Shown one piece after another: positions 1 through 64,000 of a DNA stretch of 64,000 bases (position 1 is its first letter; each line of letters begins with the position of its first letter). The notes beneath the pieces were generated by a model that did not search any database, was not told where the DNA came from, and saw nothing but the letters and a program-made list of their open reading frames with translations. The stretch spans positions 511,490-575,489 of the forward strand of contig NZ_JADPQH010000002.1 in assembly GCF_019173455.1 (NCBI RefSeq), in the 5' to 3' direction. Source of the stretch: Nesterenkonia sp. Act20 (GTDB lineage: Bacteria > Actinomycetota > Actinomycetes > Actinomycetales > Micrococcaceae). Both the position numbers and the translations under genes were made by a program.

Positions 1-609
1 ACTGCTTCAGCGAACCCGGATGAGAATCGCGCCGTCGTCGTGCGGATTGTGGACGGGGACACTGTGGAGCTCGACAACGGTGACACCGTACGGGTCACCG
101 GCATCGACACCCCGGAGCGCGGCGAGTGCAACTTCGACACCGCCTCGGCGCGGATGGGTGAACTCGTGCGAGGAAAGACCGTCACGCTCACCCGGGACGG
201 GGATGACGCCGACCGCTACGACCGGATCCTGCGCTACATCGACGTCGGCGGGACGGATGCGGGCATGACACTGATCGAAGAAGGCCTCGCCACGGCCCGC
301 TACGACTCGCGCGATGGCTATGACTTTCACACCCGCGAGCCCGACTACATCGCCGCCGACAACGCGACCGCCCTGCAAGGCTGCGCCGCCGAGCAGGCCC
401 CAGCACCGGAGCCCGCACCAGCGCCGGCACCGGCACCGGCACCCGAGCAGCAGGCCAGCAACTGCGACCCGAACTACACCCCCTGCATCCCCGTGTACCC
501 GCCGGATGTCAATTGCGGAGACCTCAGCTCTGCCGTCCGCGTGATCGGCACGGACGTGCACGGTCTCGACGCCGACGGCGACGGCATCGGATGCGACTCC
601 AACGGCTGA
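1..609 (+). CDS. Secreted/surface thermonuclease-like protein with Excalibur domain (5' end outside window)
   Basis: The frame is open from the first base of the window, so the start lies upstream and 202 codons are visible. The first ~115 residues form a staphylococcal-nuclease (SNase/TNase) fold: VDGDTVEL, then the catalytic-type segment VRVTGIDTPERGE (Arg and Glu in the expected positions) and a second basic motif DRYDRILRY. A proline/alanine-rich linker (alternating AP and EP) follows. The C-terminus is an Excalibur calcium-binding motif, DADGDGIGCD, with paired cysteines earlier in the domain. SNase plus Excalibur is a known extracellular architecture of Gram-positive bacteria, so nucleic-acid degradation at the cell surface is expected. 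The signal peptide, if present, is outside the window. Confidence 0.9.
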   Translation, partial: TASANPDENRAVVVRIVDGDTVELDNGDTVRVTGIDTPERGECNFDTASARMGELVRGKTVTLTRDGDDADRYDRILRYIDVGGTDAGMTLIEEGLATARYDSRDGYDFHTREPDYIAADNATALQGCAAEQAPAPEPAPAPAPAPAPEQQASNCDPNYTPCIPVYPPDVNCGDLSSAVRVIGTDVHGLDADGDGIGCDSNG

Positions 610-659
610 CACGTTAGGGTGCTGAGGAATTCGCTGCAGCTGACCTATGAAGGAGTTTC

Positions 660-866
660 GTGGCGACAGAAACCCCGGAGCGTGAACAGAAGGGCCGATT
701 CTGGACGACCTGGCAGACGGTGATGGCCGCGCTGGGGGTCCCGTTGATCGCCTGGATGTACTTCGCGCCGCAGGACATGCGCCTGACCGGCGGGTGGTAC
801 CTGCTGGCCTGGCTATCGATCCTGCTGCTGGCCACCCTGGTCGCCGGTCCGCGCCGGAAGACCTGA
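660..866 (+). CDS. Small two-helix membrane protein
   Basis: A 68-residue protein starting at GTG, with an AAGGAG Shine-Dalgarno at 650-655. A charged N-terminus (ATETPEREQKGRF) is followed by two hydrophobic segments, about residues 17-35 and 46-62, and a basic tail, so it is probably an inner-membrane protein with two spans. No enzymatic motif is visible and I do not recognise the family. Its last 54 bp overlap the 3' end of the convergent acetyltransferase gene. Confidence 0.7.
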   Translation: MATETPEREQKGRFWTTWQTVMAALGVPLIAWMYFAPQDMRLTGGWYLLAWLSILLLATLVAGPRRKT

Positions 867-1376
867 GCTCCCGCGGCGCATCGGCACATGCGGGATGCCG
901 TCTTCCAGGAACGGCTCCCCGGTACGGGTGAAGCCGAAAGACCCGTACCACCCCTCCAGCGGCTGCTGCGCGTCGAGCACCACGGCACTTTCCGGCGACT
1001 GCGCGGCGCAGTGCTCCAGCCCGCGCTGCATCAGCTCGCGCGCCACACCGGTGCCCCGGAGCGCCTCCCGGGCGACCACCCGCCCTATCCGGAATCCTTC
1101 GGGCTCGCGCAGCACCCGCAGGGTGGCGAGGACTTCGCCCGCCGCCGGGTCGTCGGAACCGGTCGCGGCGTCGTCGTGGTCAGTCCGATTCTCAGGGGCG
1201 TCTACCACCCACGCCATGACAGTTCCGGGTTCGAGGTCCCGCCCGTCCAGCTCTGGGTACGCGCACTGCTGCTCCACGACGAACACGTCGGTTCTGAGCT
1301 GGAGCACTCTGTAGAGCGAGACCGGGTCCATCTGGGCCACCGGGGCGATGTGAAACTGTGCAGACATGGGATCCAT
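813..1376 (-). CDS. GNAT family N-acetyltransferase, ElaA-like
   Basis: About 187 residues if translation begins at the ATG at 1376; a second ATG at 1367 is equally possible because neither has a strong ribosome site. ElaA-type features are LYRVLQLRTDVFVVEQQ near the N-terminus, an acetyl-CoA loop of the R-G-T-G-V-A type after IGRVVAREAL, and the C-terminal SFGFTRTGEPFLEDGIPH segment. An Asp/Glu-rich insert (about residues 58-76) separates the first strands. It is predicted to transfer acetyl from acetyl-CoA to an unknown amine. It is divergent from rlmH with a short spacer and convergent with the small membrane protein, whose coding end it overlaps. Confidence 0.85.
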   Translation of the reverse strand: MDPMSAQFHIAPVAQMDPVSLYRVLQLRTDVFVVEQQCAYPELDGRDLEPGTVMAWVVDAPENRTDHDDAATGSDDPAAGEVLATLRVLREPEGFRIGRVVAREALRGTGVARELMQRGLEHCAAQSPESAVVLDAQQPLEGWYGSFGFTRTGEPFLEDGIPHVPMRRGSSGLPARTGDQGGQQQDR

Positions 1377-1403
1377 CCTAGGGTTCCCGGTAGTCTCGCC
1401 CGT

Positions 1404-1862
1404 ATGAGCATCACCGCCCTGGCAGTAGGCAAGAAGCATGAGAAATGGGCCGTGGAAGGGATCGAGCGCTACACGAAGCGTCTGCGCAAGCCCTATGACC
1501 TGGACTGGAAGCTGCTCCCCCACTCCTCCCGCGAGCACGACGCCGCACGGCAGGAGGAGTCGGAACGGATCCTCGCCGCGCTGAAGCCCAAGGACCATGT
1601 GATCCTGCTCGACGAGCGCGGCAAGAACATCAGCTCACCTGGGTTTGCCGCGCACCTGCAGGGCAGCTTCGACGCCGGGGCGCACGTCGTCGTGATCATC
1701 GGAGGTGCCTACGGGGTCACCGACCAGCTCCAGCAGCGCGCGGATCTCGTCTGGTCGCTGTCCAAGCTGGTGTTCCCGCATCAGCTGGTGCGGATGCTCC
1801 TGGCCGAACAGGTCTACCGGGCTCAGGAGATCTCCGCAGGGCGGTCCTACCACCATGAGTGA
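1404..1862 (+). CDS. rlmH: 23S rRNA (pseudouridine(1915)-N3)-methyltransferase RlmH
   Basis: 152 residues, the usual RlmH length (about 155). The SPOUT-fold hallmarks are all present: ILLDERGKNISS in the middle, the SAM-binding knot VVIIGGAYGV, and the C-terminal block SLSKLVFPHQLVRMLLAEQ ending in GRSYHHE. The enzyme methylates pseudouridine 1915 in helix 69 of 23S rRNA on assembled 70S ribosomes. The open frame extends much further upstream, but the conserved family start MSITALAVGKKH places the ATG at 1404. The stop overlaps the next gene by 8 bp, so the two are probably translated together. Confidence 0.95.
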   Translation: MSITALAVGKKHEKWAVEGIERYTKRLRKPYDLDWKLLPHSSREHDAARQEESERILAALKPKDHVILLDERGKNISSPGFAAHLQGSFDAGAHVVVIIGGAYGVTDQLQQRADLVWSLSKLVFPHQLVRMLLAEQVYRAQEISAGRSYHHE

Positions 1863-2550
1863 GTCCCCCGCGGCGTCGGATGCCTCCCTCTCGGCCGCTC
1901 CCGCCGAACCAGTGGTGGGGATCCTCGGCGCCGGTCGAGCCGGCACTGCTTTCGCCCGCACCCTGCTGCGCGCCGGGGTGGCCGTGGACATCGCGTCCAC
2001 TCGGCCGCCACGTGCGCTGCAACATCACCTGAAGATCTACGCCCCCGGCGCGCAGCCGGTCCATGCCGAGGACATCGCGTCCCGGGCGCGGGATTCCAGC
2101 GGGATCGTCATCCTCGCGGTGCCGCAGGAGGAGCTCGACGAGCTGGACCCGACCTGGGTCGCGAACACGGTGCTCGTCGATGCCACCAACACCTGGCAGG
2201 ACGAGCTGCTCCCCGGCTGGCTGCAGGCCGCGGTGGATGAGCAGCTGCCCACCTCGATGGCGCTGGCCGGACGCTTCGGCGCGGCGCGGGTGGTCAAGGC
2301 GTTGAACCATATCGCCCACGCAGATTTCGACGACGCCGCCCGGCCCGGTGCCGATCTGTCCGGCCGCCGAGCCTTGGCGGTCGCCGGAGATGATGAATCC
2401 GCCCGCGGCCTGGTCATGGGACTGCTGTTCCGAATGGGCTTCGACCCAGTCTCGGTCGGGTCGCTGGCTGCGGGTCGGATCATGGAGCCCGACGGCCCGC
2501 TGTTCAACCGCCCGCTGCGTCGCGAGGACATCCTGCGCTACGCCCGCTGA
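1855..2550 (+). CDS. NADPH-dependent F420 reductase-like dinucleotide-binding protein
   Basis: 231 residues from the ATG at 1855, inside the 3' end of rlmH. After a short disordered leader comes a Rossmann motif, VGILGAGRAGTAFAR (about residues 21-35), then a second strand with STRPP that fits an NADP-phosphate site, then IVILAVPQEEL and DATNTW. The later VKALNHIAHADF and the C-terminal NRPLRREDIL are typical of the F420:NADP oxidoreductase (Fno) and related YrrI/6-PGDH-like small reductases. It is likely cytosolic and transfers hydride between NADPH and F420 or a related acceptor. The true substrate cannot be fixed from sequence. Confidence 0.75.
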   Translation: MSESPAASDASLSAAPAEPVVGILGAGRAGTAFARTLLRAGVAVDIASTRPPRALQHHLKIYAPGAQPVHAEDIASRARDSSGIVILAVPQEELDELDPTWVANTVLVDATNTWQDELLPGWLQAAVDEQLPTSMALAGRFGAARVVKALNHIAHADFDDAARPGADLSGRRALAVAGDDESARGLVMGLLFRMGFDPVSVGSLAAGRIMEPDGPLFNRPLRREDILRYAR

Positions 2551-2592
2551 GTCCGGGCCTGAACCAGCGTCCGGGACCCGCTGATCGGCGGA

Positions 2593-3249
2593 TCAACTCC
2601 GGCGGCGGGTGAGGATCAGGTGCATGACACCTTGAGGAGAGGGCGTGGCGGCGATCTCGAAGCGCTCCTCCAGCCCGCCGAGCCCCTCCCAGAGCCGCTC
2701 TCCCCGGCCCAGGAGGATCGGGACCAGGACGATGTGCAGGTGATCGATCAGATCGGCCTCGAGGAACTCCCGGATGATCGTGGCACCGCCCCCAATGCGC
2801 ACATCGAGGCCCCAAGCCAAAGCCCGCGCCCGTTCGAGCGCGGCAGCTGGATCCGCATCGAGGAAGTGGAAGGTCGTGCCGCCCTGCATCTCGAGCACCG
2901 GCCGCGGGAAGTGGGTCAACACCACCACCGGAGTGTGGAAGGGAGGCTCGGCACCCCACCATCCCTGCCACTCCTCGTCCGGCCAGGGGCCACGCTGGGG
3001 CCCGAATTTATTGCGCCCCATGATCTCCGCGCCGATTCCGGCCGCCCATTGGCTGGCGAAGGCATCATCTACACCGAAGGATCCCTCCGTCTCACCGTGG
3101 AAGCCCATCTCGCGGAACGTGCGGGTCTCGAAGGTCCACTCCATGAGGCGCTGACCTGCATGGCCGAAGGGAGCCTCGAGCGTCTGGCCCTCACCGGTGC
3201 CGAAGCCGTCGAGGGAGACCGAGAAGTTGTGGACGCGGACCAGAGACAT
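2593..3249 (-). CDS. Dihydrofolate reductase-family protein (RibD C-terminal type)
   Basis: 218 residues with a good ribosome site (GGGAGAA) just upstream of the ATG at 3249. The N-terminus VHNFSVSLDGFGTG, the central IMGRNKFGP and VVVLTHFPRP, and the C-terminal IGGGATIIREFL and IVLVPILLGRGERLW match the RibD_C/DHFR-like reductase family often called YyaP/YwjB. Members bind NADPH, but most have no proven substrate, so folate reduction should not be assumed. It lies alone between an F420-type reductase and lhr and is transcribed toward the former. Confidence 0.88.
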   Translation of the reverse strand: MSLVRVHNFSVSLDGFGTGEGQTLEAPFGHAGQRLMEWTFETRTFREMGFHGETEGSFGVDDAFASQWAAGIGAEIMGRNKFGPQRGPWPDEEWQGWWGAEPPFHTPVVVLTHFPRPVLEMQGGTTFHFLDADPAAALERARALAWGLDVRIGGGATIIREFLEADLIDHLHIVLVPILLGRGERLWEGLGGLEERFEIAATPSPQGVMHLILTRRRS

Positions 3250-3380
3250 GTCTTCTCCCAGAGTGCCTGCGGGTTGCTCGAGCCCAAGCTACTCTCACCC
3301 CATCCGAGCGGCCATGCTCGGTGGACCGGGACCACGCGGCAGCGTCCGGTCATGTCCGTGGCGCCATTTAGAGTGGGACC

Positions 3381-6300
3381 ATGACCGCCCTGGAACCGTT
3401 CACCGAGCCCACGCGGCGCTGGTTCCAAGCCTCCTTCGGTCAGCCCACCGCCGCTCAGGCCGGCGCCTGGAACGCGGTCGCGCGTGGCAAGAACGCCCTG
3501 GTGGTCGCGCCCACGGGATCCGGAAAGACGCTCTCGGCCTTCCTCTGGTCCATCGATCAGCTCTTCGCCGCCCCCACCAAGGGCACCTCGGTGCTCTATA
3601 TCTCCCCGCTGAAGGCGCTCGGCGTGGACATCGAACGCAACCTGCGCAGCCCGCTCGTCGGGATCGCACACACCGCCCGACGGCTCGCCGCCGAGGGCGC
3701 GGCGACCGAGCCTGCCGAGATCACGGTGGGCGTGCGCACCGGCGACTCCACTCCCAAAGAACGCCGCGACCTGGTCCGCAAGCCCCCACAGATCCTGATC
3801 ACCACCCCCGAGTCGCTCTACCTGATGCTCACCTCTCAGGCGCGCAGCACCCTCGCCGGGATCAAGACCGTAATCATCGATGAGGTCCACGCGCTGGCCG
3901 GTACCAAACGCGGCGCCCACCTCGCGGTATCACTGGAGCGGCTGAACAATCTGCTCGAGACCCCGGCCCAGCGGATCGGCCTCTCCGCCACGGTGGAGCC
4001 GCGCGAAGAGGTGGCCCGCTTCCTGGGCGGCTCCGCGGCCGTGGAGATCGTCGCGCCGAAGTCCGAGAAGAAGTGGGACATCACCGTCTCGGTGCCGGTG
4101 GAGGACCTGGCCTCCCCCAGCACCGCCCCACCCCAAGGGGCGACGCCGTTCCCGGCACCCCCCAGCTCGCAGAGCAACGACACCGAGGACTCCGCCGAGG
4201 CCGGCCAGCCGAAGGTGCTCTCCGAGGTGCTCGCGGACTTCGCGCCGGAGGAGGTGCTGCTCAGCGACCAGCCGCTGCAGCCCAGCATCTGGCCGCACGT
4301 GGAGCACCGGATCGTGGATCTGGTCACCGAGAACCGCTCCACCATCGTCTTCGTGAACTCGCGCCGCCTGGCCGAGAAGCTCACCGGTCGGATCAATGAG
4401 ATCTGGTCCGAACGTCAGCCCTCCATCAGCAAGGACGCCACCGACGACGCCGCTGCCTCCCACGGGGAGCCGGCAGACGCGGGCGAGCCGGATCCGCTGG
4501 CTCGGTCACACCACGGCTCGGTCTCCAAGGAACAGCGCAAGCTCACCGAGGAGGCACTCAAATCGGGCCGGCTGCGCTGCGTGGTGGCCACCTCCTCCCT
4601 GGAGCTCGGCATCGATATGGGCGCAGTGGACTTGGTCATCCAGGTGGAGGCGCCCTTCGCGGTCTCGGCTGGACTCCAGCGCATCGGCCGCGCAGGCCAC
4701 CAGGTCGGCGAGGTCTCGGTGGGCTGGTTCTTCCCGAAGCACCGCGGTGATCTGGTGAGCACCGCCGTCGTCGTCGAACGGATGCTGGCCGGACAGATCG
4801 AAGCGCTGCATATCCCGCGCAATCCGCTGGACATCCTGGCCCAGCAGACCGTGGCGGCCTCTGCCATGGAGACCCTGGACGTAGAGTCCTGGTTCGAGAC
4901 GCTGCGCCGCAGCGCGCCCTTCGCCAGCCTGCCCCGCTCCGCCTATGAGGCCACCCTGGACCTGCTGGCGGGCAAATATCCTTCGGACCGGTTCGCCGAG
5001 CTGCGGCCCCGGATCATCTGGGACCGCGACGCCGGCACCGTCTCCGGCCGGCCCGGAGCCCAGCGCATCGCGGTCACCTCCGGCGGCACGATCCCCGACC
5101 GCGGCCTCTTCGGGGTCTACCTCGCCGGGGGTGAAGACTCCGGCTCGGCACGCTCCGGAGGACGGCGGGTCGGTGAGCTCGATGAAGAGATGGTCTACGA
5201 ATCGCGCATCGGGGATGTCTTCGCCCTGGGCGCCACCAGCTGGAAGATCGAGGAGATCACCTTCGACCGGGTGCTGGTCTCCCCCGCCTTCGGCCAGCCC
5301 GCTTCACTGCCGTTCTGGCGCGGCGACGGCTTCGGCCGCCCCGCCGAACTCGGCCGCGCGCTGGGCCGCTTCACCCGAGAGGTCCACGCCGGCGCCCCGG
5401 AGGAGACCGCCGAACGGCTGACCTCGCTGGGCATGGACACCTGGGCGCAGGAGAACCTGCTGCGCTACTTCACCGAACAGCAGGAGGCTGCCGGGGTCCT
5501 GCCCAGCGACACCACTCTGGTGGTCGAGCAGACCCGAGACGAGCTCGGCGACTGGCGGATCGTGCTGCTCTCCCCCTACGGACTCCAGGTGCACGCCCCC
5601 TGGGCGCTCGCGGTCGGCGAACGGCTGCACGATCGCTTCGGCCTCGACGGCTCCGCCATGGCCAGCGATGACGGAATCGTGCTGCGCGTGCCCATGATGG
5701 ACGAAGATCCGCCCGGTGCAGAGCTCTTCGCGTTCGACCCGGACGAGCTCGAAGACCTAGTCACCGCCCAGGTCAGCTCTTCAGCGCTCTTCTCCGGCCG
5801 CTTCCGTGAGGCCGCCGCGCGTGCGCTGCTGCTGCCCAAGCAGAATCCAGGCCAGCGCACCCCGCTGTGGCAGCAGCGCCAACGCTCCTCACAGCTGCTC
5901 GAGGTCGCCTCCGGGTACCCCGACTTCCCGGTCATCATGGAAGCCATGCGGGAGGTCCTGCAGGACGTCTATGACATGCCCGCGCTGCTGGATCTGCTGC
6001 GCAGCATCGCCGCGCGCAAGCTGAAGATCGTGGAGACCACCACTCCGAAGCCGTCCCCGTTCGCGCAGTCCATCCTCTTCGGCTACATCGCCCAGTTCCT
6101 CTATGAAGGGGATTCCCCGCTGGCGGAGCGTCGGGCCGCGGCGCTCTCGGTAGACCCGGCGCTGCTCGGCGAGCTGCTCGGCCGCGTAGAGCTGCGTGAG
6201 TTCCTCGATGCCGCGATCATCGCCGATTCCGAGGCCTACGCGCAGCGACTCACTCCTTCCCGCCACGTCCGCGGACAGGAGGGGGTTGCCGATCTGCTCC

Positions 6301-8291
6301 GGCTGCTGGGCCCGTTGACCGCGGAGCAGCTGGCTGCCCGCCTGGAAGAGGGCGAACCCGCCAGGGAGCATGCGCAAGCGCTGGTCTCCAGCCAGCGAGC
6401 ATTCAAGGTGATGTGGCGGACCGGCACCTCCTCCGCGCCGGAGACCACAGGATCCGAAGGCACATCGGCCACGGGCGGCGATCACGTGGAGGAGCGCTAC
6501 GCCGCGATCGAGGACGCCTCCCGGCTCCGGGACGGCCTGGGCACCCCCATTCCCGTGGGGATTCCCTACGCCTTTCTGGAACCGGTGGATGATCCTCTCG
6601 GAGACCTGGTCGGCCGCTATGCGCGCACCCACGGCCCGTTTCTGGTGGAGGAGGCCGCCGGCGAGCTGGGGCTCAGCCGCGCCGTGGTCGCCGACACGCT
6701 GACCCGGCTGGTCCGCGAGCACCGCGTGGTCGAGGGGCTGTTCCGGCCCGATCGCGAGCTGCCCGTCGACGCTCGGTCCGGCACCGTGGAGTACTGCGAC
6801 GCCGAAATGCTGCGCCGGATCCGCCGCCGCTCCCTGGCGGCCCTGCGTGCCCAGGTGGAGCCAGTGTCCGGGGCAGCGTATGGACAGTTCCTGCTCGAGT
6901 GGCAGGGCATCTCCGCCGCGCGCGGGAAGGGCTCCTCAAGCTCAGGCACGGCCGCCCTGGCCGAATCCCTGGCGCAGCTCTCCGGGGCCGCGGCTCCGGC
7001 GAGCGCCTGGGAGTCCTTCATCCTCCCGGCCCGCGTTCCCGACTACCGGCCCGCCATGCTGGACGAGCTGCTGGCCGCCGGAGAGTTCCTCGCGGTGGGC
7101 AAGGGAGCGCTGAGCGGGCACGACGGCTGGCTGGCGTTCTACCCCCGCGAAGACGCCGCCGTGCTGCTGAACAACCTGCCCATTCCAGGTGCAGGGGCCG
7201 CCAGAACCAACGGCACAGCCGACACCCGCGGGGCCGCAGGAACAGAGGACTTCACCCCGACAGCCCTCCAGGACGCCATCCTCGAGGTCCTCACCCGGGG
7301 CGGCGCCTGGTTCATCGAGGCGCTGCACGATCAGCTGGATCCGCACCTCACGGTCTCCCGTGAGACCACCAAGAACGCACTCTGGGAGCTGTTCTGGGCC
7401 GGCAGGGTCACACCGGACAGCTTCAGCGCGCTGCGTCGTTTCATGTCCACCGGAACCACCGCGCACAAGAAGCAGCCCACTCCGGCGCGCCCCCGGCACA
7501 CCTCCCGGAGGATGGCGCTGCGTCAAGCCGCGGAATCCCACCGGAGCCGGGTCAGCGCCGCCAGCGGCGGATTCAGCGGAGCGGGGGCCGGAGGGCGCTG
7601 GCAGCTGGTCCCCAGCGCCTCGGCCGAGCCCACCGTTGCCGCGCACACCCGCGCCGAGATCCTGCTGGATCGCTACGGCGTGGTCACTCGTGGATCCGTG
7701 ATGTCCGAACAGCAGTCGGGGCTCGGCACCGCCTCGAAGGGAGGCTTCGCGGCGGTCTACAAGGTGCTCTCGGCGGCGGAAGACTCCGGCCAGATTCGCC
7801 GCGGATACTTCATCGAACAGCTCGGGGCCGCCCAGTTCACCTCCTCCGCCACCATCGACCAGCTGCGCTGGATCGCCGAGCGGCTGGAGGACGCCGCGGA
7901 GAAGACCGGAGAGGGGAAGCGCCAGGAGGCGGCAGTGGTGCTCGCCGCCACCGATCCGGCCAACCCCTACGGGGCTGCTCTGGACTGGCCCGAGCTGGAG
8001 AGCTCCACCCACCGTCCCGGTCGCAAGGCGGGCGCCGTCGTCGTGCTCTATCGCGGTGACCTGGCGCTCTATATGGAGCGCGGGGGACGCACCATGCTGC
8101 TCTTCATCGAGGATGAGACCGTGATGGATCTGATCGCCCGGGCCCTGGTCCCGGCGCTGCGGTCAGCGAAGACCGGGCGCATCGCCGTGGAACGTGTCAA
8201 CGGGGAGCGGATCCTGACCCACCCCCTGGGACAGCTGCTCCGCGACGCCGGGTTCAACTCCTCTCCCTCCGGGCTTCGATTCGCACCCTGA
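3381..8291 (+). CDS. lhr: Large ATP-dependent helicase Lhr (core plus long C-terminal region)
   Basis: 1,636 residues, the full-length long form found in actinobacteria and some proteobacteria. Helicase motifs in order: Walker A APTGSGKT (residues 43-50), motif Ia SPLKALGVD, DEVH box (167-170), SAT-type GLSATVEP, and motif VI QRIGRAGHQ (about 433-441). A winged-helix and beta-barrel Lhr core follows, then several hundred residues of tandem winged-helix C-terminal domain. Family members unwind RNA:DNA hybrids and translocate 3'-5' on single-stranded DNA, and are tied to DNA repair. Low-complexity, Ser/Pro-rich inserts occur inside the second RecA lobe (about 240-275 and 345-375). It stands as its own transcription unit. 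Confidence 0.96.
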   Translation: MTALEPFTEPTRRWFQASFGQPTAAQAGAWNAVARGKNALVVAPTGSGKTLSAFLWSIDQLFAAPTKGTSVLYISPLKALGVDIERNLRSPLVGIAHTARRLAAEGAATEPAEITVGVRTGDSTPKERRDLVRKPPQILITTPESLYLMLTSQARSTLAGIKTVIIDEVHALAGTKRGAHLAVSLERLNNLLETPAQRIGLSATVEPREEVARFLGGSAAVEIVAPKSEKKWDITVSVPVEDLASPSTAPPQGATPFPAPPSSQSNDTEDSAEAGQPKVLSEVLADFAPEEVLLSDQPLQPSIWPHVEHRIVDLVTENRSTIVFVNSRRLAEKLTGRINEIWSERQPSISKDATDDAAASHGEPADAGEPDPLARSHHGSVSKEQRKLTEEALKSGRLRCVVATSSLELGIDMGAVDLVIQVEAPFAVSAGLQRIGRAGHQVGEVSVGWFFPKHRGDLVSTAVVVERMLAGQIEALHIPRNPLDILAQQTVAASAMETLDVESWFETLRRSAPFASLPRSAYEATLDLLAGKYPSDRFAELRPRIIWDRDAGTVSGRPGAQRIAVTSGGTIPDRGLFGVYLAGGEDSGSARSGGRRVGELDEEMVYESRIGDVFALGATSWKIEEITFDRVLVSPAFGQPASLPFWRGDGFGRPAELGRALGRFTREVHAGAPEETAERLTSLGMDTWAQENLLRYFTEQQEAAGVLPSDTTLVVEQTRDELGDWRIVLLSPYGLQVHAPWALAVGERLHDRFGLDGSAMASDDGIVLRVPMMDEDPPGAELFAFDPDELEDLVTAQVSSSALFSGRFREAAARALLLPKQNPGQRTPLWQQRQRSSQLLEVASGYPDFPVIMEAMREVLQDVYDMPALLDLLRSIAARKLKIVETTTPKPSPFAQSILFGYIAQFLYEGDSPLAERRAAALSVDPALLGELLGRVELREFLDAAIIADSEAYAQRLTPSRHVRGQEGVADLLRLLGPLTAEQLAARLEEGEPAREHAQALVSSQRAFKVMWRTGTSSAPETTGSEGTSATGGDHVEERYAAIEDASRLRDGLGTPIPVGIPYAFLEPVDDPLGDLVGRYARTHGPFLVEEAAGELGLSRAVVADTLTRLVREHRVVEGLFRPDRELPVDARSGTVEYCDAEMLRRIRRRSLAALRAQVEPVSGAAYGQFLLEWQGISAARGKGSSSSGTAALAESLAQLSGAAAPASAWESFILPARVPDYRPAMLDELLAAGEFLAVGKGALSGHDGWLAFYPREDAAVLLNNLPIPGAGAARTNGTADTRGAAGTEDFTPTALQDAILEVLTRGGAWFIEALHDQLDPHLTVSRETTKNALWELFWAGRVTPDSFSALRRFMSTGTTAHKKQPTPARPRHTSRRMALRQAAESHRSRVSAASGGFSGAGAGGRWQLVPSASAEPTVAAHTRAEILLDRYGVVTRGSVMSEQQSGLGTASKGGFAAVYKVLSAAEDSGQIRRGYFIEQLGAAQFTSSATIDQLRWIAERLEDAAEKTGEGKRQEAAVVLAATDPANPYGAALDWPELESSTHRPGRKAGAVVVLYRGDLALYMERGGRTMLLFIEDETVMDLIARALVPALRSAKTGRIAVERVNGERILTHPLGQLLRDAGFNSSPSGLRFAP

Positions 8292-8351
8292 GGCCTCACG
8301 CCCACAGCGCACACACGTCCCAGACCCAGGATTTCCCGTTAGGCTGAACAC

Positions 8352-9083
8352 ATGACTCTTTGCATTCCGTTTCTGATGTTCCAGGGTCAGGCCCAAGAAG
8401 CCATTGACCACTACCTCAGCGTCTTCCCCGACGCCGAGCTGCTGGAGATCATGCATCACCCTGAGGGCACTGAGATCTATGACCCCACTCCCTCCTCCGA
8501 GCAAGCAACCGAGGCTGAGGACCTCTCAGAGGCCGAAGATGACGAGCTCTCCGAGGTGGAGGTACAGCTGGATCTCGGCGAAGAGTCTGAAGAGGACTTC
8601 GCCGCCGACGATCTCACCGCTGAGAACGTCGCCGAGGAAGCCGATGACGCCGTGGTAGATGCGGAGGAGCCCTCCGAGGTCCATCCCGTGACCGCTGCGG
8701 CGCCCGAGACCCACCACACCGACCTGCAGCTCGCCGAGGAGGACGATCCCGACGAGGTGGTCGACGTTCCCGCCCCCCTGGTGGCCACCGCTCAGCTGAA
8801 GATCGGCGGCCAGGTGCTGATGATCCAGGACAGTCTGGTGAAGCACCAGTTCAGCTTCACCCCGTCCGTCTCCATCGCCGTGGTGGTGGACTCCACCGAG
8901 GAGTTCAACCAGATCGTGAACACCCTCGCCCCCGGCGGGGAGTTCCTGATGGAGCCGGGCGACTACGACTTCGCGACCAACTTCGCCTGGATCAAGGACC
9001 GTTTCAACATGTCCTGGCAGATCAACCAGCCGCTGGCCCAGCCAGAGCCGACTGCCACCGCTGAGGCACCGGTCTGGGGCTGA
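8352..9083 (+). CDS. PhnB-like VOC protein with a long acidic insertion
   Basis: 243 residues, against about 130-160 for usual PhnB-like proteins. Residues 1-40 (CIPFLMFQGQAQEAIDHYLSV) and residues about 143-226 (IGGQVLMIQDS, FAWIKDRFNMSWQI) together make one normal PhnB/glyoxalase-like half-barrel unit. Between them, residues 41-140 contain 39 Asp/Glu and no Lys or Arg, and look disordered. Family members are related to glyoxalase and bleomycin-resistance folds, but most have no known reaction. The insertion falls in a surface hairpin, so the fold should be preserved. The gene stands between lhr and the pseudouridine synthase, on the same strand. Confidence 0.85.
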   Translation: MTLCIPFLMFQGQAQEAIDHYLSVFPDAELLEIMHHPEGTEIYDPTPSSEQATEAEDLSEAEDDELSEVEVQLDLGEESEEDFAADDLTAENVAEEADDAVVDAEEPSEVHPVTAAAPETHHTDLQLAEEDDPDEVVDVPAPLVATAQLKIGGQVLMIQDSLVKHQFSFTPSVSIAVVVDSTEEFNQIVNTLAPGGEFLMEPGDYDFATNFAWIKDRFNMSWQINQPLAQPEPTATAEAPVWG

Positions 9084-9118
9084 GCCACCCTGCCGCCGGA
9101 ACTCCACGAACCTGACCT

Positions 9119-10138
9119 GTGACTCAGAAGTCCCCCCTTCCCGTGCGCAACGGCGTCAATGCCACGCGCCTTCGACTTCCGCTGACCGGCCGCTGGCCCA
9201 CTATCCATGAGTACGTGCTGGAGACCTTCGGGCACATCGACCACGGGGGGATCACCGAGCGCTTCCACGCGGGGGAGGTCGTCGACATCGACGGCGCACC
9301 GCTGAGCACTAAGACCCCCCTGGGCGAGCGGGAATTCCTCTGGTACTACCGCTCCGTCAGCGAAGAGGTGCCGCTGCCGGTGCGCGAGGAGATCATCTAC
9401 GAGAATGAGCACCTGGTCGCGGTGGATAAACCACACTTCCTGCCCACCACACCCGCCGGGCGATATGTGCAGGAATCGCTGCTGGTGCGGCTGCGCAATA
9501 CGCTCGGGGTCCCGGACCTCGTGCCGATCCACCGGCTGGACCGCGGCACCGCCGGGGTGGTGATCTTCTCCAAGGAGCCCTCCACGCGGGGAAAGTACCA
9601 GCTGCTCTTCGAGAACCGCCAGGTGAACAAGACCTACGAATGCGTCAGCTCGGTCCCGCGCGGGATGACGGCGGAGACGCTGGCGTCGCGATTCCCACTC
9701 AGCGTGCGGAACCGGATCGAGAAGACCAAAGGGGTCGTGGTCTCCCAGCTCGCGTCCTACGCACCCGAGCACTCAGGCCACCGGCCCCACGACAGGCGAG
9801 CCCGCACGGGCCGGCGGCGCACGGAGGCCATCCCCGGGGCGAACTCCTCCTCGAGAGTGGAGCTGCTCGATGCGGGTGTGAGCCCCTCGGGAGCGCAGGT
9901 CGGCCACTTTCAGCTGATTCCACACACCGGAAAGACTCACCAGCTGCGCATCCACATGGCGCTGCTGGGACTGGGTATTCTGAATGACCGGTTCTACCCG
10001 GAACTCCTCGACGACGCCCCCGACGAGTTCGACAAGCCGCTGCAGCTCTTGGCGAAGACGCTGTCCTTCACTGATCCGCTCAACGGCGTCCACCGCAGCT
10101 TCACCTCCCCTCGAACCCTCCAGGAGTCTCCGCAGTGA
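9119..10138 (+). CDS. RluA-family pseudouridine synthase
   Basis: 339 residues from a GTG start. The central block has the RluA-type catalytic motif HRLDRGTAGVVIFSK, whose Asp is the nucleophile of the family, preceded by HLVAVDKPHFLPTTP. The later GKTHQLRIHMALLG is the second conserved motif. An N-terminal segment of about 85 residues replaces the usual S4 domain. Between the motifs is a poorly conserved Arg/Pro-rich stretch (about residues 218-250). The target is probably rRNA or tRNA uridine but cannot be named. The stop overlaps the GTG start of the DedA gene (GTGA), indicating translational coupling. Confidence 0.88.
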   Translation: MTQKSPLPVRNGVNATRLRLPLTGRWPTIHEYVLETFGHIDHGGITERFHAGEVVDIDGAPLSTKTPLGEREFLWYYRSVSEEVPLPVREEIIYENEHLVAVDKPHFLPTTPAGRYVQESLLVRLRNTLGVPDLVPIHRLDRGTAGVVIFSKEPSTRGKYQLLFENRQVNKTYECVSSVPRGMTAETLASRFPLSVRNRIEKTKGVVVSQLASYAPEHSGHRPHDRRARTGRRRTEAIPGANSSSRVELLDAGVSPSGAQVGHFQLIPHTGKTHQLRIHMALLGLGILNDRFYPELLDDAPDEFDKPLQLLAKTLSFTDPLNGVHRSFTSPRTLQESPQ

Positions 10139-10788
10139 CCAACCCCGCGATCGCCTTGGGCGTCAGTGACCTCAGCGATCCTGCGCTGTACCAGGAGTGG
10201 GGGTTCTACTACTTCATCTTCTTGGCCATCGCCGTGGCGTTCACTGCGATCGTGCCGCCCTTCCCCTCCGAGGTCATGGTCATCGCCTCCGGCACGATGG
10301 CCGCGGATGAGATCTTTCCGGTCCTGCTGGTGCTCGCGGTGACCTTCCTCGGCTGTCTGGCGGGCGACATCGGGTTGTACCTGCTCTTCCGCTACAGGCT
10401 GATCCGGCTGCTCTACCGCTGGAGGTGGGGCCGCAACCTGCACCGGAAGCTGCTGCGCATCGCGATCCGCGCAGGCGGCGCCACCACCTGGGCCGGACTG
10501 CTGCTCATCCGCTGGATCCCGGGAGGCCGCTCCGCCTCGATGGCCACCGCCGGCATGATGGGACTCGGCGGAGGCGCCATGGTCGCGCTTGGCCTGCTGG
10601 GCGCGCTCACCTGGTCCCTCTGGATGGTCGGATTAGGTTACATTACGGGAACAACCACGGGGCTCCCACCCTGGGCGAGCACGGTCGCGGGCATCGTTGT
10701 GGGTACCCTTGTGGGGTTGGGAATCACCGTGGTGATGGCTCGGAACCGGTCGCGTCGGGGGGCGCAGCGGAAGACGACAACCACATGA
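10135..10788 (+). CDS. DedA-family (VTT domain) membrane protein
   Basis: 217 residues, with four to six hydrophobic segments. The family signature is recognisable: PPFPSEVMVIASG near the N-terminus and GLLLIRWIPGGRSASMATAGMMG in the second half, where the Arg and Gly residues typical of DedA/SNARE-associated proteins lie. DedA proteins act in membrane lipid flipping and proton-motive-force homeostasis. Translation starts at a GTG overlapping the upstream stop by 4 bp. The 3' end overlaps a tiny open frame that may be its downstream partner. Confidence 0.85.
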   Translation: MTNPAIALGVSDLSDPALYQEWGFYYFIFLAIAVAFTAIVPPFPSEVMVIASGTMAADEIFPVLLVLAVTFLGCLAGDIGLYLLFRYRLIRLLYRWRWGRNLHRKLLRIAIRAGGATTWAGLLLIRWIPGGRSASMATAGMMGLGGGAMVALGLLGALTWSLWMVGLGYITGTTTGLPPWASTVAGIVVGTLVGLGITVVMARNRSRRGAQRKTTTT

Positions 10789-10850
10789 CCAGCGGATTTG
10801 CGCGGACCCGGGTCCGTCGCATCGAACGCATACGCCAGCTGAGACGCTAG
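10785..10850 (+). CDS. Possible 21-residue arginine-rich peptide
   Basis: An ATG overlaps the DedA stop as ATGA and opens a 21-codon frame ending at TAG 10848-10850. The product is short and strongly basic: seven Arg and no acidic residue except one Glu (start MTSGFARTRVRRIER). Immediately after its stop comes AGGGGGAA, the ribosome site of the next gene. The ATGA overlap and position suggest translational coupling that carries ribosomes from dedA toward the next gene. It may simply be a leader with no peptide function. Confidence 0.3.
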   Translation: MTSGFARTRVRRIERIRQLRR

Positions 10851-10865
10851 AGGGGGAAATCGGGC

Positions 10866-12551
10866 TTGACTGAAAAGTCCCAGGACGAGTCCATCGAGAC
10901 GATGCCTGTCTCCGAGACCTCTGCCGAGGAAGCCGAGGCCCCTCATGCCTCCACTGAGGATGGGCCTGCGGAGACGGGTACTGACCAGGACACCCCCACC
11001 GGCGATTCCCCCGCCGAAGAGGACACCGCGCAGGACGACACCGTCGAGCCTGCCGCAGACACCAGCGACACCGAAGATGCGGCCAGCGGTCAGGACCGCG
11101 AGCCCGCAGCCGGCCATCAGGACGACCAGGCTCCGGTTCCCCCCGCAGTCCGACCAAGCCGGCCCACTCCGGCACGGCCGGCAGCCGAGACCGGTCAGGA
11201 CCAGTCGGGGCTCAGCGGCTTCTTCGACAATCTTGACGAGAAGTTCTTCGCTGCTGCCCGCCGCGTGGGAGACGCCTTCCGGCGTCCGGAGCCCACAGGG
11301 GAGGCTGAAAGCGCCACCTCTGGGGAGACGACCCAGGAGGACAGGAGCGCCGCCGCACCGGACCATGCCGCTGTGGAAGGGCCCGTCGAGGACCCCGAAC
11401 GTCGGTTCGCCGAACAGCCGGGCAGCTTTTCGACCCCTCCTGCGGAGGACGCCGCCGTCGAAGGTCCGCTCACTGAATCCCAGACAGAGCACGAGCCTGC
11501 CCCCGTGACCCTCCCCAAGCCGCGCCGCGCGCTGGATGAGCGGCGCCAGCGCGACGTGATTCTGGAGAAGGCGGCTGCTATCGAGGCAGCCACTGCGCGG
11601 AACTACCGGCCCACCGGACGCGAGTTCGTAGAGTTCGCCGATGACGAGGAAGACCTCTTCACCTACATTCCCCCGTATAATCTCCCCTCGCGCGACCCCG
11701 ACCCGGCACCGGTGCGCACCGACCTCTATCGACAGGTGTTTGTGAGCATCGGCGCTTTGGCTGCGCTGATCTCGCTCGGCTGGATGTTCGGCATGTTCAC
11801 CTCAGCACCTGCCATCCTGGGCGGGAACGGGCTGGATGAGCTCGCCGAAGGCTGGTACTCCGGGAACCGGGCGCTGCTCTCCCCCGAGGCGAACTTCTAC
11901 TGGCTCTGGCCGTTCATCGTGATCGGAATCCTCGCCCACGCGGTCTATCAGTGGACCACCACGCAGACCGCCACGCCGCGTCAGCGGCGTTCCGGCTGGC
12001 AGGTCGGCTCCGCTTCCCTGCTCATGCTCATCTGGACAGCGTCGATCCACACCGGGATGCTCACCCTCGCGGTGTTGGCGGCACTGGCTGCGGCACTGGC
12101 GCTGATCGACGCCATCCGGCAGTTCACCTTCCGCACGGCGCGCAACTCGCTCGAGCGCCGCCTGGCTGACACCACCACGGGTCTCTTCGCAGGTTGGGCG
12201 CTCGTGGCCGCAATGTCCTCATTGTCGATCTGGCTCACCGCCATGGGGTGGCACATCCCCGGCTTCCCTGCAGTGATCTGGGCGCTGATCGGACTGGGAA
12301 TCTGCATCTGGGCGGCTTCGTACTACGCGATGACCGAACGCGGCAGAATCACGCTTGCCCTCGGAATGGGCTGGGGAATGTTCTGGCTCATCTTCCCGCG
12401 CATCCTCTCCGACGTCACCTCCGTGTGGGTGGCGCTGTGCGCCGCGATGGGCGCGTTCGTCGTCATCCTCGCCACGGAATCGCGCAGGCACAAGATCAAC
12501 CACGCGGAACGTCGCGCCGCGATGGGACGGCCTCTCGAAGACATCATCTGA
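10866..12551 (+). CDS. Polytopic membrane protein with long disordered acidic N-terminus
   Basis: 561 residues from a TTG start, supported by AGGGGGAA at 10851-10858, seven bases upstream. The first ~240 residues are Glu/Asp/Thr/Pro-rich and low in complexity, apart from a short amphipathic patch SGLSGFFDNLDEKFFAAARRVG around residues 115-140. The C-terminal ~270 residues contain about eight hydrophobic segments beginning at VFVSIGALAALISLGWMFG, separated by short basic loops, and the last 25 residues are basic. I do not recognise the family or a catalytic motif. It resembles actinobacterial membrane proteins of unknown role with a cytosolic tail, possibly a scaffold. It is followed by a lipoprotein gene. 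Confidence 0.75.
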   Translation: MTEKSQDESIETMPVSETSAEEAEAPHASTEDGPAETGTDQDTPTGDSPAEEDTAQDDTVEPAADTSDTEDAASGQDREPAAGHQDDQAPVPPAVRPSRPTPARPAAETGQDQSGLSGFFDNLDEKFFAAARRVGDAFRRPEPTGEAESATSGETTQEDRSAAAPDHAAVEGPVEDPERRFAEQPGSFSTPPAEDAAVEGPLTESQTEHEPAPVTLPKPRRALDERRQRDVILEKAAAIEAATARNYRPTGREFVEFADDEEDLFTYIPPYNLPSRDPDPAPVRTDLYRQVFVSIGALAALISLGWMFGMFTSAPAILGGNGLDELAEGWYSGNRALLSPEANFYWLWPFIVIGILAHAVYQWTTTQTATPRQRRSGWQVGSASLLMLIWTASIHTGMLTLAVLAALAAALALIDAIRQFTFRTARNSLERRLADTTTGLFAGWALVAAMSSLSIWLTAMGWHIPGFPAVIWALIGLGICIWAASYYAMTERGRITLALGMGWGMFWLIFPRILSDVTSVWVALCAAMGAFVVILATESRRHKINHAERRAAMGRPLEDII

Positions 12552-12571
12552 TCCACTGCTGAGGAGCTCTT

Positions 12572-13291
12572 ATCACGCATCGTCTGACCGTCGCCGCAAG
12601 CACCGCCGCGCTGCTGCTGCTCTCCAGCTGCGGAGCCGACCAGGAGCCGGGCGACGACCCGGAGACTGCCACCGCTTCAGCCAGTCCCTCAGCCACCGCT
12701 TCAGCCAGTCCCTCAGCGAACTCTTCCGCCAGCGCCTCCGCGGAAGAAGAGCCAGGTGGTGCCTCAAGCACCGAGGGCGAACAGCCTTCTTCCGACGGCT
12801 CCGATCAGGCGGGCACAGACCCGATCACAGGGGAGTTCACCACCGAGCCGCAAGAGACTGAGGGGTTTCCGGACAGCTCTGGCTCTCGCGACCAGCAGCT
12901 GGTCGCCGTACGCTCCGGCATGCATGACGGCTTCGACCGGGTCGTCTTTGAATTCAGCGGCGAGAGCCTGCCCAGCTGGCGCGCCGAGTACGTCGATTCA
13001 GCGGCTGAGCTTGGCCGCGGCAACCGCATCGGGATGGCGGGCGAGGCGATTCTCCAGATCCACGTCAGCGGCCCCTCATGGCTTCCCGAGGAGGAGGTCG
13101 AGGATCAGCTCGCCTCTGATCAGTACTACGAGCGCGATACCGCTGCCCTCCCGGAAGAGGTCTACGTGCAGGGCCCCTTCGAAGCCCTCTCGCAGTACCT
13201 GATCGGCCTGCCCGCGGAGGTCCCCTTCTCGGTGGAGCTGCTCGAGGACCCCACCCGGCTCGTGGTGGACCTCGAGAATCGCGGCGAGTGA
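12572..13291 (+). CDS. AMIN-like domain lipoprotein with an ATC start codon
   Basis: The frame has no ATG, GTG or TTG before codon 117, yet the upstream part encodes a perfect lipoprotein leader. GAGGAG at 12561-12566 is followed five bases later by ATC, which I take as the start. The product begins MTHRLTVAASTAALLLLSSC, with the lipobox LSSC at residues 17-20, and has 239 residues. A Ser/Ala/Glu-rich linker (about 25-90) leads to a C-terminal AMIN-like domain: FDRVVFEFSG, then VYVQGPFEALSQYL and a final TRLVVDLENR. AMIN-like domains bind cell-wall glycans or localise envelope proteins. The predicted site is the outer face of the membrane. Starting at the internal ATG (12920) would cut off the lipobox and part of the domain. 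Confidence 0.82.
   Translation: MTHRLTVAASTAALLLLSSCGADQEPGDDPETATASASPSATASASPSANSSASASAEEEPGGASSTEGEQPSSDGSDQAGTDPITGEFTTEPQETEGFPDSSGSRDQQLVAVRSGMHDGFDRVVFEFSGESLPSWRAEYVDSAAELGRGNRIGMAGEAILQIHVSGPSWLPEEEVEDQLASDQYYERDTAALPEEVYVQGPFEALSQYLIGLPAEVPFSVELLEDPTRLVVDLENRGE
12668..12715 (+). repeat. Tandem 24-bp direct repeat in the lipoprotein linker
   Basis: Two identical 24-bp units (12668-12691 and 12692-12715) sit head to tail and encode ATASASPS twice. They lie in the disordered linker between lipobox and domain, so copy number can vary without breaking the fold. Confidence 0.85.
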
Positions 13292-13334
13292 CGCTGGAGA
13301 AACGGCGTCGTCAGTTGTGGTGCATGATGGAACT

Positions 13335-13874
13335 ATGAGCATTCGAACCCCTGATCCGAACCCCGGATGGTTGAACGAGGATGACCTCTACGAGGCCCGC
13401 CGCCGGCTCCCCATGGTCTATGTGGAAGCCATCCCGGTGCGGCTGGACCCGCTGGGCTGCATCACTGAACTTGGCCTGCTCTACACGGCCGACACCGAGG
13501 GGCACTTCTACCGGACTGTGGTCTCCGGGCGGGTGATGTATCGCGAAACGATTCGCGCCGCCCTGCTGCGCAACATCGAGAAGGACCTCGGCTCGCTGGT
13601 GCTGCCGCAGATTCCGCCCTCGCCCACCCCGTTCACCGTGGCCGAGTATTTTCCCTACCCCTCCGAGACAGGACTCGTCGACGATCGGCAGCATGCGGTC
13701 TCGATGGCCTACATCGTGCCCGTCTCCGGTGAGTGCTCCCCTCGTCAGGACGCTCTGGAGCTCAGCTGGATGACACCCGACCAGGTGCTCAGCCCCGAGG
13801 TCCAGGCGGAGTTCCTCGGCGGCCGTGAACGACTCATCCGGCAGGCCCTCGCCCACCTGGGTCACACGGGCTGA
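13335..13874 (+). CDS. NUDIX-like protein of the DUF4916 type
   Basis: About 179 residues from ATG 13335; an in-frame GTG at 13317 is upstream but begins less typically. The sequence WLNEDDLYEARRRLPMVYVEAIPVRLD and the later TVAEYFPYP, HAVSMAYIVPVSGE and LSWMTPDQVL fit the actinobacterial DUF4916 family, which has a NUDIX fold. The canonical NUDIX box GX5EX7REUXEEXGU is not recognisable; the region has GRVMYRETIRAALLRNIEKDLG, which keeps part of it. Hydrolysis of a nucleoside-diphosphate-like compound is therefore uncertain. It is monocistronic or co-transcribed with the next membrane protein. Confidence 0.75.
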   Translation: MSIRTPDPNPGWLNEDDLYEARRRLPMVYVEAIPVRLDPLGCITELGLLYTADTEGHFYRTVVSGRVMYRETIRAALLRNIEKDLGSLVLPQIPPSPTPFTVAEYFPYPSETGLVDDRQHAVSMAYIVPVSGECSPRQDALELSWMTPDQVLSPEVQAEFLGGRERLIRQALAHLGHTG

Positions 13875-13906
13875 ACCCAGGTGTCCCCGCCGGTAGAATC
13901 TAGGCA

Positions 13907-14452
13907 ATGACCACTCCAGCACCAGAGAAGACGACGCGCCGCAGGCGGCCGTCCCAACGCGACAGCGCGGGACCGAGACCAGTCCTGAGGCTGGGCTTCG
14001 CTGGGTGGATCGTGTCCTGGCTGATCCCCACGGCCGTGATGGGCGGTCTGCTCCTGGCGCTGAGTCTCATGCCGGGCCTAGACGGCGAGGGATTCCTCGC
14101 TCCGCTGATCCCGCTGATCGGCGCTGCCGCCGTCGTCGTCGGCATCCCGGGCACGCTGCTGGTCACCTGGCTCTTCCGTCATCAGCCACTACCCGCGGTG
14201 CATATCCTGGGCTACGTCGTCGTGGGTCTGCTCTATGGTCCTGTCGCGCTCGTCGTGGGCGCGGGCGGGCTGGTGCCGATGCTGATACCGCTCATCGGCT
14301 TCCCCGCCGGCATCCTGCTGGGACTCGGCCGCTGGATGGCTCAGCCGCTGACCCGGGTGGAGGGCCCCGAGGAGAAGACCGCAGCACCCGGCGTCGACCT
14401 GCCGCAGACCACCACCAAGGACCCCCAGACAAAGGAGCCTGAGCATGACTGA
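13907..14452 (+). CDS. Small polytopic membrane protein
   Basis: 181 residues with a basic N-terminus (KTTRRRRPSQR), four hydrophobic segments (about residues 33-55, 63-90, 98-120 and 122-142), and a polar C-terminal tail. No conserved motif points to a function. Its 3' end overlaps the start of pdxK by 8 bp, so the two genes are likely one transcript. That link gives no firm functional clue; a vitamin transporter would be a guess and is not supported by sequence. Confidence 0.65.
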   Translation: MTTPAPEKTTRRRRPSQRDSAGPRPVLRLGFAGWIVSWLIPTAVMGGLLLALSLMPGLDGEGFLAPLIPLIGAAAVVVGIPGTLLVTWLFRHQPLPAVHILGYVVVGLLYGPVALVVGAGGLVPMLIPLIGFPAGILLGLGRWMAQPLTRVEGPEEKTAAPGVDLPQTTTKDPQTKEPEHD

Positions 14453-15269
14453 GACCACTGCACATCCGGCAATGACTCTGACCATTGCAGGCTCCGAGGC
14501 CACGGGCGGCGCCGGAGCTCAGGCCGATCTGAAGACCTTCCAGGAACTGGGAACCTTCGGAATGGTGGCGCTGACCTGCATCGTGTCTTTCAATCCTGAG
14601 GACAACTGGAACCATCGGTTCGTCCCCGTGGAGACCCAGGTGATCGCTGACCAGCTCGGGGCCATCTTCGGCAACTACGGACCCGAGTCGCTCGACGCGG
14701 TCAAGCTCGGGATGATGGGCTCGCCCGCCACCATCTCCACCGTGGCAACCGCGGTCTCAGCTCGCAGCCCGAAGCACCTGGTGCTGGACCCGGTGTTGAT
14801 CTGCAAGGGTCAGGAGCCAGGCCATGCACAGGACACCGACAATGCGCTGAAGGCGGAGCTGCTGCCCCTGGCGACATTCGTGACGCCGAATCATTTCGAG
14901 ACCGAGCAGCTCTCCGGCATGAAGGTCGAGACGCTGGAGGACCTGCAGGCCGCCGCTGCCGAGATTCATCGCATCTCGGGCGCCGCCGTGCTCGCCAAGG
15001 GCGGGATTCGCCTGGCGGGAACAGACGCGGTCGACGTCTTCGTCGATGCCGAGGGCATGGAGGTGCTCACCGCCCCGAAGATCGGCGAGCACGCCGTCTC
15101 CGGAGCGGGCTGCACCCTCGCCGCCGCCGTCACGTCCGAGCTCGCCAAGGGCGCCTCTCCCCTGGACGCAGCACGGAGCGCCAAGGCGTTCGTCACCGCG
15201 GGCATCCACCAGCGCGTGGCCGGAAACACCTCGTTCGACGCACTCTGGCAGGGTGGCCTGCGCCGCTGA
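14445..15269 (+). CDS. pdxK: Pyridoxine/pyridoxal kinase of the ThiD-like, two-cysteine type
   Basis: 274 residues, ribokinase fold. N-terminal TIAGSEATGGAGAQADLKTF is the substrate/Mg region shared by ThiD and Gram-positive PdxK. Two features favour PdxK: DPVLICKGQE in the middle, with a cysteine in the lid segment, and SGAGCTLAAAV near the C-terminus, where Cys replaces the catalytic Asp of ThiD (GAGD). This two-cysteine lid is described for the S. aureus-type pyridoxal kinase. It should phosphorylate B6 vitamers and perhaps also hydroxymethylpyrimidine. A B6 kinase suits the PLP-dependent GcvP encoded nearby. It is convergent with the response regulator gene. Confidence 0.85.
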   Translation: MTETTAHPAMTLTIAGSEATGGAGAQADLKTFQELGTFGMVALTCIVSFNPEDNWNHRFVPVETQVIADQLGAIFGNYGPESLDAVKLGMMGSPATISTVATAVSARSPKHLVLDPVLICKGQEPGHAQDTDNALKAELLPLATFVTPNHFETEQLSGMKVETLEDLQAAAAEIHRISGAAVLAKGGIRLAGTDAVDVFVDAEGMEVLTAPKIGEHAVSGAGCTLAAAVTSELAKGASPLDAARSAKAFVTAGIHQRVAGNTSFDALWQGGLRR

Positions 15270-15314
15270 GCTGCGGCGGCTGGCCGTGGCCAGTCATCGC
15301 GATTGTGCCACTGG

Positions 15315-16010
15315 CTACGCGCCGTCACCCTCCGGGGCGACGTCCTCGAGCTGAGGCTCGATCAGACCCAGCTGGGTCGCGCGAATCAGCAGCTGCACGC
15401 GATCGCGCACTCCAAATCGGGCACACAGGCGCCCGAGATGCGCCTTGACCGCGCCTTCGGTCAGCACCATGCGCGTGGCGATCTCCCTGTTGCTGAAACC
15501 GCGCGCCAACAGGGTCAGAACTTCTGTCTCCCGCGGCGGCACCCGCGGCAGATAGTCCGAGCCCGCAAGTGCTACCGAGAATTCCTCGGCCTCATTGACG
15601 GCATTGAACTCTAGACGTCGCGCCACATCAGGAGAGATCGGCACAGAACTCCCGTGAACCTGACGGATGGCCTCGAGCACCTGATCTGCCGTCGCGTCCT
15701 TCACGATGTAGCCCTTGGCGCCTGCGTTCAACGCCTGCAGCGCATGCCCTTCAGAGCTGAACGTGGTGACCGCCAGCACGGAGGTCTCCGGGGCGATTGC
15801 CATGACCTCGGCGGTGGCCTCGACGCCTCCCATCTTTGGCATCTTGAGGTCCATAATCACCACGTCGGGCTTCTCCTCGCGCACCCGCTCGATGACTTCG
15901 AGTCCGTTCTGGGCTTCACCCACGCAGACCATGTCTGGGGCGGAATCCACATAGGCACGAAGCGCTGCCCGCATGATCGGGTGGTCGTCTGCAACGACAA
16001 GACGGAGCAT
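15315..16010 (-). CDS. NarL/FixJ-type response regulator
   Basis: 231 residues. The receiver domain is complete: acidic pair DD (8-9), phospho-acceptor Asp54 in VIMDLKMPKMGG, Thr82/83, and Lys104 in GYIVKD. A linker leads to a LuxR-type helix-turn-helix with RETEVLTLLARGFSNREIATRM and AVKAHLGRLCARF. It is the obvious partner of the histidine kinase encoded in the opposite direction 0.4 kb away. The AT-rich intergenic region probably holds its binding sites and a small peptide gene. A short C-terminal tail (EPQLEDVAPEGDGA) follows the DNA-binding domain. Confidence 0.93.
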   Translation of the reverse strand: MLRLVVADDHPIMRAALRAYVDSAPDMVCVGEAQNGLEVIERVREEKPDVVIMDLKMPKMGGVEATAEVMAIAPETSVLAVTTFSSEGHALQALNAGAKGYIVKDATADQVLEAIRQVHGSSVPISPDVARRLEFNAVNEAEEFSVALAGSDYLPRVPPRETEVLTLLARGFSNREIATRMVLTEGAVKAHLGRLCARFGVRDRVQLLIRATQLGLIEPQLEDVAPEGDGA

Positions 16011-16039
16011 GGCTGAACCTGTTCTTCCTCGGCCTGTGA

Positions 16040-16062
16040 CACCGGTTCATTGACACCCGGTG
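16040..16062. promoter_or_regulatory. Inverted repeat between response regulator and peptide/kinase genes
   Basis: CACCGG (16040-16045) and CCGGTG (16057-16062) form an inverted repeat 30 bp from the response regulator start. A TTGACA hexamer (16050-16055) lies inside it. A second repeat, CCGGT-TTAAT-ACCGG, is at 16119-16133. Both share the CCGGT core and could be binding sites for the response regulator. Confidence 0.4.
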
Positions 16063-16118
16063 CGAAGTCTCACTTTATCCGAACTCTGCCGGCCACAGGA
16101 GTGCCCCGAGTCGTCTGA

Positions 16119-16133
16119 CCGGTTTAATACCGG
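16119..16133. promoter_or_regulatory. Second CCGGT inverted repeat
   Basis: Perfect 5-bp arms CCGGT and ACCGG around TTAAT. It shares its core with the repeat at 16040-16062 and lies in the AT-rich gap. It may be a half of a co-operative operator; this is inference from symmetry only. Confidence 0.35.
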
Positions 16134-16250
16134 ATCTGAGTGAATCTGTATAAATTAGGTACTTAAGTCCACTATACCAGAATCTAGGCACACCTTATTC
16201 TAATTTTACACGTTGTTCATCAGAAGGTATAGGCCTGAAAGGCACAAAAA

Positions 16251-16403
16251 ATGTCACTCGCATTGTTTGCTTACCGCATCGCCATCGTTTCCGCTCTTGT
16301 TCTTACTACTGTTATCACTTTCTTTGATCTTTCTAACCTCGAAGCGGCGGGTTTTTTCCGTTCCGTCATCTGCCGCGCGTTCCCCAGCGCTCAAGGATGC
16401 TGA
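16251..16403 (+). CDS. Putative secreted 50-residue peptide, possible signal for the adjacent two-component system
   Basis: An ATG with GAAAGG eight bases upstream (16237-16242) opens a 50-codon frame. Residues about 8-26 are strongly hydrophobic, like a signal or anchor helix, ending in FFDLSNLEAAG. The C-terminal 18 residues run AGFFRSVICRAFPSAQGC, so Cys41 and the terminal Cys50 could close a ten-residue loop. Codon use is mixed (CTT, GTT, ACT, TCT), unlike the G/C-ending neighbours. The gene ends 32 bp before the histidine kinase start on the same strand. I know no family for it. A secreted peptide sensed by the kinase is one reading; a spurious frame in AT-rich DNA is the alternative. 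Confidence 0.5.
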   Translation: MSLALFAYRIAIVSALVLTTVITFFDLSNLEAAGFFRSVICRAFPSAQGC

Positions 16404-16435
16404 GCCCTCGCTGAGCGGCGCGTTCCGACGTACCC

Positions 16436-17614
16436 TTGAGCGTGACGTTTTCAAGTGAAGTAGTCCCGAGCCGGCGCGTCCTGAACACCCTGACTTTGAC
16501 CGCCATCGGCGGGATCTGTGCAGACATTTCCCTCGCCCTGATATTCGCATCGGCGGACCTTGCCACAACTTTGCAGTTCGGGTATCTCATCTGGTTCCTG
16601 GCCATTGCACTCTTCTGGCTGCATCCCGCCGCGGGTGCACTTGCCACCCTGGCGGGAGCGGTCATCGGTGTCATAGCAAGCTCACAGTTCGAGACCCTTC
16701 TGCTCGTCATTCTGTTCTGTGGACTCACAGCTGTGTATTGTTCGCGATGGGTGAGGCACCTCTATCTCCTCTTGGCTCTGTGCCTCGCAGTAAATATCGG
16801 ACTGGTGCAGACCGATCCGCTGTTGGTCACCGGGTTTGCTGTGTTCGCAGGAGTCGTGATGTCGCTCTCCTACGTGGTTGGCCGTGCCACACGAAAGCAG
16901 CTGATCTCACGACTCTCGGCCGAAAGTGAGCTCGTGCGCCTGCGCGCCGCACATGAAGAGGCCCTGGCCGGTGAGCGACGCTCCATCGCGCGAGATCTGC
17001 ACGACATCCTCGCGCATGACCTCACCGTCATCTCGATGCAGACGCAGGTTGCGGCGGCCACTGGGACACCAGAGTCGCGAGCAGCGGCGCTGAACCAGAT
17101 CTCGCAATCGGCCAGTGCAGCCCTGCATGACCTTCGCCGCGTGCTGCTGGTTCTGCAGCGTGAGAACATCATCGGCTCGGGACCCGGCGACGCTCCCGAA
17201 CTGGATCTGGAATCGGGGCTTGCGCGCTTCACCGAACGCCTGCAGGACCTGGGCTTTTCCGTCGACACCTCGGTGCATGGGGATATCAGCTCGATCTCCC
17301 AATCGGTGGAGGCCTGCCTCTACCGCATTCTGCAGGAATGCACGACGAACGTGGTCAAACACGGAGCACGTGGACACGATACGAATGACTGCACCATCGA
17401 ACTCGAGGTCAAAGAGGCCACCGTCGACCTGGCCGTGACGAACAGGACCGATGCGAAACAGCCCCCCGCGCTGAAGCATGCCTCTTCGGGAACCGGGCTG
17501 ATCAGCATGGAGGATCGCGCGGCGACCTATGGCGGAACGATCCAGGCAGGCTCACCGGCCGAAGGCATCTGGAGCGTTCAGGTCTCTGGAATCCAGCTGC
17601 GGCTCCCGCGCTGA
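16436..17614 (+). CDS. NarL-system sensor histidine kinase with multi-span N-terminus
   Basis: 392 residues from TTG 16436; GTG 16442 is an equally possible start and neither has a clear ribosome site. The N-terminal ~150 residues hold five or six membrane segments with short loops and no recognised extracellular sensor domain. A HisKA_3 dimerisation region follows, with the phospho-accepting His near residue 189 in ARDLHDILAHDL. The ATPase domain has NVVKHG (N box) and SSGTGLISMEDRA (G box). It should autophosphorylate and pass phosphate to the divergently encoded response regulator. Multi-span sensors of this type often detect membrane stress or small hydrophobic ligands. Confidence 0.92.
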   Translation: MSVTFSSEVVPSRRVLNTLTLTAIGGICADISLALIFASADLATTLQFGYLIWFLAIALFWLHPAAGALATLAGAVIGVIASSQFETLLLVILFCGLTAVYCSRWVRHLYLLLALCLAVNIGLVQTDPLLVTGFAVFAGVVMSLSYVVGRATRKQLISRLSAESELVRLRAAHEEALAGERRSIARDLHDILAHDLTVISMQTQVAAATGTPESRAAALNQISQSASAALHDLRRVLLVLQRENIIGSGPGDAPELDLESGLARFTERLQDLGFSVDTSVHGDISSISQSVEACLYRILQECTTNVVKHGARGHDTNDCTIELEVKEATVDLAVTNRTDAKQPPALKHASSGTGLISMEDRAATYGGTIQAGSPAEGIWSVQVSGIQLRLPR

Positions 17615-17675
17615 GATACCCCTGCCACGCTGAAACACTCGCTGACATAGAGGAAATCACCCCAGACACAGAGAG

Positions 17676-17706
17676 GCTCGGGCGGTGCCGTTCCCACCGC
17701 CCGAGC
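17676..17706. terminator. Hairpin downstream of the histidine kinase
   Basis: A perfect 12-bp stem (17676-17687 with 17695-17706) and a 7-base loop, 60 bp after the kinase stop. No T-run follows, so it is a terminator-like hairpin or RNA-stabilising element. The rest of 17615-17908 shows no gene. Confidence 0.65.
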
Positions 17707-17917
17707 ACTAACACCAGCCGAGGCTCTGCTCCGAACCCTTGCACCGTAATTCGGAGCGCCTCAAGGCCAATGCTTCTCCCTGAATCGTGCACCACTGCTG
17801 CACGTCCAGTTTCTATTGTCCGGGAGGGTCCTCGGACGACACCAGTGGACTTTGGTCTACAGTTCGATGAATCAACTAAGCTCCAACACCTTGTGACTAT
17901 CGAGTAACATGTGTGCC

Positions 17918-19159
17918 ATGACACATCACGCCCCCGACGCCTCCGTGGACCCCATCTACGAGGTCTCGACAGCACTGGATCTGGATTACTACGGCGTGTT
18001 CGAGGACCTGCCCGCGGCGGACCGCCAGTGGTGGACGCGCGCCCGCGAGTTCTCCAGCGGTTTGGAGACCCGGATGGCCCAGCACTGGGAGCATGCGGAG
18101 TACCCGGTGGACCTGGTCCGCAAGGCCGGAGGCCTCGGACTGCTCACCGACGGGGTCGACGTCACCGACGCCGGCATGGAGACCCTCTCCCCCATGGCCG
18201 CGGGACTGGTGAACATGGAGACCTCACGGGCAGACGGCTCCCTGGGGACGGCCCTGGCGGTCCAGGGCGGACTGGCGCTGCGCACGCTGGCCTACTTCGG
18301 ATCAGACGATCAGAAGGCCGAGCATCTCACTGCGTTGGCCACCGCCGAGACCCTGGGGTCCTTCGCCCTGACCGAACCGACCCATGGTTCCGATTCAGTC
18401 TCCCTGGAGACCACCGCCCGGCTGGTCGGTGACGAGGACTCCGGCTACTACGTGATCAACGGTGCCAAGAAGTGGATCGGCAACGGGGCCTCCGGAGGCA
18501 TCACCTTCACCTGGGCCCGGGTCTCCGGGGGCATCCATGACGGAAGCGTCCGATGCTTCCTGGTGGACCAGGCCACACGCGGCTATAAGGCCGAAGTCAT
18601 CCAGGGCAAGGCCTCGCTGCGCGCGATCCACCAGGCATTGATCCAGTACGAAGACGTCGAGGTTCCCGCCCACGCGGTGCTTCCCGGGTCGAAGAACTTC
18701 AAGGACGCTTCCAAAGTGCTCTTCGCGACCAGGCTGGGAGTGGCATGGTCCGCCGTCGGCCACGCCTCGGCCCTGGTGGAGGCGGCGCTGAGCTACTCCA
18801 AGCAGCGCGAGCAGTTCAGCCGCCCACTGGCCAGCTTCCAGCTTGTCCAGGAGCGCCTGACCTGGATGGTCTCGGAGCTGACCTCCATGCAGATGCATGT
18901 GCGGCAGGTGACCGAACGCGATATCGCCGGCACCCTCACCGGCCCACAGGCTTCGCTGGCGAAATATCACAACACTCGCAAGGCCCGGGCGATCGCCCAG
19001 GTGGCTCGCGACATGCTCGGCGGCAACGGCATCCTGCTCAAGAACAAGGTGCCCCGCCACATGGCCGACATCGAGGCGATCCACACCTACGAGGGCACCG
19101 AGTCGGTGCAGACCCTGATCATCGGTCGGGACCTGACCGGCTACTCCGCCTTCGCCTGA
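17918..19159 (+). CDS. Acyl-CoA dehydrogenase, glutaryl-CoA dehydrogenase-like
   Basis: 413 residues from ATG 17918; an in-frame ATG at 17909 adds three residues. FAD/substrate motifs are FALTEPTHGSDS in the middle, NGAKKWIGNGASGG just after it, and REQFSRPLASFQLVQERL in the helical domain. The base Glu392 is visible in the C-terminal IHTYEGTESVQ, the position used by glutaryl-CoA dehydrogenase and short-chain acyl-CoA dehydrogenases. It oxidises an acyl-CoA with FAD and passes electrons to ETF. The exact chain is uncertain; the sequence is most like the glutaryl-CoA type. It is convergent with sdaA and has its own promoter. Confidence 0.88.
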   Translation: MTHHAPDASVDPIYEVSTALDLDYYGVFEDLPAADRQWWTRAREFSSGLETRMAQHWEHAEYPVDLVRKAGGLGLLTDGVDVTDAGMETLSPMAAGLVNMETSRADGSLGTALAVQGGLALRTLAYFGSDDQKAEHLTALATAETLGSFALTEPTHGSDSVSLETTARLVGDEDSGYYVINGAKKWIGNGASGGITFTWARVSGGIHDGSVRCFLVDQATRGYKAEVIQGKASLRAIHQALIQYEDVEVPAHAVLPGSKNFKDASKVLFATRLGVAWSAVGHASALVEAALSYSKQREQFSRPLASFQLVQERLTWMVSELTSMQMHVRQVTERDIAGTLTGPQASLAKYHNTRKARAIAQVARDMLGGNGILLKNKVPRHMADIEAIHTYEGTESVQTLIIGRDLTGYSAFA

Positions 19160-19215
19160 ACAGGAAGGACGACGCCGGATCCCACGACTTCGGCCTCGGA
19201 CAGCTCACCAGCCGT

Positions 19216-20676
19216 TCAGCATTCGACGACGTTGACCGCGAGCCCGCCCAGTGCGGTCTCCTTGTACTTCGAAGACATGTCCTTGCCGGTCTCGCGCATG
19301 GTCACGATGACCTCATCCAGGGACACCCGGTGGTCACCGTCGCCCATCAGCGCCATCCGTGCGGCGTTGACCGCTTTGGTCGCTCCCATGGCATTGCGCT
19401 CGATGCATGGCACCTGCACCAGTCCCGCGATCGGGTCGCAGGTCAGGCCGAGGTTGTGCTCCATGGCGATCTCGGCAGCGTTCTCCACCTGCCGCGGGGT
19501 GCCGCCGAGGACCTCGCAGAGTCCCGCGGCCGCCATCGAGGAGGCCGAGCCGACCTCCCCCTGACAGCCCACCTCGGCGCCCGAGATCGAGGCCTGCTCC
19601 TTATAGAGCACCCCTACGGCGGCAGCGGTGAGCAGGTACCGCACGGCGATGTCCTCGCGGTCCTCCTCCCCCGCGTAGCTGGCCCCGGGGCCGTAGTGTG
19701 TGGCGTAGAAGCCCACGGCGGGGATGATGCCGGCGGCTCCGTTGGTGGGTGCGGTGACGACCCGTCCCCCAGAGGCGTTCTCCTCATTGACCGCGAGTGC
19801 GACCAGGTTCACCCATTCCTGCCAGTAGGCGTGGGTGCGGCTCGGATCGTCCTTCCACATGCGGGCATGCCAGTCAGGCGCACGTCGGCGCACCTTGAGT
19901 CCACCAGGCAGGTTTCCCTCACGCTCCAGGGCGAAGTTCTTGCAGTCCTCCATCACCTGCCAGAGATGGAGCACCTTCGCGGTGATCTCCTGCTCCGCGT
20001 CCTGCTCCGTCCCTCCGTGACGGGCGACGTGCAGCGCGCGCTCATTGGCCATCATCACTCGCGAGACTGGCAGACCCGAGCGTGCACAGTGCTCCATGAG
20101 CTCGGCGCCCGTGTTGAAGGGGTAGGGCACCTCTGCGTCGTCGTTGGCCAGCGCCTCGCCGAGGGAGGCATCAGAGGCCACCGCATCGGATTCCGAGAGC
20201 ACGAAGCCGCCGCCGATGGAGTAATAGGTCTCTTTCACCACCTGCTCGCCCTGGGCATCCAGTGCCGTCAGCGTCATGGCATTGGTGTGCCGGTCCAGGA
20301 CGGTCAACGGACGCTGCACGATGTCCTCGACTCGCAGCGGAAGCTCGCGTCCGCCGTCGTCGTCGTGCTGGGCCGCGAGCTGGACTGTCCCGGAGGACTC
20401 CATCGCCGCCAACCGGGACTCCACCTGGTCCGGAAGAATCGTCTCGGGGTCCCAGGCTTCGAGCCCGAGCAGCACTGCGGTGAACGTGCCATGCCCGCGA
20501 CCGGTGGCCGAGAGCGAGCCGTAGAGATCGACCCGCAGCGCCTCCGTGCGCGCCAGGGCGCCGGTGTCACACAGCTCCTCGATGACGAACCGCCGCGCGG
20601 CGCGCATCGGACCCACGGTGTGCGAGGAGGAGGGGCCGATCCCCACGCGCAGGAGGTCGAAGATGCTGATGGTCAT
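19216..20676 (-). CDS. sdaA: L-serine ammonia-lyase, iron-sulfur type
   Basis: 486 residues, the single-chain form. The N-terminus [20 protein letters not shown] is the family signature. Cysteines expected for the 4Fe-4S cluster appear in [18 protein letters not shown] and VQVPCIERN. The enzyme converts L-serine to pyruvate and ammonia. It is the last gene of a gcvP-gcvT-sdaA operon, 27 bp after gcvT. This suits a route in which glycine is cleaved, the methylene group makes serine from a second glycine, and serine becomes pyruvate. Glycine-riboswitch control upstream of gcvP likely covers this gene too. Confidence 0.95.
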
Positions 20677-20703
20677 GTGAAGCCTCGAATCCTGATGGGC
20701 TGG

Positions 20704-21854
20704 TCAGCGTTCGCGGGTGTAGAACGGCAGTGCGACCACTTCGAAGGGCTGCGGCTTGCCCCGCAGGTCGATATCGACCCGGGTGCGGGGGTCGATGAAG
20801 GCCAGGTCCACATAGGCCATTGCGATGGGGTATCCCAGCGTCGGGCTGGGAAGCCCTGAGGTCACCGCGCCGATGGTGACTCCGGCGTGCTCACCCTCTG
20901 TGGCGATCACCGGGTAGCCGCTGCGTCCAGCGCGCTTGCCCAGGCCACGGAGTCCCACGAGCCGCTGTCCGGAGGTCTTGCCGCGTCCTTCGGCCTTGGC
21001 CTGTTCCAATGCGGCGCGTCCCACGAAGTCTTCCTTCTTGGAGAAGGACACCACCGGCAGTCCGGCCTCGAAGCTGATTCGGTCGGTGGTGAGCTCGTTG
21101 CCGTAGAGCGGCATGCCGGCCTCCAGGCGAAGCGAGTCTCGGCAGGCGAGGCCGCATGGGATCAGCCCGTGATCGGATCCGGCCTCCAGCAGCGCGAGCC
21201 AGAGCGCTCCAGCCTTGTCATGGGGCAGGAACAGCTCGAAGCCGTCCTCACCGGTGTAGCCGGTGCGGGCGAGCAGGATCTCGTCCCCGCCGATGCTGAC
21301 CGTGGTGAACGCGTAGTAGCGCAGCTCCTCCACCAGGAAGGTCTCGTTGGCGCGGACCACGGAGCCGATGATGGCAGCGGCCGCGGGGCCCTGGACGGCG
21401 ATCAGGCTGATCGCCTCGGATTCGTCCCAGACCTCGACGTCGTAGCCCGTCGCCGAAGATCCGGCGCGTCCGTTCTCTGCCAGCTGCGTCAGCGCGGCGG
21501 CGACCACCTCGCGGTTGGCGGCGTTGGGCACCACCAGGTACTCGTTCTCGTCGATCCGGTAGACGATGAGGTCATCCACGATCCCGCCGTCCTCCCGGCA
21601 GATCAGCGAGTACTTCGCCTTGCCGATGGCGACGGCCGCGAGATCGCCGACCAGCGCAGTGTTCAGGAAGGTGGCGGCGTCGGGGCCGATGATGCGGATC
21701 TCCCCCATATGGGAGAGGTCGAAGAGGCCGGCCGCGGTGCGCACTGCATGGTGCTCCTGAAGCTCGGAGGAGTATTTCAGCGGCATCTTCCAGCCCCCGA
21801 AGTCGGTGAAGCTGGCGCCCAGTTCGGCGTGGGCGGCGGTGAGTGCTGTCTCTC

Positions 21855-21858
<4 letters not shown>
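20704..21858 (-). CDS. gcvT: Glycine cleavage system T protein (aminomethyltransferase)
   Basis: 384 residues, close to the usual length. Conserved elements include [16 protein letters not shown] near the N-terminus, [31 protein letters not shown], and [18 protein letters not shown] in the second domain. It transfers the methylene group from the aminomethyl-lipoyl arm of H protein to tetrahydrofolate and releases ammonia. Its ATG overlaps the gcvP stop by 4 bp, so the two are translationally coupled. No H-protein gene follows. Confidence 0.96.
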
Positions 21859-24800
<2,942 letters not shown>

Positions 24801-24837
24801 AGAGGAACCTTCCAGGCATGGATATGGCGAGGGTTCC

Positions 24838-25083
24838 TCCCCCGCTCTGTGATGGACCTGAGAGATTCACCGGTCGGACCCGCAGAAAGAGCGGGAAGGA
24901 CCGGCTTGCACCGTGGGTGAGCTCGTCAGGCGCTGCGGCCCGACGTGCTGCTTTCCAGAGTTGCCACCCCTGCGCGGTACTGAGTGCCTGAGAGGTTCCC
25001 GGGGAGGATATTGCTCCTTCGGCGCCGACCTTGGTGATTCCCAGGAGATGCTGCGCTCCTGGGAGACCTGCCGGACTCTCCCA
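24838..25083 (-). promoter_or_regulatory. Tandem glycine riboswitch (gcvT-type)
   Basis: On the minus strand, 5' to 3', a first aptamer begins around 25083 with GGGAGAGTCCGGCAGG and contains the glycine-binding core GCCGAAGGAGCAA (25011-25023), then CCTCTCAGG (24987-24995). A second aptamer (about 24838-24925) repeats the CTCTCAGG element (24857-24865) and a GGTGCAAGCCGGTCC core. The pair lies directly upstream of gcvP. Glycine riboswitches of this tandem form generally turn expression on when glycine is abundant. The remaining bases to 25158 hold the promoter region and show no gene. Confidence 0.9.
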
Positions 25084-25158
25084 CACAGGGGACGTGGCGT
25101 TGATTCAGTTTCCCTCATTGTGCCACAGCAGTGTTTTCCACCACGTTTCACAAAGCCC

Positions 25159-26460
25159 TCATCCACCACTCGGGGATGTCTCAGGACGTGTCTTCGGGTC
25201 GGCCCGGCCATCGCCCCGGCTGGCGGCTTCGGTGTGCACGTGTTCAGCAAGCAGGCCGACCCCGATGATGCGAGCGGTGAGCCGGCGCAGAGCGGGCGAG
25301 GCGAGACGGATCAGCGTCACGGCAGAAGCCGGCAGGACCTGCTGCCCTTGGGTGGAGCGAGCGATGAGACGGTGCCCGCGCCCCTGGATGCCCTGCATGA
25401 GCCGCACGGGGCGCGCCCGCCGCGCCTGGACCCGCGCCAGCGTCTCTGAGGGCGCGACCCCACGCTGCAGCGCAGGCGTGATCGCATTGGCCAGCGCGAC
25501 CGCGTCCTGGATCGCGAAGTTGACCCCCACCCCGAACATCGGGGACATCGCGTGGGCGGCATCTCCAATGGTGATGAACCCCGGACGGTGCCAGCACGGG
25601 AGTCGGTTCAGCTGCACGGAGAGCAGCTTGATCTGCTTCCAGTCGGTGAGCGTGTCCACCACGCCGCTCAGAATCGGTGCCGCCTGGGCGACGCGCGCGC
25701 GGAACGCCGGCAGGCCGGCGCGCTTGAGCTCCTCGAACTCGCCCTTCTTGACGATCAGCCCGGACTGGTAGGTGGCTCCGCGATCGATGGTCAGCACCAT
25801 CCCCGCGGCGGAGAGGTAGCCCAGAGTCGCGGGCGGAGGATCAACGGGCTGCGGGAGGCTGAACCAGAGCACGTCGATGGGTACACCTGACTCCCTGGGG
25901 ATGAGCCCTGCGGCCTCACGCAGCGCCGAGGCCCGCCCATCGGCGGCCACGGTGAGTCTCGCCCGGATCTGTTCCTCGCCGGAGGCCGAGCGCATGCGCA
26001 CGCCGACGACGACGCCGTCGTCGGCTGGGTCTTCCTCCGGCCCCGGGCGCTCATGCAGCAGCCCGGTCACCTCGGTGTCCATGCGCAGGTCGAACCCGGG
26101 CAGGGTCTGGGCCTCCTGGGCCAGGAAGTTCAGGAACTCCCATTGCGGGGCCAGGACGAGGAAGTCGTCCGGACCCCGCAGGACACCGAAGTCCACCAGT
26201 GTCATCCGCTGTCCCTGGATGACGGCGTCGAGTGTGGAGAGCCGAGTGACGGGCAGGTCCAGGAACTTTTCGCGCAGCCCGAGCTCGCCGAGGAGCGTGA
26301 GCGTGGAGGGGTGGATGGTGTCGCCGCGGAAGTCGCGGAGGAAGTCCGAGTGCTTCTCCAGCACGGTGACGGTCAACCCTGCCCGGGCCAGCAGGTATCC
26401 CAGCATCATTCCTGCAGGACCGCCCCCGGCGATCACGCAGTCACGCTCCCGCTCAATCAT
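25159..26460 (-). CDS. FAD-dependent monooxygenase (p-hydroxybenzoate hydroxylase-like)
   Basis: 433 residues. The N-terminal dinucleotide fold CVIAGGGPAGMMLGYLLARAG, the central GDTIHPSTL, and the distal ITIGDAAHAMSPMFGVGVN (the FAD-ribityl motif of the family) are all present. The group hydroxylates aromatic or polyketide-like substrates with NAD(P)H and oxygen. The arginine-rich C-terminal 80 residues include GRGHRLIARS. The substrate is unknown. The stop codon of the upstream M23-like gene overlaps its start by 4 bp, so the two genes are co-translated. Confidence 0.88.
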   Translation of the reverse strand: MIERERDCVIAGGGPAGMMLGYLLARAGLTVTVLEKHSDFLRDFRGDTIHPSTLTLLGELGLREKFLDLPVTRLSTLDAVIQGQRMTLVDFGVLRGPDDFLVLAPQWEFLNFLAQEAQTLPGFDLRMDTEVTGLLHERPGPEEDPADDGVVVGVRMRSASGEEQIRARLTVAADGRASALREAAGLIPRESGVPIDVLWFSLPQPVDPPPATLGYLSAAGMVLTIDRGATYQSGLIVKKGEFEELKRAGLPAFRARVAQAAPILSGVVDTLTDWKQIKLLSVQLNRLPCWHRPGFITIGDAAHAMSPMFGVGVNFAIQDAVALANAITPALQRGVAPSETLARVQARRARPVRLMQGIQGRGHRLIARSTQGQQVLPASAVTLIRLASPALRRLTARIIGVGLLAEHVHTEAASRGDGRADPKTRPETSPSGG

Positions 26461-27194
26461 CGGTATCGCCCACTTCTCCCTGGATCAGGGTCGGGCCCCC
26501 GGGCGGGCTGCACGACGGAGGCATTCGCGGGGACGCCGCGCCGGATCACGGCCGTCTCTCCGCTGCGGATCTGTTCATGGAAGTCGCGGAACACGATCGG
26601 CACACCGCGGGCTCGGCGCAGGTCCAGACTGTCCATGGCCTGCAGATGGAGGTGCGGCTGAGTGGAGTTCCCGCTGTTCCCACACCGGGCGAGCACCTGT
26701 CCCGCGGCGACCTGCTGGCCGGGGCGGACCAGAATCGATCCGTTCAGCAGGTGCACCATGGCGATGAAGCGCCCGCTCTGCGGCTCCTCAAGGATGACGT
26801 GGTTGCCCGCGACAGCGTCCGGTCCCTGCCGGATCCGCGCGGGCTGCCCCAGCATGTAGCCGATCAGGTTCAGCTGCGAGCGCCGGGCCGCATGGTCGAC
26901 CTCACCGTCATGGGTCGCCCTCACAGTCCCGGGACATGGAGCCGTCACCTCCTGACCGTAGGCCAAGAACAGCTCCGCAGGCTCGGTGGCCAGAACACTG
27001 CGCAAGCTTCTCGAGCTGGCGGTCCGACCACGGGTGTCCACGGCGGTGAAGTCGATGGCATACCGAGTGCCGAAGAGATCGGTGCCGTGGCTCGGGACCC
27101 GATTCGCCGGGCTGTTCTGCACCTTCCAGGCACCGGTGAAGGGCAGGAAGAGCTCCACCGGTTCCGATCCAGGTGACGGGTGCCGCCGTCGCAT
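26457..27194 (-). CDS. M23-like (LytM-type) peptidase, apparently without signal peptide
   Basis: 245 residues. The zinc-site pattern of this subgroup is visible: HGTDLFGTRYAIDF early and QPHLHLQAM (H-x-H) later, with AVAGNHVILE and HLLNGSILVRPGQQV typical of the lysostaphin-like fold. The N-terminus begins MRRRHPSPGSEPVELFLPF and lacks a hydrophobic signal, so secretion is not obvious. M23 enzymes cut peptidoglycan cross-bridges, but cytosolic relatives of unknown role exist. It forms an overlapping pair with the FAD monooxygenase, an unexpected partner. Confidence 0.75.
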   Translation of the reverse strand: MRRRHPSPGSEPVELFLPFTGAWKVQNSPANRVPSHGTDLFGTRYAIDFTAVDTRGRTASSRSLRSVLATEPAELFLAYGQEVTAPCPGTVRATHDGEVDHAARRSQLNLIGYMLGQPARIRQGPDAVAGNHVILEEPQSGRFIAMVHLLNGSILVRPGQQVAAGQVLARCGNSGNSTQPHLHLQAMDSLDLRRARGVPIVFRDFHEQIRSGETAVIRRGVPANASVVQPARGPDPDPGRSGRYR

Positions 27195-27345
27195 GGTTCC
27201 AGCGTAGATTCGCGGGGATCAGAGTTCCACCGGATATCCCTTGCCGGGGATCGTCATCAGGTGGCGCGGGTTCTTGGAGTCGGTCTCCACATTCAATGGT
27301 CCGCGGCTCTCGGGGCGTCGGCGTCGGCCTGGCTACTATGTCGGC

Positions 27346-27924
27346 ATGACCCGGGAAGGTCGCATCGCCGGAGAAGACACAGGTCCAGCCTCGCTCGCCT
27401 TCCACCGCACCACGTGGGCGGACCTGCCCACGATCCAGCAGTGGCTGCGGCGGCCTCACGTCGCCCGCTACTGGGCTCACCAGACCGACGATGCAGCGAT
27501 CGCACGGGACTTCGGCGGGAGCATCGACGGGACTGAACCCTGCGCCGACTACATGGTGGTCTGCGCCGGGGTGCCGATCGGGTTCATCCAGCGGAGCCGG
27601 ATCTCCGACTACCCCGAGGAGCTTCGCGAGCTCACCGAACTGGTCCCGGTGCCGCAGGAGTGTCTGATGATCGACTATCTCCTCGGGGATCCCGACTGGC
27701 TCGGCCGTGGCCTGGGCACCGAGATGGTGCGCGCGTTCACCGAGCTCTGCTGGCTCGAGGTGCCTGATGCCGGGGAGATCATCGTGGCGGTGTCAGCGAA
27801 CAACGTCGCGTCCTTCTCAGCCCTGAGCTCGGCCGGTTATACCCGGATCGCGTCGGGGCGCCTGACGCCGGACAACCCCGGTGATGACGGGTGGCATCAC
27901 GTGTATCAGCGTCTGCGCCCCTGA
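27346..27924 (+). CDS. GNAT acetyltransferase related to AAC(6')-type enzymes
   Basis: 192 residues from ATG 27346; an upstream in-frame start at 27241 would add 35 unconserved residues. IQQWLRRPHVARYWA, GVPIGFIQRSRISD, then IDYLLGDPDWLGRGLGTEMVRAF follow the pattern of aminoglycoside 6'-N-acetyltransferases and their IucB/Acetyltransf_8 relatives, and SANNVASFSALSSAGYTRI ends the fold. The acetyl-CoA loop is GRGLG. Resistance is only a possibility; many such chromosomal enzymes act on siderophore precursors or other amines. It is convergent with the DUF368 gene. Confidence 0.8.
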   Translation: MTREGRIAGEDTGPASLAFHRTTWADLPTIQQWLRRPHVARYWAHQTDDAAIARDFGGSIDGTEPCADYMVVCAGVPIGFIQRSRISDYPEELRELTELVPVPQECLMIDYLLGDPDWLGRGLGTEMVRAFTELCWLEVPDAGEIIVAVSANNVASFSALSSAGYTRIASGRLTPDNPGDDGWHHVYQRLRP

Positions 27925-27935
27925 GGGGCGAAGGC

Positions 27936-28925
27936 TCAGCGTGACTGGCGCTGGGACAGCCGGTAGTCCAGCAGCACCAGCACGAACACGACGGCGAAGC
28001 CCGCGACTCCCAGCAGCAGCACCAGTCCGAGATCGTCTCCGGGCCCCTGAAGACCGCGCCCCTCGTCCTGCCAGGGCCACAACGTGCGCAGCGCACCGAC
28101 CATCACCCCGGTGAGCACCACCATGGTAAGCCGGTGATGATGGTCCAGGAGCCATTTGAGTCCCTTGACGATGGCGATCAGCCCGATCGCGAGGCCCAGC
28201 GCGAAGATGCCGAGGTAACCGAGGTCGAACTCTGAGGCTGCCTGCAGGGTGGGCTCGTACAGGCCGAAGGTCAGCAGCAGGAAGGAGCCGGAGAGGCCGG
28301 GCAGCAGCAGAGCCGAGACGGCGATCGCGGCGGCCGGAAGGATGATGTACCAGGCGGGCTCGACCTCCGTCGGAGGCAGCGAGACCAGCCAGAAGACCAC
28401 GGCAGCCGCCACGACACCGGCGAGGATGTGACGCATCCGTATGGGCCCGTCTCGATCCTGCAGGGCCATCCGCAGCGGCACCGCGATGGAGGCGAGCACC
28501 ATCCCGAAGAAGGCCGCGCGGGTGAGCACCGGGTACGTCTCCACCGCGGTGGACATCGGACCCGCCACCGTGAACACGGTGATGAGCATCCCGATCATGA
28601 CCGGGATGATGATCTTCCAGTCGGCCTGGCGGATGTGGTGCAGGAAACCGGCGCGGCGATCAGGCCCGGTGATCAGGGTTCGTCCTGCTGAGACCACATG
28701 CGAGGCGGACTCGATGAGCTGTCGGTAGATTCCGACGACCAGCGCCACCGTGCCGCCGGAGACTCCCGGGACCGTCTCCACTGCTCCGATCAGCGCGCCG
28801 CGGACCAGGTTCCCCGGAACGGAGGTGCGCCTCGCCTCGGGTGGTGTCGGAGCATCCTGGACCGGCTCCTCGGTCGGCGCACGGCCTGTGGGGCCGGAGT
28901 GGGAGGGGGAAGACTCGGCAGAGAT
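27936..28925 (-). CDS. DUF368 membrane protein with an ATC start codon
   Basis: The DUF368 core runs from LVRGALIGAVETVPGVSGGT onward with about eight membrane segments, ending LLDYRLSQRQSR. No ATG, GTG or TTG precedes GTG 28781, and that codon lies inside the conserved VETVPGVSGG motif, so it cannot be the start. Upstream in the same frame, AAGGAG is followed six bases later by ATC at 28925, giving a 329-residue protein that begins MSAESSPSHSGP and keeps the whole first domain. DUF368 proteins are polytopic transporters, some linked to undecaprenyl-phosphate recycling. The gene is convergent with the acetyltransferase. Confidence 0.85.
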   Translation of the reverse strand: MSAESSPSHSGPTGRAPTEEPVQDAPTPPEARRTSVPGNLVRGALIGAVETVPGVSGGTVALVVGIYRQLIESASHVVSAGRTLITGPDRRAGFLHHIRQADWKIIIPVMIGMLITVFTVAGPMSTAVETYPVLTRAAFFGMVLASIAVPLRMALQDRDGPIRMRHILAGVVAAAVVFWLVSLPPTEVEPAWYIILPAAAIAVSALLLPGLSGSFLLLTFGLYEPTLQAASEFDLGYLGIFALGLAIGLIAIVKGLKWLLDHHHRLTMVVLTGVMVGALRTLWPWQDEGRGLQGPGDDLGLVLLLGVAGFAVVFVLVLLDYRLSQRQSR

Positions 28926-29015
28926 GGTGGACTCCTTGGTCAGGGACTTTGAATGTCGGCATCGGAGCCGGTGTCGGTGCCCGGGGAACGGCGCAGCACG
29001 GCACGGATCATTATC

Positions 29016-30353
29016 TCATCGAGTCCGGACTGCGCCCAGCGCCTCGGGATCCACTGCCTGGAATCGGACCTGGGCACCGGCGGACAGCTGGGCCGCGAGC
29101 GCGAGATCCTCTCGCACCACCACTCCGAGCACAGGGTCAGCACTGGTCACAGGGTGTTCCGCCAGTGCGACGGTGGGCTGGCCCGAGGAGGAGACCGTGA
29201 TGGCCCCCCGCAGCAGCGGCTCGGGCGGCATGGGTTCTGCCATCGTGCGCTGGATCGGATCGTCTCCGTCCAGCAGCAGAGCCGCGCGTCCTGAGGATCT
29301 CACCGCCTCCCAGGGCTGACTCTCGAGACGGGAGAGCCCTGCCGAGGCGGCACGGCGGGTGCCGAAGAACTCTGCCCGCGGCCCCGGAACGTAGCGCAGC
29401 ACGGTGGCGCCCTCGAGCTCCGGCAGCGGGGTGGGGGCCACCGAAGCGATGCCCACGAACCTCGAGGCTGCCCCGGAGAGACCGAATCGGTGTCCCACCT
29501 GCACCGGTTCGGGACCGATCCCGGCGGCGGTGTCCGTGGATGCGCTGCCGAGCTGCAGCGGCACATCGAGTCCTCCGGAGATGCCCACGTAGCTGTAGAC
29601 CCCGCGGTGGACCCCGCGCAGATGCAGAGTCTCGCCTGGAAACACCCAGAATGGCGCTCGCACCGGCGCCGACCGAGATCGGGATGCGGTCCTCGCTGCC
29701 TCCTGCCCCCCACGAAAGTTCTGCACGGGTTCTTCGGTGATGACTTCCATGCTCAGCTCGGCCCCGGTCACGGCGAGGATCGAGGTCTGGCAGATCCTCA
29801 TGCTGAACTCCCCCGAGCAGACCTCGAACACCGCGGCAGAATCATCGTTGCCCACCAGCCGGTTGGCCTGTCGCGCGGCGGCGAGATCCACCGACCCTGA
29901 TCGTCCGAGACCTCGGTCTCCGAAGCCGTAGCGACCGATGTCCTGGATGAGCACTCGCGCGGCGGGCCCCGTGGTCTCAGCTTTCGCGACGGCCGAATCA
30001 TCCGGACCGACGCACAGGACCTCGACCACTGCCTCCCGATCATGCAGGGGTGCGCACTCGACGTAGGACTCCGGCAGGCTCACCGCCGGGCGCACCGGGT
30101 CTTCCGGGAGTGGGGAATCGGCGGATCCGGCACGACGGCGTCGCAGCTTGAGCCGCCTGGCCAGCTTGAGCGCCGCCTGCGCGTCACGACGACGCCGGAA
30201 GTCCACCAGGACAGTCCGGGCCCCGGGGATCAGCTCGACCTGCCCGGGAAAAGGGTTCTCCTGGAGATGCTCCGACAGGCGGGGACGGTCCTTCTCGGCG
30301 GTGACCTCGATGACGAGGGCACGCTGCCCCATCTCCCGGACGCTGTGGATCAT
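29016..30353 (-). CDS. Truncated PxpB-PxpC fusion paralogue (carboxyltransferase-like)
   Basis: 445 residues from ATG 30353. The first ~75 residues, IHSVREMGQRALVIEVT to about LARRLKL, match only the N-terminal lobe of PxpB/KipI, and align with the start of the full fusion at 41870-43600. The rest of PxpB is missing. A linker leads to a PxpC/KipA (CT_A_B) domain: VLIQDIGRYGFGDRGLGRSG, VYSYVGISGGL, then TSADPVLGVVVREDLALA. PxpC normally works with PxpB and PxpA to open 5-oxoproline with ATP. Without most of PxpB the protein is probably altered in role. It is divergent from an MFS gene. Confidence 0.8.
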   Translation of the reverse strand: MIHSVREMGQRALVIEVTAEKDRPRLSEHLQENPFPGQVELIPGARTVLVDFRRRRDAQAALKLARRLKLRRRRAGSADSPLPEDPVRPAVSLPESYVECAPLHDREAVVEVLCVGPDDSAVAKAETTGPAARVLIQDIGRYGFGDRGLGRSGSVDLAAARQANRLVGNDDSAAVFEVCSGEFSMRICQTSILAVTGAELSMEVITEEPVQNFRGGQEAARTASRSRSAPVRAPFWVFPGETLHLRGVHRGVYSYVGISGGLDVPLQLGSASTDTAAGIGPEPVQVGHRFGLSGAASRFVGIASVAPTPLPELEGATVLRYVPGPRAEFFGTRRAASAGLSRLESQPWEAVRSSGRAALLLDGDDPIQRTMAEPMPPEPLLRGAITVSSSGQPTVALAEHPVTSADPVLGVVVREDLALAAQLSAGAQVRFQAVDPEALGAVRTR

Positions 30354-30460
30354 CCCACCAGGGTCCCATATGGCAGGGGCGGATCTGTGAGGTGCACCAT
30401 GGCACGTGGAGCTCCCCCTTTGGTCGTTTCCCCTGCGAACCATGAAACAATCGCAGGGTG

Positions 30461-31741
30461 ATGGCCAAGAACAAGGATGCAGCTCACGAGCCGAAGGAGC
30501 CGCTGTTCACCAAGGACTTCCTGCTGGCCATCGTCATCAACCTGCTGCTGGCCACGGTCTTCTTCATTCTGATCACCGGACTGGCGGTCTACGCCGCGGA
30601 GGAGTTCGCGGCCGGTGAGACCGCCGCCGGATTCGCCGCCTCGGCCTTCGTGGTCGGCGCGCTGTGTGCGCGAGTCTTCGCGGGCAAGTATGTGAACTTC
30701 CTCGGTCGGCGGCGCACGGTCCTGGTCTGCCTGATCGTCTACGTGCTCGCCGGGCTCGCCTACCTCTGGGTGGACAGCTACGCGATGCTCATCGCGCTGC
30801 GCGCCGTCCACGGAATCTCCTTCGGCTTCGGTCAGACCGCGCTCAACGCAGGGGTCTTCGCGATGATCCCTCGCTCCCGGCGCGGCGAGGGCGCCGGGTA
30901 CTACCTGCTGGCGAACTCGCTGCCACCGGCCATCGGTCCCCTTGCGGCGATCCAGCTGACCCAGCGCTACGACTTCTGGGCGATGTTCCTGGCGGTCACC
31001 CTGGTCTCGGTCATCGGGCTGGTGTTCGCGCTCTTCCTGAAGCTTCCGGAGGACAGCCCCTGGCGCACCAGCCTGCGCGAGAAGCTCACCCTGCGTCCGC
31101 GGGACATCATCGAACCGCGCGCGTTCAAGATCTCGCTGGTGGCGATGCTGCTGGGCATCGGCTTCGCCTCGGTGATGACCTTCCTCAACGGCTATGCGCG
31201 CAGTCTCGACATGGTGGATGCCGCTTCGCTGTTCTTCGTCATCTACGCCGGTGCCGTGTTGGTCTCCCGGCTCTTCATGGGCAAGATCCAGGACCGCTAC
31301 GGGGACAACTGGGCGGTCTATCCAGCCGTGCTGTTCTACATCGTGGCGATGGTGCTCCTCGCCTGGGCACCGAATCAGGGCGTGCTGCTCGTCGCCGGGG
31401 TGCTCGCCGGGTTCGGGTTCGGCTCGCTGCTGCCGGTGCTGCAGGCGATCATCGCCTCGGATCTTCCCGCCCACCGCACGAGCATCGGGATCTCGACCTT
31501 CTTCATCCTGCTCGACACCGGGTTCGGCTTCTCCCCGCTGCTGCTGGGGCCGCTGGTCAGCTTCGCGGACTATCGCTTCATGTACGCGGCCTGCGCCGGC
31601 GTCGTCGTGCTCTCGCTGGTGCTGTACTGGCTGGTGCACGGGCGGCACGACGTGCTGCAGGGCACGGCGCGCAGGGTCCCGCGCTCAGGTCCCAGAGCGA
31701 AGGACGACGACGGCGCCGGGGCCAGTCCTCAGGACAGCTGA
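30461..31741 (+). CDS. Major facilitator superfamily transporter
   Basis: 426 residues with twelve hydrophobic segments in two six-helix halves. The cytoplasmic loop after helix 2, GKYVNFLGRRRTVLV, is the A-motif of MFS drug/proton antiporters. A charged tail follows helix 12. An in-frame GTG at 30458 adds one residue. It starts 107 bp from the truncated PxpBC gene on the other strand. The pairing hints that its substrate belongs with 5-oxoproline or a related lactam, but MFS sequence alone does not name a substrate. Confidence 0.88.
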   Translation: MAKNKDAAHEPKEPLFTKDFLLAIVINLLLATVFFILITGLAVYAAEEFAAGETAAGFAASAFVVGALCARVFAGKYVNFLGRRRTVLVCLIVYVLAGLAYLWVDSYAMLIALRAVHGISFGFGQTALNAGVFAMIPRSRRGEGAGYYLLANSLPPAIGPLAAIQLTQRYDFWAMFLAVTLVSVIGLVFALFLKLPEDSPWRTSLREKLTLRPRDIIEPRAFKISLVAMLLGIGFASVMTFLNGYARSLDMVDAASLFFVIYAGAVLVSRLFMGKIQDRYGDNWAVYPAVLFYIVAMVLLAWAPNQGVLLVAGVLAGFGFGSLLPVLQAIIASDLPAHRTSIGISTFFILLDTGFGFSPLLLGPLVSFADYRFMYAACAGVVVLSLVLYWLVHGRHDVLQGTARRVPRSGPRAKDDDGAGASPQDS

Positions 31742-31772
31742 GGCTGAGGCCCCTACCAGCTGAGTCGCTGGG

Positions 31773-32600
31773 TCACGGCACCTGCAGCGCGGTGTTCGGC
31801 AGATCGGTGATCAGCATGTGGCCCGGGGCGTGGCTGATGGCCAGTTCGGGCTTCGACTCCATCACCGCTGCCTGCGGAGTGACCCCACAGGCCCAGAAGA
31901 CCGGTGTCCACCCAGCGGGGATCTCCACAGGATCTCCGAAGTCCGGCGCCGAGAGGTCACCGATCCCCAGCTCAGCGGGGCTGCCGATGTGCACCGGGGC
32001 ACCGTGCACCCCCGGGTACCGGGAAGTGATGCGCACGGCATCGGCGATCCGGTGCGCGGGCAGGGGACGCATCGACACCACCATCGGGCCGCTGAGCCGA
32101 CCTGCGGGTGCGCAGCGGATCGCGGTCTTGTACATGGGGACGTTGACCCCCTGCTCGAGATGCGCGATCGGCAGTCCCGCCTCGAGCAGCGGAGCCTCGA
32201 AGGTGAAGCTGCAGCCGATCAGGAACGCGACGAGGTCCTCACGCCAATGCTGCGTCGCCTCATCGGGCTCCGCCACAAGGTCACCTTCGCGGTAGACCCG
32301 ATAGGCGGGGATGTCAGTCCGAATGTCGCCGCCGGCCAGCAGCGGGGCCGCCGAGCCGGCGTCGTCGTGCTGACCCGGCTCGAAGACACCCAGCACAGGA
32401 CAAGACTTGGGGTTGCGCTGAGCGAAGAGCAGCATGTCGAAGGCGAGATCGCGGGGCAGCGCCAAGAGGTTGGCCTGGGCGTAACCCGCGCTGAACCCGC
32501 TGGTGGGCCGGCGCAGCCCGGCCCGGAACTCTGCGCGGGCCGCGGCCGGAGTCAGCGCCTCGGGTCCAGGGGCCTGAGGCTCCGGGCAGGTCTGGCTCAT
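31773..32600 (-). CDS. DUF1445 putative hydro-lyase (YcsI-like)
   Basis: 275 residues from ATG 32600. DUF1445 signatures are [48 protein letters not shown], and [31 protein letters not shown]. The family includes a D-glutamate cyclase that forms 5-oxo-D-proline, and B. subtilis YcsI, encoded beside the pyroglutamate genes. In this window it directly follows a YcsG-like transporter with a 4-bp ATGA overlap. The pair therefore reproduces ycsG-ycsI. Its probable role is in 5-oxoproline or D-glutamate chemistry. Confidence 0.88.
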
Positions 32601-33898
32601 CCCTCGGTCCAGAGGCTGGCAAGACCGCCCAACGAGCTGATGCCCATGTAGATGGTCAGCAGCCAGGTGAGCACGCCGAGGATCAGCAGCCACTTCGGGT
32701 ACTTATAACCCTGGAGCAGGTCCCGACGGCGCCAGGCGGCGTAGAGGATCACCGCGAAGCCCAGCGGCAGCACGGTCCCGTTGAAGGCGCCGGCCATGAT
32801 CAGCAGGGTCTGCGGGGCCTGTCCCAGCAGCAGGAAGACCACACTGGTCAGCACCAGGAAGCCCAGGAAGTACCAGTTCTTGGTGCGGTCCTTGGTCTTG
32901 GTGGTCGTCAGGAAGGAGACGGTCGTATACGTGCAGCCGAGGATCGAGGTGATCGCGGCGACCCAGAAGACGACGCCGAAGACGCGCAGCCCGATGTCTC
33001 CGAGGGCGACGGAGAAGGCATCGGCGGCGACGTTGTCCTCCGCGAGTGCGGTCCCGGTGGCGACCACACCGAGGATGGCGAGGAAGAGCAGGAAGCGGAT
33101 CACCGAGGCGACGGCGATGCCGAGGACCGAGGTCTGCGTGATCGCCTTGACGTTGTCGATGCCGGTGTTGCCCGACGCGATCAGCCGGTGCGCGCCGGCG
33201 TAGGTGATGTAGCCACCGACGGTGCCACCGATGAGTGTGGTGATGACGAGGAACTCGACCTGGTCAGGCACGAAGGTCTGCCGCAGCGCGTCGCCCAGCG
33301 GGGGCGCGGTGGTGATCGCCATGAAGATCATCAGCAGGATCAGCACGGCGCCACAGCCCACGACAATGCGGTCCAGGGCCACGCCGGCCTTCTTGGACAG
33401 GAAGATGAGCAGCGCGATCACAACCGAGATCGCGCCGCCGAGCCGCGCGTCCATGCCGGTCATCGCATTCACGCCGAGTCCCGCGCCGGCGATGTTGCCG
33501 ATGTTGAACACCACGCCGCCGAAGAAGATCAGGACGGCCAGGGCCCAGCCAAGACCCGGGAGGATCTTGTTGCCCAGCGTCTGGGCGTAGAGCCCCGAGA
33601 CGCCCAGCACGCGCCAGACATTGAGCTGCACAGCGATGTCCACGAGCACCGAGATCAGGATCGCAAAGCCGAAGGCGGCGCCGAGCTGGTAGGTGAAGGT
33701 CGCGGTCTGGGTGATGAAGCCCGGGCCGACGGCGCTGGTGGCCATCAGGAACATCGCGCCGAGCAGGGCGGTGCGACGAGTGCGGGTCAACACCGGACCC
33801 TGAGGCTCAGGGTCTTGCTGAGAGTGGGGCGCATCCGCGGCGCGCTGGTGAGGCGGGATGTTCGCCGATGATGCGTCGGGGGTGGAGGCGTCAGCCAC
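32597..33898 (-). CDS. NRAMP-family transporter of the YcsG type
   Basis: 433 residues, starting at GTG 33898 with AGGAGG a few bases upstream; earlier in-frame starts have no such site. About eleven membrane segments. The NRAMP metal motif DPGN of helix 1 is replaced by [14 protein letters not shown], and the helix-6 MPH motif is absent, with [10 protein letters not shown] in its place. Such YcsG-like members are unlikely to carry metal ions. In B. subtilis, ycsG lies with ycsF (pxpA), ycsI and kipIA. This protein is a good candidate for uptake of 5-oxoproline or a related compound. Two GntR-type operator copies lie 97-135 bp upstream. Confidence 0.88.
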
Positions 33899-33994
33899 AG
33901 GAGCCCTCCTGAGCTCAGTAGGGAGGAACAGCTGCGGCACGCAGAGGTGCTGGATGTGACGCAGGTCTATTCCGTAGATCACAGCTCACAGTAC

Positions 33995-34033
33995 TGTTGT
34001 TCAACAATCCAGGCAAGGGATTGTGGAACAATC
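33995..34033. promoter_or_regulatory. Two GntR-type operator copies upstream of ycsG-like gene
   Basis: 33995-34009 carries TGTTGTTCAACAATC and 34019-34033 carries GATTGTGGAACAATC. Both are variants of the palindrome GATTGTTCAACAATC found upstream of pxpA (44437-44451). Their centres are 24 bp apart. The GntR repressor encoded at the end of the pxp operon is the obvious candidate to bind them. The rest of 33899-34200 shows no gene. Confidence 0.75.
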
Positions 34034-34120
34034 ACGCCAGGTTTTACATGCCCGTCATATGTCCTGGGCGATGCGCCGATTGTTGGTCTTCCCGAAGCCG
34101 AACCAGACCAACCCCAGACA

Positions 34121-34162
34121 CACCTGTGGGGCGGGCGCATATGCGCCCACCCCACAGGTGTG
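34121..34162 (-). terminator. Long hairpin terminator after the SDR gene
   Basis: A 21-bp stem with almost no loop spans 34121-34162. In the minus-strand RNA the one odd pair is a G-U wobble, whereas the plus-strand RNA would have a C-A mismatch. This fits termination of the minus-strand SDR gene, 40 bp after its stop. Confidence 0.7.
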
Positions 34163-34200
34163 CTCGAAGTGATTCCTGTTGAGGAACCTCAGAAGGACCG

Positions 34201-35142
34201 TTACGCGGTGGGGGTGCCTCCGTTGGCGTTGAGCGTCTCGCCGGTGACGTAGCTGGACTCGGGTGAGGCCAGGAACACGAAGGCCGGTGCCATCTCCACC
34301 GGCTGGCCGGGGCGGCCCAGCGGCGTGTCGTGCCCGAACTCCGGCAGCTTCTCCTTCGGCTGGCCCTCGGTGGGCTGGATGATGGTCCAGACCGGACCGG
34401 GTGCCACGGCGTTGACGCGGATGCCTCGGGGGGCAAGCTGCTGCGCCAGGCCCTTGGTGAAGTTGTTGATCGCAGCCTTGGTGGCCGCGTAGTCCAACAG
34501 CATCGGATTCGGCGCGTAGGCCTGAACCGAGGTGGAGTTCACGATGGTCGAGCCCGGACCCATATGCTTCAGGGCGGCGCGGGTGAGCGTGTACATCGAC
34601 TTGATGTTGATCTGGAAAGTCTCGTCGACCTGCTCGTCGGTCAGCTCCTCCAGCGAGTCGTTGACGATCTGCTTGCCGGCGTTGTTGACCAGAATGTCGA
34701 GTCCGCCCAGCTTCTCTGCAGCCGAATCGGCGAGGCTGTCGCGGTACTGCTTGTCCATCAGGTCACCCGGCAGCGCGACGGCGGTGCGACCGGCGTCCTC
34801 GATCGCAGAGATGACGCGCTCGGCGTCCTTGCCCTCGGCGGGGAGGTACGCGATGGCGACGTCGGCGCCCTCACGGGCGAACGCGATGGCGGTGGCGGCG
34901 CCGATGCCCGAGTCACCGCCTGTCACCAGGGCCTTGCGGCCCTGCAGACGACCAAGTCCGCGGTAGGTCTCCAGGCCGATGTCCGGCACCGGCTCGGCGT
35001 CGACCTCGAGGCCCGGCTCCGCCTGGTCCTGCTTCGGCGGGGAGATCTTGCTGTGGCGAGTGGTCGGATCGTCGAAGGCCAGCTGAGTACCCTGGAATTC
35101 GGTCACATCGGGAAATGAAGTAGCGTTCGATTCAGTGCTCAT
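34201..35142 (-). CDS. Short-chain dehydrogenase/reductase with N-terminal extension
   Basis: 313 residues from ATG 35142. About 50 residues of extension (PPKQDQAEPGLEV) precede the Rossmann fold, as in the stress-type SDRs related to YhdF/YdaD of Bacillus. TGGDSGIGAAT binds the NAD(P) cofactor, NNAGKQ follows, and the catalytic pair is DYAATKAAI (Tyr-x-x-x-Lys). A glucose 1-dehydrogenase or other alcohol oxidation is possible but unspecified. It has its own hairpin terminator. The open frame continues far upstream, but that part is antisense to the ABC transporter gene. Confidence 0.92.
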   Translation of the reverse strand: MSTESNATSFPDVTEFQGTQLAFDDPTTRHSKISPPKQDQAEPGLEVDAEPVPDIGLETYRGLGRLQGRKALVTGGDSGIGAATAIAFAREGADVAIAYLPAEGKDAERVISAIEDAGRTAVALPGDLMDKQYRDSLADSAAEKLGGLDILVNNAGKQIVNDSLEELTDEQVDETFQINIKSMYTLTRAALKHMGPGSTIVNSTSVQAYAPNPMLLDYAATKAAINNFTKGLAQQLAPRGIRVNAVAPGPVWTIIQPTEGQPKEKLPEFGHDTPLGRPGQPVEMAPAFVFLASPESSYVTGETLNANGGTPTA

Positions 35143-35316
35143 GTTCCTGACTCTAGGCCGGAACACGTGCGGCCCACAAGGACCGTCACCCGCCCATGCA
35201 CATGAGGATTCCCACACTCCGGAATGGGAACATCCAACCGGCGGTTGTGGTTGGGGCTTCGCACCGCGCACCTGCGCACGATGCAGCGACATCAAGACAT
35301 CTCTGGGGGTAAATGC

Positions 35317-37185
35317 GTGAGCATGGAACGCGCGGCGTGGGGCTCGCTTTACAGCATGACCCACGCGAAGAAGGACCACAGGCCGTTCAACAAGGAGACG
35401 CTGAAGCGGATCGGCGGATTCGCCCACCCGCACCGCGTCAAACTGATCTGGTTCCTGATCCTCTCGGTCATCACCGCCGCGCTCGCTGTGGCGACGCCCC
35501 TGTTGGCGGGACAGGTCGTCAACGCGATCACCAGCGAGGCAGCCGTGAGCGTGGTCATCCGGCTGGCAGTGCTGATCGCGTTCATCGCCCTGGCCGACGC
35601 AGGATTCAACGTGCTCAGCCGCTGGCTGTCCTCCCAGATCGGCGAGGGCCTGATCCTGGACCTGCGCACGGCTGTCTTCGATCACGTGCAGAAGATGCCC
35701 ATCGCCTTCTTCACCCGGACGCGAACCGGCGCCCTGGTCAGTCGGCTCAACAATGATGTGATCGGTGCTCAGCGGGCGTTCAGCGGGACGCTCTCCGGAG
35801 TGGTCGGCAACCTGGTCATGGTCATCCTGACGCTGATCGCCATGCTGTCCCTCTCCTGGCAGGTGACCGTGCTGGCCCTGCTGATGCTGCCGGTGTTCGT
35901 CCTGCCTGCTCGCCGAATGGGCCGGCGTCTCGCCGTGCTGCAGCGTGAAGCGGCCAACCACAATGCCGCCATGGGCACCCAGATGACCGAACGGTTCTCG
36001 GCTCCCGGTGCCACGCTGATCAAGCTCTTCGGCCGTCCCGAGGAGGAGTCGGTCGAGTTTGAGAAGCGCGCCCGCCGCGTCCGCAACATCGGCGTCAAGA
36101 CCGCCATGCTGCAGTCAAGCTTCGTCACCGCCCTGACACTGGTCTCAGCGCTGGCGCTGGCCCTGGTCTATGGGCTCGGCGGCTTCTACGCGATCGTCGG
36201 TGAGCTTGAGGCGGGCGCAGTGGTCTCCCTAGCGCTGCTGCTGACCCGGCTCTATGCACCTCTGACGGCGTTGGCCAGTGCCCGCGTGGAGGTCATGAGC
36301 GCGCTGGTCAGCTTCGAACGAGTCTTCGAGGTGCTGGATCTCAAGCCGCTGATCACGGAGAAGCCCGATCCCGAGCTGATCCCCGCGGGTCCTGCGTCGG
36401 TGGTCTTCGACGGCGTCACCTTCGCCTATCCCTCGGCGGAGAAGGTCTCGCTCGCCTCCCTGGAGGAGGTGGCCACATTGGACTCTCGCGGCGGGGAGGA
36501 GGTGCTGCACGGCATCGACTTCCGCGTGGAGCCGGGCCAGACAGTGGCCCTGGTGGGCTCCTCGGGAGCCGGCAAGTCCACCATCGCCGCGCTTCTCGCT
36601 CGGCTCTATGACGTGGATTCCGGCTCGGTGAAGGTTGCCGGCGTGGATCTGCGCGACACCAGCTTCGCCTCGCTGCGCGCGACGCTCGGCGTGGTCACCC
36701 AGGATGGGCACCTCTTCCACGACAGCATTCGCGCGAACCTGACGCTGCCGGCGCCGGAGGCCAGCGACGATGAGGTCTGGGATGCGCTGCGCCGCGCCAG
36801 ACTCGAGGCGCTGGTGCACTCGATGCCCGACGGGCTGGACACCGTGGTGGGCGAGCGTGGCTACCGGCTCTCCGGCGGAGAGCGCCAGCGGATGACGCTT
36901 GCCCGCCTGCTGCTCGCCCAGCCCCAGGTGGTGATCCTCGACGAGGCCACCGCCGCGCTGGACTCCACCTCAGAGGCGGCAGTCCAGGCAGCGCTGACCG
37001 AGGCGCTCGTGGGCCGCACCGCCCTGGTGATCGCACACCGGCTGTCCACGGTCCGCGCCGCGGACTCCATCCTGGTCGTGGAGGCGGGCGAGATCGTCGA
37101 ACGCGGCACCCATCCGGAGCTGCTGGCCGCCGACGGCCGCTATGCGGAGCTCTACCGCACCCAGTTCGCCACCGAGGGCTCCTGA
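35317..37185 (+). CDS. ABC transporter, fused permease and ATPase (exporter type)
   Basis: 622 residues from GTG 35317, which follows a GGGGGT ribosome site by seven bases. Six transmembrane helices span about residues 40-320. The nucleotide-binding domain has Walker A GSSGAGKS, signature LSGGERQRM, Walker B VVILDEATAALD and H-loop IAHRLS. Half-transporters like this function as homo- or heterodimers in drug, lipid or peptide export. A Ser/Leu-rich insertion before Walker A (SAEKVSLASLEEVATLDSRG) is unusual. No partner gene is adjacent, so a homodimer is likely. Confidence 0.92.
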   Translation: MSMERAAWGSLYSMTHAKKDHRPFNKETLKRIGGFAHPHRVKLIWFLILSVITAALAVATPLLAGQVVNAITSEAAVSVVIRLAVLIAFIALADAGFNVLSRWLSSQIGEGLILDLRTAVFDHVQKMPIAFFTRTRTGALVSRLNNDVIGAQRAFSGTLSGVVGNLVMVILTLIAMLSLSWQVTVLALLMLPVFVLPARRMGRRLAVLQREAANHNAAMGTQMTERFSAPGATLIKLFGRPEEESVEFEKRARRVRNIGVKTAMLQSSFVTALTLVSALALALVYGLGGFYAIVGELEAGAVVSLALLLTRLYAPLTALASARVEVMSALVSFERVFEVLDLKPLITEKPDPELIPAGPASVVFDGVTFAYPSAEKVSLASLEEVATLDSRGGEEVLHGIDFRVEPGQTVALVGSSGAGKSTIAALLARLYDVDSGSVKVAGVDLRDTSFASLRATLGVVTQDGHLFHDSIRANLTLPAPEASDDEVWDALRRARLEALVHSMPDGLDTVVGERGYRLSGGERQRMTLARLLLAQPQVVILDEATAALDSTSEAAVQAALTEALVGRTALVIAHRLSTVRAADSILVVEAGEIVERGTHPELLAADGRYAELYRTQFATEGS

Positions 37186-37298
37186 GCTGCACCCCAGCAG
37201 ACCCGCTCCGGGGACCCACTGATCCCCGGGGACCCCGCGGAGGCCTCCGCGGCGAGACGCTCCGTAGGATGGAGGCGCAATCGATGAGAGGCACCAGG

Positions 37299-38003
37299 AT
37301 GAAAGCACGTTTCGAAGAACTCGACTTCCAGCCGACGCCCATGGGCGAGCTGATGCTCCGGCGACGCACCGAAGCCGGCACAGGCACCGACATCTACGAG
37401 GTGAAGCTCGGCGAGGAATTCCTGATGTCCAGCCTCTTCACCGTCGCGGAGGAGCAGATGGCCACCCTCGGTCTCGCAGCTGCCAGCGGCGACGAGCTGG
37501 ACGTCCTCGTCGGAGGGCTGGGTCTGGGCTACACGGCGGTCACGGCGCTCGGAGACGACCGCGTTCGGAGCCTGGAGGTCATCGACGCGCTTGGTGAGGT
37601 CATCGGCTGGCATCAGCGCAAGCTTCTTCCGGTCTCCCCCGCGCTGGTCGAGGACCCCCGAACGAACCTGCGTCGGGATGACTTCTTCGCCGTGGTCAGG
37701 CAGGATCCAGCAGCAGATGCTCCGCGCTATGACGTGATCCTCCTCGACGTCGATCACTCGCCGCGGCACACGCTCGCGCCGAGTCATGCCGATCTCTACA
37801 CGGTTCCCGGACTCACCGCTCTGGCTCAGCACCTCAACGAGGGCGGCGTCTTCACCCTGTGGTCCGACGATGCGCCGGACGAGGAGTTCAGCGCCACCCT
37901 CGCCTCGGTGTTCGACGACACTCAGGCCCACGTGGTCGACTTCGACAACCACCTGACGGGCGGCACCTCCTCGAACACCGTCTACGTCGGAATCCGCCGT
38001 TGA
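37299..38003 (+). CDS. Spermidine synthase-like protein (class I SAM fold)
   Basis: About 234 residues. ATG 37299 follows GAGAGG (37286-37291) by seven bases; upstream ATGs at 37269 and 37284 are possible. The Rossmann motif VLVGGLGLGYTAV is followed by LEVIDALGEVI, then YDVILLDVDHSPRH, as in polyamine-synthase-like (spermidine synthase) proteins. Motifs that fix the aminopropyl donor are not clear, so aminopropyl transfer is not certain. It is a short, single gene between the ABC transporter and the small hypothetical gene. Confidence 0.78.
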   Translation: MKARFEELDFQPTPMGELMLRRRTEAGTGTDIYEVKLGEEFLMSSLFTVAEEQMATLGLAAASGDELDVLVGGLGLGYTAVTALGDDRVRSLEVIDALGEVIGWHQRKLLPVSPALVEDPRTNLRRDDFFAVVRQDPAADAPRYDVILLDVDHSPRHTLAPSHADLYTVPGLTALAQHLNEGGVFTLWSDDAPDEEFSATLASVFDDTQAHVVDFDNHLTGGTSSNTVYVGIRR

Positions 38004-38156
38004 ACCGTGCGTAATATCGCGTCATATGAGGTCAGGGGCGTGTGAGGTCTTCCTAATTCAGCTCGGCCGGGAGAAGATGTCGATGAGCGAGAGCTCACCA
38101 TCACCATCACCTGCATCGCAATGAAGCGATGCTGAAACTGGTCAGGAGACGCAGCT

Positions 38157-38402
38157 ATGACTGAGAGCACCCGTTCTGAGAACCTGAATCCAGGAGGCAA
38201 CCAGCCGCACCAGATCGGAGACTGGGCCGATCTGGGTCAGGAGATGTGGTCGTATCTCACCGGCCGCGGCGCCGCCGTGAACTACACGCTGGAAGACATG
38301 ACCGTCGAGGTGCCGCGGGACATCGGACCCGACGCTCCCCGCGCCGTATGGAAGTTCAACGGGACACTGCGCGTGACCACCAGCGACCAAGCAAGCTCCT
38401 GA
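38157..38402 (+). CDS. Small conserved-looking protein of unknown function
   Basis: 81 residues with CAGGAG nine bases before the ATG at 38157. A polar N-terminus (TESTRSENLNPGG) is followed by QIGDWADLGQEMWSYLTGRGAAVNYTLEDM and VEVPRD. Its hydrophilicity suggests a cytosolic protein. The motif WADLGQEMWSYLTGRG has a repeated hydrophobic pattern compatible with one amphipathic helix and a strand. It is just upstream of the FHA gene on the same strand and may be co-transcribed. No function can be assigned. Confidence 0.6.
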   Translation: MTESTRSENLNPGGNQPHQIGDWADLGQEMWSYLTGRGAAVNYTLEDMTVEVPRDIGPDAPRAVWKFNGTLRVTTSDQASS

Positions 38403-38432
38403 AGATCGGCACCGGGTGAGTCAGGCGCCACC

Positions 38433-39284
38433 ATGCGACTAGACATCGACATCAGCGCAACGATCACACAGGTCGAGGCGGACGGCACCGAGTCGGGCCA
38501 GGTGGACGCGAGCATCAGGGCCGACGGTCGGCACATCGAGATTCGCACCGAGGACCCCTCTCTGCTGGACGGGATGCCTCGGTCCATCACCCGAGCGGCC
38601 GATGCCTTCGCTTCTCGGTTGGCGGCCCAGGGTCTGACCCTCTCCATCACAGGTCCATCCGGTGAGATCGTCAGCCTCGGCGCGGTGAAGACCACTGTGA
38701 TGAGTCGAGTGCTCACTCGTTCGAAGCACATTCGGCTAGGGTCGCTGAAATCGCTCCCGCGCTTCGCGAACGCCGGGGCTTCCGGGGCGGAAAGCTCCGG
38801 CTCGCTGATTCCCCCGGAGACTCCGTGGCCGCCCGCGCCCACCTTCAACCGGAGAATCCGCCGCAGAATCACCACCACGCATGCGCCGCGAGGTGCCGGC
38901 CGACCACGGCTGATCATGAGTCGGGCAGACCAGCACGATTCGGGTCCCCTGGAGTTCAACCTGCTCGCGGACCGCACGCTGATCGGCAGCGACGAGACCT
39001 CGGATCTGCAGTTGGCGGGCCTCGAGCCAGTCCACGCAGAGATCCTTCACGATGAGTTCGATGAATATGTCATCGTTCGCCATGGTTCCATCGGGGGCAG
39101 TCGCAGCGCCGAACCTGGCGCGCCGGTGACCCTGCGCACCGGGTCGAGGATCGAGGTGGGAGCGTGGAGACTGGTGTTCCTGCGCGAGGAGTACGCCGAT
39201 CACGGCCGTCCCTTTGGTGGACGCCAGGGCGGCGAGCTCGCGTACCAGCGACCGCAGCCCGACCCATACCGTCGCCACGACTAG
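38433..39284 (+). CDS. FHA-domain protein
   Basis: 283 residues. The N-terminal ~90 residues have an alternating strand pattern (ASIRADGRHIEIRTEDPSLL) of no known family. A long Pro/Arg-rich linker with RRIRRRITTTH follows. The FHA domain is C-terminal, with LLADRTLIGSDETSDLQL and VHAEILHDEF, which fit the phosphothreonine-binding loops. In actinobacteria such proteins read Ser/Thr-kinase signals. No kinase gene is adjacent. It ends 18 bp before the convergent gntR gene. Confidence 0.82.
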   Translation: MRLDIDISATITQVEADGTESGQVDASIRADGRHIEIRTEDPSLLDGMPRSITRAADAFASRLAAQGLTLSITGPSGEIVSLGAVKTTVMSRVLTRSKHIRLGSLKSLPRFANAGASGAESSGSLIPPETPWPPAPTFNRRIRRRITTTHAPRGAGRPRLIMSRADQHDSGPLEFNLLADRTLIGSDETSDLQLAGLEPVHAEILHDEFDEYVIVRHGSIGGSRSAEPGAPVTLRTGSRIEVGAWRLVFLREEYADHGRPFGGRQGGELAYQRPQPDPYRRHD

Positions 39285-39302
39285 CTCTCACGGCACTCTG
39301 GT

Positions 39303-39980
39303 TCAGCTTCCCAGGTGCTCCAGCAGCTCCGCCTCGGCCGCTCCGAGATACTCGACCAGATAGTCTTCGGCGGCCTGACGGTCACCGCCGCTGAGCAGCA
39401 CCGCGAGCTCGCCGTTGCGCCGGATATAGGTGTGGTGGAAGCTGGGCTGCTCGGACTTCGCGTGGAACGCCAGGCGCATGCGGGCGAGCACCTGCTCCAT
39501 GAGCGCGTCGATCATGGGGCTGCGCACCTGGGCGGCGATGGTCCGGTGGAACACCTGATTGGCCTGGGCCATCGCGGGAACATCGCCGAGTTCGCGCGCC
39601 AGCTCCGCCCCCGAGACGATCCGGTGCAGCTGGTCCAGCTCCTCCGGCGGAAACTCAGCAGTCCTGACGGCCCCCACCTCGAGCACTCGGCGTACCCGGT
39701 AGATCTCCTGGACGTCTTCGGAGGTGGGCTGGTGCACGAAGACCCCGCGGTTCGGGTGCTTCTCCACCAGTCCCTCGGCGGCGAGGATCTGGAATCCGCT
39801 GCGCAGGGTATGCCGGGAGATCTCCAGCTGACGGGTCAGCTGGACCTCGGGCAGCTTGGTGCCGGGGCGGATCGCGCCGGCCGAGATGGCGCCGCGCAGC
39901 AGCTCCGCCACGCGCTCCGGGGCGTGGGCGTGTTCGCTGAGCCCCTCGGCGGACAGGGAATGCCACATCACGTCGGTCAT
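39303..39980 (-). CDS. GntR-family regulator (FCD type), candidate repressor of the pxp regulon
   Basis: 225 residues. A winged helix-turn-helix lies at about 20-75 (LPEVQLTRQLEISRHTLRSGFQIL, AEGLVEKHPNRGVFV). The FCD effector domain follows, with EIYRVRRVLEVGAV and NQVFHRTIA (metal/ligand helices). It is the last gene of the minus-strand operon pxpA-pxpBC-biotin carboxylase/BCCP-gntR, starting 61 bp after the BC/BCCP gene. FCD regulators bind palindromes such as GATTGTTCAACAATC, found upstream of pxpA and twice (as variants) upstream of ycsG. The ligand may be 5-oxoproline. It is likely self-regulating. Confidence 0.88.
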   Translation of the reverse strand: MTDVMWHSLSAEGLSEHAHAPERVAELLRGAISAGAIRPGTKLPEVQLTRQLEISRHTLRSGFQILAAEGLVEKHPNRGVFVHQPTSEDVQEIYRVRRVLEVGAVRTAEFPPEELDQLHRIVSGAELARELGDVPAMAQANQVFHRTIAAQVRSPMIDALMEQVLARMRLAFHAKSEQPSFHHTYIRRNGELAVLLSGGDRQAAEDYLVEYLGAAEAELLEHLGS

Positions 39981-40041
39981 CCCACCAATCTAACCGAGCG
40001 CCGGTGCCCACGATCGGAGCGCTCGGTCGCGGTGGAAGTTC

Positions 40042-41832
40042 TCAGTCGATCCTGCCGAGAACCTGCCCGGCCTTCAGCACGGCCCCGGGCTGCAGCTGCT
40101 CGCGGGAGAACGTCCCGCTGCTCGGCGCTGCCACGGTGGATTCCATCTTCATGGCTTCGACCACCGCGATAGCGTCACCTGCGGAGACGCTGGCACCATC
40201 GTCCACGGACCAGCGGACCAGGCTGCCCGCGAGCTTGGTGATGACGGCTCCTTCCTCCGGCTCACCGGGGCCGACTGGGGCGCCGTCCTCGGCCTTGTCC
40301 TCACCGGGCTTCTGTCCACCAGCCAGCATGCGCACCAACGCCCCGGGCAGGCCCAGGGTGACCGGACGGCCGTCGATCTCCACCGTGGTGCGGCGCATGC
40401 CGTGCTCGCGGTGGCGCAGCGCGGCGGCCATATGCTCCGACTCCTGCATTCCCTCCCCGAAGGCGGCCTCGAACTCGGTCTCGATCCACCGAGTGTGCAC
40501 CCGGAATCCCGCAGCGCCCTCGGTGGCGAGGAAGTCCTCGGCCTCAAGCGCCTGGCGGTGGAACGGCAGGACCGTGGGGAGGCCTTCGATCCGCATCTCG
40601 GCCAGCGCCATCTGGGCTCGGCGCAGCGTGGTCACCCGGTCCGGACCAGTGACGATCAGCTTGGCGAGCATCGAGTCGAAGGCGCCGGAGACCTCGTCAC
40701 CGCTGCGCACACCGGTGTCCACGCGGATGCCTGGCCCCGTGGGCGGCGCGAAGACCTCCACGGGCCCGGGGGTGGGCAGGAAGCCGTGGGCGGGCTCTTC
40801 TGCGTTGAGCCGGAATTCCACCGAATGACCTGTGGGCCGAGGGTCTTCGGTGAGGCGCAGCGGGTGACCTTCCGCGATGCGCAGCTGCTCGGCCACCAGG
40901 TCCACGCCCGAGGTCTCTTCGGTGACCGGGTGCTCCACCTGCAGGCGGGTGTTGACCTCCAAGAAGCTCAAGAGACCAGGTCGGCCCTCCTGTCCCGGGC
41001 TGAGCAGGTACTCCACGGTCCCGGCCCCGACGTAACCCGCCTCGGCGCAGATCGCCCGCGCGGAGCGGTGGATCTCGGCGCGCTGGTCATCGCTGAGGAA
41101 CGGCGCGGGCGCCTCTTCCACGAGCTTCTGGTTCCGCCGCTGCAGCGAACAGTCTCGGGTCCCGACGACGACGACGCTGCCATGCTCATCCGCGAGCACC
41201 TGCGCCTCCACGTGTCGGGGCCGATCCAGGAACCGCTCCACGAAGCACTCGCCGCGGCCGAAGGCGGATTCGGCTTCCCGCACGGCAGAGGCGAAGGCCT
41301 CATCGATCTCGGCCTCCTCCCGCACGATGCGCATGCCGCGGCCTCCCCCACCATGGGCGGCCTTGATCGCCACGGGCAGTCCATGCTCGTCGACGAAGGC
41401 GCGAATCTCATCCGAGGAGGCGACGGGGCCGTCGGTGCCCGGCACCAGCGGCGCACCGACTCTGACCGCGAGCGCCCGCGCGGTGACCTTGTTTCCCAGC
41501 GTCTCGATGGTCTCCGGGCGAGGACCGACCCAGGTCAGTCCCGCCTCGCGCACGGCCCGCGCGAAGTCTGCGTTCTCGGAGAGGAACCCATAACCGGGGT
41601 GGATCGCGTCGGCGTCGGCCTGCCCCGCGGCGGCGAGCAGCTTGTCCTGGTCCAGGTAGGTCTGCGCGGAGGTGGTGCCGTGGAGGGCGAGAGCCTCATC
41701 CGCGAGCTGGACATGCAGCGCATCGGCGTCCTGGTCGGCGTAGACCGCCACGGCGATGTAGCCCGATTCGCGAGCGCTGCGGATGATGCGGACAGCGATT
41801 TCGCCGCGGTTGGCGATCAGGATGCGCTTCAT
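40042..41832 (-). CDS. Biotin carboxylase fused to biotin carboxyl carrier domain
   Basis: 596 residues. N-terminal [21 protein letters not shown] is the biotin carboxylase start. The ATP-grasp region has [10 protein letters not shown] and the substrate strand [16 protein letters not shown]. The last ~75 residues are a biotinyl domain with [14 protein letters not shown], where Lys562 is the expected biotin attachment site. It uses ATP and bicarbonate to carboxylate biotin. No classical acyl-CoA carboxyltransferase gene is adjacent. Instead the neighbours encode PxpBC, whose two domains are homologous to the carboxyltransferase part of urea carboxylase. It lies 37 bp downstream of pxpBC in the same operon. 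Confidence 0.93.
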
Positions 41833-41869
41833 GGTGAGGTCTTCTCTCCGAGGTCAGGCGGGTATGGGC

Positions 41870-43600
41870 TCAGGGGCTATGGGGTGAGAGGGTCAGGGTG
41901 TCGGGGTCCACCGGCGCCAGGTGGATCGTGTCTCCAGGGACGAGCTGGGCGGCGGCCGGGAGGTCCTCCTCGATGACCACGCCGATCACCGGGTAGCCGC
42001 CGGTGACCGGATGATCGTTGAGGAAGAGCACCGGCGTTCCGGCCGGCGGCATCTGCAGCGAGCCGCGCACCACGCCCTCGCTGGGGAGCTCGCCGTTCTC
42101 GAGGCGTTCCAGTGGACGGCCTGGCTCTCCCGGACTGGTCTCCCCCACCTCAAGTCGTATACCGATCCGGTTCGATGCCTGGGTCACCGTCCAGGACTGA
42201 GAGGTCAATCGGTGAGACTCCTGGGGGCTGAACCAGTCCTCCCGGGGGCCATAGGTGAACCGCAGCACGGTCTGCCCGGCCGTGGATGCCCCGCCGGCAG
42301 AGGTTGAGCCCGCGGCGCCGGCGCCCTGACTCGCGCCCTCGCGATGCGAGATCGCGGTCTCTGGCATGCCCACGGCGCGGGTGGCCAGCTCGGCCCGGCA
42401 CACCTGATCGCCTGAGGTCAGCGGGGCAGGGCCCAGTCCGGACATGGTGTCGGTGGAGACGCTGCCCAGAACTTCTGTGGCGGCGATTCCTCCGCGCAGC
42501 GCGAGCACGCTGCGCAGTCCACGTTCCGGGGCGCCCAGACTCAGCGTCTCGCCCGGTGCCAACGCAAACGGGGACCGCAGCGGGGCGCGTCGGCTGGGAC
42601 CGGTGACTCCGGTGACGGTGAGCGGCGCCTCGGCTCCACAGACGGCCAGCACCACGGTCGATTCAGCGCGCAGCGACAGGCCGCCGTGCAGCGACTCCAG
42701 CACCGCCGCATGCGGCTCGTTGCCGACCAGCCGATTGGCTTGCAACAGCGCCGCTTCATCCGCGACCCCGGCCCGGGAGACCCCGAGGTCACTGAAGCCG
42801 ATGCGTCCCAGGTCTTGGATCAGCGTCTGCAGTCCGGGGTCGACCACACTCAGCACGGCGTCCTGCGCGGGAGACTCAGCCTCGGGCGCGGCGGTGCCGG
42901 CCGAGGTCGGCGTGGTCGTGACCACCCGCTCCTGGACCGGCGTGTACCGGACGGAATCACCGGGCCGCACCAGCGCAGGAGACTCCCCCTGGGCTTCTCG
43001 ATCGAGGTCCCAGAGGACGGCTGGCGTATGTCCGATGAGCTGCCAGCCCCCGGGTGAGATACGCGGGTAGACCGCGGAGAACTCCCCAGCCAGCGCAACG
43101 GAGCCCGCCGGGACTGACTTGCGCGGGCTGCTGCGCCGCGGCACGTCCAGCGCGGCTGCTGCCCGGCCTGCGGACTCCGCGACAGCGGCGTCGTCCTCGC
43201 CGTGGCGGGGAACGCAGTAGGTGAACCCCGGAGCGAAGCCTCCGAAGGCTCCTGTCCACGTTTGCCCGGTGTGCCAGGTGATCAGGGCCTCGGTGCTCAT
43301 CCCCAGGTGGGTGGCGAGCTCCTCGAGGTCCTCTCCGTCATAGATGACCTCGAGCTCCACGTGGCGGGCACCCTCGGCTGAGAAGGCCGGGAAGTCGAGA
43401 CCGTCCAGGTGCTGGCGTGCCTCACGCAGCGCGGGGCGGGAGGCGAAACGCAGCAGCACCGTGCGTGCGGCCGCCACGGCATCGACCTGCCCGGGAAGCG
43501 GCGCGGTGGTGAGCTGCTGGTGGCAGGCCAGGACCTCATCCAGGGTCGCCAGCTCCAGCAGGAGAGCTCGGGGTCCGGCCTCGCGGATGGCGCTGATCAT
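41870..43600 (-). CDS. PxpB-PxpC fusion (5-oxoprolinase subunits B and C; KipI-KipA)
   Basis: 576 residues. The PxpB/KipI half (about 1-225) shows [36 protein letters not shown] and [22 protein letters not shown]. The PxpC/KipA half starts near [22 protein letters not shown] and includes [16 protein letters not shown]. Separate proteins in E. coli and B. subtilis, they are one chain here. With PxpA they hydrolyse 5-oxoproline to glutamate using ATP. Pfam domains CT_C_D and CT_A_B are the same families that make the carboxyltransferase of urea carboxylase. It overlaps pxpA by 4 bp. Confidence 0.93.
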
Positions 43601-44367
43601 GCGAAGCTGCGGATGTCGATTCCGGAGTCCTGCAGGGCGCTGCGCACGGCCTGCGCCATCGCGACCGCCCCGGGGGTGTCGCCGTGGGTGCAGATGGATT
43701 CCGCCTGAGTCTCGATGCGGGTTCCGTCGCGGGCGATGAGCACCGATTCCTCGGCCAGGCGCAGCATGTTCTCCACCACCTGATCGGTGTCATGGAGGAC
43801 GGCGTCGGGTTCGCGCCGCGAGACGAGCGTCCCATCGGGGTTGTAGCTTCGGTCGGCGAAAGCCTCCGAGACTCCGCGCAGCCCCGCCTCGGCGGCATAG
43901 TCCAGGGCGATGGATCCGGGCAGCAGCAGCACCGGCAGCTCGCGCCCAGTGCTGCTCTGGTACTCCGCGATGGTGTCGATCACCGCGTGGGCGTGACCGG
44001 TGTGGGAGATCATGGAGTGATAGAGCGCCCCATGGGGCTTCACGTAGCGGATCTGGGATCCCACCGCGCCCGCGATGCCTTCCAGCGCGCCGAGCTGGTA
44101 GAGCACGTCCGCGGAGAGTTCTTCCGGGGAGCATTCCAGGTGGCGTCGGCCGAATCCGGCCAGGTCGCGGTAGCCGATATGTGCTCCGATGGTGACCTCT
44201 TGGGCGACTGCCTCTGCCGCCGTCGCACGGATGGTCATCGGGTCCCCGGCGTGGAATCCGCAGGCGATGTTCGCGCTGGAGACCATGCGCAGGATGGCGG
44301 CGTCGTCGCCGATGGTCCAATTGCCGAAGGACTCCCCGACGTCGCTGTTCATGTCGATGTGTGCCAC
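43597..44367 (-). CDS. pxpA: 5-oxoprolinase subunit A (LamB/YcsF family)
   Basis: 256 residues from GTG 44367, preceded by CTGGAGG five bases upstream; the frame continues to ATG 44418 but without a site. [38 protein letters not shown] and the C-terminal [14 protein letters not shown] are the family hallmarks; the histidines and acids belong to the predicted metal/active site. PxpA works with PxpB and PxpC to open 5-oxoproline to glutamate with ATP. It is the first gene of the operon, 70 bp downstream of a GntR-type palindrome. Confidence 0.95.
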
Positions 44368-44436
44368 GTGAACCTCCAGGAGCCGGTGTTGCCCACGTCT
44401 CAATGTGAGCTGAGTCAAGGATGCCCCAGTTACGAG

Positions 44437-44451
44437 GATTGTTCAACAATC
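44437..44451. promoter_or_regulatory. Palindromic operator upstream of pxpA
   Basis: GATTGTTCAACAATC, a perfect palindrome with one central base, 70-84 bp upstream of the pxpA start. Variants occur at 33995-34009 and 34019-34033 before ycsG. Size, spacing and sharing fit a GntR/FCD operator. Confidence 0.78.
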
Positions 44452-44490
44452 GCGCCGCGCTGATCCGTGGAGATCGTCGAGCCCGAAGAG

Positions 44491-44538
44491 CGTGCCGCGC
44501 TCAGTCCTGGCGAACGTGCCGCGCTCAGTCCTGGCGAG
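44491..44538. repeat. Tandem 24-bp duplication at the 3' end of the RamB-like gene
   Basis: Two 24-bp units (44491-44514 and 44515-44538) differ only at the last base. The second contains the last codons and stop of the RamB-like gene. The extra copy lies after the stop and is non-coding on that strand, so it looks like a recent duplication. Confidence 0.8.
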
Positions 44539-46054
44539 CGTGCCGATCGAGAAACTCATAGACCTCGGTGGTGTCCACTCCGGGGAAGGCTCCCTGTGGC
44601 ATCGCGGCGAGCAGATGGGTGTTGGCGCGGGCGGCGGGCCAGGCCTTGCCCTCCCAGCGTGCTGCCAGCTCGGCCGGGGGCTGCCGGCAGCAGGTGGGAT
44701 CATCCGGGCATCGTGACGCGGAGCGCGAGGTGGTGTCGGAGCCGCGGAACCACTTCACATGCTCGAAGGGCACCCCGATGGACAGCGAATACACCCCGGA
44801 GGAATGCGCCTCGGTGCGTGCCGTGCACCAGAAGGTGCCCACTGTGGTGTCGGTGTACTGGTGGAAGGACCTGAACTTGTCGTCGATGTCGAAGACCTGG
44901 CGCGAGGTCCACTGCCGGCAGATGGTCTGACCTTCGATCGCCCCCGAGTGATCCGCCGGGAAGTTCACCCCATCGTTCTCGTACGCCTTGTGCAGGATCC
45001 CGGATTCGTGGACCTTCTGGAAGTGGCACGTGATGCCCAGGTGCTCAGTGGCCAGGTTCGTGAACCGGTGGGCTGCAGACTCATAGGAGACCGCGAAGGC
45101 ATCCCGCAGGTCCTCGATGGCCAACTCTTTGCGCGCCTTGGCCTCCTTGAGAAAGCGCACCGTGGTGGCCTCGGGCATGAGCAGGCTTGCCGCGAAGTAG
45201 TTGGTATAGACCCGCTGGCGCAGAAACTCGGAATAGTCCGCCGGCTCGGTGTGACCCAACACCTGATGACCCAGCGCCTGCAGCAGCACCGAGCGGGCGT
45301 CCCACTGCCGCGAGCTCCCCTGGGTCAGGTAGATGATGCGGTTCTTCTGATCCGTGACCGATCGGGTGGACTCCGGAAGATTCGGCACGAAGCGCAGCGA
45401 AAATCCCAGATGCGCGGCGATATCGGCCACCACATGATGGGAGAGCGGGCCGTCGCGGTGGTCCACCGCGTCCAGCAGCTCCTGGGCCGCCGCCTCGATC
45501 TCCGGGTAGTAGTTGTTCCTGGCGCGCATCTCCTCACGCAGCTCCGTGTTGGCCCGCCGCGCCTCCTCGGGAGTCGCCGCCTGTTCCTCCAGACGACGGC
45601 GCAGCTCACCCTGCAGTGCCACGAGCGACTGCAGGACATCGAGCGGAAGCCGGGAGCTGATCCTGACCGTGGGAAGGTTCAGTGCCGCGTAGAGCGGCCC
45701 CCGCTGGGCCTTCTCCAGCTCGATCTCCAGGGCGGCGCGCTGTGAGGGTGGCTCGGCGCCGAAGAGGTCATCGAGACTGACCTTCAGCACCTTGGCCAGT
45801 TGCTGCAGCTGGGACAGCTTGGGCTCGCGGCGACCGTTCTCCAGCAGGGAGAGCTGACTCGGTGCGGTGCCCAGCGCCTCAGCCAGCGCGTCGAGCGTCA
45901 TGCCGGCTTGCTTGCGCAGGTGCCGGACGCGCCGGCCCAGCGCGATCAGATCAAAGCCTTCCTCAGAGGCCTCGGCCGAAGCACGCTCGATCGAGCGCAG
46001 CGAGGCGCGCCCCTGCCCTGGCCTCGCCGATGAGGTCCCCTGTGCTGCGCGCAT
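44525..46054 (-). CDS. RamB-like regulator: XRE helix-turn-helix, IrrE/ImmA-like domain and DUF2083
   Basis: 509 residues. After a 35-residue leader, RVRHLRKQAGMTLDALAEALG and QLSLLENGRREPKLSQLQQLAKVL make an XRE helix-turn-helix. A coiled segment leads to an ImmA/IrrE-type domain where the metalloprotease HExxH is absent; the place reads LLQALGHQVLGH. The C-terminal DUF2083 domain has clustered cysteines (CPDDPTCC). This architecture is that of RamB, the regulator of acetate metabolism in corynebacteria and mycobacteria, which controls aceA and aceB. Isocitrate lyase and an aceB remnant lie about 5 kb away, consistent with this role, but direct control is inferred. Confidence 0.85.
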   Translation of the reverse strand: MRAAQGTSSARPGQGRASLRSIERASAEASEEGFDLIALGRRVRHLRKQAGMTLDALAEALGTAPSQLSLLENGRREPKLSQLQQLAKVLKVSLDDLFGAEPPSQRAALEIELEKAQRGPLYAALNLPTVRISSRLPLDVLQSLVALQGELRRRLEEQAATPEEARRANTELREEMRARNNYYPEIEAAAQELLDAVDHRDGPLSHHVVADIAAHLGFSLRFVPNLPESTRSVTDQKNRIIYLTQGSSRQWDARSVLLQALGHQVLGHTEPADYSEFLRQRVYTNYFAASLLMPEATTVRFLKEAKARKELAIEDLRDAFAVSYESAAHRFTNLATEHLGITCHFQKVHESGILHKAYENDGVNFPADHSGAIEGQTICRQWTSRQVFDIDDKFRSFHQYTDTTVGTFWCTARTEAHSSGVYSLSIGVPFEHVKWFRGSDTTSRSASRCPDDPTCCRQPPAELAARWEGKAWPAARANTHLLAAMPQGAFPGVDTTEVYEFLDRHARQD

Positions 46055-46160
46055 ACCAGGGGATTCTACCGCCCGGGCCGGACTGGCCGGTGACCCACAC
46101 CACTGTCATGTCCTGGCGAGTAGCGTGAGGCCTACCACTGGATGATCACTCGATGCGGTC

Positions 46161-46189
46161 TTGTTAACAGCCTGTAAACAGGTTTTATA
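46161..46189 (+). promoter_or_regulatory. Promoter and palindrome upstream of the betaine importer
   Basis: TTGTTA (46161-46166) and TTATAC (46184-46189) have 17 bases between them and could be -35 and -10 elements. CCTGTAAACAGG (46171-46182), a perfect palindrome, fills the spacer, as expected for a repressor site that reacts to osmotic or carbon signals. Confidence 0.5.
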
Positions 46190-46230
46190 CGGCTTTTGGT
46201 AAGGTCAGGGTCCACTACTTCGACGAAGGA

Positions 46231-47466
46231 ATGATGTTGAACTCCAGCACAGCCGAACCGGCAGTCAGTGCGCGGAACGTGTTCAAGGCCTTCGGCAAGC
46301 GCCCCCAAGAGATCGTCCGACGCATCAAGGACGGCGCAGACCGAAATGACCTGACGGACCTGGGAACAGCCGCTGTCATCGACGCAAGCTTCGACGTCCA
46401 GCCCGGAGAGGTCTTCGTGGTGATGGGCCTCTCCGGCTCTGGGAAATCCACGCTGATCCGGATGGTCAACGGCCTGCTTCCCCCCACCGCGGGCAGCATC
46501 GAGGTCGGTGGCGAGGACATCGCCCGACTCTCGGACCGGGACCTCCGCCGAATCCGGCGCGAGAAGGTCTCGATGGTCTTCCAACATTTCGCGCTTCTGC
46601 CCCACCGCACCGTGGGACAGAACGCCGGCTACGCGCTGGAGATTCAGGGACTGAACCGCTCAGACCGCGAACGCAAGACCGAAGAAGCCCTCAAGATGGT
46701 TGGCCTGGACGGCTGGGGCGGCTCGATGCCCGACGAGCTCTCCGGCGGTATGCGGCAGCGCGTCGGGCTGGCCCGCGCGCTTGCCGCAGGCACCGAGGTG
46801 ATGCTCATGGACGAGGCCTTCAGCGCCCTCGATCCGTTGATCCGCCGCGAGATGCAGGACCAGCTCGTCGAGCTGCAGGAGCAGCTGGGGAAGACCATTC
46901 TGTTCATCACCCATGACCTCAACGAGGCGATGCGACTCGGTGACCGGATCGCCATGATGCGCGACGGACGCACAGTGCAGATCGGCACTTCGGAGCAGAT
47001 CCTGAATGATCCCGCCAATGACTACGTCGCCCAGTTCGTCCAAGATGTGGATCGCACGCGGGTCTTGACCGCGGGCGGCATCATGGAACCACCGGTCGCC
47101 GTGCTCGGCACCGAACAGGGACCTCGAACTGCCCACAAGCTGATGCGCGAGCACCAGACCAATGTTCTCGCCGTGGTCGACCGGAGCAAGAAGCTTCACG
47201 GCTTCGTGCATGAGGCCGCAATCGCAGCGGCGGTGAGCCAGGGCGCAAATACCCTGGATGGCCTGATGCAGCCCGCCCCTTCGGTTCACGCCGATACGCC
47301 GCTGGTCGAGCTCATGACCCAGGCCGCCGAACACGAGACCGGCCTGGCCGTGATCGACGGGGCGGGACGACTCGAGGGGATCATCGCACGAGTGACACTT
47401 CTGAACGCCCTGGCCGAGCCTAAGCACGCCGGCCACGATTCCACCGAATCGATGGTGGCCTCATGA
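46231..47466 (+). CDS. Glycine betaine/proline ABC transporter, ATPase subunit with CBS domains
   Basis: 411 residues. AAGGA ends directly before ATG 46231, so ATG 46234 or TTG 46237 may be the used start. Walker A GLSGSGKS, Q-loop MVFQHFALLPHRT, signature LSGGMRQRV, Walker B VMLMDEAFSALD and H-loop ITHDL are all present. A C-terminal pair of CBS domains (about residues 290-405), ending before DSTESMVAS, is typical of ProV/OpuAA and usually senses ionic strength. It energises uptake of compatible solutes. The stop overlaps the permease start by 4 bp. Confidence 0.92.
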   Translation: MMLNSSTAEPAVSARNVFKAFGKRPQEIVRRIKDGADRNDLTDLGTAAVIDASFDVQPGEVFVVMGLSGSGKSTLIRMVNGLLPPTAGSIEVGGEDIARLSDRDLRRIRREKVSMVFQHFALLPHRTVGQNAGYALEIQGLNRSDRERKTEEALKMVGLDGWGGSMPDELSGGMRQRVGLARALAAGTEVMLMDEAFSALDPLIRREMQDQLVELQEQLGKTILFITHDLNEAMRLGDRIAMMRDGRTVQIGTSEQILNDPANDYVAQFVQDVDRTRVLTAGGIMEPPVAVLGTEQGPRTAHKLMREHQTNVLAVVDRSKKLHGFVHEAAIAAAVSQGANTLDGLMQPAPSVHADTPLVELMTQAAEHETGLAVIDGAGRLEGIIARVTLLNALAEPKHAGHDSTESMVAS

Positions 47467-48407
47467 TCTCTGCCGCTGAAGAGACCGAAGGGGTCGGTAT
47501 TCCACGACTCAACATCGGTGAGTGGATCGAGGCAGGCGTTGACTGGGTCAATGAGAACCTCGAATGGCTGTTCAACCTGATCCAGACCATCGTCTCCACG
47601 CTCACCGATGGGCTGGATGACCTGCTCAACACCCCAGATGCACTGGTGCTCGCCGTGGTGTTCTCGCTTCTCGCCTGGCTGGTCAAGGACTGGAAGCTCG
47701 CCCTCCTCTCGATCGTGATGCTGGTGTTCGTCATCAGCATCGATCAATGGGAGAACGCCATGACCACTCTCGCGCTGGTCGCGGTGGCGGCTGCCATAGC
47801 GCTGGCCATCGCCATCCCGCTGGGCATCTGGGCAGCTCGTTCAGATCGAGTCAGCGGCGCCGTGAGACCCGTGATGGACCTGATGCAGACCATGCCTGCC
47901 TTCGTCTGGCTGGTCCCTGTGGTCACGCTGTTCAGCATCGGCGTCACCGGCGGCGTCATCGCCACGATCATCTTCGCCCTGCCGCCGGGAGTGCGATTCA
48001 CCGAGCTGGGCATCCGACAGGTGGACTCCGAGGTCGTGGAAGCAGGTCATGCGTTCGGCAGCACGCCACGCCAGATTCTGCTTCGCATTCAGCTTCCCCT
48101 CGCCCTGCAGACCATCATGGCGGGCGTGAACCAGGTCATCATGCTCTCGCTGTCCATGGCGGTCATCGCCGGACTCGTCGGCGCAGGCGGCCTGGGCAAC
48201 GAAGTCACCCGCGCCATTGGAAGCCTCGACATCGGTCTCGGCTTCGAGGCCGGGCTCGCCGTCGTCGTCCTGGCGATCTATCTGGATCGCATGACGGCAG
48301 CGATCGGACGCGGCGGCATGGTCTCGGGTCGGGCCTCCAAGCTGGTCCGTCGCCGGCTCGACGCCCATAGGTCGGCCACCCGCGGCAGGGCTATGGGTCA
48401 GGTCTGA
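47463..48407 (+). CDS. Glycine betaine/proline ABC transporter, permease subunit
   Basis: 314 residues with about seven membrane helices. The N-terminal ~90 residues contain an amphipathic segment and one hydrophobic span, then the permease core with MPAFVWLVPVVTLFSIGVTGG and a cytoplasmic EAA-type loop, EVVEAGHAFGSTPRQILLRIQLP. The C-terminal end is basic. It is ProW/OpuAB in the family of compatible-solute importers. It lies between the ATPase and the binding protein in one operon. Confidence 0.92.
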   Translation: MISAAEETEGVGIPRLNIGEWIEAGVDWVNENLEWLFNLIQTIVSTLTDGLDDLLNTPDALVLAVVFSLLAWLVKDWKLALLSIVMLVFVISIDQWENAMTTLALVAVAAAIALAIAIPLGIWAARSDRVSGAVRPVMDLMQTMPAFVWLVPVVTLFSIGVTGGVIATIIFALPPGVRFTELGIRQVDSEVVEAGHAFGSTPRQILLRIQLPLALQTIMAGVNQVIMLSLSMAVIAGLVGAGGLGNEVTRAIGSLDIGLGFEAGLAVVVLAIYLDRMTAAIGRGGMVSGRASKLVRRRLDAHRSATRGRAMGQV

Positions 48408-48465
48408 TCCAGCCCCTACATACCAACACTGCGCACTGCACCACTGAAATGAAATGAGGAAGATG

Positions 48466-49383
48466 ATGAGTACTCGAACCGGAACAACATCCAAGTTCAT
48501 CGGCCTGACCGCGGCGGCGGCACTTGCGCTGACCGCCTGCGGCGGAGGCGATGACAGCTCCGAGGCCAATGGTGACGCCAGCGAGGGTGAGGGTGGCGGC
48601 ACCATCACCCTGGGCATCATCCCGTCCTGGACCGACGGCCTGAGCATGGCCTACCTCTGGCAGGGCATCCTGGAAGAGGAGGGCTACGAGGTCGAGATCG
48701 AAGAGATCAACGACGCCGCACCCCTTTACACCGGTGTCGCCCAGGGCGATATCGACGTCTACCCTTCCGCATGGCCGGAGGTCACCCACGCTCAGTACAT
48801 GGACGAGTACGGTGACGACCTCGAGGACCTGGGCGCCTACTACGAAGGTGCTGTGCTGACCTTCGCGGTGCCGGAGTACACCGACATCGACTCGATCGCG
48901 GAGCTCAACGACAACGCTGAAGATCTCGGCAACCGAGTCGTGGGCATCGAACCCGGCTCTGGCCTGATGGAGATCACGAACGAAGCGGTCTTCCCGGACT
49001 ACGGCCTGGATGAGAACTTCGATCTCGTGGAATCCTCCACCAGCGCGATGCTCACCGAGCTCGGCTCCGCGATCGATGACGAGGAAGACATCGTCGTCAC
49101 CCTCTGGCGGCCCTTCTACGCCTACGGCGACTTCGACCTCAAGGACCTCGAGGATCCCGAAGGCTCGCTGGGTGAGCCCGAGACGCTGAACTTCATCGCC
49201 AACTCCGAGTTCTCCAGCGAGTTCCCCGAGGTCGCCGAGTGGATGGGCAACTTCACGCTCTCCGACGATGAGTACGCGGAGCTCGAGAACATGATGGTCA
49301 ATGAGTACGCGGACAATGAGGAAGAAGCTGCTCAGGTCTGGATGGAGAACAACTCAGACATGGTCGACTCCATCAAGGAGTGA
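48466..49383 (+). CDS. Glycine betaine/proline-binding lipoprotein
   Basis: 305 residues from ATG 48466, five bases after GAGGA; ATG 48454 lacks a ribosome site. A signal peptide ends with the lipobox LTAC (AAAALALTACGGG). The mature protein is the OpuAC type, with IPSWTDGLSMAYLWQGIL, DIDVYPSAWPEVTH and VEPGSG-like motifs (VGIEPGSGLMEI); aromatic residues likely form the cation-pi box for betaine. Asp and Glu are very frequent, consistent with a salt-exposed protein. It completes the importer encoded upstream. A long hairpin terminator follows. Confidence 0.92.
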   Translation: MSTRTGTTSKFIGLTAAAALALTACGGGDDSSEANGDASEGEGGGTITLGIIPSWTDGLSMAYLWQGILEEEGYEVEIEEINDAAPLYTGVAQGDIDVYPSAWPEVTHAQYMDEYGDDLEDLGAYYEGAVLTFAVPEYTDIDSIAELNDNAEDLGNRVVGIEPGSGLMEITNEAVFPDYGLDENFDLVESSTSAMLTELGSAIDDEEDIVVTLWRPFYAYGDFDLKDLEDPEGSLGEPETLNFIANSEFSSEFPEVAEWMGNFTLSDDEYAELENMMVNEYADNEEEAAQVWMENNSDMVDSIKE

Positions 49384-49416
49384 TGCCGAACGATCAGCGC
49401 GTGCTGATCCTGTTCT

Positions 49417-49484
49417 GAGCACAGAGACCTCCGGCCCCGAGGTGTAGTCCATGACTCACTCCGGGGCCGGAGGTCTCTGTGCTC
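49417..49484. terminator. Bidirectional hairpin terminator, 23-bp stem
   Basis: Perfect 23-bp arms at 49417-49439 and 49462-49484 with a 22-base loop, between the convergent betaine-binding gene and the malate synthase remnant. The symmetry suits termination on both strands. Confidence 0.85.
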
Positions 49485-49535
49485 GGCGGCGCGTGGGCGC
49501 CGTCTCGTCGGTGTCCCGCTCAGCTGCTCAGCTGC

Positions 49536-50186
49536 TCAGCGAGGACGCTTCTCGACGAGGATGGCACCGCCGCCGTCGTCCTCTGCAGAGCTGAACGTGA
49601 TGGCGCGGATCGTGCCGGCCGGCAGACCGATCAGCTCCTCGGCGCGAACGAACATCTCCTGCCAGATCTCCAGCTCCTCCTCACTCTCGAGCCCCAGCAG
49701 GGAGATGAAAGGCGCCCGCTTCTCTGCGACGAGTCGCCGTGCGCAACGGTGGATGTGCAGACCAAAGTCCACCAGTCCGGCCGAGAGTGGCTGGCCCTGA
49801 CTGAAGATCCGATCCTCCGAACGGGTCAGCCGTCGCGGAGTCGCGAAGGCACAATCGGACTGCGCCAGGTGTCTGTCCACCAGCGCTTTCCACGACGCCT
49901 CCTCCTCCAACGCACGTTCCTGCTGACCTGCGGGGCTCGGAGCGAAGTTTCGCTCCTGCTGCAGCTGCGTCGGGTCCAGTGCGGCGATCCGTTCCCCGAA
50001 TTCGCGGTGCAGGCTGCTCAGGAAGCTCAGTGCATCCGCGGTGAAGACCTCGTTCTGGCGCGGAGCCCGGGCCGCTGTGAGCGTGATGCCGTTGATCGTG
50101 ATCGCATTCCCTGGATCGGCGATCCGCTCGACGTGGGTCTCGGGGCGGGTGCTGGGCTTCAGTGCGGTGCTGGTCTGTGCGTTCAT
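49536..50186 (-). pseudogene. Shortened malate synthase A-like remnant
   Basis: 216 residues from ATG 50186, with AAGGAG six bases upstream, in an open frame. Residues from FTADALSFLSSLHREFGERI match the malate synthase N-terminus (TAEAVEFLTELVTHF). A later block, LVDFGLHIHRCARRL, WQEMFVRAEELIGLPAGTIRAI, matches the segment before the TIM-barrel core. The section bearing FEDSLAP is missing, and nothing follows the fragment, so the catalytic part (over half of a 530-residue enzyme) is gone. The ORF is intact but cannot be an active malate synthase. It follows aceA on the same strand, as aceB would. Confidence 0.75.
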
Positions 50187-50214
50187 GGCTGACTCCTTTG
50201 TCAATGCCGGTACA

Positions 50215-51588
50215 TCAGTGGAATTGGCCCTCTTCGGTGGATCCCTTATAGGCCACGGTGGAGGACTCGGGATTCAACGTGGTGGAGATGGCATCGAAGT
50301 ATCCGGTGCCCACCTCGCGCTGGTGCTTCGTGGCGGTATAGCCATCGGCTTCCGCGGCGAACTCCTTCTCCTGGAGTTCCACGTAAGCCTTCATCTGCTC
50401 GTCCTTGTACCCGCGTGCCAGCTCGAACATCGAGTAGTTCAGCGCATGGAATCCGGCGAGGGTGATGAACTGGAAGGTGAAACCCATGGCCCCGAGCTCA
50501 CGCTGGAACTTCGCGATGGTCGCGTCGTCCAGGTGCTTCTTCCAGTTGAACGAGGGCGAACAGTTGTACGCCAGCATCTGGTCCGGATACTCGGCCTTGA
50601 CCGCCTCGGCGAACTGCTTGGCGTATTCGAGGTCAGGTGTGCCGGTCTCCATCCAGATCAGGTCCGAATAGGGGGCATAGGCCTTGGCCCGGGCGATGCA
50701 GGGTTCGATCCCGTTGCGCACCTTGTAGAAGCCCTCGGCAGTGCGCTCCCCGGTGATGAAGGCAGCGTCGCGATCATCGACGTCGGAGGTGATCAGTGTC
50801 GCAGCCTCGGCATCGGTGCGCGCGATCACCACACTCGGGGTGTTGTGCACATCAGCGGCGAGTCGAGCGGACTGCAGGGTGCGGATGTGCTGACCGGTGG
50901 GGATGAGCACCTTGCCACCGAGGTGGCCGCACTTCTTCTCCGAGGCGAGCTGATCCTCCCAGTGCACACCGGCCGCGCCGGAGGCGATCATGGACTTCAT
51001 CAGTTCGTAGGCGTTCAGCGGTCCGCCGAAGCCCGCCTCGGCGTCAGCGATGATCGGCACCAGGTAGTCCTCCACCGTGCGGGTGCCCTCGAGATAGTCG
51101 ATCTGATCGGCGCGGAGCAGAGCGTTGTTGATCCTCCGAACGACGCTTGGCACGGAGTTGGCCGGGTAGAGCGACTGGTCCGGGTAGGTGTGGCCCGAGA
51201 GGTTCGCATCGCCGGCGACCTGCCAGCCGGAGAGGTAAATGGCGCGCAGGCCAGCCTTGACCTGCTGGACCGCCATATTGCCGGTCAGTGCACCCAGAGA
51301 GTTGGTGTACTTTCCCTCGGCGTGCTCGGCGGTGAGCTGGCTCCAGAGCTTCTCCGAGCCGCGCTTGGCCAGCGTGTGCTCCTCCTGGACATTGCCCTGC
51401 AGGCGCACGACCTCGGCTGCGGAGTATTCACGGGTGGTCTGCGCCCACCGCGGGTTGGTGTCCCAGTCCTGCTGCAGCGCGTCGACCTTGTGCTGGAACG
51501 CCTGCCTGGTCTCAGGGCTCAGCTCGCCACCACGCTGGGCGCCCTGGTCCTGCGAAGCCTTCGGCTGTGAAATAAGTGTCTCGGTCAT
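50215..51588 (-). CDS. aceA: Isocitrate lyase
   Basis: 457 residues from ATG 51588, which follows AAGGAG by seven bases. The catalytic [13 protein letters not shown] carries Cys220; [32 protein letters not shown] and [13 protein letters not shown] are also conserved. It cleaves isocitrate to glyoxylate and succinate in the glyoxylate shunt. The gene for the partner enzyme is only a remnant downstream, so malate synthase must come from elsewhere (a glcB-like gene, for instance). Two palindromes in the upstream gap are candidate regulator sites. Confidence 0.96.
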
Positions 51589-51683
51589 CGGAATCTCCTT
51601 TGAATCGTGGACCGTGTTTCGGGGACAACACCAGTTCACGGCCTATGGAAGCCCCAGACCATAATTTCCTCGTCAAAGATCGG

Positions 51684-51709
51684 CGTTTCTTCGACAGATC
51701 GAAGAAACG
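51684..51709. promoter_or_regulatory. Palindrome upstream of aceA
   Basis: CGTTTCTTCG and CGAAGAAACG (perfect 10-bp arms) around ACAGAT, 96-121 bp upstream of aceA. It may bind a RamB-like or other regulator; the arms do not match a consensus I know with certainty. Confidence 0.6.
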
Positions 51710-51731
51710 GCGGAAGATGTGAGCACCCTGC

Positions 51732-51754
51732 GTCTTCTACACTATGTAGAAGAC
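51732..51754. promoter_or_regulatory. Palindrome between aceA and a divergent membrane gene
   Basis: GTCTTCTACA and TGTAGAAGAC (perfect 10-bp arms) around CTA, 30 bp before the start of the membrane gene at 51784. The two palindromes in this gap share a TTCTTC/TTCTAC character but are different sites. Confidence 0.6.
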
Positions 51755-51783
51755 CCGTACGTCTCGCATCTGCAAGGAGCATC

Positions 51784-52179
51784 ATGAACACACCCGCCGC
51801 ACCCGCCAGCCCCATGCCGCGCCTGACCCTGCTCGTCGGAGGCCTGCTGCTCGCCGTCGGAATCATCGGATACGTCGCCACCTCGTTCGCGAGCATGACG
51901 GCACTGATCCCCTCGGTAGTGGGTGTGCTGCTGCTGATCAGCGGCGCCATCGCGAAGAAGAACACCAAGCTGGGTGTGCACATCGCCTTGGTCATCGCGC
52001 TTCTCGGCGCGCTGGGGATGATCATGCCGCTGATGAACCTGGGCGCGCTCTTCGCCGGTGAGGCGGAGAACCCCGGTGCGGTGATCTCCGCGCTGATCAC
52101 CGTGATCGTCCTCGTGGTGTACATCGTCCTTGGTGTGCGCAGCTTCATCGCGGCTCGCCGGTGGCGGACGGCTCACTGA
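51784..52179 (+). CDS. Four-span small membrane protein
   Basis: 131 residues; AAGGAG (51774-51779) is four bases before the ATG. A Pro/Ala N-terminus is followed by four hydrophobic segments (about 14-32, 39-57, 63-82 and 97-120) and a basic tail (RRWRTAH). No known motif. It is divergent from aceA, and shares the palindrome-rich gap, so it may respond to carbon source. Function unknown. Confidence 0.65.
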   Translation: MNTPAAPASPMPRLTLLVGGLLLAVGIIGYVATSFASMTALIPSVVGVLLLISGAIAKKNTKLGVHIALVIALLGALGMIMPLMNLGALFAGEAENPGAVISALITVIVLVVYIVLGVRSFIAARRWRTAH

Positions 52180-52204
52180 GCAGGTTCGTCGCGAGCGCGG
52201 AGCC

Positions 52205-52762
52205 TCATTCCGCGGAGCAGTGAAGCAGGCCGGGGACCATTTCGACGTCCTCGGCCTCTTCTATGCCCTCCTCCTGGAAATCCGAGCCCAGCACCAGGTC
52301 CACGCTGAAATCAGCACGGTCGTCGAGATCCACCATCGAGGCGGGAATGTGCTGCTGGAGCGTGTAGGCCTGGCGCAGGCCACGGTCACCCACCCGAATG
52401 ATGGCGGCGAAGCCGGTATCCGCCAGGTAGTCGTTATCGACCTCGGCGACGCGGAATCGGCGGTCATCGAGATCCTCTGCCACTTCACTGGCGAGACCCG
52501 GAGCATTCGTGGTGTTGAACACCGAGATCTGGACCCGCTCGGGGACCACCGGCTGCTGGGTGCCACGGGGACATTCCTCGGCCGCAGGGATCGCGCCCCT
52601 GCCGAAGATGCTCAACGGCACGGTCCCGTTGATCAGCAGCCAGCTCATCCCCGTGATGATCCCGATCACTGCGAGAGTGCTCAGCCAGATGAGCAGCCGC
52701 TGGGTGCGCGTGCCTGCGGTCCTGTGATCCATGGCTGTCATTCTATGAGCCGGCCACCGCAT
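52205..52762 (-). CDS. LytR C-terminal domain protein
   Basis: 185 residues from ATG 52762, with GAGGA five bases upstream; ATGs at 52741 and 52732 are alternatives. A single membrane segment (LLIWLSTLAVIGIITGMSWLL) is followed by an extracellular LytR_C domain: RVQISVFNTTNAPGLASEVAEDL, then FAAIIRVGDRGLRQAYTLQQH and VDLVLGSDF. Such small LytR_C proteins are membrane-anchored and lie near cell-wall glycopolymer assembly; their chemistry is unproven. The gene start overlaps the upstream gene by 25 bases. Confidence 0.82.
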   Translation of the reverse strand: MRWPAHRMTAMDHRTAGTRTQRLLIWLSTLAVIGIITGMSWLLINGTVPLSIFGRGAIPAAEECPRGTQQPVVPERVQISVFNTTNAPGLASEVAEDLDDRRFRVAEVDNDYLADTGFAAIIRVGDRGLRQAYTLQQHIPASMVDLDDRADFSVDLVLGSDFQEEGIEEAEDVEMVPGLLHCSAE

Positions 52763-53319
52763 GGTTCCTCTCTGGGCTTCTTCTCAACCACCGCGGTCCT
52801 GGCGGCGAAACCACCGGCTGCGACCGCCATGACCACCCGTGGCGCGGGCACACGGAGCCTGCGCAGTCCGCGCTCGATGGCCCCGTCGAGCCAGAAGGCC
52901 AGTCGCATATTGCAGTAGACCAGCGCTCCGACGGCGACCCCTCCCCCGGCTCGGCCGAACCACATCGTGAGCGGCCTGCGGCGGGAGCGATCTGCGGCGG
53001 AAGCGCCAGTGGGCCGCTCGGCAGACCCGTCCGGTGATTGCACGGCAGAACCGTCCCTCTGGGGACCCGCTGCCTCGGCGACGGGCGAGTCGGGGCGGGC
53101 CTGGGCCGATTCCGCAAGGGATCGCCACGCTGCGGGGCTCGACACCAGTGCACCGAGCCCGATGGCGGGGGCCCACATCATGGTCTGCCGCAGCCAGGCC
53201 GGGTAACGCCGCGCCGGCACCAGTGCGCTCAGCCCGGTGCCGATCCCCTGCACCCAGGGGTCCTGGAACCAGTGGTTCTCTCGCCGTGATCGGGAGGTCT
53301 GCTGCTGCGCTGAGTCCAT
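52738..53319 (-). CDS. Hypothetical membrane-associated protein
   Basis: 193 residues starting MDSAQQQTSRSRRENHWFQD. Two moderately hydrophobic stretches (about 41-60 and 120-140) are separated by a Ser/Ala/Pro-rich linker, and the end is basic. No known motif. It overlaps the LytR_C gene by 25 bases, so the two are co-expressed. I see no basis for a functional call. Confidence 0.55.
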   Translation of the reverse strand: MDSAQQQTSRSRRENHWFQDPWVQGIGTGLSALVPARRYPAWLRQTMMWAPAIGLGALVSSPAAWRSLAESAQARPDSPVAEAAGPQRDGSAVQSPDGSAERPTGASAADRSRRRPLTMWFGRAGGGVAVGALVYCNMRLAFWLDGAIERGLRRLRVPAPRVVMAVAAGGFAARTAVVEKKPREEPCGGRLIE

Positions 53320-53444
53320 GCATGGAGCCTAGAAGACCAAAAGACCCGGGTCATCCACCTACAGAGTGATTCTGCGCTCGGGCAGCAGTGCAGATCGCGC
53401 CCCAGAGCCTCAATTGGACGCCAGCGAGGTGGCCGAAGACATGA

Positions 53445-53535
53445 AGAGCCCCACGTGCACCTGCCAGAGCCCACTTACCCTTGCTACCTTCCGGTCCTGG
53501 GGGAGTTCAGCAGGATGGCACCGCACGTGGGGCCG
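53445..53535 (-). ncRNA. ffs: Small signal recognition particle RNA (4.5S)
   Basis: On the minus strand the conserved hairpin tip reads AGGACCGGAAGGTAGCAAGG, the SRP RNA domain IV signature. The outer stem is closed by GCACGTGGGGC (53523-53533) with GCCCCACGTGC (53448-53458), giving about 90 nt. It binds Ffh and targets membrane proteins. It is alone in the 53320-53602 gap, which holds no other gene that I can see. Confidence 0.93.
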
Positions 53536-53602
53536 GGGATCATCTTATCGTGGAGCTGCGCCTGAACGCGAATGGGACGCAGCTTCGCCTCCGCGGTGCT
53601 GA

Positions 53603-55285
53603 TCAGCGCTTGAGCGCGTTCGCCACGTCCTCGAGCAGCTGCGGAATGTCGTCACGGTCGGTGATCGCCTCGATGAAGACCAGTTTTTCGCGGTTGCTCA
53701 TCGTGTCGCGGCAGGCCGCCAGCAACTGCGCCTCGGTGGTGACTCGGCGGTAGAGGTAGTCCTCCTCCGCGGCGCCGAAGAGCTGCGGGACCAGGTCCCA
53801 GCGCCAGGGCGCGATGTCGTTATAGACGGCGTCGGGACCGTGTATGGCGCGCTCCACGGTGTAGCCGTCGTTGTTGACCAGCACGATCACTGTGGGGAGC
53901 TTCTCCCGGATCATCACGCCCATCTCCTGGATGGTCAGCTGGGCCGAGCCGTCTCCGATCAGCAGCACCGGCCGGCGGCTGCGATCGGCGAGGCCGGCAC
54001 CGAGGATGGCGGGCAGGGTGTATCCGATGGAGCCCCACATGGGCTGACCGATGAACGTGGACTTCGCTGGGAACCGGTGGGACGCCATTCCGAAGTAGCT
54101 GGTGCCCTGGTCCGCCGCCACGATGTTCGCCGACTCCAGCTGGGAGGCCAGCACTCGCCAGAGACCGTCCTGAGTCAGCGGCTCGTCCGAGGGCTCGCGC
54201 GGCGTCTCCGGGGCGGGAGCCTCCGCGGCAGGCATGGGCACGACGTTGTCGAGGTCTTCTGCCACTCGGTGCAGCACCGCGAGCGCGTCCTGCAGCGAGA
54301 TCGGGGTGAAGACCTCCTCCCCCACGCGGGCCCCGAAGCGGGAGACATCGATCAGCCGGGCAGGATCCAGGTTCATGGAGAAGCCTGCTGTGGTGTTGTC
54401 GGTGTACTCCACACCCAGGGTGATCAGCGCGTCTGCGCCCTCGATGACGTCGCGGACGCGGTCCTGAGAGGCGGCACCGGCGTAGATCCCGACGAAGTTC
54501 GGATCTGACTCATCCACCAGCGTCTTGCCCCAGGCCAGGGTCGCAAAGGGAAGCTTGGAATCCGTCAGGAAGGAGGCGAGCTCCTCGGTGGCACCGAGCC
54601 GGTGCACGAGCAGGTCAGCCAGCACGGCGGTGCGCCGACCGGGGAGGAACCGCCGCACGGCCTCTTCGAAGGCGGCGACGGCGCGCGGGGTGGTCACCGG
54701 CAGGTCCGTGGTCAGCGGTTCGGCGGGCGGGTAGGCGGGGACCTCGGCGACGTCGGCGGCGAGCATCAGGTAGCCCGGCCGGCGGCGGAAGACGACGTCG
54801 CGCAGCACCCGATCGATCTCCCAGGTCGCGGTGGCGGCGTCGAGATCGGCGTGGGCGCAGGTGACCTCTTCGGCCATGCGCAGGAAGTGCTTGAAGTCCC
54901 CGTCTCCCAGGGAGTGGTGGATCTTGCGGCCGGAGGCCTGGGTCTCCTTGGGCGGGGCCCCGACGATCTGGACCACCGGCACGGATTCCGCGTAGGAGCC
55001 CGCGACGGCGTTGATCGCGGAGAGCTCTCCCACCCCGTAGGTGGTCAGGAAGGCGCCGATGCCGCGGATACGGGCATAGCCGTCCGCGCTGTAGCCGGCG
55101 TTGAGCTCATTGGCGGAGCCGACCCAGCGGATTCTGCTGTGGTCCACCACGTGGTCGAGGAAATGCAGGTTGAAGTCTCCGGGAACGCCGAACAGCTCGG
55201 TCAGTCCGAGCTCGGCCAGCCGGTCCAGCAGGTAGTCACCGATCGTGTAGTCGGAGCTGTTCTGGTCCTGAACGTCTTCGGGCAT
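53603..55285 (-). CDS. TPP-dependent 2-oxoacid decarboxylase (pyruvate/indolepyruvate type)
   Basis: 560 residues from ATG 55285; an upstream TTG at 55348 has no ribosome site. N-terminal YLLDRLAELGLTELFGVPGDFNLHFLD contains the active-site Glu region with ANELNAGYSADGYARI. The TPP motif is IGDGSAQLTIQEMGVMI ending in VNNDGYTVE, and MWGSIGYTLPAILGAGL precedes it. It is closest to pyruvate, phenylpyruvate and indolepyruvate decarboxylases and should release an aldehyde from a 2-oxoacid. It is divergent from the MDR reductase, which might reduce that aldehyde. Confidence 0.88.
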   Translation of the reverse strand: MPEDVQDQNSSDYTIGDYLLDRLAELGLTELFGVPGDFNLHFLDHVVDHSRIRWVGSANELNAGYSADGYARIRGIGAFLTTYGVGELSAINAVAGSYAESVPVVQIVGAPPKETQASGRKIHHSLGDGDFKHFLRMAEEVTCAHADLDAATATWEIDRVLRDVVFRRRPGYLMLAADVAEVPAYPPAEPLTTDLPVTTPRAVAAFEEAVRRFLPGRRTAVLADLLVHRLGATEELASFLTDSKLPFATLAWGKTLVDESDPNFVGIYAGAASQDRVRDVIEGADALITLGVEYTDNTTAGFSMNLDPARLIDVSRFGARVGEEVFTPISLQDALAVLHRVAEDLDNVVPMPAAEAPAPETPREPSDEPLTQDGLWRVLASQLESANIVAADQGTSYFGMASHRFPAKSTFIGQPMWGSIGYTLPAILGAGLADRSRRPVLLIGDGSAQLTIQEMGVMIREKLPTVIVLVNNDGYTVERAIHGPDAVYNDIAPWRWDLVPQLFGAAEEDYLYRRVTTEAQLLAACRDTMSNREKLVFIEAITDRDDIPQLLEDVANALKR

Positions 55286-55488
55286 GGGGTCTCGCCTTCT
55301 GGTCTCGGAGGCCTGCGGGGATGCGGGTGGATCGGCCGGGACCTCCAACGGTCTTCGGTGGGCACAGTCTACGTGGGAGGGGTCACAGACACCGTCGCGC
55401 GAGGAATAGCGCTGTGACTGTGACTGTTGCCGCTCGCGTACCTCATCAGGAGATATTTCAGCGATAGAGACTAAGAAAGTAGGACATC

Positions 55489-56466
55489 ATGCGTGCTGTC
55501 ACCCATGAGACATTCGGCGAGCCCTGGGACGTCCTCACCGTGGAGGACGTCTCCGTCCCGGAGCCCGGAGCCGGCGAGGTTCGGATCCGGACGCTGATGT
55601 CGCCGATCCACAATCACGATCTCTGGACGATCCGCGGCACCTACGGTTTCAAGCCTGAGCTGCCCGCGCGGGCCGGCACCGAAGCCGTGGGCGTCATCGA
55701 TGCCCTCGGCGAGGGTGTAGAGGGCCTCTCTGTAGGTCAGCGCGTGGCCTCCGGCGGCACCTTCGGCGTCTGGGCGGAGTACTTCACCGCCTCGGCTGCC
55801 GGGCTGATCCCGGTGGATGAGGCCGCCGCCGACGACGTCGCCGCGCAGCTGGTGGCCATGCCGTTCTCCACGCTGGCGCTGCTGGACTGGCTGGACCTCA
55901 AGGAGGGCGACTGGATCATCCAGAACGCCGCCAACGGCGCCGTGGGGCGTCTGCTCGCCCAGCTGGCCCCGACCCGCGGCATCAACGTGGTGGGCCTCGT
56001 GCGCCGCGACGCGGGCATCGATGAGTTGGCCGAACAGGGAATCACTCGGATCGTCTCCACGGAGACCGCCGGCTGGGAGGATCGCGTTGCCGAGATCACC
56101 GGTGGCGCGGCGATCACCGCCGGCATCGATTCGGTGGGCGGCGAGTCTAGCAATCAGGTCCTCTCCCAGCTGGGCGAGGATGCCACGCTGGTGATCTTCG
56201 GCGCGATGGCTGGCGGGACCATGGAGCTGAACTCCGGTGCCATCATCTTCAAGAACGTCACCGTGAAGGGATTCTGGGGAAGTCGCGTGATGGGATCCCT
56301 GGCGCCACAGCGCCGCGGGGAGCTCTTCACCGAGCTGCTCACCCGGGTCCAGGACGGGTCGATCTCGCTGACGACGGAGGCCAGCTACTCCTTCGAGCAG
56401 GTCCGCGAGGCCGCGCAGGCGAACTTCGTGCCGGGCCGCACGGGCAAGATCATGTTGCGCCCATAG
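55489..56466 (+). CDS. Zinc-independent MDR-family oxidoreductase
   Basis: 325 residues. The N-terminal substrate domain lacks the structural zinc cysteine cluster and carries IHNHDLWTIRGTYGFKPELP. The NADPH region IIQNAANGAVGRLLAQLA and the later IFGAMAGGTMELNSGAI follow the quinone-oxidoreductase/MECR (2-enoyl thioester reductase) pattern. NADPH-linked reduction of an enone or quinone is expected. It is divergent from the 2-oxoacid decarboxylase gene with its own start. Confidence 0.85.
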   Translation: MRAVTHETFGEPWDVLTVEDVSVPEPGAGEVRIRTLMSPIHNHDLWTIRGTYGFKPELPARAGTEAVGVIDALGEGVEGLSVGQRVASGGTFGVWAEYFTASAAGLIPVDEAAADDVAAQLVAMPFSTLALLDWLDLKEGDWIIQNAANGAVGRLLAQLAPTRGINVVGLVRRDAGIDELAEQGITRIVSTETAGWEDRVAEITGGAAITAGIDSVGGESSNQVLSQLGEDATLVIFGAMAGGTMELNSGAIIFKNVTVKGFWGSRVMGSLAPQRRGELFTELLTRVQDGSISLTTEASYSFEQVREAAQANFVPGRTGKIMLRP

Positions 56467-56487
56467 TTGCAGCTCCTCCGCCCGTGA

Positions 56488-57507
56488 TCAGAGATCTGCC
56501 GGTCGGAACACCCAGGGTTCGCGCGGAAGGCGGTTCGGGTCGAAGGACTCCAGTGCCGCGGCCAGCGGTCCGGCGGGGAGGCGCAGCGAGTCCAGCAGCA
56601 GGTCACGCAGGGCGTCATCGGTCAGGCCCTGCTCACGCAGTGCTGAGCGGGTCACCGCCCCGTCCCGCTTGGCCAGGCGCCGCCCCTCGGGATTGAGCAC
56701 CAGGGGCACATGGGCGTAGACGACCTCCGACGCCGCCTCGGCACCGTAGAGCAGGCCCCGCAGGTAGGCCTGGCTGGGCGCTGAGGCGGCGAGGTCGTCC
56801 CCGCGGACCACCTGGTCCACCCCAGTGAGATGGTCATCGACCACCACTGCCAGGTTGTAGGCCGGGGCCCCATCGTTGCGCTGGAGCACGAAGTCATCCA
56901 CCTCTGTGGTGATCTCCCCGAGCAGCTGGTCCCGAGTGCTGACCTTCGGGGCGGCACCGTCCTCGTCGCGGTCGGCGCGCAGCCGCAGCGACGCCGGGCG
57001 CTCGGCACGACGGCGCGCGCGTTCCTTCTCGCTGAGGTTCCGGCAGGTGCCGGGATAGGTCCCGGGAGTCGCATGCGGGGCGCGGGTGGCCTCTCGGATG
57101 TCCTTGCGTGAGCAGAAGCATTCAAAGGTCATACCCGATTCGGTCAGCTGCTCGATGGCTTCTGTGTAGAGGCCCAGTCGTTCGGACTGTCTGGTGGAGG
57201 CGTGACCGTGCTGGGAGTCGAAGGTGAGGCCCACCGCGCTCAGATCATCGAACTGCTGGGCCTCCGCGCCGTCGACGGTGCGTTCGGCATCCAAGTCCTC
57301 GAACCGCAGCAGGAACTCCCGCTCGCTCCAGCGCGCGAAGAGCCAAGCCAGCATTCCGGTGCGCAGGTTCCCGAGATGCAGGTCTCCGGAGGGACTGGGC
57401 GCATAGCGTCCTGCGGGCACCTGGAGCTCCTCTCTGGGGTCGAGCTGGGCGGATCCGGGGCCGCCGCCGAGGGTTGATGTGCTGGCCACCGGACGACGGT
57501 AAACCAT
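56488..57507 (-). CDS. gluQ: Glutamyl-Q tRNA(Asp) synthetase
   Basis: 339 residues from ATG 57507; GTG 57489 is an alternative. HIGH-like motif APSPSGDLHLGNLRTGML, zinc-type cysteines FECFCSRKD and GTCRNL, and the KMSKS-like RLAKRDGAVT are visible, and there is no anticodon-binding domain, as expected for GluQRS. It attaches glutamate to queuosine in tRNA(Asp). The gene is divergent from tRNA-Ser and ends beside the MDR gene. Confidence 0.93.
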   Translation of the reverse strand: MVYRRPVASTSTLGGGPGSAQLDPREELQVPAGRYAPSPSGDLHLGNLRTGMLAWLFARWSEREFLLRFEDLDAERTVDGAEAQQFDDLSAVGLTFDSQHGHASTRQSERLGLYTEAIEQLTESGMTFECFCSRKDIREATRAPHATPGTYPGTCRNLSEKERARRRAERPASLRLRADRDEDGAAPKVSTRDQLLGEITTEVDDFVLQRNDGAPAYNLAVVVDDHLTGVDQVVRGDDLAASAPSQAYLRGLLYGAEAASEVVYAHVPLVLNPEGRRLAKRDGAVTRSALREQGLTDDALRDLLLDSLRLPAGPLAAALESFDPNRLPREPWVFRPADL

Positions 57508-57606
57508 CCTACGGGGAGCCGATGTGCATTCTGGGATGCATCTCCGCTAGTATGAAGTCTGCTCTCGAGGGCCGCGCCGATCCGGCAGGCCAGCGAGAAG
57601 CAGCCA

Positions 57607-57691
57607 GGAGGATTCGCCTAGCGGCCTATGGCGCACGCTTGGAACGCGTGTTGGGTTCACGCCCTCGGGGGTTCAAATCCCCCATCCTCCG
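57607..57691 (+). tRNA. tRNA-Ser (GGA anticodon)
   Basis: 85 nt. Acceptor arms GGAGGAT (57607-57613) and ATCCTCC (57684-57690) pair, with discriminator G. The anticodon loop TTGGAAC carries GGA. A long variable arm and TTCAAAT T-loop fit tRNA-Ser. CCA is not encoded. The DNA to its right holds degraded contractile-injection-system genes. Confidence 0.97.
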
Positions 57692-57698
57692 CAGCACG

Positions 57699-57741
57699 AA
57701 GGGCCCCTCACTTGCAGATTCTGTCGGTGAGGGGCCCTTTT
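57699..57741 (+). terminator. Rho-independent terminator after tRNA-Ser
   Basis: 13-bp arms (57699-57711 and 57727-57739), 15-base loop, followed by a short T-run (57738-57741). A classical intrinsic terminator, eight bases after the tRNA. Confidence 0.88.
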
Positions 57742-57766
57742 CGCGTCCGCTCATGCTCTTGAATAC

Positions 57767-58393
57767 TCAGGGCCGGCTCGAGTCTCCGCGTTCACTGCGA
57801 GGACGTGGGCTCTCGGCGCCTCTCGAATCAGAACGAACCGGCGAGGGCTCCGGGGCTCTGCCCTCGACGATCCTGCGCAGTCGGCGCAGGGAGCTAGAGT
57901 CGAGGCCGCTCTCGTGATTCACAGCGAAAATGCCCGCGCCGCGAGATGCCTCCAGCAGCCGGAGGGGTGGTTCAACTTCGGTGATCGCGTCGCCATCGTG
58001 GTCCTCATGCGCCTCGTTTCGCCTCCCGAACAGGACGTCGGCCTCATCGAAGAGGATCAGTCCGCCGCTACGTTCGGCTTCCTCAAGTACCGCCGAGACA
58101 CTTTTCTCGGTCTCGTCGATGTGGCTGCTGAACAACGCACCGAGGTCGATCCGGAACAGCTCGAGACCGAGTTCTCTGGCCAGCTCATGCCCCGCTCGAA
58201 ACCGCTCCTGATCTTCTCCCACCACAAGTGCGATAACCCCCGGGCGCGAGGGCGAGAACCGATGAGCGCCACCGCAGTCGAGCGGCTGGGGACGTGAAGA
58301 CACTTGGGGAGACAGCTGAGCCAAGGCGCCCCGGATCTGATCAGTGAGGGTGTTCTGCCCGGGAGACGCGGACAGCCGCAGCCGCAGCATCAT
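57767..58393 (-). pseudogene. Degenerate AAA ATPase, eCIS Cis15-like, Walker A lost
   Basis: 208 residues. The frame aligns with AAA proteins of extracellular contractile injection systems: LGLELFRIDLGALFSSHIDETEKSV, then Walker B GLILFDEADVLFGRR and the arginine-finger-like LRRLRRIVEG. Where GPPGTGKT should be, there is VVGEDQERFRAGHEL, so the P-loop is gone and ATP binding should fail. The lid domain is also missing. It starts two bases after the DUF4255 stop. Codons such as TTT, GTA and ATA are commoner here than in the flanking host genes. Confidence 0.75.
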
Positions 58394-58395
58394 GG

Positions 58396-58914
58396 TCAGT
58401 CCTCTACGTTTGTGCTCACGCGATACACCGTCGCCGCTCGCAACGGAGCCTGCAATGCTCGCCAGATCGCGCTCAGCTCATCAACGCCCAATAACTCCGG
58501 CGTGACGCTCGCGTGACGTGGTTCGACCCGGGGGTGATCCGACGTCTCAGCGCTGAGTTGGATTCTAGGGTTGTCGTACAGGCACTGCATGACGACTCCC
58601 AGGAGCTGTTGTTCGCGTACGGAGCTGGTCTTCGATTGCGCCGAAATCAGATACCAGAGATTCGCGGCGAACGGCAGGCGTGCACTCGGCAGGGTTGGAC
58701 CGGGCGTTGAGTCCCGCGACACCGGTCCGTTCGAGGTGTGCATGTCCCACCCGAGGCGGAACAGAAATACATTGAGCTCGGTGTCCGACGCTCGAGGCTC
58801 CCGCGGATGCCGGGCCGAGACTGGAGGTGAATCACCACCGAAGGTCTGACTCTCGCTTATCGCCTGGGTGAGCACAGCGCTCAACGAGTCCGTGACGCTG
58901 GAGGGGTCGAACAT
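58396..58914 (-). CDS. DUF4255 (Pvc16/Cis16-type) protein, orphan
   Basis: 172 residues. SVTDSLSAVLTQAI opens the protein, NVFLFRLGWDMHTSN and LPFAANLWYLISAQSK follow, with the C-terminal LGVDELSAIWRALQAPLRAATVYRVS; this is the Pvc16 N-terminal (DUF4255) domain of contractile injection systems, thought to cap or finish the tail. No sheath, tube or baseplate gene is present in the window. With the AAA remnant, it forms a two-gene leftover. Function without the particle is unlikely. It lies 1.2 kb from tRNA-Ser. Confidence 0.85.
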   Translation of the reverse strand: MFDPSSVTDSLSAVLTQAISESQTFGGDSPPVSARHPREPRASDTELNVFLFRLGWDMHTSNGPVSRDSTPGPTLPSARLPFAANLWYLISAQSKTSSVREQQLLGVVMQCLYDNPRIQLSAETSDHPRVEPRHASVTPELLGVDELSAIWRALQAPLRAATVYRVSTNVED

Positions 58915-58935
58915 GACTCATTCCGCCCACGTCGA

Positions 58936-58956
58936 AGCAGTGGCGAGGCCACTGCT
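58936..58956. repeat. Inverted repeat upstream of the DUF4255 gene
   Basis: AGCAGTGGC and GCCACTGCT with a three-base loop, 22 bp before the DUF4255 start. The remainder of 58915-59150 has no convincing gene. Confidence 0.6.
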
Positions 58957-59150
58957 GCCATGACTAAATCTCAGTTGATTCATCCCCGCGTCCCCTAGAG
59001 GGAGAAAGGCTCATGTGGCGGCTGGTCATTGTTAACCGCCGATTGACCGCCCTGACGGTCAGAAGTTAGATGAGTCTCCCACAGGCGTTCATCGCTGTGA
59101 ACAGTTGATGAGTCGGTTCCCGCCTCTGTGCCCTCGCGCTTCGACGAAGA

Positions 59151-59315
59151 TCAGGAACGCCCCAGCAGGCGTGCGAAGAATCCACTGCGCGGTGCGGACT
59201 CATGGCCTGGGCAGCGCTGCCCAGCACTCACGCCGCGCATTACCTGATCCACGTGCTGACCACATCCGGCCCAGGTGGTCTTTCCGCAGGTCTTGCAGGT
59301 GACAGCTCGGCACAT
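59151..59315 (-). CDS. Small CxxC zinc-ribbon-like protein
   Basis: 54 residues from ATG 59315, with GGAGGAG six bases upstream. It begins MCRAVTCKTCGKTTWAGCG, giving CxxxxCxxC and a further Cys-x-x-His (GCGQH) which together could bind zinc or another metal; a second Cys-x-x-His (RCPGH) lies in the middle. Similar tiny proteins are widespread in actinobacteria but uncharacterised. A CsoR-like palindrome overlaps the promoter region, and the C-terminus (FFARLLGRS) is amphipathic. Confidence 0.8.
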   Translation of the reverse strand: MCRAVTCKTCGKTTWAGCGQHVDQVMRGVSAGQRCPGHESAPRSGFFARLLGRS

Positions 59316-59349
59316 GATGCTCTCCTCCGATGGATGATGAATCTCCATA

Positions 59350-59365
59350 ATACCCCAGGGGGTAT
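59350..59365 (-). promoter_or_regulatory. CsoR/CstR-like operator upstream of the CxxC gene
   Basis: ATACCCCAGGGGGTAT, a perfect 16-bp palindrome with the ATACCCC-GGGGTAT form known for CsoR-family (copper or persulfide) repressors. A TATTAT hexamer overlaps its gene-proximal edge as a -10. It is 35 bp upstream of the CxxC start. The rest of 59316-59569 has no gene. Confidence 0.75.
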
Positions 59366-59569
59366 ATGACTGAAGCGGTCGCCGTCGTCTGTGATGCACT
59401 TCCATGGCTTCGGTGACTCCGGTTCACTCGGTCGTCTCACATTCCATGTCATGTAGTACGCCGTTCACATGGGACTGCTTGGATTCTGGGAGCGCAGGCC
59501 TGTGGTTGAGTTCACTCGTCCTGCGTGACCGCTCGACCCACTCATTCGCCCGGACGTGAGGATTAGACC

Positions 59570-62500
59570 TTGATGAGATCCCCCAGCAATGCTCCCCCAC
59601 CAGGACGACGACGTCGCTTCACCCGCGGCCTCGCCGCCCTCGGACTGAGCACCGCGCTGCTGGCACCGGCCCCGGCCTTCGCCACGCCCGAGACTCCTGC
59701 CCCCGACGCGGCGCCCGGTGCAGACTGCGTCGTGATCAATGAAGCGTTCCCCAACGGCGGCAGCGGCTCGGCCGCCCTGACCAGCCGCTTCGTCGAGCTG
59801 TTCAACACCTGTGAGGAGGCGGTGGACCTCGGCGACTGGTCGCTGCAGTACCGCGCCAGATCCTCCACCGGTGCGCCGACCTCGACGGTGGCGCTCGGCG
59901 GTGAGATCCAGCCCGGAGGGCATTACCTGATCCAGGGCGGAGGCAACAGCGGCGACGGCGCGGGGCTCCCCGCAGCTGACGCCGAGACCGGTGCCGCGAT
60001 CGGCGCTGCCGCGGGAGGGACGTTCATCTTGGCCACCACGGCGGAGACTCTGGAGGGGCTGCCCCTTGAGTCGGTGGTCGATGAGCCGCAGGTGGCAGAT
60101 CTGCTGGGCTTCGGCAGCACCAACACCTTCGAGACCGCTGCGTCGACCTCCGGGACGAACATCCAGTCGCTCAACCGCACCGAGGGATCCGACACCGACG
60201 ACAACTCCGCAGACTTCACCCGCGAGACTCCCTCACCCACCAACGCCGCGGGTGAGACCAGCCCTGGAGCGGAGCCTGATCCGGACCCCACCGAGCCTGA
60301 GCCCACGGATCCTGAACCCACGGATCCGGAGCCGACGGATCCGGAGCCGTCTGAGCCCGGTGAGGAGCCCACGGATCCCGAGCCCACCGACCCCGAGCCC
60401 ACGGATCCCACGGAGCTGGAGATCCGCGAGATCAACTCCACGTTGGCAGGCGATGACGAGGAGTTCGCCGTGACCACTCGCGGTGTGGTGACCGCCGTGT
60501 ACCCCGCGGAGCAGAGCTTCAACGGCTTCTACCTGCAGACCGCAGGTTCGGGCGGTGACGTGGATCTGAGCACGCACGAGACCTCGGACGCGATCTTCGT
60601 GTATTCGCCGTGGTCGGTCACTGAGGATCGTGTGCAGATCGGAGACTTCGTCGAGATCACCGGGGATGCAGAGGTCTACTACGACGCTCCGCAGATCAGC
60701 CTCTATCCGGAGTCCACGCAGACCCCGCATCACGAGTTCAGTCTGATCGATGATGAGCCCTTCGAGGCGGTCAAGCCTGCCTCCGTGGAGGTGCCGGAGA
60801 ACGCCGATGACCGCGAATCGCTGCTGGGCATGCTGATCGACCCGCAGGGCACCTACACGGTCACCGACCACTACACGCTGAACCAGTACGGCGAGATCGG
60901 CATCGTCCTGGGCGAGGAGCCGCTGGTGAACCCCACCTCGGCGTTCCCTCCGGGCCCGGAGGCTGAGGCGCTGGCCGCTGAGAACGCTGAGCGGGTCATC
61001 TACCTCGATGACGCGGCGTCGACTTCCTGGCAGGCCTGGAGCGAGGATCGCGACCAGCCGCTGCCTTACCTCACACTCGAGGATCCGATCCGGATCGGCG
61101 CCGAGGTGCTGTGGCAGACCGACGTCATCATGGACTACCGGTTCGAGGAATGGCGGATGCAGCCGCTTTCCAAGCTCACCCCGGAGACGGCCGAGCAGGT
61201 CCAGCCCGCAGAGTTCGAAAACACCCGCGAAGGCAACGAGTCCCCTGCGGAGCGGACCGGAGATGTGCGCATCGCCGGATTCAACGTGCTGAACTACTTC
61301 ATCTCCCTCGGCGAGGACGAGGCCGGCTGTGAGTACTACACCGACATCGACGGCAACCCCACCACGAACGACTACTGCGACGCGCGAGGCGCCTACAGCC
61401 AGGAGAGCTTCGAGCGCCAGGAGGCCAAGATCGTGTCCGCCATCAGCGGGCTCGACGCCGATGTGGTGGCGCTGCAGGAGATCGAGAACACCCGCTACTT
61501 CTTCGCAGACGGCGACCGTGACCGCGCCCTGACTGCTCTGGTCGAGGCGCTCAACGGTGCCCAGAACAGCGCCGGCACCTGGGACTACGTCGAATCCCCG
61601 GAAGAGGTTCCCGCCGAGGAAGATGTGATCCGCAACGGGTTCATCTACCGCACCGACCGCGTCGCGCCCGAGGGCGATTCGCGCATCCTCTTCGAGGACG
61701 GGGTCGATGACCTCGACCAGAGTCAGCTCGGGGAGCTGGACCTGGACGCGATCTTCTCCAATGCACGTGAACCGCTGGCGCAGGAATTCACGGAGGTGGA
61801 TGGCTCCGGCGAGGCCGCCGACGGCGCGGAGAGCTTCATCGCCGTCGTGAACCATTTCAAGTCCAAGGGTGGCAGCGGCACCGGAGACAATGCCGACACC
61901 ACCGGTCAGGGCTCCTTCAACGGTGACCGTGTCCGGCAGGCCGAGGCGCTCGTGGCTTTCGCCGACGCCCTCCAGGAGGACGCCGAGACCGAGAAGCTGT
62001 TCCTGATGGGTGACTTCAACTCCTACGAGCTGGAGGACCCGATCCAGGTCATCACCGAGGCGGGGTACTCCAACCTCTCTGCGGCGACCGGTGGATACAG
62101 CTACATGTTCGACGGCGCGGTGGGATCCCTGGATCATCTCTTCGCCACCGAGGCCGCCGCCAGCGATGTGGACCAGACGCAGATCTGGAACATCAACGCG
62201 GTGGAGCCCCTCGCGCTGGAATACAGCCGCTACAACTCCGTGGGCACGATGCTCTACGCCCCGGATCAGTGGCGCTCCTCCGACCACGATCCGATCGTGG
62301 CCGACCTCACCCTCTCCGGAACCGGCACTCCCGGCGACGGCGATGAGAACGAGGACGGAGACGACGAGAACGGCGGCGAGGAGACCCCCAGCTATGAGGC
62401 CTGGGACTCAGCCGCGGTCTACACCAACGGCGACACCGTGAGCTACGAGGGCGGCGTCTACACCGCGCTCTGGTACTCCAAGAATCAGGTCCCCGGGGCA

Positions 62501-62701
62501 TCCCCGTGGAGCGCCTGGTCCGAGGTGGGCACACCCGCCGAATGTGGCGACGCGACCCTGCCGCAGTGGGCGCCGAGCTCACAGTTCGACGGCGGCGAGA
62601 CCATCGTGCACGAGGGCACCAGCTACACGGCGAAGTGGTACACCCGGAACCAGGAGCCGGGCGACCGGTACGGCCCCTGGGAGGAGAACGGCACCTGCTG
62701 A
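59570..62701 (+). CDS. Large secreted nuclease (ExeM/NucH type) with lamin-tail and chitin-binding domains
   Basis: 1,043 residues from TTG 59570, or 1,042 from ATG 59573. A twin-arginine-like, basic signal (PPPGRRRRFTRGLAALGLSTA) ends at PAFA. A lamin-tail domain (about 50-200) follows, with CVVINEAFPNGGSGSAALTS. A DPEPT repeat linker precedes an OB-like region (YTVTDHYTLNQYGEIG). The exonuclease/endonuclease/phosphatase domain (about 560-920) has RIAGFNVLNYF, VALQEIENTR, LMGDFNSYE and the final SSDHDP, the metal-dependent nuclease motifs. Two chitin-binding (CBM5/12) modules end it (AAVYTNGDTVSYEG and ETIVHEGTSYTAKWY). It degrades extracellular DNA while attached to a polysaccharide. Confidence 0.92.
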   Translation: MMRSPSNAPPPGRRRRFTRGLAALGLSTALLAPAPAFATPETPAPDAAPGADCVVINEAFPNGGSGSAALTSRFVELFNTCEEAVDLGDWSLQYRARSSTGAPTSTVALGGEIQPGGHYLIQGGGNSGDGAGLPAADAETGAAIGAAAGGTFILATTAETLEGLPLESVVDEPQVADLLGFGSTNTFETAASTSGTNIQSLNRTEGSDTDDNSADFTRETPSPTNAAGETSPGAEPDPDPTEPEPTDPEPTDPEPTDPEPSEPGEEPTDPEPTDPEPTDPTELEIREINSTLAGDDEEFAVTTRGVVTAVYPAEQSFNGFYLQTAGSGGDVDLSTHETSDAIFVYSPWSVTEDRVQIGDFVEITGDAEVYYDAPQISLYPESTQTPHHEFSLIDDEPFEAVKPASVEVPENADDRESLLGMLIDPQGTYTVTDHYTLNQYGEIGIVLGEEPLVNPTSAFPPGPEAEALAAENAERVIYLDDAASTSWQAWSEDRDQPLPYLTLEDPIRIGAEVLWQTDVIMDYRFEEWRMQPLSKLTPETAEQVQPAEFENTREGNESPAERTGDVRIAGFNVLNYFISLGEDEAGCEYYTDIDGNPTTNDYCDARGAYSQESFERQEAKIVSAISGLDADVVALQEIENTRYFFADGDRDRALTALVEALNGAQNSAGTWDYVESPEEVPAEEDVIRNGFIYRTDRVAPEGDSRILFEDGVDDLDQSQLGELDLDAIFSNAREPLAQEFTEVDGSGEAADGAESFIAVVNHFKSKGGSGTGDNADTTGQGSFNGDRVRQAEALVAFADALQEDAETEKLFLMGDFNSYELEDPIQVITEAGYSNLSAATGGYSYMFDGAVGSLDHLFATEAAASDVDQTQIWNINAVEPLALEYSRYNSVGTMLYAPDQWRSSDHDPIVADLTLSGTGTPGDGDENEDGDDENGGEETPSYEAWDSAAVYTNGDTVSYEGGVYTALWYSKNQVPGASPWSAWSEVGTPAECGDATLPQWAPSSQFDGGETIVHEGTSYTAKWYTRNQEPGDRYGPWEENGTC
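60291..60411 (+). repeat. DPEPT-type tandem repeat
   Basis: A run of imperfect 15-bp units (5 residues, D-P-E-P-T) forms the linker between the lamin-tail and catalytic regions; a break (SEPGEEPT) interrupts it. Acidic spacer of a secreted modular enzyme. Confidence 0.85.
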
Positions 62702-62716
62702 GCTGAGTTGACCTGG

Positions 62717-62746
62717 GCGGGGCCGGACCAGCTGACCCGGCCCCGC
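62717..62746. terminator. Hairpin between the nuclease and a convergent membrane gene
   Basis: GCGGGGCCGG and CCGGCCCCGC (perfect 10-bp arms) with a 10-base loop, 16 bp after the nuclease stop. No T-run, but the position between convergent genes suits a bidirectional terminator. Confidence 0.7.
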
Positions 62747-62786
62747 TGGCTCAGCCCCGCCCGCCCTACCTCGCCCGGACTGCGCG

Positions 62787-63239
62787 TTAAGCGGCCCTGT
62801 GAGCGGCGATCACACCGGTCTTCCGCAGGCCCAGCCAGGTGAGAAATGCGGCGGGCAGGCCCGTCAGTGCCATAGCGAGGATGCTGCCCGCGCCGCCCCA
62901 GGTATAGATCCCGATCGAAATGCCCAGTGCCACCACCGCAGCCCCCAGAAGAGCTTCCCATCGTGCGGTCCTCTGAGTCCGTGAGAATCTGCGAAAGACC
63001 TGTACCGCGACGACGGCGACAGCTGCACTCAATAGTGCAGGGAACATGATCATGATGAAGAGCACCGGGAAGAAGCTCAGCGATTCACCGCTGATCGATC
63101 CAGCGATGAGCGTCTCACCGGCCGCTGCGAGCACAAGCCCACCGGCGACCCCCAGCGCGACAGCGACAAGGCACACAAGGGCGTCGAGGCCCACTATCCT
63201 GCGGGCAGCTGGGCCCAAGTCATGCGTCATGCACGGCAT
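62787..63239 (-). CDS. Four-span membrane protein
   Basis: 150 residues from ATG 63239; the ATG at 63230 gives a three-residue shorter product. Four hydrophobic segments (about 16-40, 50-80, 93-110 and 117-138) are separated by a basic loop QVFRRFSRTQRTARWE. No motif of known function. It resembles ATP synthase I-type or other small integral proteins only in size. It is convergent with the nuclease. Confidence 0.62.
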   Translation of the reverse strand: MPCMTHDLGPAARRIVGLDALVCLVAVALGVAGGLVLAAAGETLIAGSISGESLSFFPVLFIMIMFPALLSAAVAVVAVQVFRRFSRTQRTARWEALLGAAVVALGISIGIYTWGGAGSILAMALTGLPAAFLTWLGLRKTGVIAAHRAA

Positions 63240-63260
63240 ACTACCCAGGTGCGCGGCTGG

Positions 63261-64000
63261 TCAGCGGGTCTGCTGGCCCATCGGGGAGACGATCGCGTCC
63301 ACGCGCTGGAAGGACTTCAGATCCACGTAGCCCGTGGAGGCCATCGCGTGGCGCAGTCCGCCCATCAGGTTCGAGGAACCGTCCGTGTGGTGCGCGGGGC
63401 CCCAGAGCAGCTCCTGCAGCGGGGCGACGGTGCCCACTCGGGTGCGGTGGCCGCGCGGGAAGTCCGGGTGCACAGCTTCGAGCCCCCAGTGCCAGCCCTT
63501 GCCCGGTGCCTCTTCGGCGCGGGCGAGCGTGGTGCCGAGCATGACGGCATCGGCGCCCATGGCCAGTGCCTTGACGAGGTCCCCGGAGGAGCCCATCCCG
63601 CCGTCGGCGATGACCTGGACATAGCGGCCACCTGATTCATCCAGGTAGTCCCGTCGTGCCGCCGCGACATCGCTGATCGCAGTGGCCATCGGCACGCGAA
63701 TGCCCATGGCGCGGCGGGTGGTCGTGGCCGCCCCGCCGCCGAAGCCGACCAGCACGCCGGCGGCACCGGTGCGCATCAGATGCAGCGCCGGCGTGTACCC
63801 GGCAGCACCGCCGACGATCACGGGCACATCGAGTTCATAGATGAACTCCTTGAGGTTCAGCGGGTCGCCGTTCTGCGCCACGTGCTCGGCGGAGACGGTG
63901 GTGCCGCGGATGACGAACATGTCCACCCCGGCCTCGACCACGGTCTGGTAGAACTCCTGGGTACGCTGCGGAGTGAGCGAACCCGAGACCACGACGCCGG
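63261..64000 (-). CDS. guaB3: GuaB3-type IMP dehydrogenase-family protein (3' part; start outside window)
   Basis: The frame runs off the window, so only the C-terminal part is seen. VVSGSLTPQRTQEFYQTVVEAGVDMFVIRGTTVSAEHV, IVGGAAGYTPALHLMRTGAAGVLVGFG, VQVIADGGMGSSGDLVKALAMGADAVMLG and the terminal SFQRVDAIVSPMGQQTR are GuaB3 features. The CBS domains of IMP dehydrogenase are not expected. GuaB3 is the actinobacterial IMPDH/GMPR paralogue; its role in guanine nucleotide balance is likely but its reaction is less clear than GuaB2. Confidence 0.9.
   Translation of the reverse strand, partial: GVVVSGSLTPQRTQEFYQTVVEAGVDMFVIRGTTVSAEHVAQNGDPLNLKEFIYELDVPVIVGGAAGYTPALHLMRTGAAGVLVGFGGGAATTTRRAMGIRVPMATAISDVAAARRDYLDESGGRYVQVIADGGMGSSGDLVKALAMGADAVMLGTTLARAEEAPGKGWHWGLEAVHPDFPRGHRTRVGTVAPLQELLWGPAHHTDGSSNLMGGLRHAMASTGYVDLKSFQRVDAIVSPMGQQTR

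Follow-up and report, generated by a model that had tools for sequence, protein, structure and literature searches.

The locus and its control DNA

The window, by which we mean the whole 64 kb stretch of DNA that was analysed, is part of contig 2 of a genome of 2.93 Mb. It carries the genes of a NarL-type response regulator and of a sensor histidine kinase, and in the interval between them lies a short open reading frame (Table 1). The original prediction had described here an unannotated frame of 50 residues with a ribosome site before it, a divergent regulator on its other side and a Cys-(8)-Cys ending, and each of these elements was recovered. The start codon and the stop position of the frame are conserved in all nine orthologues that we collected, the ribosome binding site keeps its core (GAAAGG or GGAAGG) in eight of them, and the peptide closes with C41-x8-C50, where both Cys are invariant and the chain terminates at the second. 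A filter for a hydrophobic leader followed by a C-terminal Cys-loop returned this ORF as its sole match in the 64 kb, and the peptide matched no Pfam, NCBIfam or PADLOC model at the thresholds that we applied. On this comparative evidence we regard the 50-residue ORF as a genuine gene.

Table 1. Features of the peptide locus, with positions counted from the first base of the window.
Feature	Position	Strand	Evidence or remark
NarL-type response regulator, divergent from the peptide ORF	15315..16010	-	Response_reg 1.2e-26, GerE 9.2e-13 (Pfam)
Conserved AT-rich block between the divergent genes, probable promoter/operator	16150..16213	.	identity, GC
Ribosome binding site GAAAGG	16237..16242	+	8 nt 5' of the ATG; read from sequence
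Precursor peptide ORF, 50 aa, ATG start	16251..16403	+	ORF list, orthologues, pN/pS
Predicted export leader, residues 1-34 (signal peptide or signal anchor)	16251..16352	+	hydrophobicity, -3/-1 rule
Predicted mature 16-mer FFRSVICRAFPSAQGC, putative Cys41-Cys50 ring	16353..16400	+	invariant residues, sensor co-divergence
Sensor histidine kinase, HisKA_3 4.4e-15 (Pfam)	16442..17614	+	GTG start; alternative TTG 16436
Kinase membrane sensor, about six helices, approximate bounds	16472..16910	+	AlphaFold2

The gap to the kinase had been given as 32 bp, which is correct if the kinase starts at the TTG. A gap of 38 bp is more likely, because the GTG is kept in 9/9 orthologous loci and the TTG in 7/9. 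The predicted multi-span character of the kinase agrees with its AlphaFold2 model, which is of moderate confidence (mean pLDDT 70.7) and has helices at residues 13-37, 40-62, 64-80, 84-101, 104-125 and from 128 on, the sixth continuing into a long signalling helix. Pfam assigned five of the seven neighbouring genes, to a phosphomethylpyrimidine kinase, an acyl-CoA dehydrogenase, a serine dehydratase, a DUF4916 protein and an AMIN-like protein, and left two unmatched.

The intergenic DNA is indeed AT-rich, as had been noted: the GC content, 0.667 for the whole window, drops to 0.475 at 16011-16250 and to 0.328 at 16150-16213. The latter block is the best conserved part of the region, with a mean pairwise identity of 0.83 and 37 of 64 columns invariant across the nine loci, compared with 0.70 for the peptide ORF itself, and it is likely to be the shared promoter-operator of both genes. 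The CCGGT inverted repeats had also been taken as a sign of a regulated locus. These words are certainly dense (six overlapping CCGGT/ACCGG words, a count reached in 1.6% of tiles), but we rejected them as the operator, since the stretch that holds them lacks conservation (mean pairwise identity 0.48). A scan of the DNA for promoters and terminators found none.

Using two patterns taken from the left half of the block (its right half is GCCTRAATCTAGGC) and allowing up to 3 mismatches, we could not find a convincing second target in the nine genomes. The first pattern gave 19 matches beyond the nine own loci, against 56 for the reversed-pattern control, and the second gave 21 against 25. The nearest match is a half-block with one mismatch at G000 C1:1765544 (L162, about 2700-3050), which precedes a small gene, itself upstream of another ORF that, we assume, resembles a RES-type toxin. 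A further observation concerns a gene for a VWA/LPXTG-like surface protein (L164 256-5999, L165 and L160, from genomes G000, G026 and G023; 915 aa in G000), which follows the gene of a large LuxR-type HTH protein and has near full-length copies in three of the nine genomes. It is preceded by ACCTGG/ACCAGG inverted repeats and by an AATTGGC-ACTTT word that resembles the conserved block; at a distant homologue in the peptide-less genome G002 no clear block match was seen by eye, and the shorter word TTTAGTCC is present. We consider this gene, on its upstream sequence, a weak lead to a regulon target.

Selection on the peptide and co-divergence with the kinase sensor

Among 30 Nesterenkonia genomes, nine, including that of the window, contain the kinase at 73-100% identity, and the best kinase match in the remaining 21 reaches only 29-39%. 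N. sandarakina and N. aurantiaca are among the culturable species that have the locus. The original prediction had named in advance two observations on which it could be judged, conservation of the frame beside the same kinase-regulator pair and a ratio of non-synonymous to synonymous change away from 1. The frame was found at the same place in 9/9 genomes carrying that kinase, and pN/pS was 0.07-0.62, staying below 1 in 36/36 orthologue pairs. Codon position 3 is the most variable and position 2 the least, and 15 residues are invariant, including F35, C41, A43, F44, P45 and C50. These sequence comparisons indicate that the peptide is under purifying selection. A profile of the nine peptides, run against 395 genomes of the family, recovered those same nine (E up to 2.6e-26) with no strong match beyond them. 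Twelve further genomes outside the genus gave weak matches only (E 0.008-0.1), and the best of these, at L040, was inspected and judged to be chance.

The constraint bears on whether the encoded amino acids matter at all. Lying 32-38 bp upstream of the kinase, the ORF could be a translated leader, that is an attenuator or a translational-coupling ORF whose amino acids are inactive outside the cell. We give this explanation very little credence, since the amino acids are constrained while synonymous sites change fast, the tail co-diverges specifically with the sensor (below), and other genera place similar peptides downstream of the kinase-regulator genes or well upstream of the kinase.

The hydrophobic leader of the original prediction is a feature of the whole group, as the best hydrophobic 19-mer scores 1.84-2.22 across the nine orthologues. 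It has just one charged residue (R9, or Q9 in two relatives) before the hydrophobic stretch, a point against the reading as an exported signal. All nine peptides agree with the -3/-1 signal-peptidase rule at one internal column only, after residue 34, with A/T/S/V at -3, G/S at -1 and an invariant F at +1. With cleavage at this shared column the predicted mature part would have 16 residues, which corrects the tail of 18 residues proposed earlier, and it ends in C-[RA]-A-F-P-x4-C in the nine orthologues. The AlphaFold2 model of the peptide (mean pLDDT 82.6) is a single helix from residue 3 to 43, running across the predicted cleavage site; this fits membrane insertion, and the model does not decide whether the tail is released.

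We then compared evolutionary distances across the nine species. Those of the predicted mature part follow those of the kinase membrane sensor (r 0.86) much more closely than those of the kinase catalytic domain (r 0.47) or of eight neighbour proteins including the regulator (r 0.13-0.61). For the leader the order is different, with r 0.84 for the regulator, 0.67 for the catalytic part and 0.56 for the sensor. The mature-sensor relation persisted as a partial correlation of 0.80 given the eight neighbours (p about 0.001) and of 0.82 given the catalytic domain (p about 0.0003, 3000 permutations), compared with 0.40 both ways for the leader (p 0.02-0.03), which thus follows the sensor as well, though to a lesser degree. 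Given the catalytic part, dropping any one species left the mature-sensor partial r at 0.76-0.87, and dropping three close relatives left it at 0.63, with a plain r of 0.59. Coming from nine related species, this co-divergence is good but not strong evidence, and it strengthens the reading of the peptide as a pheromone.

The same correlation would fit equally well a peptide that is never released. In such a case the peptide of the window would be a membrane-anchored subunit of the kinase, comparable to MgrB with PhoQ, whose Cys loop touches the sensor helices and tunes the kinase or reports redox or envelope state to it, and the single helix 3-43 of the AlphaFold2 model speaks for this too. 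Among the alternatives to an exported signal this is the main one. We nevertheless think it improbable, given the common -3/-1 site with its invariant F at +1 and the different divergence of leader and tail, and the cleavage motifs of the similar peptides described in the next section point the same way.

Ring peptides beside related kinases

A strict scan of 102 loci (1.53 Mb) required a ribosome site, a charged start with a hydrophobic leader, and a Cys-loop at the C terminus. It gave eight matches, all adjoining kinases, four of them of the window type and four others. Looser scans found further ring peptides plus some chance ORFs: at 219 loci, which are partly redundant and some of which were fetched because of a peptide, the 0.58 Mb lying no more than 1.3 kb from a kinase gave 54 matches, one of them (at L127) chance-like, and the other 1.44 Mb gave six. 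Ring peptides were found in N. cremea (at a second kinase-regulator pair), in four other Nesterenkonia genomes, in Micrococcus terreus and at four loci of Propionibacteriaceae (Propioniciclava tarda, P. sinopodophylli, P. soli and Propionibacterium sp.).

We next searched by the kinase. The query was the kinase of L218, chosen because a peptide lies beside it, and the search covered 80 Micrococcaceae genomes from other genera. A ring peptide was present beside 21/21 kinase places with E up to 5.4e-31. These places are 19 returned loci and two fetched afterwards; two of them (G077 C13 and G032 C10) were already known and the peptide at G032 C9 is the same as that of the named Micrococcus terreus record. 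Beside weaker kinase matches there was a ring peptide in none of the 14 examined (11 returned, 3 fetched). Under the same scan settings 1/59 class-search loci had a match, a chance-like ORF, L281 had one extra ORF, and 26 peptide-less Nesterenkonia loci (from two fetches, largely of the same species twice) had three, two of which are copies of a single ORF in the antisense of the regulator, while the third lies a long way from the kinase.

In a FastTree phylogeny of 122 kinases, which has several long branches, the kinases of Micrococcaceae and Propionibacteriaceae fall into two groups. The peptide label needs 6 changes on this tree compared with 33.3 when shuffled, and well-supported branches force three of them. 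Ring peptides are associated with one kinase lineage in Micrococcaceae and with another in Propionibacteriaceae; common descent of the peptides themselves is not demonstrable, because the part that they share is so short.

Two genomes were seen to hold two different ring-peptide systems each (L290 and L310 in G032; L294 and L311 in G034), and the peptide of L310 is identical to that of the named Micrococcus terreus record L085. At L027 (G017) the kinase match is in two pieces beside a well-formed ring peptide, with no regulator in the fetched stretch, and this is probably a decaying copy.

We compared sequence features in 41 of the ring peptides, a selection that leaves out L207 and L311 among others. 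The ring has 7-11 residues including both Cys, most often 8 (22/41), contains a Gly or Pro in 39/41, and in all 41 a hydrophobic residue stands within two positions before the first Cys. A typical ring is C-x2-[hydrophobic]-[G/P]-x2-C, as in DWVCRNLGALC, WFCKNYGLAC, WLCKVFGIFC, LLCKAFPRAC and WLCNLFPMFC, to be compared with ICRAFPSAQGC in the window; Trp before the first Cys is common among the other ring peptides. By a simple test, an A-x-A motif follows the leader in 26 of the 41, within residues 16-45. The motif mostly lies well before the tail (that of G012 sits in the membrane stretch), so those peptides are more likely to be cut and released, which argues further against an anchored subunit. 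At L212 and L213, both in Nesterenkonia, the leaders make poor signal peptides, a point against export. The usual gene order is regulator (reverse), peptide, kinase, and the orders regulator-peptide-kinase, kinase-regulator-peptide and peptide-kinase-regulator also occur. The partners are a HisKA_3 kinase with about six membrane helices and a NarL-type regulator. Fifteen of the peptides compared with Pfam and 11 compared with NCBIfam gave at most weak matches, none reaching a family cut-off. Annotation is likely to miss these genes, because they are short and fall below the Pfam and NCBIfam cut-offs.

A word of the conserved block of the window (16165-16173), AAGTCCACT / AGTGGACTT, recurs exactly upstream of the N. 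cremea precursor (L059 17973-17981, minus strand). Among 32 loci, N. cremea was the only one outside the window type with an exact AAGTCCACT, and we rejected it as a general operator word.

Not every kinase of this lineage has a peptide. Fourteen other Nesterenkonia genomes have a divergent pair with a short gap, the kinase at 34-39% and the regulator at about 50% identity, and no peptide was found between the two genes in 14/14. The sole scan match between the genes at those loci is an ORF in the antisense of the regulator. Kinases of this lineage can thus function with no peptide beside them, which counts against the reading as a signal. In the tree these 14 kinases nest inside the peptide-bearing group, and therefore the peptide has probably been lost in them, or gained more than once, two histories that the tree cannot separate. 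In 13/13 peptide-less pairs from named Nesterenkonia records some of the flanking genes of the window are nearby, inverted relative to the pair in 12 of them (L057, L058, L060-L068 and L076, compared with window positions 10866-20676). A resemblance of the N terminus of the peptide-less kinases (FW-x-C-R-x-L) to ring peptides was considered and dropped, the Cys being unconserved.

A proposed signalling system and its relation to known ones

The locus has the linkage of peptide gene, multi-span kinase and regulator that is general for peptide-pheromone systems, and export of its peptide is predicted. From the sequence evidence, the ORF probably encodes the precursor of a signal with a disulfide ring, which would leave the cell and act on the adjacent kinase. 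The original prediction, a secreted cyclic pheromone with its sensor, gains from the co-divergence and from the similar peptides beside kin kinases, and its export, disulfide, sensing and response parts stay at the level of inference. In the mechanism that we propose, the 64-bp block would drive a peptide-kinase mRNA in one direction and the regulator mRNA in the other. Sec would insert the precursor, signal peptidase I is predicted to cut it after residue 34, and the 16-mer would form its Cys41-Cys50 ring outside the cell. Ring and hydrophobic arm may then dock on the six-helix membrane sensor and alter the activity of the kinase, as the co-divergence suggests, and the NarL-type regulator would switch genes, probably including its own locus.

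On a wider scale we lean, with some reserve, towards an undescribed class of quorum sensing in Micrococcaceae and Propionibacteriaceae, in which Sec-exported C-terminal disulfide rings (7-11 residues with a Gly/Pro turn) would each have their own HisKA_3 kinase and form species-specific pherotypes, some genomes having two channels. We rate the system of the window as peptide-pheromone signalling through two components, in which the ligand would be of a new type and the receptors form an actinobacterial lineage; the similar peptides carried beside related kinases suggest an undescribed chemical language between cells. Among the matches listed in our literature search on such systems there was no description of this peptide family. 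Peptide signalling is poorly mapped in Actinobacteria; according to a 2016 review, quorum sensing had been reported in only 25 of 342 genera, with experimental evidence in only nine (PMC4748050). The locus offers a candidate ligand, receptor and regulator, and because all are in one small place, short synthetic peptides could address ligand, specificity and targets at the same time. The rule that near relatives of the L218-type kinase adjoin a ring peptide is also a simple route to more of them.

The two Cys and the hydrophobic character of so short a peptide could also belong to an antimicrobial, similar to a bacteriocin or a TMcin, with the two-component system controlling its production or immunity. 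TMcins are known in Actinomycetota and, like the peptide of the window, are found in Gram-positive bacteria and combine a hydrophobic membrane helix with one disulfide, according to the cited passages (PMC12328743, PMC13252029). The same passages attribute their production to a cluster whose proteins, a DsbA-like one among them, are mostly membrane proteins, whereas Pfam recognised no DsbA-like or membrane maturation gene, and no immunity gene or transporter, among our seven neighbours (two without a match). Moreover, the TMcin disulfide, as described in those parts of PMC12328743, joins Cys25 to Cys50 around a beta loop, far larger than rings of 7-11 residues. Since the peptide also lacks a Pfam, NCBIfam or PADLOC match, we hold an antimicrobial role to be quite improbable and keep to the exported signal as the likelier reading.

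MgrB has 47 residues, and its partner PhoQ belongs to another kinase type. MgrB resembles the peptide of the window in being a small protein with one membrane helix, two similarly spaced extracytoplasmic Cys and a kinase partner, and PhoQ differs from the window kinase in its periplasmic PAS-fold domain. A possible cleavage motif in 26/41 ring peptides is a further difference from MgrB, and a relation to it was not indicated by the databases, the peptide having no Pfam or NCBIfam match and its partner being a HisKA_3 kinase, not PhoQ.

Agr systems use an AgrB-type protease/exporter and a thiolactone precursor with a C-terminal recognition tail. The chain of the window differs in stopping at its second Cys, with a signal peptidase route predicted, and no AgrB-type protease/exporter or dedicated transporter was recognised among the seven neighbours (two unmatched). 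AgrBDCA and ComCDE are similar to the window in having a peptide beside a kinase with a multi-helix membrane domain. Agr and ComD differ in that their kinases are of the HPK10 type, compared with HisKA_3 (Pfam) and a NarL-type regulator here; HPK10 kinases, in the cited part of PMC4873836, sense the peptide through a membrane domain that usually has 5-8 helices.

A parallel in logic is ComQXPA of Bacillus, where a peptide gene also stands beside the genes of a kinase and a regulator (ComX, ComP, ComA). ComP and ComA are a HisKA_3-type kinase and a NarL-type regulator, as is the pair of the window, and the Trp of the mature ComX peptide is modified by ComQ. The system of the window differs from it in its Cys ring, in its divergent regulator and in having no Trp in the tail (Trp is absent from the peptide in 9/9 orthologues), and Pfam recognised no ComQ-type isoprenyl transferase among the seven neighbours (two unmatched). 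In the cited passages of PMC6334282, ComX depends on ComQ for its processing, modification and export. Conservation is poor in comQ, in comX and at the 5' end of comP, and it is the pheromone together with this end of the kinase gene that defines pherotypes. The system of the window is therefore not a member of the ComX-ComP-ComA group, and it is like that group in its logic.
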